Shown here piece after piece: positions 1 through 45,614 of a stretch of 45,614 nt of DNA. The stretch is from a candidate division FCPU426 bacterium (GTDB lineage Bacteria > Oederibacteriota > Muellerivitia > Muellerivitales > Muellerivitaceae). The DNA lies in contig PLZG01000083.1 in the NCBI GenBank assembly GCA_003152075.1, positions 1 to 45,614 of the forward strand. The letters run 5' to 3'. A program made the translations under genes and the position numbers. Below the pieces are notes generated by a model. It worked only from the letters and a program-made list of their open reading frames with translations, searched no databases and was not told the origin of the DNA. The first letter of the stretch is position 1, and the number at the start of each line of letters is the position of its first letter.

Positions 1-2
1 AA

Positions 3-452
3 TTTAGGAAGTATTGCGAAGAGAAAGTGGCTGAGGAGGCCAACGAGATTATCAAAAAGGAAGATATCAAGCACTTTACGGATGGGTTGGATCACAAGAA
101 GGATGACCTTTTCACTATCCATTACCCAGTGACTATCAGCCAATCACTTGTGGAGTGGGGAGAGGACGGAACTAATCTCAAATCCATCCTAACGGTGGCG
201 GACAAGGGTCTTTACGACGCTAAAGACAATGGAAGGAACTCGGTTTTCTATAAAGGAACACCTCGGAGTGTTGGAGTAAAGCCCATCAAGTACACCCCTG
301 AAATGCTCGAAATTCTCCACAACCATTCCCTCAAGAAAGGTTCCACTGATTGGTGGGCCTACAAGAAGGCAGTTGGGGAAAAGGGAAGTGCGGAAGCTTT
401 GGAGTTCGCGAGGAACACCCTGAGCGAAAAGGAGGTTCCCAAGAAAAAGTAG
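3..452 (+). CDS. GGDEF-domain protein, C-terminal part (cut by the left window edge)
   Basis: The reading frame is open from the first bases, so this is the 3' part of a longer gene; the GTG at 27 is unlikely to be the real start. The segment VTISQSLVEW followed by about 15 residues and then ADKGLYDAKDNGRNSVF matches the end of a GGDEF (diguanylate cyclase) domain, where the last helix reads AD.ALY.AK..GRN. The GG[D/E]EF active-site loop itself lies upstream of the window, so activity cannot be judged. After the domain there is an extra tail of about 65 residues, rich in Lys and Trp, that I do not recognise. The gene sits 36 bases before a SpoVG-like gene and near an integrase, so it may be cargo of the integrated element. 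A degenerate, non-enzymatic GGDEF is equally possible. Confidence 0.6.
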   Translation, partial: FRKYCEEKVAEEANEIIKKEDIKHFTDGLDHKKDDLFTIHYPVTISQSLVEWGEDGTNLKSILTVADKGLYDAKDNGRNSVFYKGTPRSVGVKPIKYTPEMLEILHNHSLKKGSTDWWAYKKAVGEKGSAEALEFARNTLSEKEVPKKK

Positions 453-488
453 TGTTTTGGGTAGTTAAATCATTTAAGGAGGAAGCAA

Positions 489-788
489 ATGGCTTTAAAG
501 ATCAATGTTACGAGGATGTACCCCTACGAAGGGGAAAACACAAAGGCATTTTTCGACGTGAAGGTAGCTCTGTCTGGTTATGAGTTTTACTTCAATGACC
601 TGACTTTAGTGAAGAAGAAGGAGGGGGATGGGCTATTTATCGGTTTCCCTTCCCGTCCTGGCAAAAAGGAAGGGGATTACTTCCACTTCTGTAATGCCAA
701 CAAGAAAGCCAAGGAAGAGATCGAGAAGGCGGCGGTTGCCGAATTCAAGAAGAAGTCAAAAGGTAAAGAAGCCCCTGCTGAAAATTGA
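489..788 (+). CDS. SpoVG-like DNA/RNA-binding protein
   Basis: This 99-residue protein resembles SpoVG, a small nucleic-acid-binding regulator first known from Bacillus but also found in many phages and mobile elements. The core pattern is visible: a beta-strand start (INVTRMYPYEG), a central strand with the SpoVG-type stretch GDGLFIGFPSRPGKKEGDY, and a C-terminal amphipathic helix (KKAKEEIEKAAVAEFKKK). An AAGGAGG ribosome-binding site lies 6-12 bases before the ATG. It sits between the GGDEF gene and the HTH gene of the presumed element, so a role in element gene control is a reasonable inference. Family assignment is by motif only. Confidence 0.72.
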   Translation: MALKINVTRMYPYEGENTKAFFDVKVALSGYEFYFNDLTLVKKKEGDGLFIGFPSRPGKKEGDYFHFCNANKKAKEEIEKAAVAEFKKKSKGKEAPAEN

Positions 789-814
789 CGCAAACCGTTT
801 TTTGGGAGAAGCCG

Positions 815-1090
815 ATGGATAGAAGAAAACCAGACCGCAGAAACCGAAATCAGGATCATCTCTTGACCGACCATCAAGTGGCTGAAATGGCGAGTGTCCC
901 GGTGAGGACGGTTCGCTATTGGCGTTTGGTTGGGATTCTTCCATCGGTAAAGGTTGGGCGTCATCCGAGGGTTTGGATGTCGGCTTTCCAAAAAGTTTTT
1001 CATAAACCCGATACAAATGGCCCTTGGGAATTAACCGCCCGTTCTGATAAAATAAAAACCGCAAGGGACATTAGGAGGCAACATGAGTAA
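815..1090 (+). CDS. small helix-turn-helix protein, excisionase/MerR-like
   Basis: About 91 residues. The segment LLTDHQVAEMASVPVRTVRY followed by WRLVGILPSVKVGRHPRVW has the layout of the winged-helix HTH found in excisionases (AlpA/Xis) and MerR-type regulators: a helix with an alanine turn, a recognition helix with RTVRYW, then a wing containing GRHPR. I start it at the ATG at 815, which has a GGGAGA site 4-9 bases upstream, rather than the in-frame TTG at 785 inside the end of the previous gene. Its stop overlaps the integrase start by 8 bases, so the two are translationally coupled. This is the usual arrangement of an Xis/regulator with its integrase. Confidence 0.65.
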   Translation: MDRRKPDRRNRNQDHLLTDHQVAEMASVPVRTVRYWRLVGILPSVKVGRHPRVWMSAFQKVFHKPDTNGPWELTARSDKIKTARDIRRQHE

Positions 1091-2174
1091 GCCTAATGTT
1101 TACGGTTTGCCCCAACATCTTAGAAAAGATAAAGGGGGATATTTTCTGGATTACATAATCCAGGAGGAAGGATTAGCAAAAAGAATTAGGGTTCGGTTAG
1201 GACTGATCCCCTTGGATAAAGCCAAGAGGGTATTGGCCCAACACATGCAGGCAATAGTTGAAAATAGGTATTTGGCGACTGAGAAGCCAAAAATGATTTT
1301 CAGCGAAGCCGCAGAAGCTTTTCTGGCATTTTCTCGGTCTAGGAAAAGAAGCTTTCATCGGGATGAGCAATTGGTGGGTCATCTCATGGAATTTTTCGGG
1401 GACCGGTTCTTGGAAAGCATGACGCCGGACCAAATCGAGAAGTACGTGGTTTCCCGCCGGAGTCAAAGGAAGGAAGTCGGAAGGGAATTGAAGGGCGCGA
1501 CCCTTAACCGGGAAATAGCTTGTTTGAAAACCATTATTCGTCGAGCGGTTTTAAACAGGCAACTGGACCGGAATCCTTTGGAGGGGCTAAAGCCTTTCAA
1601 GGAAATTCCCCGAACGAGAACCTTGACGCCGGATGAATACAATAACCTTCTCTCTCAATGCTCGGGCCATTTGAAGCCAATAGTCCAATTGGCCTATGTA
1701 ACGGCAATGAGGAGGGGTGAAATTTTGGGGCTTAGGTTGGAACAGGTAGACTTTAAGAACAGGGTAATTGTTCTTGAAGCTGAAGCCACGAAGACCCAAG
1801 AAAAGCGGGAAATTCCCCTAGATGAAGGGCTTTTGGGTATACTCCAACGGGTTCCGCGAACCTTAGGGAGCAAATTTGTATTCACCTATAAGGGTAAACC
1901 AATAGGTGACATCAAAAAAGCTTTCAACAGGGCTTGCGCAAGGGCCGGGATCAAGGACTTTCGTTTTCACGATCTTAGGCATTGCGGGGTAACGAACTTG
2001 CGGAAAGCGGGTGTCCCAGATAACGTCATCATGAGCATCAGTGGTCATAAGACGACCGCGATGTTTAAGCGTTATGACTCCGTGGATAGGACCGACCGGC
2101 ATTTGGCTTTGGAACGGTTAAGGTCCCAAGAAACGGATAAGACACTCAAGGTCGGGGTCGAAAGACACGTATAA
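1083..2174 (+). CDS. tyrosine recombinase / integrase
   Basis: A 363-residue phage-type integrase that would join or excise a mobile element at an att site. The N-terminal part (about 1-60) looks like an arm-binding region, residues 70-165 like the SAM-like core-binding domain, and the remainder is the catalytic domain. Catalytic residues can be read directly: Arg210 in AMRRGEILGL, a Lys in EATKTQEKREIPL, His296 and Arg299 in FHDLRHCGV, His322 in SGHKTTAMF, and the nucleophile Tyr331 in KRYDS. The set is complete and the length normal, so the enzyme is probably functional. It starts inside the end of the HTH gene and ends 81 bases before tRNA-Phe, the likely integration target. Confidence 0.93.
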   Translation: MSKPNVYGLPQHLRKDKGGYFLDYIIQEEGLAKRIRVRLGLIPLDKAKRVLAQHMQAIVENRYLATEKPKMIFSEAAEAFLAFSRSRKRSFHRDEQLVGHLMEFFGDRFLESMTPDQIEKYVVSRRSQRKEVGRELKGATLNREIACLKTIIRRAVLNRQLDRNPLEGLKPFKEIPRTRTLTPDEYNNLLSQCSGHLKPIVQLAYVTAMRRGEILGLRLEQVDFKNRVIVLEAEATKTQEKREIPLDEGLLGILQRVPRTLGSKFVFTYKGKPIGDIKKAFNRACARAGIKDFRFHDLRHCGVTNLRKAGVPDNVIMSISGHKTTAMFKRYDSVDRTDRHLALERLRSQETDKTLKVGVERHV

Positions 2175-2255
2175 GACATTTAGAGTTTTTTTCAAAAATT
2201 TCATTTTGACGATGTGATGTGAAAGCCTTATAGCTAAACGGTTCTAGATGAATTT

Positions 2256-2331
<76 letters not shown>

Positions 2332-2353
2332 CTTTTTATCATCTCTCACTCCA

Positions 2354-2384
2354 ACGGGAACCATTGGGTTCCCATTTTTGTTTT
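2354..2384 (+). terminator. Rho-independent terminator after tRNA-Phe
   Basis: GGGAACC (2356-2362) and GGTTCCC (2367-2373) form a 7-bp stem around ATTG, followed directly by ATTTTTGTTTT. It lies 25 bases after the tRNA and before the phosphohexomutase gene. Confidence 0.8.
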
Positions 2385-2438
2385 GGGTAGTCGCGAAATT
2401 CCTTTAAAGGCAAACTGCCAGTAACGGAAGGACCAGAA

Positions 2439-3824
2439 ATGCCGACGTCTATTTCCTCCGAAATCCTAAAAGCTTGTGACATTAGAGGTGTTTACCCTAA
2501 ACCCCTTGGAAAAACCGAAGCGGAACAAATCGGCCTCGGAGTTGGAACCTTTTTAAAGGAACAGCTTAACCGAAACATTAAGGTGGTCGTGGGACATGAT
2601 ATCAGGGAATCCAGTGAAAGCTTAAATAAGTCACTCGTCGAGGGATTGCGTAATACGGGTTTAAAAATCGTGGACGCTGGGCTGGTCTCCACCCCCCTCT
2701 TGGCCTTTGCTACCCGTTTCGCCGGAGCTTCTATCGGAGTCATGATCACCGCCTCACATAATCCACCTGAATACAATGGTTTTAAATTTTTTACCGGAGG
2801 TGATCCGGCCTCCACGTTTTGGATCGAAGGGCTTTACCGGGTTTTGCGAAACCAATCTTTTCGAAAGGGAGCGGGAGTGGTCGAAAAGAAAAATTTTTAT
2901 GCGGATTACCGAAACTCCCTGGTCAACGTTGTGGCCCAGAATTTTCAGGGATTCAAAATGGTCGTGGACACGGGAAACGGATGCGCCGCTTTGACGGCAC
3001 CAATGGTATTGGGGGCCCTAAATTGCGATTTGGATATTTTAAACCCCGAACCGGACGGACGTTATCCCGGGAGGGGCGCGGATAGTTCCGATCCGGAGGT
3101 GTTGACGGTCCTGGGGGAGAGGGTGAGAAAAACTAAGGCCCAACTGGGAGTGGCTTTTGACGGCGACGGAGACCGGGTGAGTTTTGTCGATGAGAAAGGG
3201 CGTGAAGTGCCAAACGATATCATGCTTTGCTTTTTCGCTTCTGATTTGTTGAAGCGACAGAGAAGTCAAAAAGTGGTGTTTGACGGGAAATGCTCCGATT
3301 TGGTCGAGAAATCGGTTCAATCAGAAGGGGGAATACCACTTTTGGAAAAGTCGGGCCATTCTTTCATATTCGCCCGGATGAAGGCTGAAAAAGCCCTTTT
3401 GGGCGGGGAATCTAGCGGGCACTTTTTCCTGCCTGGAGCCTTTCCGGGCGACGCGCTCTTTGCCTGCCTAAGGGTACTTGAAGTATTAAAAGAAAGCAGG
3501 AAAACCCTTGGTCAGTATTTCGACCAATTTCCCAGCCGCGTTTCGACACATGACATCAAGCTGGAATTGTCCCCCGATGTTGTCGCTAAACTTTATGAGG
3601 GCCTTAAAAAACGCGCCGATTCCATGGGCGGAAAGGTTTCCGTGTTGGATGGAGTCCGGGCTGTTTTTGAGGAAGGTTGGGGTATTGTCCGAATGTCCGT
3701 TACCCAACCCTATCTTTCGTGCCGTTTTGAGGCTGAAAATCCCAAAAAGATAAAAGTAATGGTGGAAGAGTGGCTCCAAGATTTTCCGGAAATACAACAA
3801 GCGGTCCTGAAAAAATTAAAGTAA
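2439..3824 (+). CDS. phosphomannomutase/phosphoglucomutase (alpha-D-phosphohexomutase)
   Basis: A 461-residue cytoplasmic enzyme that interconverts hexose 6- and 1-phosphates, supplying sugar nucleotides for surface polysaccharide. The three family signatures are present: the phosphoserine loop TASHNP (residues 104-109, Ser106), the Mg-binding loop DGDGDR (about 241-246), and the sugar-binding loop GGESSGHF (about 322). A C-terminal phosphate-binding segment follows. The length and the N-terminus (ILKACDIRGVYP) fit the bacterial ManB/AlgC group, which often accepts both glucose and mannose phosphates; the substrate cannot be decided here. The ATG at 2439 follows an AAGGA site. It is the first gene after the tRNA terminator, so it probably has its own promoter. 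Confidence 0.92.
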   Translation: MPTSISSEILKACDIRGVYPKPLGKTEAEQIGLGVGTFLKEQLNRNIKVVVGHDIRESSESLNKSLVEGLRNTGLKIVDAGLVSTPLLAFATRFAGASIGVMITASHNPPEYNGFKFFTGGDPASTFWIEGLYRVLRNQSFRKGAGVVEKKNFYADYRNSLVNVVAQNFQGFKMVVDTGNGCAALTAPMVLGALNCDLDILNPEPDGRYPGRGADSSDPEVLTVLGERVRKTKAQLGVAFDGDGDRVSFVDEKGREVPNDIMLCFFASDLLKRQRSQKVVFDGKCSDLVEKSVQSEGGIPLLEKSGHSFIFARMKAEKALLGGESSGHFFLPGAFPGDALFACLRVLEVLKESRKTLGQYFDQFPSRVSTHDIKLELSPDVVAKLYEGLKKRADSMGGKVSVLDGVRAVFEEGWGIVRMSVTQPYLSCRFEAENPKKIKVMVEEWLQDFPEIQQAVLKKLK

Positions 3825-3852
3825 GTAGTCTTGAAATGTTCGCGGGGGCCAA

Positions 3853-4272
3853 ATGGTTTATTGCTATTTTGTGGGGACTTTTAAGGAAAAACGACTCGAG
3901 CAATTGACCCTTGAGTTCCACAAAAGGCTACAAGCACTATGGCCAGTGACCATCGTCCAAGTTCCGGAAAATGATAAAGCAATATTGAAGCTCTTGGACG
4001 CGAAGGCCGATAAAGGTCTGTTGGTTTCTTTGGACGCCCATGGCGAAACGAAGGATTCGACGGATTTTACCAAATGGGTAACTCAATCCTCCCAAGACCT
4101 TCGTTTTTTCGCTTGGGGGGCGGATGGCCCTCCCCCAATTACCGCAAAAATTAAAATGAAAAGCCTAAGCCTTTCTCCCATGACTTTCTCTCATGAAATG
4201 GCCAGGTTCCTCCTAATGGAGCAGCTTTACCGTGCTGGAGCCACCCTCAAGGGACATCCCTATCCCCGTTGA
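3853..4272 (+). CDS. rlmH: 23S rRNA (pseudouridine1915-N3)-methyltransferase RlmH
   Basis: A 139-residue SPOUT methyltransferase that methylates pseudouridine 1915 of 23S rRNA on assembled ribosomes. The C-terminal knot region LSLSPMTFSHEMARFLLMEQ, then LYRAGATLKGHPYPR, is close to the highly conserved RlmH ending. The SAM-pocket segment FFAWGADGPPP corresponds to the family's FxIGGxxG loop but is degenerate: the usual double Gly reads WGAD. The protein is slightly shorter than the usual 155 residues. It lies 28 bases after the mutase gene. Confidence 0.85.
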   Translation: MVYCYFVGTFKEKRLEQLTLEFHKRLQALWPVTIVQVPENDKAILKLLDAKADKGLLVSLDAHGETKDSTDFTKWVTQSSQDLRFFAWGADGPPPITAKIKMKSLSLSPMTFSHEMARFLLMEQLYRAGATLKGHPYPR

Positions 4273-4412
4273 GTTTTCCGCCAAACAAAATCAGGCTAAA
4301 TTACTCTTTAAAATGAAACCCCGAGACGGGATCAATCGTCCTAAAATAGGGAACAAAGTTAGGGTCTTACGCTCTTTTTAAAACAATCTTTTTAATTGTC
4401 GTGGGAGGAAAC

Positions 4413-5261
4413 GTGAAAAAAATCATTTTGAATAAATTTTTGCCAGCCATTGCTTTCGGAATAGTTATTCTTTTTTTAATGCCACTGATAGGAGCTTCGC
4501 AAACCCCCAATACCACCGCTAAAACGGATCCGGTGGAGTATGTCATTGAGGATGTCCATGGCACGAATATCCAAGTGCTTGAAGAGGGGGAAACCCAATG
4601 GGAAACGGCCGTGGAGGGCCAGGTGGTGGATTCGGGGGATGAAATCAAGGTAGGCGAAGGCAGTGAAGCCACATTGGTATTGGAAAACGAAACGTCAGTT
4701 CACTTGTCCGAAAAAAGCGACATGAAAGTTGAGAATATCGCGCCGAACGAGACAGGCGGTTTTTTAAGCCGCTTGAAGGTTTTGGCCGGGCTTTTGTTGG
4801 CAGATGTGAAGAAAAATCTTCAGGACAGTCATTCCACTTTCGAGGTTGAATCCAACGGGGTTGTTTGTGGGGTTCGGGGAACGGCCTTTGAGGTTAACGC
4901 GCAAGGCGATAGCTCCCAGGTTTCCACCCACGAAGGAAAGGTCGAAGTTTCTAGCGGTAACGAGTCTCACATGGTCACAGCTGGAAACCTATCCGCGTTT
5001 AAAAACGGAAAATTTCAGATTCAAAGGCGGTTGGAGCGTTTCGAAGTCCAGCGGTTCCAGAAGTGGCGGGCTTTCCGCCAGGTTGTCAGGCAAAAACGCC
5101 TGCAACGTATCCTGGCCATTAAGAACCACTTGCGTCTTCCTTGGCAGCGTAAACATCCCTTGATTCAACGAAAAATAGAACGTGATTTAGACAATAAAAA
5201 AGTGGAAAGAATTTTGGAAAAGAAAAAAATAAGGAAGAAGATCCGGCGGGAAGCGCGTTAA
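4413..5261 (+). CDS. secreted or membrane-anchored FecR-domain protein with strongly basic C-terminus
   Basis: About 282 residues. An N-terminal hydrophobic segment (KFLPAIAFGIVILFLMPLIGAS) acts as signal peptide or anchor. Residues about 50-195 form a FecR-type domain: an entry strand (VLEEGETQWETAVEGQVVDS), GDEIKVGEGSEATLVLENET, and the typical closing VCGVRGTAFEVN with STHEGKVEVSSG. FecR domains are beta-rich extracytoplasmic modules. Here there is no FecI-type sigma gene next door, so this is a stand-alone version. The last 85 residues are almost only Arg, Lys, Gln and Leu (for example KNHLRLPWQRKHPLIQRKIE), likely a helical nucleic-acid- or envelope-binding tail. I start at the GTG at 4413, placed 5 bases after GGAGG, rather than the in-frame GTG at 4401. 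A terminator follows. Confidence 0.78.
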   Translation: MKKIILNKFLPAIAFGIVILFLMPLIGASQTPNTTAKTDPVEYVIEDVHGTNIQVLEEGETQWETAVEGQVVDSGDEIKVGEGSEATLVLENETSVHLSEKSDMKVENIAPNETGGFLSRLKVLAGLLLADVKKNLQDSHSTFEVESNGVVCGVRGTAFEVNAQGDSSQVSTHEGKVEVSSGNESHMVTAGNLSAFKNGKFQIQRRLERFEVQRFQKWRAFRQVVRQKRLQRILAIKNHLRLPWQRKHPLIQRKIERDLDNKKVERILEKKKIRKKIRREAR

Positions 5262-5306
5262 GTTTCTGGCGCAAGGCCAGAAGATCAATTAGAATAAGAC
5301 TGTCCT

Positions 5307-5346
5307 AAAAGAGAGAAGAGAAAAAACCTCTTCTCTCTTTTATTTT
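5307..5346 (+). terminator. Rho-independent terminator after the FecR-domain gene
   Basis: AAAGAGAGAAGAG (5308-5320) and CTCTTCTCTCTTT (5328-5340) pair perfectly over 13 bp around AAAAAAC, followed by TATTTTT. The symmetric A/T flanks could let it act in both directions. Confidence 0.85.
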
Positions 5347-5362
5347 TAGTTTTGGAGTTGTC

Positions 5363-7420
5363 ATGAATATCGCCGAGCGTCTTTCCCCCGTTGTCCATGA
5401 AACCCGCCTCGAAAACCGGCCCCAACAAAATGAAATGGCGGGAGCCGTGAAAGAAACCCTTGAAAAAGGGGGGGTTCTGATGGTTGAAGCCGGTACGGGA
5501 GTCGGGAAAAGCTTTGCTTATTTGATTCCTGCCCTGGAATATGCCATCAAAAATGGCGGCCCTGTCATTGTGTCCACCCATACTTTGACCCTCCAAGAAC
5601 AGCTATTCCAAAAGGACTTGCCACTTGTTTTGAAAGCACTGGAAAAGGAAGGATTGGGTTCTCCGACCGCCGTGTTGATGAAGGGCCGAGGCAATTACCT
5701 CTCGAAACGGCGCCTTAAAATGGCCGTGGACAACAACCAACAAATGGATTTTGGTGGCCAGGCGGTTGATCTTCTCAAAATCCAAGAGTGGGCCTCGACT
5801 TCCTCCGAGGGAACTCTTTCCACGGCGACCTTTCCCATAAGGTCCGAAACCTGGAATGAAATTAAAAGCGATCCCTTTCATTGCTTGGGACCGAAATGCC
5901 AAACCTTTGAGACTTGTTTTTACCACTCGGTCCGCCGTAGGGGTTATGGCGCCCATTTAATTCTGGTTAACCACGCCCTTCTCTTGGCCGACTTGGCCCT
6001 TAAGATGAACGAAGAACAGGGAGTTTTGCCTCCCTATGGAGTTCTTATTGTGGATGAGGCCCACCATTTTCCCGCTTTGGCTGCGGAACATTTGGCGACT
6101 TCTGTTTCTTTTTCCGAGTGTTTAGGGTTAGTGAAGCGTCTTCTGTATGCCGACGATAAGTCCTCGGAACGGCACAAGGGATTATTCGCCTTGATGCCAA
6201 CTCCGGGCGCGGGCGAGGCGGTTATGGATTTCAAGTCCGCCGCCGAGGGATTTTTCAATGAAATAGGGATCGCCGCTATTCCCGTCAATGGCCTCAACCG
6301 GGCTTATCCGCTTCCGGAAGAAGTGCCTTCGGTTGAGCGGCTCGCCACGCCGCTTCAAAAAATTGAGTCCCTTCTTGAACTGGCCCAAGGTTCCGCCCCC
6401 TCTGAAGAGCTTGAATTGGAAGCGAAAGGCACCAGGGAAGAATGCCGTGCATTGGTGAAAAGACTCTCTTTTATTCTTGAGCGTGGTTGGGGGGATGAAG
6501 CCTGTTACGTGGTGGAACCGGATGGCGCGGCGCTTAAAAGAGGGGTTATCACGGCTGGGGCCGTCAAAGCCATTCCACTTGATTCTTCCACGCTGATTCG
6601 GGAGTACCTTTTATCAAGCGCTAAGTCGGTTGTTTTTACCAGCGCCACTTTATCGGTAGGGAATGATTTTGGATATTTCAAGCATGCCCTGGGCCTGGAT
6701 GATCCCGACGAAGCCAGCCGGGTTCGAACCCTCCTCGTGGGGTCCCCGTTTAATTTCAAGAAACAAGTCACGTTATTCTTGCCCCGTACTATGCCCCACC
6801 CCCGGCGGGAAGAGGAACGCTATGTTAAGGAAGTTATTGAGTATGTCCGGGCTTCTTTGAAACATTCTCACGGGAAGGCATTCGTTTTATTCACCAGCTT
6901 TAAGATGCTCCGTCAAGTTTCGGAAGCCGTCAGGAAGGATCTGGACGATATGGGAATCACCCAGTTGGTTCAAGGGGAGGAGGGCTGGGACCGGACAAGG
7001 CTTTTAAAGGTTTTTCGTGATGACATCAATTCTGTTTTGTTTGGCGTGAACAGCTTTTGGGAAGGAGTGGACGTTCCCGGAGAAGCCCTGTCGAACTTGA
7101 TCATCACCAAACTGCCCTTTCAAGTACCGGAAGGCCCTTTGGTAGAAGCCCGTCACGCGCGGCTTAAAGAACAGGGATTGGAACCTTTTCAAGTGGAAAG
7201 CCTTCCGGAGGCTGTTTTGCGCCTAAAGCAGGGTTTCGGCCGGCTGATTCGCACCGCCACCGATGTGGGTACGGTCACCCTTTTGGATCCCCGGGTTACC
7301 ACCGAGAGATGGGGCAAGGTTTTTCTCAATGCCTTGCCGGAATGTGAAGTAGTTTATTTGTCGAAACCCGGATTGCCTGAAAAGGCGACAGTAGGGAAGA
7401 AGGCCCAAGGTCGTTCCTAG
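5363..7420 (+). CDS. DinG/XPD-family ATP-dependent DNA helicase with a modified Fe-S site
   Basis: A 685-residue superfamily-2 helicase of the DinG group, which unwinds 5'-3' and resolves R-loops and recombination intermediates. Walker A is AGTGVGKS (43-50), the Walker B box is DEAHH (231-235), and motifs V/VI appear in GVNSFWEGVDVPG and RLKQGFGRLIRT. Between them is the Fe-S insertion: Cys174, Cys179 and Cys185 have the x4 and x5 spacing of DinG, but the first expected ligand, normally in KGRxNYLC, is Ser114 (KGRGNYLS). The cluster may therefore be lost or held by three Cys and a Ser. No exonuclease domain is fused. The gene begins 17 bases after the preceding terminator and ends 51 bases before ruvB, a sensible DNA-repair pairing. 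Confidence 0.87.
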   Translation: MNIAERLSPVVHETRLENRPQQNEMAGAVKETLEKGGVLMVEAGTGVGKSFAYLIPALEYAIKNGGPVIVSTHTLTLQEQLFQKDLPLVLKALEKEGLGSPTAVLMKGRGNYLSKRRLKMAVDNNQQMDFGGQAVDLLKIQEWASTSSEGTLSTATFPIRSETWNEIKSDPFHCLGPKCQTFETCFYHSVRRRGYGAHLILVNHALLLADLALKMNEEQGVLPPYGVLIVDEAHHFPALAAEHLATSVSFSECLGLVKRLLYADDKSSERHKGLFALMPTPGAGEAVMDFKSAAEGFFNEIGIAAIPVNGLNRAYPLPEEVPSVERLATPLQKIESLLELAQGSAPSEELELEAKGTREECRALVKRLSFILERGWGDEACYVVEPDGAALKRGVITAGAVKAIPLDSSTLIREYLLSSAKSVVFTSATLSVGNDFGYFKHALGLDDPDEASRVRTLLVGSPFNFKKQVTLFLPRTMPHPRREEERYVKEVIEYVRASLKHSHGKAFVLFTSFKMLRQVSEAVRKDLDDMGITQLVQGEEGWDRTRLLKVFRDDINSVLFGVNSFWEGVDVPGEALSNLIITKLPFQVPEGPLVEARHARLKEQGLEPFQVESLPEAVLRLKQGFGRLIRTATDVGTVTLLDPRVTTERWGKVFLNALPECEVVYLSKPGLPEKATVGKKAQGRS

Positions 7421-7470
7421 CCGGTTAAATTGGAAGTTGAACCCCTTTGCTTTGCCTGTAAAATAAGTTC

Positions 7471-8535
7471 ATGCCTCGTCCTAAAACCTCCGTGTCCAAA
7501 CCATCCGCCCCCGACGCCGAGGATGAGATCCGCATGATGAATCCTCAAAACAAAGAAGAAGATTTAGAACCCACCCTCCGGCCTCAGCATTTATCCGAAT
7601 ATGTGGGACAATCCGCCTTGAAAGAATCCCTCAATATCACCCTGGCCGCCGCTCAAAAACGCAAAGAGGCTTTGGAACACTTTTTGCTTTCCGGTCCACC
7701 GGGGTTGGGAAAAACCACATTGGCGTCAATTATCGCCAAGGAAATGGGCGTAAATTTAAAGGCCACATCGGGACCGGTCATTGAGAGGGCGGGTGATCTG
7801 GCCGCCCTATTGACCAATCTCCAGCCGTACGACCTTCTATTCATTGATGAAATTCACCGCTTGCCTCGGGTGGTTGAGGAAGTTCTATATCCGGCTATGG
7901 AAGATTTTCAATTGGACATCATGATAGGAAAGGGCCCGACGGCCAGGGCTATCCGGCTTCAATTGCCCCCCTTTACCCTAGTGGGAGCGACCACGCGTGC
8001 CGGCAAGGTTAGCGCGCCCTTGCGGGACCGTTTCGGCCTGTCTTTCCGCTTGGAATTTTATACACCTGAAGAACTTACTGATATCTTGAAACGTTCCGCC
8101 CAGGTTTTAAAAATTAAAATTTCCGAGGACGGAGCTGTTGAGATAGCCCGGCGGTCGCGGGGGACTCCCCGACTTGCTAACCGCCTTTTAAAACGGGTTC
8201 GTGACTTCGCCGAAGTGAAACGAAAAGGTGCCATTGACCGGGAAGTTGCGGATTCTGCCTTGAAACTGCTAGAGGTGGATGAGCTGGGATTAGACCGCAT
8301 GGATAGGCGGATTCTTTCTTATATCGTTGAGAAGTTCTCGGGTGGGCCAGTCGGTATCGAAACCTTAGCTATGGCCGTGGGGGAGGAAGCTGACACGGTG
8401 GAGGATGTTTATGAACCCTTTTTAGTCCAAATCGGGTTCCTGCAAAGAACTTCCAGCGGAAGGAAAGCCACGACCTTGGCTTACCGACATTTGGGAATCA
8501 CGCCTCCGGCAGGGGCCCAAGGGAGTCTCTTGTGA
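7471..8535 (+). CDS. ruvB: Holliday junction branch migration ATPase RuvB
   Basis: A 354-residue AAA+ motor that drives branch migration on RuvA-bound Holliday junctions. Clear features are [12 protein letters not shown], Walker [10 protein letters not shown] (75-83), Walker [11 protein letters not shown], the sensor/arginine-finger region [18 protein letters not shown], and a C-terminal winged helix ([20 protein letters not shown]). There is an N-terminal extension of about 35 acidic, disordered residues. The usual partners ruvA and ruvC are not in the window. Its stop overlaps the next gene's GTG start by 4 bases. Confidence 0.96.
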
Positions 8536-9800
8536 CTACTGGAAAACACAATCTCAAGAGTTCGGAGTTGGCGATTTATACCGTGGTCGTTCTGATCGGG
8601 TCGGGCGTCAGTTTGATTTTCCCCTTGATCACGCCTCTCCAGGCAAAAAGCAACTTTTGGTTTTATATCATCTGCCTCTCATCGGGGATCATGGTCTCAT
8701 CCTTGATTCTGCTCGTGGTCCAGAAAATGGTCCTGAGCCCATTGGACGAATTTTTGGACGCGATGGAAAAGGCGTCCCAAGGGGATCTGAATGTTTCCAT
8801 CCAGGGCAAATATATCGGTGACTTCCAGAAGCTGGCGCAACATTTCAACCTGATGCTGGAGTCCCTAAGAGCCTCCGTCGCTCAATTAAAAACCAGTTCG
8901 GATGAAACCCTCCACTTGGCCGAGCAGTTGACCCAAACTATCCAACAAATGCATGGCGCCACGGAGGAAGTTTCCTCAACCATTCAAAATATTTCCAAAG
9001 GGGCGGAAGAGCAGGCTATTAAGGTCCAGGAGGCCTTTAATATCATCGACAAAATGGCGGGGAACATCCAGGTTTCGGCCGAGTTGCTGAGCAATTCGGA
9101 AAAAGTGGTTTCGCGCTCGAAAAACGCCTCGGCGGCGGGAAGCCACGCGGTCCAAAAAACGATTATCCAGATGAACGCCATCCATGAAGTTGTCAATAAT
9201 TCGGCGAGGGAAGTTACTGAGCTTGGGACCAGGTCAAAGGCTATTGGGAAGGTTGTCGAGGTTATCACCCATATCGCCGACCAGACAAATCTCCTGGCCT
9301 TGAACGCCGCAATCGAGGCCGCCAGGGCCGGGGAATATGGCCGGGGTTTCGCGGTTGTCGCCGAGGAAGTGAAAAAGCTAGCCGATGGCTCAGCGGAGGC
9401 CGCCAATCAAATTGGGGTCATGATAAGGGAGATCCAAAAAGAAATATCAACGGTAGTTACCACGATGGGGGCTGGAGCGGAAAAAGTAACCGAGGGGTTG
9501 GCGGTGGTGGCTGAGGGCGGGGGAGCCTTGAAGGAAATCCAATCCGCTTCCGATGAGGTTGCCGATCAAGTCCAGGAAATTTCAAAGTCGTTTGAAAGCC
9601 AAGCTGACCAAGCGGGCAAGGTAGTTGAGGCCATTACGAATATTGTGGCCGTTTCCGAGGAAAACGCGTCCGCTACCCAGGAAATATCGGCTTCCACCCA
9701 GGAATTAACCGCTTCCATGGAATCTATGGTGGCCGCCGCACGCCAACTGGAAGGTGTGGCCCAACGTTTAAAGGAAGCTTCGTCTAATTTCAAGGATTGA
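8532..9800 (+). CDS. methyl-accepting chemotaxis protein without a periplasmic sensor domain
   Basis: A 422-residue chemoreceptor. Two membrane helices (about 13-35 and 43-66) are joined by a loop of only about seven residues, so there is no extracytoplasmic ligand-binding domain. A HAMP domain (about 67-120, [20 protein letters not shown]) and a long coiled-coil signalling domain follow. The hairpin tip that contacts CheA/CheW reads [20 protein letters not shown] then [16 protein letters not shown] (about 253-286). It ends without a CheR-docking pentapeptide. Its GTG start overlaps the ruvB stop, indicating translational coupling. With no sensor domain it may detect membrane state, cytoplasmic signals or a partner protein. 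No other chemotaxis genes are in the window. Confidence 0.9.
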
Positions 9801-9904
9801 TCCCCCCTAAAAGAAGGCCCTTTTTTCATTCTTTGTGATATATTTTCACCCTGTTTGGGATGGCCTTGTTTCTTGGGAAATTATATATTGCCTAATTTTT
9901 CCAC

Positions 9905-9932
9905 TTGAAATTTTTTAAAGAATAAATATATT
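9905..9932 (+). promoter_or_regulatory. candidate sigma70-type promoter before the ABC module
   Basis: TTGAAA at 9905-9910 and TATATT at 9927-9932 are separated by 16 bases. They lie in an AT-rich, 185-base gap between the chemoreceptor and the ABC ATPase gene, about 60 bases before the start codon. The match is by consensus only. Confidence 0.4.
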
Positions 9933-9994
9933 TTTTTCGTTCCGGAATTGTTTGTTGGGCGTCAAAACTCAATCTCTATCCAAGGGTGTTTGAA

Positions 9995-10939
9995 ATGATC
10001 GAGGTCAAGGATCTCGTTAAAAATTACGGAAACTTCGCGGCTGTGGATCACGTCACCTTTTCCGTTCCCGAGGGAACCATCCTCGGCTTATTGGGCCCTA
10101 ATGGCGCCGGTAAAACCACCACTATGCGGGTTCTAACTACTTCTTTGGCAATGACCAGCGGTAAAGTGACGGTTGGCGGTTACGATGTGGTTGACCAACC
10201 CCATGATGTTCGCAAGCGGATCGGCTATCTTCCCGAAGTCCCCCCCATTTATGGCGACATGGACGTTATTTCCTACCTCAAATTCGTGGCGGATATAAAG
10301 GACATTGCCCCCGACAAAAAAACAAACCGAATCGGCGAAGTGCTTGAAATGCTTGATTTAGAAAACATGAGCCGCAGGCTGATTGGCCATTTATCCTTGG
10401 GTTACCGGCAAAGAGTGGGTTTGGCCCAAGCTCTCCTTCATGACCCGGATGTGCTTATTTTGGACGAACCTACCCGTGGGTTGGATCCCAAGCAAATTCT
10501 CGAAATCCGCAAATTGATCAAGTCCCTGAAAGGGAAGAAGACCATTATTCTTTCAACCCATATTCTGCCTGAGGTTTCTTCCACCTGCGACGATGTTGTC
10601 ATCATCGATCAGGGCAAAGTGGTTGCGGCCGATTCGGTCGAAAATCTTTCCCAGAGACTAGCAGGGGGAAAAACCCTTGAAATGGAAGTTAAAGGTCCGT
10701 CAGCAGATATAGAAAAAGCCCTTGGTAAAGTGGAGGGAGTGGTGACAATTAAATTAGCGGGAAAAGAATTGAGGGGAGTCAGCCGGTTCGAGTTGACGAC
10801 CGACGGTTCAACCGAAACCAGGGAAGCGATTTTCCAATGTGTCGTTAAAAATAAATGGGTTCTTTACCAGATAAACCCCCTCGGGATGAGCTTGGAAGAT
10901 GTCTTTTTGAAACTTACCACAAAGGAAACAACCGGATGA
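9995..10939 (+). CDS. ABC transporter ATP-binding protein, GldA-type
   Basis: A 314-residue ATPase subunit. Walker A is GPNGAGKTT (34-42), the Q-loop lies near YLPEVPPIYGDM, the signature is LSLGYRQRVG, Walker B is VLILDEPTRGLDP and the switch His is in STHILPEVS. About 90 residues of C-terminal extension follow, as in DrrA/GldA-type ABC-2 ATPases. The start ATG at 9995 follows AAGGG with a 9-base spacer; an in-frame GTG at 9986 is possible. It is followed, with a 4-base ATGA overlap, by the permease, then a GldG-like protein and a DUF4340 protein. That set is the gliding-type ABC module of Bacteroidetes (gldA-gldF-gldG), which other phyla also carry without proven gliding. The transported substrate is unknown. 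Confidence 0.88.
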   Translation: MIEVKDLVKNYGNFAAVDHVTFSVPEGTILGLLGPNGAGKTTTMRVLTTSLAMTSGKVTVGGYDVVDQPHDVRKRIGYLPEVPPIYGDMDVISYLKFVADIKDIAPDKKTNRIGEVLEMLDLENMSRRLIGHLSLGYRQRVGLAQALLHDPDVLILDEPTRGLDPKQILEIRKLIKSLKGKKTIILSTHILPEVSSTCDDVVIIDQGKVVAADSVENLSQRLAGGKTLEMEVKGPSADIEKALGKVEGVVTIKLAGKELRGVSRFELTTDGSTETREAIFQCVVKNKWVLYQINPLGMSLEDVFLKLTTKETTG

Positions 10940-11649
10940 ACGCCAATAAAGTTTGGGCCATCGCCCGTAAGGACATTGGTCATTATTTCGCCTCGCCTCT
11001 TGGCTATGTGGTCCTGGCGGTTTTTTTTCTCGTAACTGGTTTCTTTTTTGCCTTGATCGTTGAGCAAACCCGGCAAGCTAGCATGGTTCCGGTTTTCCAA
11101 AATACCGTCATCATTTTTTTATTCATTACTCCCATGATCACCATGAGGCTCTGGTCGGAAGAGGAAAAAAGCGGTACCGCAGAACTTTTAATAACTTCTC
11201 CCCTTACCCTGTGGGAAATCGTGTTAGGAAAATACCTCGCGGTTTGCGCCTTTTTTGGGGTGATGCTGAGTTCCACTGTGGTTTATTTGGTCATCATGAT
11301 GCTCGCGGGAAACCCCGATATGGGTCCTGTGATAGGGAATTACGTGGGTTATGGCTTGGCCGCGATGTCTTTTTTTGCCATTGGCCTTTTTGCTTCCACC
11401 TTGAGCGAGAACCAAATCGTCTCAGCGGTCATTACTTTTGGAATTCTTCTCATGCTTTGGGTAATTGGGGCCGCGGGTGGCAGCGCGCAAGGTGTGTTCG
11501 GGGAACTAATGAAATACGTTTCCATTTTCCAGCATTTAGAGGATTTCTTTAAAGGCGTGATTGATCTCAGTCACGTGTTTTATTTTGTGAGCATTATTTT
11601 CATCAGCCTTTTCTTTTCCGTCAAAGTTTTGGAAAGCAAGAGGAATTAA
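10936..11649 (+). CDS. ABC-2 type permease, GldF-like
   Basis: A 237-residue integral membrane protein with about six hydrophobic helices. It has the ABC-2 features of the GldF/NosY group: the opening IARKDIGHYFASPLGYVVLA, a long loop ending in TPMITMRLWSEEEKSGT, and ELLITSPLTLWEIVLGKYLA (the coupling-helix region). I start at the ATG at 10936, which overlaps the ATPase stop; a longer frame reading from 10855 would lie inside the ATPase gene. It forms the membrane channel for the upstream ATPase, and the GldG-like gene begins 2 bases after its stop. Confidence 0.87.
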   Translation: MNANKVWAIARKDIGHYFASPLGYVVLAVFFLVTGFFFALIVEQTRQASMVPVFQNTVIIFLFITPMITMRLWSEEEKSGTAELLITSPLTLWEIVLGKYLAVCAFFGVMLSSTVVYLVIMMLAGNPDMGPVIGNYVGYGLAAMSFFAIGLFASTLSENQIVSAVITFGILLMLWVIGAAGGSAQGVFGELMKYVSIFQHLEDFFKGVIDLSHVFYFVSIIFISLFFSVKVLESKRN

Positions 11650-11651
11650 AA

Positions 11652-13262
11652 TTGAAAATCCAACCATTTTTCCTGCGAGTGCGCGCTTATAACGAGGCTG
11701 TTTTAAGCTTCGGTTTATTGCTGATTGTGGGCGGGGTGTTCGCTGTCTTGATCGTCGACACGACCAATTGGTGGAACCTAACCTTGGTAGTGTTGGGTAC
11801 CTTGGTTTTGGGTTTGTTCCTTGCCGCCAATTTGGCGGAGGTGAAAGCCGTTGGAAAGAAAAAATCTACTTTGGCTCAAGCCAATCTGGCCCTTGTCGCG
11901 GTTGCAATGTTGGGGATTGTGGGTGGGCTCAACTGGGTTATTAACCGCCACCCTATCCGCTTTGACCTGACCGCCAACAAAATGTATACCCTTTCGGACC
12001 AGACCACCGATATCCTCAAAAAACTCCCCCAGGACGTGAATGTTACCCTTTTCACTTCGGCAAAGCGTTCCTCGGCGGAAATCATGAGAGCCCAACAATT
12101 ATTGGAAGAATATGAAAAGGTATCGACTAAGTTCCATTTCAAGGTCATCGACGGCGATAAAAACCCCAGTGAGGCCAAACGCCTGGGTTTGCATGAATAC
12201 AACACGGTAGTTTTTGAAAGCGGAGAAAATCGCAAAGACGTTCTTCAAAGGGATTACGTGACCTACGCCATGGGCCAGGGACGCCAACCGACCCCGAAAT
12301 TCCAAGGGGAGGGAGCCTTCACATCGGCCTTGGTGAAAATGGCTGACAGTACCCACCTGACTTTTTATTTAACCCAGGGTCACGGGGAGAAAGATTTCAA
12401 CAATCCTCAGGCGGATGGATTCAACACGTTTAAGGACATGTTGGAAAAAGAAAATTACACCATTAAGACCCTGAATTTGCTCACCGCTGGAAAGATTCCA
12501 GATGACGCGGCGGTTATCGCAAGTATGGGGCCCGCTAAGTCTTTTCAACTCACGGAGGAGGCCCTTTTAAAAGATTATCTTCAAAAGGGTGGGAAGTTGA
12601 TTCTTTGTATCGATCCCGTGGTCAAGACAGGGCTTGATTCACTGTTAAAAGATTACGGGGTCAAACTGGGAAACGATTTTGTTGTGGATGAAACCAGCTA
12701 TGCCTATCCCGATGTCAGGGTGGTCATACCCCAATACGGCTCCAGCCCTATTGTTGAAAAATTATCGAGCGATCATATCGCTACCTTCATGGCCTTTGGC
12801 CGAAGCGTCCAGAAGATCGATCCGGCTATAAAAAATGTTACCCAATCCATATTTATGCAATCGACCGATAAGGGTTGGGGTGAGACCAATTTGAAGGAAA
12901 AGAACTTGAAGTATGACGCGGGCATCGACACCAAGGGGCCGGTCCCCATGGCCATAGCCTGCGAATTGGCCTCCCCAGGCAACCCCGCCAAGAATACAAG
13001 GTTGGTGGTGTATGGAAATTCTAATTTTTTCACGAACCAATTTTTACAGGGTCCAGGCAATCTGGACGTAGGTTTAAACACCTTCAGTTGGGCGGCGGTT
13101 GAAGAAAATAAAATCGCAATCCATCCGAAGGAAGATGACGTGCGCGTCTTGAGCCTTTCCAATGTCACCGCTAACCTGATTTATTACCTCTCAGTTTGGA
13201 TCATGCCGATGGCCATCCTGGCGATGGGCGGCCTCATTTGGTATCGCCGCCGCTCCCTATGA
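11652..13262 (+). CDS. GldG-like membrane-anchored ABC accessory protein
   Basis: A 536-residue protein with two N-terminal membrane helices (about 15-35 and 40-60), a third near 75-95, and one at the C-terminus (about 510-530). A large extracytoplasmic region lies between. The segment RFDLTANKMYTLSDQTTDIL followed by KKLPQDVNVTLFTS is diagnostic of the GldG/DUF4350-type family, whose core resembles a ThuA/glutamine-amidotransferase-like fold (TQGHGEKDFNN, KGGKLILCIDPVV). It starts with TTG at 11652, preceded by AGAGGA. It is presumed to work with the adjacent ATPase and permease; its precise role is unknown in any phylum. Confidence 0.82.
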   Translation: MKIQPFFLRVRAYNEAVLSFGLLLIVGGVFAVLIVDTTNWWNLTLVVLGTLVLGLFLAANLAEVKAVGKKKSTLAQANLALVAVAMLGIVGGLNWVINRHPIRFDLTANKMYTLSDQTTDILKKLPQDVNVTLFTSAKRSSAEIMRAQQLLEEYEKVSTKFHFKVIDGDKNPSEAKRLGLHEYNTVVFESGENRKDVLQRDYVTYAMGQGRQPTPKFQGEGAFTSALVKMADSTHLTFYLTQGHGEKDFNNPQADGFNTFKDMLEKENYTIKTLNLLTAGKIPDDAAVIASMGPAKSFQLTEEALLKDYLQKGGKLILCIDPVVKTGLDSLLKDYGVKLGNDFVVDETSYAYPDVRVVIPQYGSSPIVEKLSSDHIATFMAFGRSVQKIDPAIKNVTQSIFMQSTDKGWGETNLKEKNLKYDAGIDTKGPVPMAIACELASPGNPAKNTRLVVYGNSNFFTNQFLQGPGNLDVGLNTFSWAAVEENKIAIHPKEDDVRVLSLSNVTANLIYYLSVWIMPMAILAMGGLIWYRRRSL

Positions 13263-13263
13263 A

Positions 13264-13343
13264 CCGATTCTCCTCTTTCCATAATATTTTTGAAATGAAA
13301 TCGGCTCAATACCAACCTCTTTATAAGTTTAATAGAGGGTTGG
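13264..13343 (+). promoter_or_regulatory. two leader hairpins, the second covering the ribosome-binding site of the DUF4340 gene
   Basis: CCGATT (13264-13269) can pair with AATCGG (13299-13304). Then CCAACCTCT (13312-13320) can pair with AGAGGGTTGG (13334-13343) with a single bulged G. The second stem contains the Shine-Dalgarno AGAGGG and ends one base before the ATG at 13345, so when folded it would block initiation. Confidence 0.5.
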
Positions 13344-13344
13344 C

Positions 13345-14727
13345 ATGAAGAATTCCCGGACTACCCTGATTTACTTGGCCTTGGCCGCCCTCCTCGGCGG
13401 TTATATTTATTTTTTTGAGCGCGGTCCGGTAAAGAAAAAAGAAGAGGAAAAAAAAGTAAAGGTTTTCGAAAATTTCATCGCGGACGATATTACCGAAATC
13501 CACCTTGAAAGCCCGGAAACAACCCAAACGGCGCTGAAAACGCCTATTGATCTCAAGAAGGATGAAAAAGGCGTTTGGCAAATTATTGCCCCAAAACAAT
13601 TCAAAGCGGATGAAACCACTCTCCGCTCGCTCCTTTCAGGAGTAGGCGATTTCACCCCTGACGCCACAATCGAGAATCCGGCGAACCTTGCCGATTTTGG
13701 CCTCAATAGCCCAACGGCCCGTTCCACCTTTAAAACTAAGGCAGGTGTTTCTTTTACGTTGCTGGTAGGTAACAGTGGAATGGCAAGTTCTTCAACCTAT
13801 GTTAAGACCAGTAATAAAAACACTGTTTATTTATTGCCGAATTATGGGGTCGATAACCTGAAAAAGCCTCTGAACAACTACCGGGACCACACTTTTATCA
13901 AGACGGATTCAGTTTTGGCTAAGAAAATCCAGGTAACCCGAGACGGGAAAGAGTTTGTGTTTGAAAAAAATAAGGACAATGTATGGACTGTGACCATTCC
14001 TGTCCAAGATAAAGCTGACGAAAGCAAAATCCGGGATCTTCTCAACAACGTGAGCGGATTGCGTGCCGAGGATTTTGTCGTTGATGATCCTTCCGGTTTA
14101 TCCTCCTATGGACTTTCCAAGCCCCTGACAAAAGTGGAAGTTTGGCCCAATGATGGCGGGGAGCCTAAATCGATTTTGATCGGCCACAAAAAAGAAAAAA
14201 CGACTAATTATTTCGCGAAGGCAGGAAACTTGCCAGCGGTTTCCCTGGTGGGGGAATATTTTGTAAAACAAACCGAAATTAAAATTTCGGATTACCGGGA
14301 CAAGGGCGCCATGAAATTTGACGCCGGGGCGATTAAAAGCCTTTCCGTTGAACGGAATGGTAAAACCGTGACTTACCAAAAAGACGATAAAGGTCAATGG
14401 GCAGCCACCGGAAGAGATAAAGCGCAGGACGAAGCCACGAATCTGATTAATCTTTTTTCACAGACAACGGTCGCCGATTTCGCCCCTAAAAACGCCATTA
14501 CGGGCTTAACCACGCCTTCATTCATTGCCACCGCTACCCTCTCTGATGGGACCGCTCGGAAATACCGTTTTGGTAAGCGGGAAAAGGAACAGGTTTATTT
14601 GGCCTCGGACAAGTCCAAGGATGTTTATTTGGTCTCGGCGGGCGTTGTTTCTCAAATGGAAACTTACTTCAGCACGATTCTTACTCCCGTTCCAGCCACC
14701 TCCCCTTCTTCGGCCTCTAAGAAGTAA
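13345..14727 (+). CDS. DUF4340-repeat protein, membrane-anchored
   Basis: A 460-residue protein with one N-terminal membrane helix (residues 8-25, IYLALAALLGGYIYFF) followed by a Lys/Glu linker. Three repeats of the DUF4340 unit follow. Each carries a strand pair of the type 'V.R.GK...F.KD..G.W' and then a helical part ending in a '(G/A)L..P' turn (DFGLNSP, SYGLSKP, ITGLTTP). DUF4340 proteins are regularly encoded after GldG-like genes, as here, so it is probably an extracytoplasmic partner of the ABC module. No enzymatic motif is seen. The Pro/Ser/Ala-rich C-terminus looks disordered. Confidence 0.8.
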   Translation: MKNSRTTLIYLALAALLGGYIYFFERGPVKKKEEEKKVKVFENFIADDITEIHLESPETTQTALKTPIDLKKDEKGVWQIIAPKQFKADETTLRSLLSGVGDFTPDATIENPANLADFGLNSPTARSTFKTKAGVSFTLLVGNSGMASSSTYVKTSNKNTVYLLPNYGVDNLKKPLNNYRDHTFIKTDSVLAKKIQVTRDGKEFVFEKNKDNVWTVTIPVQDKADESKIRDLLNNVSGLRAEDFVVDDPSGLSSYGLSKPLTKVEVWPNDGGEPKSILIGHKKEKTTNYFAKAGNLPAVSLVGEYFVKQTEIKISDYRDKGAMKFDAGAIKSLSVERNGKTVTYQKDDKGQWAATGRDKAQDEATNLINLFSQTTVADFAPKNAITGLTTPSFIATATLSDGTARKYRFGKREKEQVYLASDKSKDVYLVSAGVVSQMETYFSTILTPVPATSPSSASKK

Positions 14728-14778
14728 GACCCTCCAGTCTGGCTGACAGCTTATTCCGGTAATGTTATAGTGTCCGCC

Positions 14779-15531
14779 ATGTCTTCCGACCGGCCCCGAT
14801 ATATCACCGAACATTTGGTTGAACTACGTAAAGGATTGATTCATTCCCTTGTGATTGCGGCTGTAGGCGTGGGGCTCGCTTTTTGGCGATCAGACTGGCT
14901 TTTTGCCGCCCTCCTCAAGCCCTTCAAGGATGTGTTGGCTAAGTTCCCTGACGTCAGTCATCATGTTCAAACCCTCCAAACCCTGGCTCCCATCGAGGCT
15001 TTCATGATCAACATGAAACTGGCCACAATGGGCGGATTGGCCCTGGCTTCTCCATTTATTCTCCGGGAAATTTGGGTTTTCGCCGCGCCAGCTTTGAAGC
15101 CGAACGAGCGGTTTGGAATCTTCATGGTCTTTTGCCTAGGTTTGTTTTTCTTTTCCGGAGGGCTGGCCTTCGGATATTACCTGGTGGTCCCGCTGGCTCT
15201 TCAATTTTTAATTCATTACAACCTGGATTACAATTTTCTTCCGCAGTGGACCCTTCAGGGTTATTTCAGTTTTGTGGTTAATTTTCTGCTGATTTTCGGG
15301 CTGGTTTTTGAGTTGCCGTTAGTGCTCGCTGGATTAGTCAGTATCGGCGTGGCTACCCCGGCCTATTTGTCCCATATGCGCAAGCACGCCATCATCGCCA
15401 TATTCATCCTCTCCGCTTTTATCGCTCCCAGTGCGGACCCCATTACCCAGACTATTGTGGCCGTGCCATTGATAGTTCTTTATGAAGTGGGAATATGGCT
15501 TTCTTACTTAGCTGTCCACAAAAGCAGCTAA
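14779..15531 (+). CDS. tatC: Sec-independent protein translocase TatC
   Basis: About 250 residues and six membrane helices. TatC binds twin-arginine signal peptides and assembles the pore with TatA. The signature N-terminus ITEHLVELRKGLIHSL, the first periplasmic loop with a Pro-rich turn, the conserved SPFILREIWVFAAPALKPNE, and the fifth-sixth helix ending IAPSADPITQTIVAVPLIVL are all typical. I start at the ATG at 14779 rather than the GTG at 14770; neither has a strong ribosome-binding site. No tatA/tatB gene is recognisable in the window. A strong hairpin follows the stop codon. Confidence 0.93.
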   Translation: MSSDRPRYITEHLVELRKGLIHSLVIAAVGVGLAFWRSDWLFAALLKPFKDVLAKFPDVSHHVQTLQTLAPIEAFMINMKLATMGGLALASPFILREIWVFAAPALKPNERFGIFMVFCLGLFFFSGGLAFGYYLVVPLALQFLIHYNLDYNFLPQWTLQGYFSFVVNFLLIFGLVFELPLVLAGLVSIGVATPAYLSHMRKHAIIAIFILSAFIAPSADPITQTIVAVPLIVLYEVGIWLSYLAVHKSS

Positions 15532-15596
15532 CAGTCGAGAGTCAACGGTAGCCAGCTTTAAATTCTTTTAAAGCTGGCTGTGAACCGTGGACTGTT
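15531..15596 (+). repeat. palindromic intergenic repeat (family G), possible terminator of tatC
   Basis: AGCCAGCTTTAAA (15550-15562) pairs perfectly with TTTAAAGCTGGCT (15567-15579) around TTCT. The stem is extended by ACGGT/ACCGT and then by ACAGTC/GACTGT (15531-15536 with 15590-15595). The nested 24-bp structure begins one base before the end of the tatC stop codon, has no U-tract, and looks like a mobile palindromic repeat that also ends transcription. Confidence 0.6.
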
Positions 15597-15681
15597 ATCT
15601 GCCGACCGGTGTATGCGTTGACATTTAAAAGATGAAGATTGATAATTTCAAACACTAATCGATGCGAAGCGGAGGCTTTGA

Positions 15682-16341
15682 ATGAAATTTTTTCTGGACA
15701 CGGCCAATATTGACGAAATCAAGCAGGGGGTAGGTTGGGGTTTAGTTGATGGTGTTACCACCAATCCTTCGCTTGTTGCCAAGGAAGGGGTTGATTTCCA
15801 CGCTCGAATTAAAGAAATTTGCGTCCTGGTGAACGGTTCGGTTTCGGCGGAAGTGACCGCCACGGATTACGATGGCATGATCAAGGAAGGCCATGTGCTG
15901 GCGAAACTTCACCCTAATGTCACAGTCAAGGTTCCCTTGATTCCCGATGGAATCCGTGCATGCCGTACCTTTAGCCAAGAAGGCATCAAGGTCAATGTGA
16001 CCCTTTGTTTCTCCTCTTCCCAAGCCCTTTTGGCCGCCAAGGCTGGGGCTACCTATATCAGTCCTTTTGTCGGCCGTTTGGATGATGTTTCCCAAGATGG
16101 TATTCAATTGGTTAAAGAAATCGTTCAAATTTACAAGAATTATAATTTCACTACTCAGGTCTTGGCGGCGTCGCTACGGCATCCCATGCACGTGGTTCAA
16201 TCGGCCTTGGCAGGAGCTCATGTGGGTACCATGCCCATTGGCGTCCTCAAAATGCTTTTCAACCATCCTTTAACGGATATTGGGTTGAAAAAGTTCCTCG
16301 CCGATTGGGAAAAAACCAAGGAACAAATCCAAAAGAAGTAA
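15682..16341 (+). CDS. fructose-6-phosphate aldolase / small transaldolase (Fsa/TalC family)
   Basis: A 219-residue class I aldolase of the compact transaldolase family, acting in the pentose phosphate or related sugar pathways. The N-terminal [15 protein letters not shown], the [14 protein letters not shown] loop, the Schiff-base Lys83 in TVKVP, and the C-terminal [20 protein letters not shown] are all diagnostic. Length and motifs do not separate fructose-6-phosphate aldolase from transaldolase activity. A GGAGG site precedes the ATG. A strong terminator lies 25 bases downstream, so it is probably a single-gene unit. Confidence 0.93.
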
Positions 16342-16366
16342 GTAGAAAAAATTTATTGTGCTATCG

Positions 16367-16394
16367 AAAGGGTGGTCATTGACCACCCTTTTTT
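16367..16394 (+). terminator. Rho-independent terminator after fsa
   Basis: AAAGGGTGGTC (16367-16377) and GACCACCCTTT (16381-16391) form an 11-bp perfect stem with loop ATT, followed by a run of T. Confidence 0.92.
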
Positions 16395-16421
16395 ATTCCA
16401 ATTCGGAAAAGAGTGTGAAGG

Positions 16422-16649
16422 ATGTCCGATTTTTCATCGATAGGGAAGGGCTTGATGGTCCTGGGAGTGGTATTGGTGGTTATTGGTGCCCTGGTTCTTT
16501 CGACGGGTAAGATTCCATTTTTGGGCCGTCTTCCCGGCGACATCAAGATCGAAAAAGAAAACTTTTCCTTTTATTTTTCTCTGGCCACCTGCCTGTTGTT
16601 GTCCATGCTCGTTTCCTTTTTGTTTTGGCTGTTCTCGAAATTCAAATGA
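16422..16649 (+). CDS. DUF2905 small membrane protein
   Basis: A 75-residue protein with two membrane helices (about 9-28 and 51-71) and the family's central signature GRLPGDIKIEKENFSFYFSL. DUF2905 proteins are widespread, of unknown function, and often sit beside ruvB/queA or lipoprotein genes. Here the stop overlaps the SpoIID-lipoprotein start (ATGA), and that gene in turn overlaps queA, forming a tight three-gene unit. Confidence 0.88.
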   Translation: MSDFSSIGKGLMVLGVVLVVIGALVLSTGKIPFLGRLPGDIKIEKENFSFYFSLATCLLLSMLVSFLFWLFSKFK

Positions 16650-17854
16650 AAAAAATCCTTTTGCTCGCAGGGGTCTGGGCCTTTCTGGGTGGGTGCGTGA
16701 GAATGACGGCTTATTCCCCCACGCTCTCCGAAAGCGCGATGCCAAACGAAAAACCCGCGATTGCCCAACCGGGACCTCAAACCCATCGGATTAGGGTGGC
16801 TATTGTGGTCCGGCAAGCCTCAGTGCATTTAATGGCGCCGGAAACCTTTGTTTTTTCGGGCTTTCCCATTGAAGGCACGCCTATCATCGCGAAGGGCCAA
16901 GAACGTTACCACGAGGCCACTTTAACCTCCGATAAACTCTATGCCCACAAAGCCTATATCGAACCCTTGGGTGAGGGAGATATCCAAGTCGATGGTCGAA
17001 GTTACAAGGGTTCCATTGAAATCTTGGAAGACCAAAAGGGGACATTAACGGTTATTAATGAGCTGTCCCTGGAGAATTATGTCATGGGGGTTTTGGCTGG
17101 GGAAATTCCACGGAACTGGCCTTTGGAGGCCCTCAAGGCTCAGGCCATTGCCGCGCGAACCTTCGCGGTTTTAACTCAAACCCAGGCCCGCCAAAAAGGC
17201 GGAGCCTACGACATCGAGAACACGGCCTTGTTTCAAATGTATCGGGGATCCGAATTGGTAAATGAAAACATCCAAAAAGCCGTGGGACAGACCCAGGACG
17301 ATATATTGACTTATCGTTCAGCTCCCATCCTGGCTTTTTATCACTCGAATTGCGGCGGTAAAACCTCGAGGGCCTTGGGGGTTTGGAGCAAGGATCAGCC
17401 CTATTTGAAATCCACCGATTGCCCTTTCGGCAACAATGGTGCGCACTTTCGCTGGAGAACCGAGATGCCGTTGGCTGACTTGATCCGCAAGCTTAGGAAG
17501 GCCGGTTTCAAAGCCGCCGATGTCGTGCGCTTAGAGCCCCTCGGGCGGGATGAAAGCGGCCGCATCACCGAACTGGCCGTCATGGACGAGAACGGCCATA
17601 GGACCAAAATGAAAGCCTCGGCTTTCCGTATGGCGGTGGGGCCCGACCTTATCCGAAGTACTCGGTTTGACGCCCTGGTTCAAAGTAATAAGGTTGTCTT
17701 TAGTGGCAAGGGCTGGGGGCATGGTGTGGGCCTCTGCCAGGAAGGGGCCTATGGCATGGCCATGAAGGGGTACAATGCCTTCGACATCCTGCGCCATTAT
17801 TACCGCGGCATCATGATTGAAAAGTTGGGGAATAATGAAAACAAGTTATTTTGA
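16646..17854 (+). CDS. SpoIID/LytB-domain lipoprotein (putative lytic transglycosylase)
   Basis: About 402 residues. The signal peptide MKKILLLAGVWAFLGGC ends in a lipobox (LGGC), so the protein is probably lipid-anchored. The SpoIID domain spans roughly 115-395, with LSLENYVMGVLAGEIPRNWP containing the catalytic-type Glu, ALKAQAIAARTFAV, YHSNCGGKT, and the closing GKGWGHGVGLCQEGAYGMA. In Bacillus, SpoIID cleaves stem-less peptidoglycan glycan strands. Relatives in non-spore-formers remodel the wall during division or lysis. No other sporulation gene is here apart from the unrelated SpoVG-like protein. I start at the ATG at 16646, overlapping the DUF2905 stop, because it gives the lipoprotein signal. 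Confidence 0.9.
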   Translation: MKKILLLAGVWAFLGGCVRMTAYSPTLSESAMPNEKPAIAQPGPQTHRIRVAIVVRQASVHLMAPETFVFSGFPIEGTPIIAKGQERYHEATLTSDKLYAHKAYIEPLGEGDIQVDGRSYKGSIEILEDQKGTLTVINELSLENYVMGVLAGEIPRNWPLEALKAQAIAARTFAVLTQTQARQKGGAYDIENTALFQMYRGSELVNENIQKAVGQTQDDILTYRSAPILAFYHSNCGGKTSRALGVWSKDQPYLKSTDCPFGNNGAHFRWRTEMPLADLIRKLRKAGFKAADVVRLEPLGRDESGRITELAVMDENGHRTKMKASAFRMAVGPDLIRSTRFDALVQSNKVVFSGKGWGHGVGLCQEGAYGMAMKGYNAFDILRHYYRGIMIEKLGNNENKLF

Positions 17855-18896
17855 TTATCATCTTCCACAGGAGCGGATTGCCCAGAGGCCCTTGGAAAAG
17901 AGGGACGCTTCCCGAATGCTGGTTCTCGACCGGAAAACAGGGCGTGTAGAGCATAGTTGGGTCAGGGACCTTCCCAAGTGGTTGTTACCCAATGACTTGA
18001 TGGTGGTCAACCAAACCAAAGTTTTTCCCGCGCGTTTATTCGCCACAAAGCCCGAAACGGGCGCGAAGATTGAAGTTTTCCTTTTGAGGCCCGCCCTGAG
18101 TAAGTCAAATGGCCCCGCTTTTGAAAATGCCGATGAGGAGTGGGAGGCCTTGATCAGCCCGGCTAAGCGCATCAAAGGATCGGGCGTCTTGAAGATGGAA
18201 CCTAAGGGAGAAGTGGCTGTTTTGGAATCGCTGGGTGAGGGGCACTTTCTCGTTAGGATAAACCGGGTTGGCAAGGTCAGGAAATTTCTTGAACAATATG
18301 GCCATATGCCTTTGCCGCCCTATATTAAACGCAAAGACGATTCAAAAGACCGCACCCGTTACCAGACGCTATTCGCCAAAAAAGAAGGGTCGGTGGCGGC
18401 TCCTACGGCTGGTTTGCACTTCACAAAGGCTTTGTTGGCGGAATTGAAGAAAAAAGGAATTAAACAATCGGCCGTCACGCTTCATGTCGGCCTGGGCACT
18501 TTCCTGCCTGTTTCTTCCGATGATATTGAGGATCATGTAATGCATCCGGAAAGGCTGGAAGTATCACCTGCGGTGGTTTCGGCAATATCAAGCACCCAAA
18601 AGAAAAATGGGCGCGTTGTAGCCATAGGAACAACCGTTGTCCGCGCTTTGGAATCGGCGGCCCAAGCAGATGGGATGTTAAAAGCAGGAACGGACGAAAC
18701 CCGGATTTTTATTTATCCAGGTTATACCTTTAAAATGGTGGATGTGCTGTTCACGAATTTTCATCAGCCCCGGTCAACCCTTCTGATGCTGGTAAGCGCT
18801 TTCGCCGGGCGTGAAAGGGTTCTCGCGGCTTACGAGGAAGCCCTCCGGGAAGGGTATCGGTTCTTGTCCTATGGAGACGCGATGCTGATTCTCTAA
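17835..18896 (+). CDS. queA: S-adenosylmethionine:tRNA ribosyltransferase-isomerase QueA
   Basis: A 353-residue enzyme that transfers and isomerises the ribosyl group of SAM onto preQ1-tRNA to make epoxyqueuosine. Signature segments include FDYHLPQERIAQRPLEKRDASR, NDLMVVNQTKVFPARL, YGHMPLPPYIKR, GSVAAPTAGLHFT, TLHVGLGTFLPV and the end FLSYGDAMLI. The ATG at 17835 follows GGGGAAT and overlaps the SpoIID gene by 20 bases, so translation is coupled. Tgt, which inserts preQ1 in the step before, is encoded at 22413. Confidence 0.96.
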   Translation: MKTSYFDYHLPQERIAQRPLEKRDASRMLVLDRKTGRVEHSWVRDLPKWLLPNDLMVVNQTKVFPARLFATKPETGAKIEVFLLRPALSKSNGPAFENADEEWEALISPAKRIKGSGVLKMEPKGEVAVLESLGEGHFLVRINRVGKVRKFLEQYGHMPLPPYIKRKDDSKDRTRYQTLFAKKEGSVAAPTAGLHFTKALLAELKKKGIKQSAVTLHVGLGTFLPVSSDDIEDHVMHPERLEVSPAVVSAISSTQKKNGRVVAIGTTVVRALESAAQADGMLKAGTDETRIFIYPGYTFKMVDVLFTNFHQPRSTLLMLVSAFAGRERVLAAYEEALREGYRFLSYGDAMLIL

Positions 18897-19021
18897 AAGG
18901 TGGGGTTGGCCCAAATCCCTTGTTTTGACCGTCTAAATCAGGCTGGAAAAAGAACCCTTTCTCGGATAATTTGACTGAGGCAAAGGCCGACCTATTTAGC
19001 TCGCGGAGAAACAACACCAAC

Positions 19022-19534
19022 ATGGGCATGATTGAAAACGAACTCAAACTCCACATCGAAATGGCTCGGGCCAAATATTTAAAGGCCATGATCGAAATCA
19101 ACAAGGCGGCGGCCCCTAAGTGGCATAAGCTCCGGCATTTGAATTCCGCTGTCCGGGAAAAACGTGTTTTTATCGCTTTTGTTGGCCGCATTCCCGCCGG
19201 CTTTTTAGTTTGGACCAAGGATTTCTACAGCCATTATTTCATCGATCTGGTGGTGGTTCACCCCAAGATGCGTCGGCATGGCGTCGCCGTGGGCATGATT
19301 CGGGCCATGGAAAATTTTTGCTCAGGGAACAAACTCTTTTCTTCAACTAACCGTTCCAATAAAGCGATGCAGAAAGTGTTTGTGCGAACAGGGTTTTCCA
19401 AATCCGGATTTATTTCCAACTTGGATAAGGGCAATCCGGAATGGATTTATTATAAGAAGGTCGCCGATCGGCCAACCGCTCCCAAAAAGCATTCGAGGCC
19501 AGCTCGTAAACGTAAAAAATCCAAAAAAAGATAG
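19022..19534 (+). CDS. GNAT-family N-acetyltransferase with a basic tail
   Basis: About 170 residues. The central part has the GNAT layout: strand YFIDLVVVHPKMRRHGVAVG, with the acetyl-CoA-binding RRHGVA loop, then helix MIRAMENF, and the late motif NKAMQKVFVRTGFSKSGFI. An N-terminal helix precedes it. The last 25 residues are very basic (HSRPARKRKKSKKR), suggesting RNA, DNA or ribosome association. I start at the ATG at 19022 with a distant GGAGA site; another ATG lies two codons later. The substrate is unknown. It is convergent with the haemoglobin gene, separated by a repeat. Confidence 0.75.
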   Translation: MGMIENELKLHIEMARAKYLKAMIEINKAAAPKWHKLRHLNSAVREKRVFIAFVGRIPAGFLVWTKDFYSHYFIDLVVVHPKMRRHGVAVGMIRAMENFCSGNKLFSSTNRSNKAMQKVFVRTGFSKSGFISNLDKGNPEWIYYKKVADRPTAPKKHSRPARKRKKSKKR

Positions 19535-19561
19535 CCTGGTAGTTTAAAGGTTTTCAGAATA

Positions 19562-19714
19562 AATCACCCTCATCCCAGCCTTCTCCCCTCAAGGGAGAAG
19601 GAGAAGCTAGAAACGTGGCTTTTCTTGTGACCCTCGCCCCTTGGCTTTGGTTTTGAGGGTACATAGGGGCTCTTCCCTATCAGAGCCTTTAGGGAGATGG
19701 GTAGGGTGAGGGAT
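19562..19714. repeat. intergenic palindromic repeat (family F) between convergent genes
   Basis: CCTTCTCCC (19579-19587) pairs with GGGAGAAGG (19593-19601). At larger scale the left arm (CACCCTCATCCC) is an approximate inverted copy of the right arm (GGGTAGGGTGAGGGATG). It fills the gap between a + gene and a - gene and could terminate both. No open reading frame in it looks real. Confidence 0.6.
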
Positions 19715-19717
19715 GAC

Positions 19718-20146
19718 TTAAGTTTTGTTCACCATCCAGGCGGAAAATTCATTCAGGAATTTTATAAATCCATCGCGATGTTCGGTTGGGAAATTGTATT
19801 TCTCCTTGGCGTTTTCCAGCGTTTTTTCAAAACAACCAAGCCAAACCTGGCGCGCGGCTTCGTCGATCTCAAAAGGCAGATGACGCGCCCGCATGCGGGG
19901 TGGACCGTGATCAATCACGTAAAGGGGCGGTCCGCCTAGGACTTGCACGAAGAACTTGGCCGACTTTTGGGAAGCTTCCTGCATATCCTGCGGGAAGAGG
20001 CCTCGTAGAGATGATTTCTCCAGTTCCTTGTAGAAATCCGACATCATTTTGAAGATGTTCTCCTCACCCATCAGGGCATAGATTTCACGGCTGGGTCCTG
20101 GGCCTTGGGGTGGACCGCCGGACGGTGTGTAAATCACTCGGTTCAT
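19718..20146 (-). CDS. truncated haemoglobin, group 2 (trHbO-like)
   Basis: A 142-residue haem protein and the only convincing minus-strand gene. Group-2 markers can be seen: Tyr39 in FYKEL (B10), the proximal His89 in RMRARH (F8), and Trp102 in VWLGCF (G8), plus the typical QVLGGPPLY and HGPPRMRARHLPF segments. Members bind O2/NO and take part in detoxification or redox sensing. About 15 extra residues precede the globin fold. It is transcribed divergently from the YfhO-like gene (75-base gap) and ends in the family F repeat. Confidence 0.92.
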   Translation of the reverse strand: MNRVIYTPSGGPPQGPGPSREIYALMGEENIFKMMSDFYKELEKSSLRGLFPQDMQEASQKSAKFFVQVLGGPPLYVIDHGPPRMRARHLPFEIDEAARQVWLGCFEKTLENAKEKYNFPTEHRDGFIKFLNEFSAWMVNKT

Positions 20147-20221
20147 GGCGGTTATTTTACAGGATTCAATATTGAATTATCTGTAAGATGTTTCGATTTC
20201 TAAAATTTCAATGGATTCTGA

Positions 20222-23540
<3,319 letters not shown>

Positions 23541-23733
23541 CCCTTTTGTAGGGGTTTGCACGGTTTTGACGAACTATCTTACAAAAGAGAAGAGAGCAAA
23601 AGGGTTTGGAACGGCGTTTCCCGAAACTACAGCCCCTTGAAGTTTGCTTGAAAAAGCCATCTATCTATTGTAATTTAGCTGACCAATCAACGCTTCACGA
23701 CGCAAGCGGCCCACTAAAAGGCCGCTTTTTTTA
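23541..23733 (+). ncRNA. unidentified structured RNA or gltB leader ending in a terminator
   Basis: About 190 bases between tgt and gltB hold no plausible gene but much structure. The segment ACCCTTTTG (23540-23548) is complementary to CAAAAGGGT (23597-23605), and the overlapping CTTTTGTA (23543-23550) is complementary to TACAAAAG (23580-23587); the two pairings exclude each other. A GCTT-GAAA-AAGC tetraloop hairpin lies at 23646-23657, and a strong terminator closes the region. The start GGGGTTTGCACGG then TTTTGACG recalls a tmRNA 5' end, but no matching 3' half with CCA is present. It could be an attenuator for gltB or an independent small RNA. Confidence 0.45.
23704..23733 (+). terminator. 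Rho-independent terminator before gltB
   Basis: AAGCGGCC (23704-23711) and GGCCGCTT (23720-23727) form an 8-bp stem with loop CACTAAAA, followed by six T. It lies 58 bases before the gltB start, so it ends tgt or the intervening RNA, or acts as an attenuator. Confidence 0.9.
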
Positions 23734-23791
23734 ACTCAAAACCAAATTGGAATGATTCTGGCTATAGCTAAACCTAATAACAGGTGAAAAG

Positions 23792-26700
23792 ATGAATCAA
23801 ACACCCAACCTACCTTACCCAGATGAAAACCTTTTAGTCGCTTTTGACGCGGGAAAAGACTCTTGCGGCGTGGGGTTCGTGGCCAATATCAAAAGCAAGA
23901 AATCTCACGAAATCGTCCAGCAGGGCGTTGAAATACTCCTGAACCTTTCCCACCGGGGAGCCTGCGGCTGCGAGACGAATACGGGTGATGGCGCTGGCAT
24001 CCTAATCCAGATTCCGGACAAATTTTTTCGGAAGGTCGCCACCAAGTGGAGCATCAAACTTCCCGAGGAAGGGAATTATGGGGTGGGAGCCGTTTTCCTG
24101 CCCAAGGATCCCCACCAAGCTAAAGCCTGTGAGGATATCTTCGCTAAGGTCATCAAGGAAGAAGGCCAGGACCTATTAGGTTGGCGCTTGGTCCCCACCG
24201 AAAACACCGAAGTGGGCCCGACCGCCAGGGCTTCCGAACCAATCATGAAGCAAGTTTTTGTCCAAAAGTCTGCCTCTATCAAGGATCAGGACGCGTTTGA
24301 GCGAAAGCTATTTTTGATCCGCAAGAGAATCGAAAATACCGTTGCCGCCACTGATAGCGTTACAGAAAAGAACCTGTTTTATGTTTCCAGCTTTTCCTGC
24401 AGGACCCTCATTTATAAGGGCATGCTCACCCCCGGGCAAGTGGCTCCCTATTTCCCGGATTTACGGGATAAGGATATGGAGTCGGCCCTAGCTTTGGTCC
24501 ATTCCCGTTTTTCCACCAACACATTCCCCTCGTGGGATTTGGCCCATCCCTTCCGCTATATCGCCCACAACGGCGAAATCAACACCCTGCGTGGCAACAT
24601 CAATTGGATGCACGCGCGGGAAGCCCTATTTGAGAGCGACCATTACACCCAGGAGGAAATGAAACGTCTCCTTCCTATCGTGCGCGAGGGCCAATCGGAT
24701 TCGGCTACTTTCGACAATGCCCTGGAAATATTGGTCATGGCGGGGCGCAGCCTTCCCCATGCCATGATGATGATGATTCCCGAGGCTTGGACAGGCCACG
24801 CTACCATGCCGCAGTATAAGAAGGATTTTTACCATTACCATTCATGCCTCATGGAACCCTGGGATGGTCCCGCCTCCATCGCTTTTACCGATGGCAAAGT
24901 GATTGGCGCTGTATTGGATAGAAATGGCCTGAGGCCTTCCCGCTATTACGTAACCAAAGACGATTTGGTGGTTATGGCTTCCGAAGTGGGGGTTCTGGAT
25001 ATTGATCCCAAAAGAGTTCTCAAGAAGGGCCGTTTGGAACCCGGCAAGATGTTCCTGATTGACCTGACAGAGGGCCGGATTATTGACGATACCGAACTAA
25101 AGGAAAAGATCGCCAAGGCCCAGCCCTATGGTGAATGGCTCAAGGAAAACCTGACCAGCCTGGAGAAATTGCCCGAAGCCCCCCATGTTCCCGAACCCGA
25201 CCACGATACAGTCTTGAAGCGCCAAAAGGCCTTCGGATATACCCATGAGGATACCCGCATCCTGATGGCCCCCATGGCCACGAATGGAGAGGAAGCTATT
25301 GGTTCCATGGGCGATGACTCGCCATTGGCGGTCCTTTCCAACCAGTCCCAACCTCTATTCAACTATTTCCGTCAATTGTTCGCCCAGGTCACGAACCCAC
25401 CCCTGGATGCCATCCGTGAGGAATTGGTGACCTCGGTCAATACCACCTTGGGCCCGGAGGGCAATTTATTAAAGCCCAAGCCTGAGAGCTGCCGCCAAAT
25501 CGAAATGAAAAGTCCGGTTCTGGACAATGACGAACTGGCTAAGTTCACGCACCTTTCCTATAAAAATTACAAAGCTATTGTTTTGCCCATTCTTTATAAA
25601 GTTTCCGAAGGGGGCGCGGGGCTGGCCAAAGCCATGGAAGCTGTCTGCCAAAAGGCCAGTCAGGCCGTTAAGGACGGCAATCAAATCATCATCCTCTCCG
25701 ACCGTGGCTTGGACCACGACATGGCCCCCATCCCCAGCCTATTGGCCATTTCCGGTGTGCATCACCACTTGGTCAAGAAGGGGGAGCGAACGAGGGTGGG
25801 GCTCATCGTTGAGTCGGGCGAGCCAAGGGAAGTACATCATTTCGCTATGCTCTTGGGTTATGGCGCTAACGCCATCAATCCATATCTTGCTTTCGAAACA
25901 CTAGACGACATGATTCGCCGCGGGATATTACCTGCTGAGATTGATCACAAGACAGCCGTGAAGAAATACATCAAGGCCGCCAACAAAGGGATTGTAAAGG
26001 TTTGTTCCAAGATGGGTATTTCCACCATCCAAAGTTATCGCGGTGCCCAGATTTTCGAGGCTGTAGGATTGAATCGGGAATTCGTCGACAAGTATTTCAC
26101 CTGGACCCCGACTCGCATCCAGGGTATCGGGATCAACGAAGTGGCTTCCGAAAATGAAAAACGTCACCGGGGTGCTTTCCCGGAGAGACCCTTCCGTGAG
26201 TTGGATCTAGATTGGGGAGGCCGTTACCAATGGCGACGGGATGGTGAGAAACACCTTTTCAACCCCGACACCGTTCATAAGCTCCAAAACGCTGTTCGCA
26301 CCGGCAACTATAAAAATTTCAAGGCCTATTCAACAGACGTGAATGAGCAGTCCCGTGCTTTGGCTACCTTGCGCGGGTTGTTCAAATTTAAAAAGGGCAA
26401 TCCCATTCCCATTGAGCAGGTGGAATCGGTCGACGAAATCGTGAAACGATTTGTGACCGGAGCCATGTCTTATGGGTCCATTAGCAAAGAAGCCCACCAG
26501 ACACTCGCCATCGCCATGAACCGCATTGGCGGCAAGTCGAACACCGGTGAGGGCGGGGAAGACGAAGATCGTTATGTTCCCGAGCCCAATGGTGATTCCC
26601 GTAATTCCGCCATCAAGCAGGTGGCTTCCGGCCGTTTCGGCGTGACGAGCCATTACCTGGTGAACGCGAAGGAACTCCAGATCAAGATGGCCCAAGGCGC

Positions 26701-28339
26701 CAAGCCAGGTGAGGGTGGCCAGCTGCCGGGGAAGAAGGTCTATCCTTGGATTGCCAAGACGCGTCATGCCACGGCCTTCGTAGGGCTCATTTCGCCCCCT
26801 CCTCACCATGACATCTATTCCATTGAGGACCTGGCTCAGTTGATCCATGACTTGAAGAACGCCAATAAGTACGCCCGCATCTCGGTGAAGTTGGTGTCCG
26901 AAGTTGGTGTTGGGACGGTGGCGGCCGGGGTTTGCAAGGCCCATGCCGATCACGTGCTGATCAGCGGTCATGATGGTGGCACGGGCGCTTCTCCCTTGAC
27001 CTCCATTAAATACGCCGGGGCACCTTGGGAATTAGGGTTGGCCGAGACCCACCAGACCCTCGTGAAGAACAAACTCCGCGACCGCATCGTGGTCCAGACC
27101 GACGGCCAGTTGAAGACTGGCCGGGATGTTGCCATGGCCTGCCTTTTGGGCGCTGAGGAATTTGGGTTCGCTACCGCCGCCCTGGTGGCGGAAGGCTGCA
27201 TCATGATGAGGGTTTGCCACCTGGATACCTGCCCCGTGGGAATCGCGACCCAAAATCCCGAGCTTCGCAAGAAGTTCACGGGAAAGCCCGAGTACGTCGT
27301 GAATTTCATGAAGTTTATCGCCGAGGAAGTCCGCGAAATCATGGCCGAACTGGGATTCAAGACAATCAATGAGATGGTAGGTCATTCGGAACTTTTGGAA
27401 ATGAACGAGGCCATTGCCCATTGGAAAACCAAGGGTCTGGATTTCTCGGCCGTCTTTTACAGGCCGCAAGAATCCAACGCCGGGCCCGTTTACTGCGTCC
27501 AAGCGCAGGATCATGGGCTTGATAAGGCCCTGGATAACGAAGTGCTGATCGAGAAATGCAAACCCGCCTTGGAGAGCAAAAAGCCCGTCAAATTCGAGAC
27601 TCCTATCCGCAATATCAACCGCACGGTAGGCACCATGGTTGGCGCCGAGATTTCCCGCAAGTACGGGGCCAAGGGCCTTCCGGATGACACGATCCAAATC
27701 ACCTTCAAGGGCTCGGCGGGCAACAGCTTCGCGGCCTTCGTTCCGAAGGGAATGACCCTTCGCCTGGAAGGAGACGCCAATGATTATTTGGGCAAGGGCC
27801 TGTGCGGGGGAAAAATTATGGTTTACCCACCCAAGGAGGCTACTTTCGTGCCTGAGGAAAATACCATAGTCGGGAACGTTTTGCTTTACGGCGCCACCGC
27901 CGGGGATGTTTTTATCCGCGGGAAAGCCGGGGAGCGTTTTGGCGTGCGCAATAGCGGTGTCAACGCGGTGGTCGAGGGCGTGGGGGATCATGGTTGTGAG
28001 TACATGACCGGTGGAAACGTAGTTGTCATTGGGGAGACCGGCAGGAATTTCGCGGCAGGCATGAGCGGCGGGGTCGCTTATGTCTGGAACAAGTCCGGTG
28101 ATTTCGCTATTCGTTGCAACAAGGAAATGGTGGAACTGGAAGACCTGGACGGGGAGGACCTTAAACTGGTCCAAGAGATGCTTCGCAAACACCAGGACTT
28201 CACGGGAAGCACGGTGGCCGAAAACATCCTGAAGAACTGGGAAAAAATATCCAAGCAATTTGTGAAGGTTATGCCCGTGGATTACAAGAAAGCCCTGCAG
28301 GCGCAAAAAGAAGGCAAGACGCCCGCAGCGGTGGCGTAA
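23792..28339 (+). CDS. gltB: glutamate synthase (NADPH) large subunit
   Basis: A 1515-residue Fe-S flavoprotein that makes two glutamates from glutamine and 2-oxoglutarate. Order of domains: class II glutaminase with Cys25 (CGVGF) exposed after removal of a 24-residue propeptide; central linker domain; FMN/2-oxoglutarate barrel with [20 protein letters not shown], the [10 protein letters not shown] loop and [13 protein letters not shown]; a 3Fe-4S cysteine cluster ([19 protein letters not shown]); and the GXGXG beta-helix at the end ([20 protein letters not shown]). The length matches family norms. gltD follows after a 137-base gap holding a palindromic repeat. The terminator upstream may regulate it. 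Confidence 0.97.
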
Positions 28340-28359
28340 AAGCGCATTTAAACCAACGG

Positions 28360-28438
28360 CTGACACGAAGCCACAAAGGCACGAAGTTTTTAAAATGATG
28401 GGAAAGTATTTTTTGGTGTCTTAGAGTCTTCGTGTCAG
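28360..28438. repeat. palindromic intergenic repeat (family A), copy 1, between gltB and gltD
   Basis: CTGACACGAAG (28360-28370) and CTTCGTGTCAG (28428-28438) are a perfect 11-bp inverted pair. The left arm continues CCACAAAGGCACGAAG. Further related arms occur at 29934 and, inverted, at 30063. Confidence 0.75.
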
Positions 28439-28476
28439 ATGTTGGTGTTGCTTTTGAATTATTTTTTGAGGGAAAA

Positions 28477-29919
28477 ATGGGAAAACCAACTGGATTCATG
28501 GAAGCGGACCGCGAGAAACTCCACAAGCGGCCTGTTGAAGAGCGGTTAAAGGATTGGAAAGAGTACGTCCTGCCGGAAGATCCGGCTCAACTCAAAGTTC
28601 AGGCCGCCCGATGCATGGATTGCGGCGTCCCCTTCTGTCATCAGGGCTGCCCCCTGGGCAACATTATCCCCGACTGGAACGACCTGGTTTACCGCGACCG
28701 GTGGCAGGAAGCCATCGAGCGCCTCCACGCCACCAATAACTTCCCCGAGTTTACCGGGCGCCTTTGCCCGGCGCCTTGCGAGAATTCCTGCGTGCTGGGG
28801 TTGGATGTCCATAAACAACCCGTTACCATCAAGCAAATCGAAGTCTCCATTATTGACCAGGCTTGGGCCAAGGGCTGGGTGAAAGCCATGCCGCCCAAGG
28901 CCTTGACGGGTAAGAAAGTAGCCGTTGTTGGTTCGGGCCCGGCGGGGCTTGCCTGCGCACAGCAATTGGCCCGGGTAGGACATAAGGTGACTGTGTTTGA
29001 GAGGGCTGACCGGATCGGTGGCCTCTTACGGTACGGCATTCCTGAATTCAAGATGGAAAAACGCCACATTGATCGCCGCATGAAACAGATGGAGGCGGAG
29101 GGAGTGGAGTTCAAAGTAAGCGCCAACATCGGTCATAATGTTCCTATCGAGGACCTTCGCAAGAACTTCGACGCTATCGTGCTGTCCGGCGGGGCCACCC
29201 AAGCCCGCAATCTCCCAGTGCCGGGCCGGGAACTGAAGGGCGTTCATTTTGCCATGGAATATCTCCCCCAGTCGAACAAAGTCCAAGAAGGCGACAAGGT
29301 CGAAAACCAGATTCACGCTAAGGGGAAGCATGTCATCGTCATTGGTGGTGGTGACACGGGCGCGGACTGCATCGGTACGGCTAACCGGCAGGGCGCGAAA
29401 AGCGTAACCTCTCTTGAAGTATTACCCAAACCTCCTGATGACCGGGCGTCCGACAACCCTTGGCCTCAATGGGCACGCATCTACCGAAAGGCGGGAGCTC
29501 ACGAAGAGGGTGGCGAGATCATCTATGGCGTATCCACCAAACAATTCCTGGGTGAAAACGGCGTTGTGAAAAAACTCCAGGGCGTCAAAGTGGAATGGGC
29601 GCCCCAATCCGCCGGACCACCAAAGATGCAGGAGGTTTCCGGGAGTGAGTTTGAGATTCCGGCAGACTTGGTCCTCTTGGCCATGGGTTTCCTGGGTCCG
29701 GAGAAAAATCCCTTATTCGAGAAGTTGGGTATCGAGTTGGACCAACGCAGCAACGTGAAGGCTGACGTCAACAAGATGACTAACGTGCCAGGGGTGTTTG
29801 TGGCCGGGGACATGACCCGGGGCCAATCCTTGATTGTCTGGGCCATCGCCGAAGGGCGCCAGGCCGCAAAGGGTGTGGATCAATGGTTGATGGGCGAAAC
29901 AACGCTGGTCGCGCCATAA
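28477..29919 (+). CDS. gltD: glutamate synthase (NADPH) small subunit
   Basis: About 480 residues. It oxidises NADPH with FAD and passes electrons through Fe-S clusters to the large subunit. The N-terminal cysteines ([17 protein letters not shown] and CPAPCENSC) bind two 4Fe-4S clusters. The FAD-binding motif is [20 protein letters not shown], the NADPH motif is [16 protein letters not shown], and the late FAD contact is [20 protein letters not shown] start at the ATG at 28477, 4 bases after GAGGG; the longer frame from 28432 starts inside the family A repeat and is rejected. A terminator follows at 29973. Confidence 0.96.
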
Positions 29920-29933
29920 AATCTAAATCTGAC

Positions 29934-29963
29934 ACGAAGTCACGATGGCATAAAGAAAAGCTT
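29934..29963. repeat. family A repeat, copy 2 (degenerate half), after gltD
   Basis: CTGACACGAAGTCACGATGG then CATAAAG follows the same pattern as the left arm of the copy at 28360, with a few changes. It faces an inverted half-copy at 30063. Confidence 0.65.
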
Positions 29964-29972
29964 AAATTTTAC

Positions 29973-30004
29973 AAAGGCGAACTTTCGGTTCGCCTTTTTG
30001 TTTT
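29973..30004 (+). terminator. Rho-independent terminator after gltD
   Basis: AAAGGCGAAC (29973-29982) and GTTCGCCTTT (29988-29997) form a 10-bp stem with loop TTTCG, followed by TTGTTTT. Confidence 0.9.
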
Positions 30005-30058
30005 AACAGAATGTGTAAAATGACAGGAAATCGCACTTCTTTCTGGGATTGAAAAATC

Positions 30059-32353
30059 ATGAATTTTAAAACTTTGTGTCTTTGTGGCTTTGTGTCGGCT
30101 TTGGTGTTTCCGTGTTCTGTTTGGGCGGAAGTCCTCACCGTTGATGAAACCACTGTTCCTATCCGCGTGGATGGACATTTAAGTAAGTGGCCTGCCGCCC
30201 GGATGATTTTACTGGGTCAGCCTTCCCAGGTCGTTTCTGGAAAATCATTTTGGAAAAGCGCCGAGGATTTCAATGGACGGGTCTTTATTACCTACGATTC
30301 ACAATTCCTATATATCTCCGCGATAGTCCAAAAGAAAGGCGCAGTGGTCAATTCCAATGAAAAGCTGTCCCTCTGGAACGGCGATTGCCTGGAAATCTAC
30401 TTATCCACCCATTTTCGCGCGCAAGATTTAAAAAGGGTGTCCGGCAGTGAGTACCGAATTGGGTTTTCGCCTGGAACGGGGTGTGGAAATCCACGGATTT
30501 TCTGCTTCAATAAAAACAAGGAGATAACCGGCGCGCGCGTGATTTCTCGCGCCACCAAAACAGGTTATATCCTGGAAGCTTGTGTTCCTTTTTCCTTTTT
30601 CGGAGGCCTTGACATAGGGCCTGGAAAAAACTCAGCGTTTAATGTGGTGTTGAATGAAGGCGGTCCGGTTAGCGGGAACCGAATTCTTCAATTGGACTAT
30701 TTGGGGATTCCCATGAGCTGGAACAAGCCGGTTTCTTGGGCAACTCTTCAATGGGTTGGAAAAGACGAGATTTCGATTCCGGATGTCAAAACGGAAGACC
30801 TTTACGCCTACCTGGTTCAGGACGGAACAAAAGGATCAACCTTTCTGGGCTTGAAAAGTTTTCAAGGGAATGTCATAGATCCAAAAGGTAAGCCACTGTC
30901 GGGCGTAAAGATTAGTACTTGGCCTAAAACTAAAGAAGTTGTGACCGATTCCAAAGGCCAATTTAAAATTGAAAAAATTAAACTATATGACAAGTCGGTT
31001 TTATACGGACGATTGGACGGCTATATGAGCTCCCTTTTCCCGCGTCCTTCCAAGGTTGGTCCGGTTACCCTAACATTGAATCCTATTCCCAAGGGTATCG
31101 ACGTGACGGGAACTGATCCTAGCCCCTATTTTTACGGCAAGTCCCTAAGGCTCTCGCCCCAAGGTACTTTTGAACCGGTCACTCTTACGCAGAATGGAAA
31201 TGACAAAGGGATTCGTTTGAATGTGTTACGGCTTTGCGGGATGGAAAACGCCCAAGGGCCTCTGGAGAATGAGCTGCAAGTGTTGGATAAATTTCTGGCT
31301 AATGCGAGGGGAATTGGGGCGGAGCCGATCATCGAACTTCCAATTCGTCGGCAGGATCCAGGTTCGGTCTCCGATTGGGTGCGTTATTGCAATGTCACGA
31401 AAAAATATGGGGTCCGTTTTTGGACGGTAGGTGATGAACCCGACATAAGGGAACCAAAAGGCGAGGAGGCCACTTATTCCGCCTATGACTATATCAATGA
31501 CTTCCGGGTTATTTATAACGCTATTAAAACCACGGACCCTTCCGTTGTCGTTCTTGGGCCGGAACTGGCTTGGAAATACGAGGAAGGTGAGAATGACTGG
31601 CTGACACCTTTTCTTCAATACAACGGTGACATCGTAAACGTGGTTTCGATTCATCGTTACGCTGCCGTGACCCCTGATCAAAACACTTCCAAAGTTTTGT
31701 TGGCCAGCCTTCGGTCCGAATCCGCTTTGTTTAGTAATCTCCGGGATGAAATCTCAAGCCTAATGGATGTTTTTATCCCTTTGCTGGTAACAGGGGCGAA
31801 CGGGAATCTTAAGGCATCGATTTCCCCGACCGGCAAGGTCGTTGATGAGGCGGGTCCTAAGAGTTTTTGGTCCGCCCTTTGGACGGTGGATCAATTGGGG
31901 ATCGCCCTTAATGAGAAGCTGGGAATGGATATGTACTCACCGTATAAAACCGGCAGCCCCTTGGCTTCCGCGGCGGATGCCGGCCCGACACCCTCAGATT
32001 GGGCGTTCAAACTATTTGGATTAATTTTAAAGGGAAGCGTTGTTCCAGCCCAGATCCAACAGCCGGGAATTTCGGTTTACGCCAGTCAGGAATCCAAAAC
32101 AAAGAACGTCTCCCTTCTTATCGTGAACAAGGGAGACCGGTATAGTCATCCGAAAACCATGCTCAATGGAAAAGACTGCGATTTGACGGTGGAAGCCGGC
32201 CTGGATATGAGGGTGGATTACGAAATACCCTCCTTTTCCATCTCGGTGTTAAAGATCAATGCTGACAATTCCCCTGGTGAGGTGGTACGTTACAGTTCCA
32301 AGTTAGCGGAATCGGGGCAAGCGCCCGAGACGCTGGTTTTAAAACCCTGGTAG
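30059..32353 (+). CDS. secreted CBM9-like / glycosidase-like multidomain protein
   Basis: A 764-residue exported protein. Residues 1-23 are a signal peptide (ending SVWA). About 25-235 resemble a family 9-type carbohydrate-binding (DOMON-like) sandwich (IRVDGHLSKWP, FLYISAIVQKK, LSLWNGDCLEIYLS). About 278-345 are a carboxypeptidase-regulatory-like domain (GNVIDPKGKPLSGVKIST). About 380-680 look like a clan GH-A TIM barrel with FWTVGDEPD, where Glu460 would be the acid/base. About 690-764 are a terminal beta-sandwich. The expected nucleophile motif (TE.N type) reads LLVTGANGN (Gly579), so it may not be catalytic. The start codons lie in a copy of the family A repeat. Confidence 0.65.
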   Translation: MNFKTLCLCGFVSALVFPCSVWAEVLTVDETTVPIRVDGHLSKWPAARMILLGQPSQVVSGKSFWKSAEDFNGRVFITYDSQFLYISAIVQKKGAVVNSNEKLSLWNGDCLEIYLSTHFRAQDLKRVSGSEYRIGFSPGTGCGNPRIFCFNKNKEITGARVISRATKTGYILEACVPFSFFGGLDIGPGKNSAFNVVLNEGGPVSGNRILQLDYLGIPMSWNKPVSWATLQWVGKDEISIPDVKTEDLYAYLVQDGTKGSTFLGLKSFQGNVIDPKGKPLSGVKISTWPKTKEVVTDSKGQFKIEKIKLYDKSVLYGRLDGYMSSLFPRPSKVGPVTLTLNPIPKGIDVTGTDPSPYFYGKSLRLSPQGTFEPVTLTQNGNDKGIRLNVLRLCGMENAQGPLENELQVLDKFLANARGIGAEPIIELPIRRQDPGSVSDWVRYCNVTKKYGVRFWTVGDEPDIREPKGEEATYSAYDYINDFRVIYNAIKTTDPSVVVLGPELAWKYEEGENDWLTPFLQYNGDIVNVVSIHRYAAVTPDQNTSKVLLASLRSESALFSNLRDEISSLMDVFIPLLVTGANGNLKASISPTGKVVDEAGPKSFWSALWTVDQLGIALNEKLGMDMYSPYKTGSPLASAADAGPTPSDWAFKLFGLILKGSVVPAQIQQPGISVYASQESKTKNVSLLIVNKGDRYSHPKTMLNGKDCDLTVEAGLDMRVDYEIPSFSISVLKINADNSPGEVVRYSSKLAESGQAPETLVLKPW
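30063..30098. repeat. family A repeat, copy 3, inside the signal-peptide codons
   Basis: On the + strand this reads as the inverse complement of 28360-28396: one single-base gap and four substitutions over 36 positions. It starts at the second codon of the secreted glycosidase-like gene and encodes its signal peptide core. Confidence 0.65.
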
Positions 32354-32358
32354 GCGAT

Positions 32359-33312
32359 ATGCGAAACAATTATTCAACGGCGAAGGTGGAAAAACTGAAG
32401 GAGCCCTGGCTCAAACCGGTGGATTCACTTGTGCTGCTGTACCAATTCATCATTTCCGTGGTCGTGATGACTGTGGATATTCCTTCCGAGGAAAAGACAA
32501 ACCTTTTAGGCTTTCACGGGCTCTTCGCGCTTGGCCTCTTGGTGATACTTTGGAACTTTCGAAATTTTTCCAACCCCGTTATCCAATTTGTCCGCGAGTT
32601 TTACCCACTCGTGGCGATGTTGTTTTTTTACAGGGAAATAGGATTTTTGATCCATGGTTATTTTGACTGGACTCTGGACGAGTGGCTTTTGGGCGTGGAC
32701 GGAAAAATAGGCCGCATCGGGACGCGGATTTGGAACTTCCAGCAGTTTTACCCCCCCGCCCGGCTTTTAAATGAGTTTTTCAGTATCGGGTATAGCTTTT
32801 ATTTCTTCCTCATGCCCCTGTCGGCCCTTGTGTTGTACTTCAGGGCGCCCCTTTCCCGCTTCCGGACTTTCATGTTTTCCCTCAGCTTCACCTATTACCT
32901 GCATTACCTCATTTTTATATTCCTTCCGGCCGAAAGTCCCCGGTTCTATATGCCGGGCCTTCGGGAATCCCTCAAGGGTTATTGGGTTTCGGATTGGCTC
33001 CAATCGGTTGTTGAGGCGAACGCTTTTCCGGGCGGGTCCTTTCCCAGCTCCCACATCGCCGCGGCGGTTATCTGCTTTATGGCCTATTCCTATTTCGGGA
33101 AAATGAGGTTTCCAGTGTTATTTTTGACCATGGCCATGTTCCTGGGGACCATTTATGGGCGGTACCATTATTTCATTGATGTGGCAGCGGGTTTGGGGGT
33201 AGGTTTGATCTGTTATTTCCTGGGGCCATGGCTGGAAAGAAAATGGCCCTTGGTTTTCGATGAAGAGGGGATCGCCCGTGGACGAGCAAGGGAAGCACTT
33301 AACCGAGGCTGA
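32359..33312 (+). CDS. PAP2-type membrane phosphatase or transferase
   Basis: A 317-residue membrane protein with about six to eight helices. The PAP2 motifs C2 (FPGGSFPSSH, His232) and C3 (GRYHYFIDVAAG, about 267) are clear and give the catalytic His pair. The usual C1 (K-x6-RP) is not obvious; an Arg-Pro region around FLPAESPRFYMPG takes its place, as in the inositol-phosphorylceramide-synthase/Aur1-like branch. The substrate is likely a lipid phosphate such as phosphatidic acid or undecaprenyl diphosphate. It begins 5 bases after the secreted glycosidase-like gene, so the two are probably co-transcribed. Confidence 0.85.
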   Translation: MRNNYSTAKVEKLKEPWLKPVDSLVLLYQFIISVVVMTVDIPSEEKTNLLGFHGLFALGLLVILWNFRNFSNPVIQFVREFYPLVAMLFFYREIGFLIHGYFDWTLDEWLLGVDGKIGRIGTRIWNFQQFYPPARLLNEFFSIGYSFYFFLMPLSALVLYFRAPLSRFRTFMFSLSFTYYLHYLIFIFLPAESPRFYMPGLRESLKGYWVSDWLQSVVEANAFPGGSFPSSHIAAAVICFMAYSYFGKMRFPVLFLTMAMFLGTIYGRYHYFIDVAAGLGVGLICYFLGPWLERKWPLVFDEEGIARGRAREALNRG

Positions 33313-33691
33313 GAAGCAAATCCGCAGGCTTGAAGCCCTCCGCCAACAACGGGAGCAGACTTCCAAGTCCGCGGCTGAAAAAGCTTATTTTCCCCCCAAG
33401 ACCCAGGCCGCCCGGATTGAGGAAAGACTGAAGTCCATGCGGAGCGATGCTCAATTGCCGGCAGGCACTAAACGCCGTGCCAAGATTGAGGGGAAGCAAA
33501 AAAGTTCCAAGCTTACCTTCACCCAAATCCGCATTTTGGAACAGCTCAAATCCGAAGACAAACACCTGCGGGGAAGTGTCATCACCCGAATCGCCTTGAA
33601 CCGGTTTTTGAACCTGGAAAATACCTCCGAAGAAAATGAGATGGAAGCGCGGATCAATGAGATATTAAGGCGAATCAAGAACCGGTCTTGA
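33278..33691 (+). CDS. small charged coiled-coil protein of unknown function
   Basis: About 137 residues and not recognised. It is rich in Lys, Arg, Glu and Gln, with an N-terminal helix (TEAEKQIRRLEALRQQREQ), a linker (FPPKTQAARIEERLKSMRSD), and a C-terminal part that could be helical DNA-binding (LTFTQIRILEQLKSEDKHLR, then GSVITRIALNRFL). The C-terminal layout has a ribbon-helix-helix or plasmid-partition-like flavour, but I see no diagnostic motif. The GTG at 33278 lies 8 bases after GAGGGG and overlaps the PAP2 gene; an ATG at 33260 is the alternative. Confidence 0.65.
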   Translation: MDEQGKHLTEAEKQIRRLEALRQQREQTSKSAAEKAYFPPKTQAARIEERLKSMRSDAQLPAGTKRRAKIEGKQKSSKLTFTQIRILEQLKSEDKHLRGSVITRIALNRFLNLENTSEENEMEARINEILRRIKNRS

Positions 33692-33751
33692 AAACCTCCC
33701 GAAGATAAATCAAGATAGTTTCCCTGTGCTATTCCGTTTTTCGAGGATCTC

Positions 33752-33952
33752 TTGAAGTTACTTATTAACGGCGAGAACAAAGACTTTACCGATGGTATTT
33801 CACTCGAAGAACTTATTCGCCAATTGGGCGTGCGCAAGGAAACGGTTGTGGCGGAAGTAAATCGCCGGATCATTCAGAATGAACAACGGGCCGAGTGCAA
33901 GCTTGCCGATGGCGACCAAATAGAGCTAATTCAGTTTGTGGGTGGTGGATAA
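33752..33952 (+). CDS. thiS: sulfur carrier protein ThiS
   Basis: A 66-residue ubiquitin-like protein. Its C-terminal Gly-Gly (ending QFVGGG) is converted to thiocarboxylate and gives sulfur to the thiazole ring of thiamine. The beta-grasp pattern (LLINGENKDF, SLEELIRQLGV, VVAEVNRRII, LADGDQIELIQFVGGG) is typical. It starts with TTG at 33752, after GAGGA. thiG follows after an 83-base gap that holds a palindromic repeat. The sulfur-loading enzymes ThiF, ThiI and ThiH/ThiO are not in the window. Confidence 0.93.
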   Translation: MKLLINGENKDFTDGISLEELIRQLGVRKETVVAEVNRRIIQNEQRAECKLADGDQIELIQFVGGG

Positions 33953-33962
33953 GGGTGGGTTC

Positions 33963-34016
33963 GTAGGGGCGACATTTATGGCGCCCGTCTTTGGGCGTGA
34001 TAAATCACGCCCCTAC
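33963..34016. repeat. palindromic intergenic repeat (family C) between thiS and thiG
   Basis: GTAGGGGCG (33963-33971) pairs with CGCCCCTAC (34008-34016). Inside it GGGCGTGA (33993-34000) pairs with TCACGCCC (34005-34012) around TAAA. The two pairings compete. It separates two genes that should be one operon and may slow or attenuate transcription. Confidence 0.7.
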
Positions 34017-34035
34017 ATCAGCGTGAGGTGAAAAC

Positions 34036-34830
34036 ATGACAGCGACCATTGAAAAAATAAAATCCGAGGATACTTACCAGATTAACGGTAAGACTTTTAC
34101 CTCCCGGCTTTTAGTGGGTACTGGTAAATATGCCACCAACGAGCTGATGGGCCAGTGTTTAGAAGCTTCCGGCACTCAAATCGTGACCGTAGCCTTGCGC
34201 CGGGTGAACCTGGACAACAAGGGCGAAAAGACACTGCTGGATTTTATTGATCCCAAGAAGTTCACCCTCTTGCCCAACACGGCTGGCTGTTACAGCGCCG
34301 AGGAAGCCATTCGGGTGGCCCACCTGGCCCGGGCTACGGGCATTTCCGACTTCGTGAAGTTGGAAGTCCTGTATGACGAGAAGACCCTTCTTCCGGACCC
34401 CATTGCAACTTTAGAAGCTACCAAGACCCTGGTGAAGGAAGGGTTTACGGTGATGACCTATACTTCCGATGACCCGGTGATGGCGCAAAAGCTGGAACAG
34501 GTAGGGGCCCACGCCGTCATGCCCGCCGGATCGCCCATTGGATCGGGGCAGGGAGTACTTAATCCCAATAACATCCGCATCATCCTAGAGAAGCTCAAAT
34601 GCCCGGTGTTGATCGACGCCGGGGTTGGCTCCGCTTCCGACGTGGCGGTGGCCATGGAATTGGGAGTGGTAGCGGTGCTCCTGAACACCGCCATCGCACA
34701 CGCAAAGGACCCCCTCAAGATGGCCCACGCCATGCGCCACGCTACCGAGGCGGGACGTTTGTCCTATCTGGCGGGCCGCATTCCTAAAAAACTTTATGCA
34801 CAGGCATCAACTCCAATCAAAGATTTCTAA
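34036..34830 (+). CDS. thiG: thiazole synthase ThiG
   Basis: A 264-residue TIM-barrel enzyme that builds the thiazole phosphate of thiamine from 1-deoxyxylulose 5-phosphate, dehydroglycine and ThiS thiocarboxylate. Diagnostic segments are [54 protein letters not shown], and the phosphate-binding loops [11 protein letters not shown] and [19 protein letters not shown], followed by [13 protein letters not shown]. The ATG follows GTGAGGTG. It is the middle gene of thiS-thiG-thiE. I see no thiamine pyrophosphate riboswitch upstream of the operon. Confidence 0.97.
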
Positions 34831-34835
34831 TAGCT

Positions 34836-34883
34836 GTCATTGCGAGGAATGCTGCCGAATAGGCGGCGACTATGACGAAGCAA
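34836..34883 (+). repeat. palindromic repeat (family D) folding over the thiE start
   Basis: GTCAT (34836-34840) pairs with ATGAC (34872-34876), which contains the thiE start codon. GCTGCC (34851-34856) pairs with GGCGGC (34862-34867), covering the AGGCGG Shine-Dalgarno, around loop GAATA. It begins 6 bases after the thiG stop. Confidence 0.65.
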
Positions 34884-35549
34884 CCCCAGTCTAAAATAAA
34901 AATACAATTAGCAAATGCCCGCCTTTATCTTGTCACTTGCCAGGAACTTTCCGAGAACCGTGACACCCTCAAAACGGTCGAACAGGCATTGAAGGGTGGG
35001 GTGGATATCGTTCAGCTCCGCGAATATTCACTGAACGATTCGGAACTCTTGGCTATGTCTAAGGAAGTCCGCAGGCTGACGGCGAAACATAATGCCCTTT
35101 TCATTGTCAACAACCGGCCTGATATCGCCATGATTTCTGGAGCGGATGGGGTTCACTTGGGGCAAGATGACCTACCTCTTTTTGAAGCCCGGAAAATCCT
35201 GGGCAAAGACAAGATCATCGGGGTTTCCACCCATGGAATGGATCAGGCTCGGAAGGCCATTAAAGAAAGGGCGGATTACATAGGGGTGGGGCCGGTTTAT
35301 CCCACCCAGACCAAAAAAAACGTGGTGCCTCCCGTCACACTGGATTACGTCCGCAAGGTGGCCGCCGCTGGGTTTAAAATCCCTTTTTTCGCCATAGGCG
35401 GCATCAAACTCCACAACGTCGGGGAAGTTTTGAGGGCTGGGGCCAGCCGGGTGGCGGTGGTCACCGGGATCGTGGGGGCCTTAAAGGTGAAGAAAGTCAC
35501 CGGGGAGTTTAAAGAAATAATCCTGAAGTACCCGTTGGAAAAGGCCTGA
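34872..35549 (+). CDS. thiE: thiamine-phosphate synthase ThiE
   Basis: A 225-residue TIM-barrel enzyme joining the thiazole and pyrimidine halves of thiamine. Family features: ARLYLVTCQE, GGVDIVQLREYSLND (the QxR substrate site), LFIVNNRPDIAMISGADGVHLGQDDLP, IIGVSTH, DYIGVGPVYPTQTKKNVVPP and PFFAIGGIKLHNV. The only in-frame start near the family's usual N-terminus is the ATG at 34872, which lies inside a palindromic repeat that also supplies the ribosome-binding site. The first five residues (MTKQP) therefore come from the repeat. Translation is probably coupled to thiG, whose stop lies 41 bases upstream. Confidence 0.93.
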   Translation: MTKQPQSKIKIQLANARLYLVTCQELSENRDTLKTVEQALKGGVDIVQLREYSLNDSELLAMSKEVRRLTAKHNALFIVNNRPDIAMISGADGVHLGQDDLPLFEARKILGKDKIIGVSTHGMDQARKAIKERADYIGVGPVYPTQTKKNVVPPVTLDYVRKVAAAGFKIPFFAIGGIKLHNVGEVLRAGASRVAVVTGIVGALKVKKVTGEFKEIILKYPLEKA

Positions 35550-35624
35550 AATCCTGGGTGCCCTTGAGTCCCTTTGCTTTTGATCTTATAATTTGCGTGA
35601 AATTAACAGAAAGAGGCTTTTGAG

Positions 35625-36149
35625 ATGCTTCGCCCCATAGTCCTTTATCCCGACCCTCGGCTCAAAATGAAGAGCAAGACCGTTACCCAATTCGGCACCG
35701 AATTGAAGGCGCTTGCCGTTGAAATGACCGAAACCATGCGTGAAGCCAACGGCGTGGGGTTGGCCGCCGTCCAAATCGGGGAACTCATCCGGATGATGGT
35801 CATGGACGTGAACTACGACAAGGAAGACCGGGGAGAGGCCCTTGCCATGTGCAACCCCGAGATAGTCAACGAAGAGGGCACAGAAACCATCGAGGAAGGT
35901 TGTCTTTCCATTCCCGATGTGCGTGAGGATGTGGAGCGCTCCTTTAAGGTCAAGGTGAAATACCAGGACCTGGATGGCAAGTCACAGGTTTCCGAATATG
36001 AAGGCCTCTTGGCCCGCTGTGTTCTCCACGAGATCGACCATATGGAAGGGCGGCTTTTCATCCAAAAGGTTCCCGCCGTGAAGCGCCTATTCCTCAAAAA
36101 ACAATTGGATGAGCTCAAAAAGAGCTACCAAGAAACAGTGCGATTGTAA
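35625..36149 (+). CDS. def: peptide deformylase
   Basis: A 174-residue metalloenzyme that removes the N-formyl group from new proteins. The three motifs are intact: GVGLAAVQIG, EEGCLSIP (metal-ligand Cys) and HEIDHMEG (HExxH). A further C-terminal helix of about 25 residues follows. The ATG follows AGAGG at a normal distance. It is paired with fmt, which makes the formyl-Met-tRNA it acts on, but a 163-base palindromic repeat separates them. Confidence 0.97.
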   Translation: MLRPIVLYPDPRLKMKSKTVTQFGTELKALAVEMTETMREANGVGLAAVQIGELIRMMVMDVNYDKEDRGEALAMCNPEIVNEEGTETIEEGCLSIPDVREDVERSFKVKVKYQDLDGKSQVSEYEGLLARCVLHEIDHMEGRLFIQKVPAVKRLFLKKQLDELKKSYQETVRL

Positions 36150-36159
36150 GGCAATTGTG

Positions 36160-36297
36160 AATTTTGAATTCTTAATTTTGAATTAAGGAAATTTCCGCTT
36201 CGCAGAAATGACGGCAATTTTTTTGGTTTCGACAAAGGAAGTTTTCGCGAAGTGGAAACCACAGTAATTAAAAATTTAAAATTCATAATTCAAAATT
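36160..36297. repeat. AT-rich inverted repeat (family E) between def and fmt
   Basis: AATTTTGAATT (36160-36170) and AATTCAAAATT (36287-36297) are perfect inverted copies, flanking a centre with short GC-rich inverted pairs around 36190 and 36245. No gene is present in this 163-base gap. Confidence 0.65.
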
Positions 36298-36312
36298 TCG
36301 AAAGGATTATCC

Positions 36313-37263
36313 ATGGATAAGCCCTTTCGGGTTTTATTTATGGGTACGTCGGATTTTGCCGTGCCCGCCTTGGAAGCTCTCCATTCCGCGGGTTATATGA
36401 TCCCTTTAGTGGTTACCCAGCCGGACCGGCCTGCGGGGCGCGGTCTTGAGTTAAAAGAATCACCTATCAAGAAAAAAGCCTTGCAGCTCCAATTGCCAGT
36501 ATTCCAGCCCGAGAAAATCAAATCTCCGGATGCCGGTGAAATCCTTCAAACCGCCGCTCCCGATGTTGCGGTCGTGACAGCCTACGGGCAAATACTTCCC
36601 GCTTCCGTCCTACAACTCCCTAAACTGGCCTGCCTCAACATTCATGGCTCCATTCTCCCCAAGTACCGGGGGGCGGCGCCCATCCATTACGCGGTGATGA
36701 ATGGCGAAAAGGAAACGGGCGTGACGATCATGTACATGAACGAGAAGATGGACGAGGGGGATGCACTCCTGGTTAAAAAGACGCCTATTGGTGCCCAGGA
36801 AAACACTGGGGAAGTTCATGATCGCTTAGCGAAATTGGGGGCGGAAGGATTGATGGAAGCTTTGGAACTTCTAAAGCAGGGCAAGGCACCCCGACAACCA
36901 CAGGATTCTTCACAAGCTTCTTACGCACCCAGCTTGAAAAGGGAACAAGGCTTTATCCATTGGGATAAACCTGCCCGGGAAATTGCCAATCAGGTGAGGG
37001 GGCTTTCCCCCTGGCCGGTGGCGGAAACGAAGTGGAAGGAAATGGAATTGAAAGTTCATGTAGCCAGCGCGGAACCCTCTTTCGCTCCCGGGAAGGCGCC
37101 TGGACAGGTTCTTTATGTTGGAAAAGAGGGGTTAAAAATAGTAGCGGGAGATCATGGCATCGTCCTGTTGAAGGAAATCCAACCTCCGGGGAAACGCCGG
37201 ATGAGCGCCTATGAATTCAGCATCGGCCACCCGCAGTTTGGGCCTGGTGAAATGCTCTCGTGA
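36313..37263 (+). CDS. fmt: methionyl-tRNA formyltransferase
   Basis: A 316-residue enzyme that formylates initiator Met-tRNA using 10-formyltetrahydrofolate. Typical segments: VLFMGTSDFAVPALEAL, QPDRPAGRGLELKESPIKK, the folate/catalytic loop LACLNIHGSILPKYRGAAPI with Asn-His, and GVTIMYMNEKMDEGDAL with the catalytic Asp. An OB-like C-terminal tRNA-binding domain ends NxG-type (KEIQPPGKRRMSAYEF). Its stop overlaps the GTG start of rsmB (GTGA), so the two are coupled, as in the common def-fmt-rsmB order. Confidence 0.97.
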   Translation: MDKPFRVLFMGTSDFAVPALEALHSAGYMIPLVVTQPDRPAGRGLELKESPIKKKALQLQLPVFQPEKIKSPDAGEILQTAAPDVAVVTAYGQILPASVLQLPKLACLNIHGSILPKYRGAAPIHYAVMNGEKETGVTIMYMNEKMDEGDALLVKKTPIGAQENTGEVHDRLAKLGAEGLMEALELLKQGKAPRQPQDSSQASYAPSLKREQGFIHWDKPAREIANQVRGLSPWPVAETKWKEMELKVHVASAEPSFAPGKAPGQVLYVGKEGLKIVAGDHGIVLLKEIQPPGKRRMSAYEFSIGHPQFGPGEMLS

Positions 37264-39356
37264 GCCCTACCCCTAAAAAACCAAAAGTTACCAAAACTCC
37301 TAGCTCCGCCAAGGCTATTCCGGGAAAGAAGCCAACCAAGAAACCCGGTCGTCCAAAAGTTAAGTCTAGTTCGGCCAAAAGTCGTCCTGTGTCTGATAAG
37401 CCCGTTCGACGATCTCCAGGCAGGCCGCGTAAGACGGCATCTTTGGAGCAAGCTCCAATCGCAAGAAATGTAGAACAACCACAGGCGGAATCTAAATCTC
37501 CCCCTCCCCCCTTTGCCAAAGTGGGGGAGAGTGAACAGCCCGAGAGCCAAAAAGTTCAACCGCCGAGTCCGCCCGCCGCACCGCAACCAGACAAACCTGT
37601 TCAATCAGTATCTCCGACTGTGGTTAGTGGACCTCCTCGGCAATTTACTCCTGCAAACAACCGTCCTTCTTCGGGACGGCCTCCCTATCGCCCGGGTGGG
37701 CGTCACTCTTCAGGTCGGCCTCCTCATCGTTCTAGCAGACCTTTTCCACGTCCAGGTTCTCCGGGCCGTCCCGGTGACAGGCCTTCGCGTCCTTCAGGAC
37801 CGGGGGATCGTCCCAGGTTCAGCCCAAGGCCGGGCTCTCACCCGACCGGCTCCGGTCCTCCTCGTCCTTCCGGATCAGGAGATCGTCCCAGGTTTAGCCC
37901 AAGGCCGGGCTCTCACCCGACCGGCTCCGGTCCTCCTCGTCCTTCCGGATCAGGAGATCGTCCCAGGTTTAGCCCGAAGCCGGGGTCGCGACCAGGTGGC
38001 CCCATGCCTTTCCGTCCGGAAGGTCCCCGTCGTGATCCGAATGAAATATCCCCCGCCAGGTTAGGGGCGGCCAAGGCTCTTTACAGCATGGAGAAGGGCT
38101 CCAAGGTTTCTGATGTGTTGGTTTCCAACCGCAACCTTATACCGGAAGACGAATCTCTTTTGAGGGAATTGGTCTATGGCTGTACCCGGCAGAAGCGTCT
38201 TTTGGATTACTACCTGAACAGCCTTTGCCAAAGCCCTTTCGAGAAGCTTCCGGTTGAAATTAAAATTTCAATGCGACTGGGCCTTTACCAGCTCTTGTTC
38301 CTCGACCGAGTTCCCGCCCATGCGGCTGTCCATGAATCCGTCAATCTTGCCAAAAGCGGCGGGCAGGAAAAACTAAGCGGTTTTGTGAATGCCGTCTTGA
38401 GGACCGCCGAAACCAAGAAGGCTGGTCTTGAGATAAAAGGGGAAAGCGATGTGGATACCCTTTCCCTCCGTTACTCCCACCCCACCTGGATGACCAAAAA
38501 ATGGGTTAAGGAATATGGCGAAGGCCCGGCGGAAGCAATATTGAAAGCCAATAACCGCCCCCACCCGGTCTATCTTCATGTGAAGCCCGGGTTAGGGGAG
38601 AAGGTCACCGAAGACTTGGGCAAACAAAACGTCCGAGTTTCGGCGGAACCTTGGCCGCCCAATACCATGAGACTTCGTAGCCATGAAGGCGGGCTGTTCA
38701 GCGGGGATAGTTTCCAGCAAGGGGATTGGATTGTGCAGGACTGGGTGCCCCAAGCCATGCTCGAGATTCTGCCCCTTTCCGAGGGCCAAAGGGCCTGGGA
38801 TGTCTGTGCCGCGCCGGGGGGAAAAACCGTCGCCATGGCTTGGAAGTTGGGCGAAAAGGGCCAGGTGCTGGCCAGTGACGCCTCGGCTGATAGGCGCGAA
38901 AAACTAACTGAAAACATTAAGCGCACTGGCTTGAAGCAGGTTATGGTTTATGACGGTTCGGTGGCTCAATTGCCTTCGTCCCAGCGATTCGAATTGGTTT
39001 GGATTGACGCCCCTTGTAGCGGAACGGGAGTCCTGTCACGCCGGGCGGACTTGCGCTGGAGGCTTATACCCAAGGACATTTCGTCAAATGTTGCGACCCA
39101 AAGGGGACTGTTGGAAGAAACTTACGAACATCTCTACCCAAAGGGTTGCCTGGTCTATAGCACTTGCTCGCTCGAAAAAGAGGAGAACCAGGAAGTGGTG
39201 GCCAGCTTTTTGAAGGACCATCCCGAGTGGGGAGTGATGTTCCCAACTGTTCCAGAAGGTCATCCGGAGATCTTGAAGGGTGAGCTGGGCCTGACATTCT
39301 TACCCACTGACGAACATGACGGCGGGTTCCTCGTTATGCTTCAAAGAAAAGATTAA
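37260..39356 (+). CDS. rsmB: 16S rRNA (cytosine-967 C5)-methyltransferase RsmB with a long repetitive N-terminal extension
   Basis: A 698-residue protein, against about 430 for ordinary RsmB. Residues 266-400 are the NusB-like domain (ARLGAAKALYSMEKGSKVSD). About 430-698 are the methyltransferase, with the SAM loop CAAPGGKT (516-523), the catalytic-site DAPCSGTG (Cys586) and YSTCSLEKEE (Cys636). Those signatures are complete. The first 265 residues are an unusual Pro/Arg/Ser/Gly-rich, presumably disordered extension with AT-hook-like cores (KKPGRPKVK, RSPGRPRK) and a 25-residue tandem repeat. The GTG at 37260 overlaps the fmt stop, and the frame remains open and compositionally consistent from there, so the extension is translated rather than a mis-start. 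Confidence 0.92.
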   Translation: MSPTPKKPKVTKTPSSAKAIPGKKPTKKPGRPKVKSSSAKSRPVSDKPVRRSPGRPRKTASLEQAPIARNVEQPQAESKSPPPPFAKVGESEQPESQKVQPPSPPAAPQPDKPVQSVSPTVVSGPPRQFTPANNRPSSGRPPYRPGGRHSSGRPPHRSSRPFPRPGSPGRPGDRPSRPSGPGDRPRFSPRPGSHPTGSGPPRPSGSGDRPRFSPRPGSHPTGSGPPRPSGSGDRPRFSPKPGSRPGGPMPFRPEGPRRDPNEISPARLGAAKALYSMEKGSKVSDVLVSNRNLIPEDESLLRELVYGCTRQKRLLDYYLNSLCQSPFEKLPVEIKISMRLGLYQLLFLDRVPAHAAVHESVNLAKSGGQEKLSGFVNAVLRTAETKKAGLEIKGESDVDTLSLRYSHPTWMTKKWVKEYGEGPAEAILKANNRPHPVYLHVKPGLGEKVTEDLGKQNVRVSAEPWPPNTMRLRSHEGGLFSGDSFQQGDWIVQDWVPQAMLEILPLSEGQRAWDVCAAPGGKTVAMAWKLGEKGQVLASDASADRREKLTENIKRTGLKQVMVYDGSVAQLPSSQRFELVWIDAPCSGTGVLSRRADLRWRLIPKDISSNVATQRGLLEETYEHLYPKGCLVYSTCSLEKEENQEVVASFLKDHPEWGVMFPTVPEGHPEILKGELGLTFLPTDEHDGGFLVMLQRKD
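37791..38003 (+). repeat. 75-bp tandem repeat inside rsmB
   Basis: Copies start at 37791, 37866 and 37941 (the last truncated at about 63 bases). Copies 1 and 2 differ at only a few bases. Each encodes a 25-residue unit containing GDRPRFSPRPGSHPTGSG. A length of exactly 75 keeps the frame, so copy number can vary without breaking the gene. Confidence 0.88.
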
Positions 39357-39366
39357 AAATATTTTT

Positions 39367-39527
39367 GCCACGGATGAATGGGATAAATGGGATGAAAAAG
39401 CGTCGTAAGTCTAAAAAACGGTTTTGATATTAGTTTAAAGTTTTATCCCCTGAATCCTTTTGCATCCGTGGCTAAACAATTCCGTTCTCGGTTTTATCTG
39501 TGTTAATCTGTTCATCTGTGGCTAAAT
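39367..39527. repeat. dispersed palindromic repeat (family B) before the amidohydrolase gene
   Basis: GCCACGGATG (39367-39376) and CATCCGTGGC (39463-39472) are perfect inverted copies. A second right arm, CATCTGTGGCTAAA, lies at 39514-39527, a direct repeat of 39463-39476. The rest of the 197-base gap shows no gene. Confidence 0.65.
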
Positions 39528-39553
39528 TTCCGTTTTTTGTACGGAGTCTTTTC

Positions 39554-41119
39554 TTGAAAATTTTTTATTTGTTTATTTTTCTTTTCATTGCGGGTTGGGC
39601 TCCGGTTGGGGCCCAGGAACCGGTCCGCTTTGACGTTCTCCTGAAAAACGGCCTTATTGTCGATGGAACGGGCCTACCCCCATATCGGGCAGACATAGCC
39701 CTCCTAGGCGGAAGAATCGCTAAAATCGGCGATTTGGGGGCTTATAAGGCCAATAAGACGGTGGATGCCACAGGCTTGGTGGTGGCCCCCGGCTTTATCG
39801 ACCTCCTCTGCCATAACGACCTTTTGTGGACATTAGAGGCCCAGGAGCGCGCCGTTCACAGCGGGGTAACCTCTGGCTTAACGGGTAACTGCGGCTTTTC
39901 CGTCCTCGACGTGGACAAGAACCTCATCAAAGTCCAAAAGCACCACACCATGGTCAACGTGGGAACCCTCATCGGTCAGGGGAGCCTTCGGGACTGGTTT
40001 GTAAAGACCAATCGGGAAAAACCAGCCACGCCCCAGGAAATGGCCGCCATGAAACTTTTCGCGGAAGGGGCCCTTGCGGCGGGTGCCTTTGGCTTGTCCA
40101 GCGGCTTGGGTTACGAACCGGGTGAATGGTGCGAACCCGCCGAATTGGAAAACCTAGCCTCCGTGCTTACTAAATTTCCCCATGCGGCTTATTACAGCCA
40201 TATCCGAAATTACCGTTCAAATGTTTTGGAAGCTATCAAGGAAGCTCTTCACCTGGGCGAAACGGCTCAGGTGCCCGTGGTGATCCAGCATCTTCTTTTC
40301 AAGCTCCCCAGTAATTGGGATCAAACCGAAAGCGGCCTGAAGCTCCTGGAGGATGCCCGGGGGCGGGGAGAGAAAGTCTTCGCCACCATCTACCCCTACG
40401 ATTTTTGGGGAAACGAAGTTCAAATCCCCCTGGCCCAATTCCTTTATCTCCCCAAGGACGCTGACCGCTGGGCCTATTACCATGACGATGATAAATCCGG
40501 ACAGGTGTTGGCAACCATTCGGCGACGACTTCAGGAATATGGAGGAGGGGACAAGATCGAAATTACCCATGTTCACGCCAAGGCCTTCAAAAGTTTCCTG
40601 GGGTTCACCGTCAAGGACATGGCCCAAAAGCGAAAGATTTCAGAAGAGGACGCGGTGCTAGGTCTTTTGTTGGAAAACGCTGGGGACGTGAAGATTTGTT
40701 ATCACGGACTTTCCGAAGAAGGGCTTATCAAGAAGATCCAAGCGCCCTATGTGTTGTTCGGTTCGGATTCAAGTGGGTCCATCCCGCACCCCAGGGATGT
40801 GGGGGCTTTTTCACGTTTGCTGGGCACTTACGTGAGGGATAAAAGGGTGATCCGTCTTTCGGAAGCCATTCACCGCTTGACCCAGGAACCTGCCGATCTT
40901 TTAGGCCTCAAGGACAGGGGACTACTCAAAGAAGGCTATTGGGGCGATGTGGTGGTCTTTGACCCAGCCACGATCAAGGATAACGCCACGGCTGTTTCTC
41001 CCTACCTGGAGCCGACCGGCATGAAGATGGTGCTCATCAATGGGCAACAGGTCTACGCTGCCAAGGAAGGTTTTTCGGGAAGGTATCCGGGGCAGGTATT
41101 AAGGCGGAGTAATGACTGA
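39554..41119 (+). CDS. secreted amidohydrolase, D-aminoacylase-like
   Basis: About 521 residues with signal peptide MKIFYLFIFLFIAGWAPVGA. Amidohydrolase superfamily features: an N-terminal beta-sandwich (LLKNGLIVDGTG), the metal site at PGFIDLLCHND, GVTSGLTGNCGF (Cys113), His246 in VVIQHLL, His339/His341, Asp405 in FGSDSSG, and the D-aminoacylase end HPRDVGAFSRLLGTYV then RLTQEPADLLGLKDRG. The usual HxHDD motif is altered: the first His is replaced by Leu, leaving Cys86-His87. I start at the TTG at 39554, 7 bases after GGAG; the longer frame from 39500 runs back into an intergenic repeat. It would deacylate D-amino acids or act on a related amide outside the cytoplasm. Confidence 0.8.
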   Translation: MKIFYLFIFLFIAGWAPVGAQEPVRFDVLLKNGLIVDGTGLPPYRADIALLGGRIAKIGDLGAYKANKTVDATGLVVAPGFIDLLCHNDLLWTLEAQERAVHSGVTSGLTGNCGFSVLDVDKNLIKVQKHHTMVNVGTLIGQGSLRDWFVKTNREKPATPQEMAAMKLFAEGALAAGAFGLSSGLGYEPGEWCEPAELENLASVLTKFPHAAYYSHIRNYRSNVLEAIKEALHLGETAQVPVVIQHLLFKLPSNWDQTESGLKLLEDARGRGEKVFATIYPYDFWGNEVQIPLAQFLYLPKDADRWAYYHDDDKSGQVLATIRRRLQEYGGGDKIEITHVHAKAFKSFLGFTVKDMAQKRKISEEDAVLGLLLENAGDVKICYHGLSEEGLIKKIQAPYVLFGSDSSGSIPHPRDVGAFSRLLGTYVRDKRVIRLSEAIHRLTQEPADLLGLKDRGLLKEGYWGDVVVFDPATIKDNATAVSPYLEPTGMKMVLINGQQVYAAKEGFSGRYPGQVLRRSND

Positions 41120-41454
41120 AGGATTTAGGCTTGTGAACCTGTCCACGACGGGGACCCCTAGTAGACAAAACTTTTTCACCTTCTTGACCACTTTCGCATG
41201 ACTTCTTGAACCTTTTTCCATAGTTTCCCCGAGATCAAAGGGGTGTATTTCCCACGTTAAAGTTTCCCCTTCCAATTGAAATACTCGATTTAACCTAGGA
41301 ATCACCCCCCTTTTCTTGAATTCCCTTAAAAACTCTTATTTTCCCCGGATTTGGGTGTGAAATCCTTTTAAGGTTTCTTATATTTTTTTGGAATACTTTC
41401 CTCTCCTCACGGCACTCTTAAGTGAGGGGGTAAATAGGACGGAAGGAATAGAAA
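41120..41454 (+). promoter_or_regulatory. gene-free leader of the ECF locus with candidate promoter and hairpin
   Basis: A 335-base, C/T- and AT-rich stretch without a gene. A possible promoter is GTGAAA (41357-41362) and TATATT (41379-41384) with a 16-base spacer; between the two boxes lies the near-palindrome AATCCTTTTAAGGTTT. After it CCTCAC (41405-41410) pairs with GTGAGG (41422-41427). The hairpin precedes the GGAAGGA ribosome-binding site at 41441. I saw no clear ECF-type box (GGAAC...CGTC). Confidence 0.35.
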
Positions 41455-42024
41455 TTGGATGACCGGATTTTAGTGGAACGCCTCCTGAAGAGGGAGCCGG
41501 AAGCCCAGCAATTCTTCGACCAGGCCTATCGCCTGAAAATCTATCGCGCCTGTTGCCACCTTTTGGGGTATAGGGATTCGGATGCCGAGGACGTGGTCCA
41601 GGAAACATTTCTGGCCGCTCTCCAACAACTATCCAATTTCCAGTTCAAATCCTCCCTTTACCGCTGGCTTTACCAGATCGCAATCTACAAATGCTTCCGG
41701 GTCATCCGGAAACGCCGCCGGCAGGTAGCAGTCCTCGAGGCGGAAATGGAGACACTTTCCGCCGGGAAGGCCTTGGAAAAAGACCAAAAGGAAGAGATGG
41801 AACGCAGGAATCGTGAATTGGCGGGTGTCATTAGGCTGGAACGGGATGCCATGGGCGATCCCTGCAAGACCCTGCTTCAAAAAAGGGATGAGGAGGGGCA
41901 AACCTACGGACAATTGGCAGAGACCCTGAAGATACCGGTTGGAACGGTCATGTCGCGACTGGCCCGGTGCATGGAAACTCTCCGGATGCGGCTCGAAAAG
42001 CGGCGGAAGGGGGAGGTGCAATGA
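41455..42024 (+). CDS. ECF-type RNA polymerase sigma factor
   Basis: A 189-residue extracytoplasmic-function sigma factor. Region 2 (about 10-80) contains YRACCHLLGYRDSDAEDVVQ then ETFLAALQQL and the -10-recognition segment SLYRWLYQIAIYKCFRVIRK. Region 4 (about 130-185) has the HTH EEGQTYGQLAETLKIPVGTV then MSRLARCMETLR, which reads the -35 box. The linker between them is long, charged and helical. It starts with TTG at 41455 after GGAAGGA. The membrane protein gene downstream overlaps it by 4 bases (ATGA), as sigma/anti-sigma pairs do. It probably controls the exoprotein genes that follow. Confidence 0.92.
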   Translation: MDDRILVERLLKREPEAQQFFDQAYRLKIYRACCHLLGYRDSDAEDVVQETFLAALQQLSNFQFKSSLYRWLYQIAIYKCFRVIRKRRRQVAVLEAEMETLSAGKALEKDQKEEMERRNRELAGVIRLERDAMGDPCKTLLQKRDEEGQTYGQLAETLKIPVGTVMSRLARCMETLRMRLEKRRKGEVQ

Positions 42025-42698
42025 ACCCCTTGTATGAGAAATATTTCTTCGGCGAACTGACCGACACCGAGGAGCAAACCTTAGAACAAATGCTGACCCA
42101 ATCGGAATCCGAAGCCTGGGATTTCGGACAAACGGCGGAGGAGGTTTATCACCGTTATGGCCTGCCAGAACCCGAACTGCCGGGTGGGAGCGGGGAAGGG
42201 ATTCCCCCCGGCGCGATAAAGCCCTGGAAGTGGTTGATCCCCTTATCGGGGCTACTGTTTCTAGGAGCTTATTGGTTGTGGAAACAACCCTTAAGCCAGC
42301 TTCCATTGAAACAAAGGGAACCGGCGGTCCCATCGCTTCCGGCCCCGGTGATGAAAGTCATCAAGCGGGCTGTTCCGTCGCCCAAAGCCGGGGAGCCAGC
42401 AGTTAAAGTGCCTGAAGCACACAAAGAAACCCCGCCCGAGGAAGCGGGGATAAAGGAATCCGGGAATAACCTGAAAGTGGTCGTAAGGCGGGAAACGGCC
42501 GGGCCAGTCACCGTGAAAGTGAGTAATTCCTTGGGACTGGAAATACGCCGGTTATACGGTGGAATGTTGCAAACAGGCCGCTGGTCCTTCGAGTGGGACG
42601 GCCGTTTCGGGGACGGGCGACTGGTTGAGCCTGGGAAATACCGTATCGAGGTTCAGACTGAGGGTACGACGCAAAGCAGAGAAATCGTGATCCGATAA
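42021..42698 (+). CDS. membrane anti-sigma-like protein with extracytoplasmic FlgD-type domain
   Basis: A 225-residue, single-pass protein. The cytoplasmic N-terminus (NPLYEKYFFGELTDTEEQTL then EQMLTQS) has the pattern of anti-sigma N-termini, without the zinc HxxxCxxC motif. One membrane helix follows (about 71-87, LIPLSGLLFLGAYWLW), then a Pro/Lys-rich linker (90-150). The C-terminal domain (about 155-225) is of the FlgD-Ig/CHU-C type: VTVKVSNSLGLEIRRLYGGM, WSFEWDGRFGDGRLVEPGKY, RIEVQTEG. The anti-sigma role is inferred from position, overlap and topology. A similar beta-sandwich ends the next gene's product, which suggests that the two interact or share an origin. Confidence 0.7.
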   Translation: MNPLYEKYFFGELTDTEEQTLEQMLTQSESEAWDFGQTAEEVYHRYGLPEPELPGGSGEGIPPGAIKPWKWLIPLSGLLFLGAYWLWKQPLSQLPLKQREPAVPSLPAPVMKVIKRAVPSPKAGEPAVKVPEAHKETPPEEAGIKESGNNLKVVVRRETAGPVTVKVSNSLGLEIRRLYGGMLQTGRWSFEWDGRFGDGRLVEPGKYRIEVQTEGTTQSREIVIR

Positions 42699-42711
42699 GA
42701 AGGGGGGCATT

Positions 42712-44679
42712 ATGAAATCAAAAGAAAAAGGTCAAATGTGCGGGAACCTTATTCGTTTATTGTTCATAACATTCTTTTTCACGGCTGTTCATGTTGGAGC
42801 CCAAACGGACACGTTTACCCCCACTCCCACCGATACTCCCACCGCAACCTTTACCGGCACTCAATCAGCTACTTCGACCTCCACTGATACGCCGACGTCC
42901 AGCAATACCCGGACGAGCACCTTTACGCCGACCTCCACTAACACACCTACTTCCACCAATACCAGGACGAGCACCTTCACGCCGACGAACACCAACACTC
43001 CAACGAACACCAACACCCCAATTAAGACCTTCACCGGTACTCAATCGGCGACCTCTACCTCCACAAATACGCCGACCTCCACTAACACGCCGACATCCAC
43101 CAATACCCGGACGAGCACCTTCATGCCGACGAACACCAACACACCGACTAAGACCTTCACCGGCACTCAATCGGCGACGTCAACATCCACTCACACATCA
43201 ACATCCACCAATACCCGGACGAGTACCTTTACGCCGACGAACAGCAACACCCCAACTATGACCTTCACTGGCACTCAATCACCAACTTCCACATCCACTA
43301 ATACACCTACGTCCACCAATACCCGGACGAGCACCTTTACGCCGACGAACACCAACACTCCAACTACGACTTTCACCGGCACTCAATCGGCGACGTCAAC
43401 ATTCACTAACACGCGAACCTCCACAAACACACCTACTTCCACCAATACCAGGACGAGCACCTTCACGCCGACGAACAGCAACACCCCAACTATGACCTTC
43501 ACTGGCACTCAATCACCAACTTCCACATCCACTAATACACCGACCTCCACTAACACACCTACGTCCACCAATACTCGGACAAGTACCTTTACGTCGACGA
43601 ACACCAAAACTCCAACTATGACCTTCACTGGCACTCAATCACCAACTTCCACATCCACTAATACGCCAACCGCCACTAACACGCCGACGTCCACCAATAC
43701 CCGGACGAGCACTTTTACGCCGACGAACAGCAACACCCCAACTATGACCTTCACTGGCACTCAATCACCAACTTCCACATCCACTAATACACCTACGTCC
43801 ACCAATACCCGGACGAGCACCTTCACGCCGACGAACACCAACACTCCAACTACGACTTTCACCGGCACTCAATCGGCGACGTCAACATTCACTAACACGC
43901 GAACCCCCACAAACACGCCGACGTCTACCAATACAAGGACGAGTACATTTACGCCGACGAACACCAACACCCCAACTACGACCTTTACCGGTACTCAATC
44001 GGCGACGGCAACATCCACTAACACGCGAACCCCCACAAACACGCCGACGTTTACCAATACAAGGACGAGTACATTTACGCCGACGAACACCAACACCCCA
44101 ACTATGACCTTCACTGGCACTCAATCGGCGACGTCAACATCCACAAACACGCCAACCTCCACTAACACACCTACATCCACTAACACACCTACATCCACCA
44201 ACACCCGGACGAGCACCTTTACGCCGACGAACACTAACACGCCCACTTTCAGCAATACCCCGACCAACACAAACACCCCGACGACAACCTTTACCGGCAC
44301 TCAATCGGCGACGTCAACATCCACAAACACTCCTACTTTCGCTTCAGCACCCAGTAGCAAACCGGCACCCATCGCATACCCCAATCCCGCAACAGGGTCC
44401 CAGGTAAGTATCTCTGTGCCCTCTTCTCTGTTGGTTTCAAATACAGTTAAGGCAATGACTTTCGGGGCGCAAAGCGAGGCCGCCAACGTCAAGGTCCAGG
44501 TTTACACGCCGACTTATCGCAAGGTGCAAGATATTGTGTTTCCCCAAGTCCAACCGGGAACTCCGATCACCCTGGATTTATTGGACAAATGGGGAGCTCG
44601 GCTTTCAAACGGTATTTACTACCTCGTCGTGACTACCTCCCAAGGTAAATACACCTTGAAACTTCTCGTCCTCCGTTAA
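42712..44679 (+). CDS. secreted Thr-repeat protein with C-terminal FlgD/sorting-like domain
   Basis: A 655-residue exported protein. The signal peptide ends near VHVGA-QT. Residues about 28-545 consist of Thr at every second position in hexads such as TNTPTS, TNTRTS and TFTPTN. These are grouped into 12 modules, each opening TFTGTQS[A/P] and mostly 36 or 42 residues long. Such a strand would carry Thr on one face, suited to dense O-glycosylation, giving an extended stalk. After a linker (APSSKPAPIA) the last 90 residues form a FlgD-Ig or type-IX-sorting-like domain (YPNPATGSQVSISVPSS, VQVYTPTYRKVQDI, LSNGIYYLVVTTSQGKYTLK). A strong AAGGGGGG site precedes the ATG. It is probably a surface or released adhesin/stalk under the ECF factor upstream. 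Confidence 0.82.
   Translation: MKSKEKGQMCGNLIRLLFITFFFTAVHVGAQTDTFTPTPTDTPTATFTGTQSATSTSTDTPTSSNTRTSTFTPTSTNTPTSTNTRTSTFTPTNTNTPTNTNTPIKTFTGTQSATSTSTNTPTSTNTPTSTNTRTSTFMPTNTNTPTKTFTGTQSATSTSTHTSTSTNTRTSTFTPTNSNTPTMTFTGTQSPTSTSTNTPTSTNTRTSTFTPTNTNTPTTTFTGTQSATSTFTNTRTSTNTPTSTNTRTSTFTPTNSNTPTMTFTGTQSPTSTSTNTPTSTNTPTSTNTRTSTFTSTNTKTPTMTFTGTQSPTSTSTNTPTATNTPTSTNTRTSTFTPTNSNTPTMTFTGTQSPTSTSTNTPTSTNTRTSTFTPTNTNTPTTTFTGTQSATSTFTNTRTPTNTPTSTNTRTSTFTPTNTNTPTTTFTGTQSATATSTNTRTPTNTPTFTNTRTSTFTPTNTNTPTMTFTGTQSATSTSTNTPTSTNTPTSTNTPTSTNTRTSTFTPTNTNTPTFSNTPTNTNTPTTTFTGTQSATSTSTNTPTFASAPSSKPAPIAYPNPATGSQVSISVPSSLLVSNTVKAMTFGAQSEAANVKVQVYTPTYRKVQDIVFPQVQPGTPITLDLLDKWGARLSNGIYYLVVTTSQGKYTLKLLVLR
42805..44340 (+). 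repeat. higher-order tandem repeat array encoding the Thr stalk
   Basis: 18-bp hexad units build 108- to 180-bp modules, marked by TTCACCGGCACTCAATC and close variants. The block around 43255 recurs about 486 bases later around 43741 with very few changes, including the rare variants (SATSTFTNTR), showing recent segmental duplication of four modules. Confidence 0.85.
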
Positions 44680-44736
44680 TGCCTTGACCCGGATTTCCTG
44701 GATGAAATTTCCTTTGTAACTTGATTGGAATTTTCA

Positions 44737-45614
44737 ATGCCGACTCAAAAAACCTTATTTTTTTTATTTTCAACTTTGGTCTTGAGCCTGTGGGGCGCCC
44801 AAGAGGGATGGGCGGTTCGTCCCCTCTCCGCCAATATTGCCCTGGTCGCCGGGGGGGAAGGCCGTCCTGGTTTCAAAGATGGAAGTTTTACTTCGGCCCT
44901 TTTCAATAGGCCCCTCGGCTTAGCGGTCAGTGAGGATGGCACCCGCCTCTATGTCGCCGATTCCGGCAACAACCGCATCCGCGTCATCCATCTGGACCAG
45001 AACAATGAGGTCACCACCCTTGCCGGGCAGGATGGGGCGGGAAAATTGGACGGCCCTTTAACCCTGGCGCAATTCAACCATCCCCGCGGGGTACTTTGTC
45101 TGCCGGGTAACCGCCTGGTGGTAAACGATTTTGGAAACCAGCTCCTTCGCCTCGTGGACCTGAAAGCCGGAACCGTCACAATCCTCACGGGTACCCCGTC
45201 CGGGACCGCTACGCCCTCGATTGTCCCCGCGGCGCAAGTTTCGATGAAAGGCGTCAGGGAGTTGGCCTACATGCCCATGGCCCATTCGATCTTCTTTACC
45301 CAACCCGAATTGGGTGCCTTAAATAGGCTGGATTTGAAGACCGGTCTGGTTTCAACGGTGCTCGAAAAGAATACCCAGATTCCCAATCCGGCCGCTCTCT
45401 GGTGCCAGGGGAACAAGCTTTACGTGGCGGACAAGGAACTGCCCCAGATATGGGAGATGGATTGGAAGGATAACGCCGCCGCAAACCCTTTGGCGATACC
45501 GACCCCCCTCGGTAAAGTGCTTTCCTTGTCCCTGAACGGCGGCATCCTTTATACCCTCTTGGCAATCCCCGGCGTTCCAGCCCAGCGATTCTTCCTCGAT
45601 AAGCAGTATTGGGA
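44737..45614 (+). CDS. secreted NHL-repeat beta-propeller protein (cut by the right window edge)
   Basis: At least 292 residues with no stop before the window ends. The signal peptide is LFFLFSTLVLSLWGAQEGWA. It has NHL/six-bladed-propeller units: FNRPLGLAVSEDGTRLYVAD then SGNNRIRVI, FNHPRGVLCLPGNRLVVND then FGNQLLRLVDL, and further blades with LYVADKELPQIWEM. These closely follow the 'DG.G..A.FN.P.G...' style of extracellular NHL proteins, which act as protein- or glycan-binding scaffolds. It begins 57 bases after the Thr-repeat gene and is likely part of the same ECF-controlled surface locus. It may carry its own C-terminal FlgD-like domain beyond the window. Confidence 0.85.
   Translation, partial: MPTQKTLFFLFSTLVLSLWGAQEGWAVRPLSANIALVAGGEGRPGFKDGSFTSALFNRPLGLAVSEDGTRLYVADSGNNRIRVIHLDQNNEVTTLAGQDGAGKLDGPLTLAQFNHPRGVLCLPGNRLVVNDFGNQLLRLVDLKAGTVTILTGTPSGTATPSIVPAAQVSMKGVRELAYMPMAHSIFFTQPELGALNRLDLKTGLVSTVLEKNTQIPNPAALWCQGNKLYVADKELPQIWEMDWKDNAAANPLAIPTPLGKVLSLSLNGGILYTLLAIPGVPAQRFFLDKQYW

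Follow-up and report, generated by a model that had tools for sequence, protein, structure and literature searches.

We identified a gene module that joins an ECF sigma factor, a single-pass anti-sigma-type membrane protein whose outer domain resembles the tails of type IX secretion system (T9SS) cargo and, almost everywhere, a PorV-family gene. The module is real and recurrent, and the pairing of the genes, the identity of the domains and the linkage to PorV are well supported. We give about even chances to the reading that it is a trans-envelope sigma switch tied to type IX-like secretion, in which the anti-sigma shows a cargo-tail-like domain to the PorV shuttle. More tentatively, the anti-sigma may use its copy of the cargo secretion tag to read the occupancy of a dedicated PorV, in which case each sigma/anti-sigma/PorV set would match the transcription of surface stalk proteins to how heavily its own export route is loaded.

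The window, by which we mean the whole stretch of DNA analysed, is a complete contig (C41) of 45,614 bases from a 4.1-Mb genome that is 99.97% complete. The source organism is a bacterium of the candidate phylum FCPU426/Goldbacteria; the named relatives that carry close copies are candidate division FCPU426 MAGs, and FCPU426 has been linked to Goldbacteria (PMC7031533). The features of the locus are collected in Table 1. The NHL gene is truncated because the window is the whole contig and the gene runs into the contig end. Elsewhere in the window, at 37260-39356, an RsmB-type rRNA methyltransferase carries a Pro/Arg/Ser-rich N-terminal extension of about 260 residues with repeats of 'SGSGDRPRFSPRPGSHPTG'.

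Table 1. Coordinates of the sigma/anti-sigma locus and its neighbours in the 45,614-base window
Feature	Coordinates	Strand	Evidence
Candidate autoregulatory ECF promoter: GGAATA (41390-41395), 17-bp spacer, CACTC (41413-41417)	41390..41417	+	Variant of the family motif
ECF sigma factor, 189 aa, TTG start	41455..42024	+	Sigma70_r2 7e-12, r4 7.7e-07 (Pfam); TIGR02937 sigma70-ECF over cut-off
Anti-sigma-type single-pass membrane protein, 225 aa	42021..42698	+	ATGA overlap with sigma gene; paralogues
Three helices at the N-terminus, residues 1-46, without a zinc motif; presumed to bind the sigma in the cytoplasm	42021..42158	+	AlphaFold; position of zf-HC2 in homologues of other families
Helix, residues 73-87, predicted transmembrane segment	42237..42281	+	AlphaFold
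Periplasmic FlgD-Ig / T9SS-CTD-like beta-sandwich, residues 150-225	42468..42695	+	FlgD_ig 1.3e-09; Foldseek; PDB profile search
Exported Thr/Pro-repeat surface protein, 655 aa	42712..44679	+	Signal-peptide-like N-terminus (by eye); tandem repeats
T9SS type A sorting domain of the Thr-repeat protein	44377..44670	+	TIGR04183; model matches PorU, mirolase CTD, PorZ, NucA CTD
Exported NHL propeller protein, 5' part only	44737..45614	+	NHL 2.4e-11

The product of the first gene has the region 2 and region 4 matches, both over cut-off, and the lack of a region 3 match that define an ECF sigma. The ATG of the membrane-protein gene at 42021 overlaps the TGA stop of the sigma gene, and this position, downstream of the sigma gene and overlapping it, is the layout of class I anti-sigma genes. 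The original prediction of an ECF sigma overlapping, by ATGA, a single-pass membrane protein with a FlgD-Ig-like outer domain was borne out: ORF coordinates and Pfam matches agree, and FlgD_ig covers residues 157-214. The prediction had also placed an exported Thr-repeat protein and an exported NHL protein after the pair, and both the repeats and the NHL match were found. The Thr-repeat gene starts 13 bp past the anti-sigma gene, its tandem repeats have unit lengths that are multiples of 18 bp, and the C-terminus of its product scores 25.3 bits against the TIGR04183 Por_Secre_tail cut-off of 23, with neighbours in the frame.

In the AlphaFold model of the membrane protein, the three N-terminal helices (residues 3-46) have a pLDDT of 91-97 and the beta-sandwich, which begins at about residue 150, has a pLDDT of about 95. 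Between them, a disordered Pro-rich linker of about 60 residues follows the transmembrane helix. The N-terminal segment had been described as lacking a zinc motif, and there was indeed no HxxxCxxC in the window protein or in the listed members of its family, f1. Absence of the motif is ordinary, since about half of the membrane-bound class I anti-sigmas lack one (PMC7406223). The profile search that had been proposed for this segment gave no significant match to any known anti-sigma domain in Pfam or among PDB profiles. Homology thus pointed to no sigma-binding fold in the zinc-less form, but homologues in other families carry zf-HC2 at this position. We infer that the N-terminal helices bind the sigma and hold it. 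Membership of the FecR family, suggested by a 'DLTEAE..L..WL..SPE' look, was not supported by a search that gave no FecR match and a DUF4880 match of E=0.12 in one member only. Signalling of the FecR/FecI kind was rejected as well, the neighbours being PorV-family and exported proteins instead.

The pair is one of eight in the genome. Searching with the window membrane protein found seven paralogues, each directly after or overlapping an ECF sigma gene. A PorV-family gene lies within about 5 kb of the pair in all seven cases with intact flanks (7/7), and all of these genes score over the NF033709 cut-off. Both PorV genes and T9SS-type CTDs are many in this genome; from about 20 PorV genes in 4.1 Mb, we estimate the chance of meeting one in a random 11.5-kb stretch at ~6%. 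The PorV proteins of the modules bear a C-terminal TPR in 7/7 cases; of the clear PorV genes examined elsewhere, about 16, a single one does. The seven pairs are surrounded by exported proteins of the NHL, kelch, subtilase or pectate-lyase type, most of which end in T9SS-like domains, and the type of cargo differs from copy to copy while PorV is the constant neighbour. The genome's remaining five ECF sigmas have ordinary neighbours, with neither a CTD anti-sigma nor a credible PorV beside them. The exact four-gene order of the window, whose recurrence had been suggested as a check, is not repeated; what recurs is a set of sigma, anti-sigma with a CTD, and PorV, usually joined by exported proteins that have a CTD or repeats.

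Homologues of the membrane protein keep company with ECF sigma genes, as the original prediction implied: by six-frame search, an ECF sigma lies immediately upstream in 28/29 N-terminal homologues of the family. The only homologue lacking an adjoining ECF sigma, at L060:5129-5905, is possibly an orphan, and two tandem anti-sigma-type genes at L062:7917-8756 and 9395-10207 each have their own ECF sigma. A further set of 20 loci, from 14 genomes and eight other families, was chosen by tail similarity alone. These zinc-type loci encode an ECF sigma and a membrane protein that combines HxxxCxxC and a single transmembrane segment with a long linker and the same tail. Pfam recognised FlgD_ig in all 20 proteins, zf-HC2 in 14/20, CHU_C (the 'Type IX secretion signal domain') in 11/20 and Por_Secre_tail in 3/20. 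PorV directly adjoins the pair in 16/20 zinc-type loci, and those tested pass NF033709; the four copies without an adjacent PorV, among the 20 examined, all belong to one genome. Searching the phylum with the zinc-type alignment yielded about 31 full-length members, together with many cargo proteins matched through the tail only, down to 4e-31. In the sigma tree, the f1 sigmas group together in one clade (98/95); for those of the zinc type no single clade is resolved. As other families have the zf-HC2-type version, the zinc-less window protein appears to be a local form of the classical anti-sigma layout. Linkers measure 60 residues in the window protein, 46-136 in its family and 107-173 in the zinc type; at 46-173 residues, an extended linker could be long enough for the tail to approach the outer membrane. 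Two further features were seen. A different shared promoter-like pair, GGAACT-N~15-TCTGTC, near the classical ECF consensus, lies upstream of zinc-type sigma genes at L095, L074, L102 and L107, and the PorV-family barrels of L085, L093, L119, L121 and L170 have C-termini that resemble, by eye, OmpA-type peptidoglycan-binding ends.

We compared the outer domain of the anti-sigma with the tail of the cargo. Foldseek placed FlgD at the top for the anti-sigma model, followed by PorZ, PorU and the NucA CTD, so that the modelled domain shares the fold of solved T9SS CTDs. A profile search of the PDB likewise returned FlgD (7.9e-13). For the cargo-tail model, the PDB matches were PorU, the mirolase CTD, PorZ, the NucA CTD and then FlgD. 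A profile built from zinc-type anti-sigma tails bridges the two, matching the window anti-sigma at 1.6e-10 and the window Thr cargo at 1.5e-5 (database of 639 ORFs). The two C-terminal domains are thus related, as had been proposed, both models matching the same T9SS domains and FlgD. Of the three conditions that had been named as refuting the prediction, none was clearly seen. Judged by sequence and by models, the tails of anti-sigma and cargo appear to belong to one kind of domain in family and in fold. The stronger wording of the prediction, that the cargo ends in the same kind of domain, holds for the related fold; profiles identify the cargo tail as a T9SS type A sorting domain, not as FlgD_ig, and the window anti-sigma matches FlgD_ig only. 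Direct hhalign comparison of f1 anti-sigma tails with neighbouring cargo tails was weak (probability 21%), and the f1 tails do not have the YPNP-type start of cargo tails. The resemblance is therefore one of relationship and not of near identity.

These observations bear on whether the outer domain merely senses a ligand or envelope stress as a generic Ig-like module of the periplasm, its likeness to cargo being due to common beta-sandwich descent and the PorV neighbours being merely the regulon. ECF anti-sigmas have very diverse outer domains, FlgD is the best match in both structure and sequence, and in the tail tree the f1 tails, besides their missing YPNP start, form their own clade separate from cargo tails (98/93). 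We nevertheless regard a generic sensor as rather unlikely. The CHU_C model of T9SS signals recognises more than half of the zinc-type tails, these tails fall among cargo tails in the tree (which has few columns and some rows mislabelled by the neighbour rule), and in many families the pair is linked to PorV, known relatives of which bind this domain. We claim no firm origin for the tail, as the tail tree has too few columns and several rows are mislabelled by the neighbour rule.

The sigmas of family f1 probably read the motif GGAATA-N16-CACTA, since it sits at their own genes. The motif is ECF-like (-35 GGAA) and, in a form that allows 15-18 bases of spacing and some variation in the -10 box, occurs upstream of 14/23 family f1 sigma genes versus 11/213 other ORFs (shuffle mean 0.04). 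The exact motif has 14 sites in the genome versus 0 for the reversed pattern, and a longer form with one mismatch has 28 versus 10 for the control. Compared with the motif, the window copy has a spacer one base longer and a different final base in the -10 box, and the TTG start is about 38 bp downstream. The targets of the 14 exact sites include three sigma operons, six Thr/Pro-rich exported lipoproteins that share a C..LPSAP-like start, and one protein with a CTD-type end; several of the motif targets are lipoproteins with no obvious CTD. We consider the Thr/Pro-rich lipoproteins with C-x(4-6)-LPSAP likely targets of the sigmas, and the motif, together with these likely targets, offers a regulatory handle on what an uncultured phylum displays at its surface. 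Lipoproteins with C-x(4-6)-LPSAP or a similar start are encoded at C8:7928, C33:3608, C89:8754, C89:75968, C93:3674 and C93:4678 (L137, L139, L142-L144).

We searched the genome for the type IX machinery. A SprA-like protein of 1988 residues (C39:25308-31274; L118:9308-15274) has collinear partial matches to TIGR04189 that are below cut-off. No GldL, no PglZ (PF08665) of the PorX type and no sortase were found in the genome, PorU being matched in its CTD part only and not in its protease part. Given the undetected GldL, PglZ and PorU protease and the partial SprA match below cut-off, the T9SS of this bacterium seems divergent or only partly present or recognised. Adjoining the SprA-like protein is a 1557-residue protein with a FlgD_ig-type tail.

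In the switch that we favour, the cytoplasmic N-terminal helices of the membrane protein would hold the ECF sigma, and the flexible linker beyond the transmembrane helix would present the CTD-related beta-sandwich to the outer-membrane machinery. The most likely docking partner of the tail would be the PorV-family shuttle of the same cluster, where the tail may compete with cargo or mimic it. The anti-sigma would change its state with that of the shuttle (free, loaded or absent), and the sigma would be released or held. Freed sigma would then transcribe its own operon, Thr/Pro-stalk surface lipoproteins and some CTD cargo from GGAATA-N16-CACTA. Competition or mimicry at PorV is proposed because known relatives of PorV bind cargo CTDs and shuttles pair with tags. 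In Porphyromonas gingivalis, PorV binds cargo CTDs experimentally, among them the CTD of PorA, a regulator placed upstream of the ECF sigma SigP (PMC7712824), and the shuttles of F. johnsoniae recognise tags in CTD/shuttle pairs (PMC12618676). We infer the contact between tail and PorV, the direction in which the switch responds and the reporting of secretion state by sigma activity.

The original prediction had the tail mimic or bind the cargo tail itself; with binding, unsecreted periplasmic cargo could titrate the anti-sigma and alter sigma activity. Folds on anti-sigma and cargo are related, and cargo genes directly follow the pair in the window. We consider this mechanism improbable, as no homotypic CTD-CTD regulatory contact was found to be known and the cargo genes around the pairs vary in type. 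Docking on PorV, a partner that the original prediction did not include, is better supported than docking on the cargo tail because PorV is encoded beside the pair almost everywhere. A third mechanism makes the tail a working sorting signal, so that the translocon engages or clips the anti-sigma and the loss of its outer part sets off intramembrane proteolysis and frees the sigma, a membrane-bound analogue of FlgM export; zinc-type tails do retain the full motif set (N-x-INP..GE, GxY and a K..V-I-K end) and match T9SS signal models, and with FlgM/FliA there is a precedent for a sigma that is coupled to secretion, but we give this little credence, as the anti-sigma has an inner-membrane anchor, which makes its export across the outer membrane unlikely, and no cleavable signal was seen in it, the f1 tails have lost the N-terminal motif and the genome has no recognised sortase.

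The module, read as a PorV-facing sigma switch, suggests that these bacteria may switch genes on by sensing the state of their own secretion system. The sensing of type IX secretion by the cell is an open question: in P. gingivalis, the activator of PorY is unknown and the link from PorA to PorY has no middle partner (PMC7712824). Because a recurrent natural gene set joins a tag-like domain, a shuttle and a sigma in one cluster, the question of secretion sensing becomes directly testable. We found no report of an anti-sigma with a FlgD or T9SS tail in the searchable papers; an earlier mention, for instance in ECF classification, is possible.

The outer domain belongs by fold and sequence family with the Ig-like domain of the FlgD hook cap and the T9SS CTDs of PorU, PorZ and NucA, although FlgD is a flagellar cap protein and the domain here is tethered to an anti-sigma. 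In FecI/FecR, as in the switch proposed here, a neighbouring gene encodes an outer-membrane beta-barrel that the periplasmic part of the anti-sigma may contact; unlike in that system, no TonB-dependent receptor and no FecR domain were seen. ECF sigmas with class I membrane anti-sigmas share the overlapping genes, the small N-terminal helical domain, the single transmembrane helix, the periplasmic sensor domain, likely autoregulation and the zinc motif of the window protein's relatives, (PMC7406223); the sensor domain here, by contrast, resembles T9SS cargo tails, and PorV-family genes accompany the pair. The original prediction held outer domains of the cargo's sorting-domain type to be unusual for anti-sigmas. 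SigI/RsgI of Clostridium thermocellum, with many paralogous sigma/anti-sigma pairs per genome and outer domains that resemble modules of exported cargo (CBM3, GH10), is a precedent that weakens this claim (PMC4711584). What stands of it is that RsgI senses polysaccharide through cargo-like binding modules and SigI is not an ECF sigma, whereas the module shared here is of the sorting-tail kind and not the substrate-binding part (PMC4711584). Closest in theme is PorXY-SigP/PorA of P. gingivalis, in which an ECF sigma controls T9SS genes and a PorV-binding CTD protein acts upstream (PMC7712824). P. gingivalis uses a two-component system and a surface protein, with no CTD-bearing anti-sigma, whereas in the FCPU426 bacterium the PglZ domain of PorX is undetected and it is the anti-sigma that carries the CTD-like domain.
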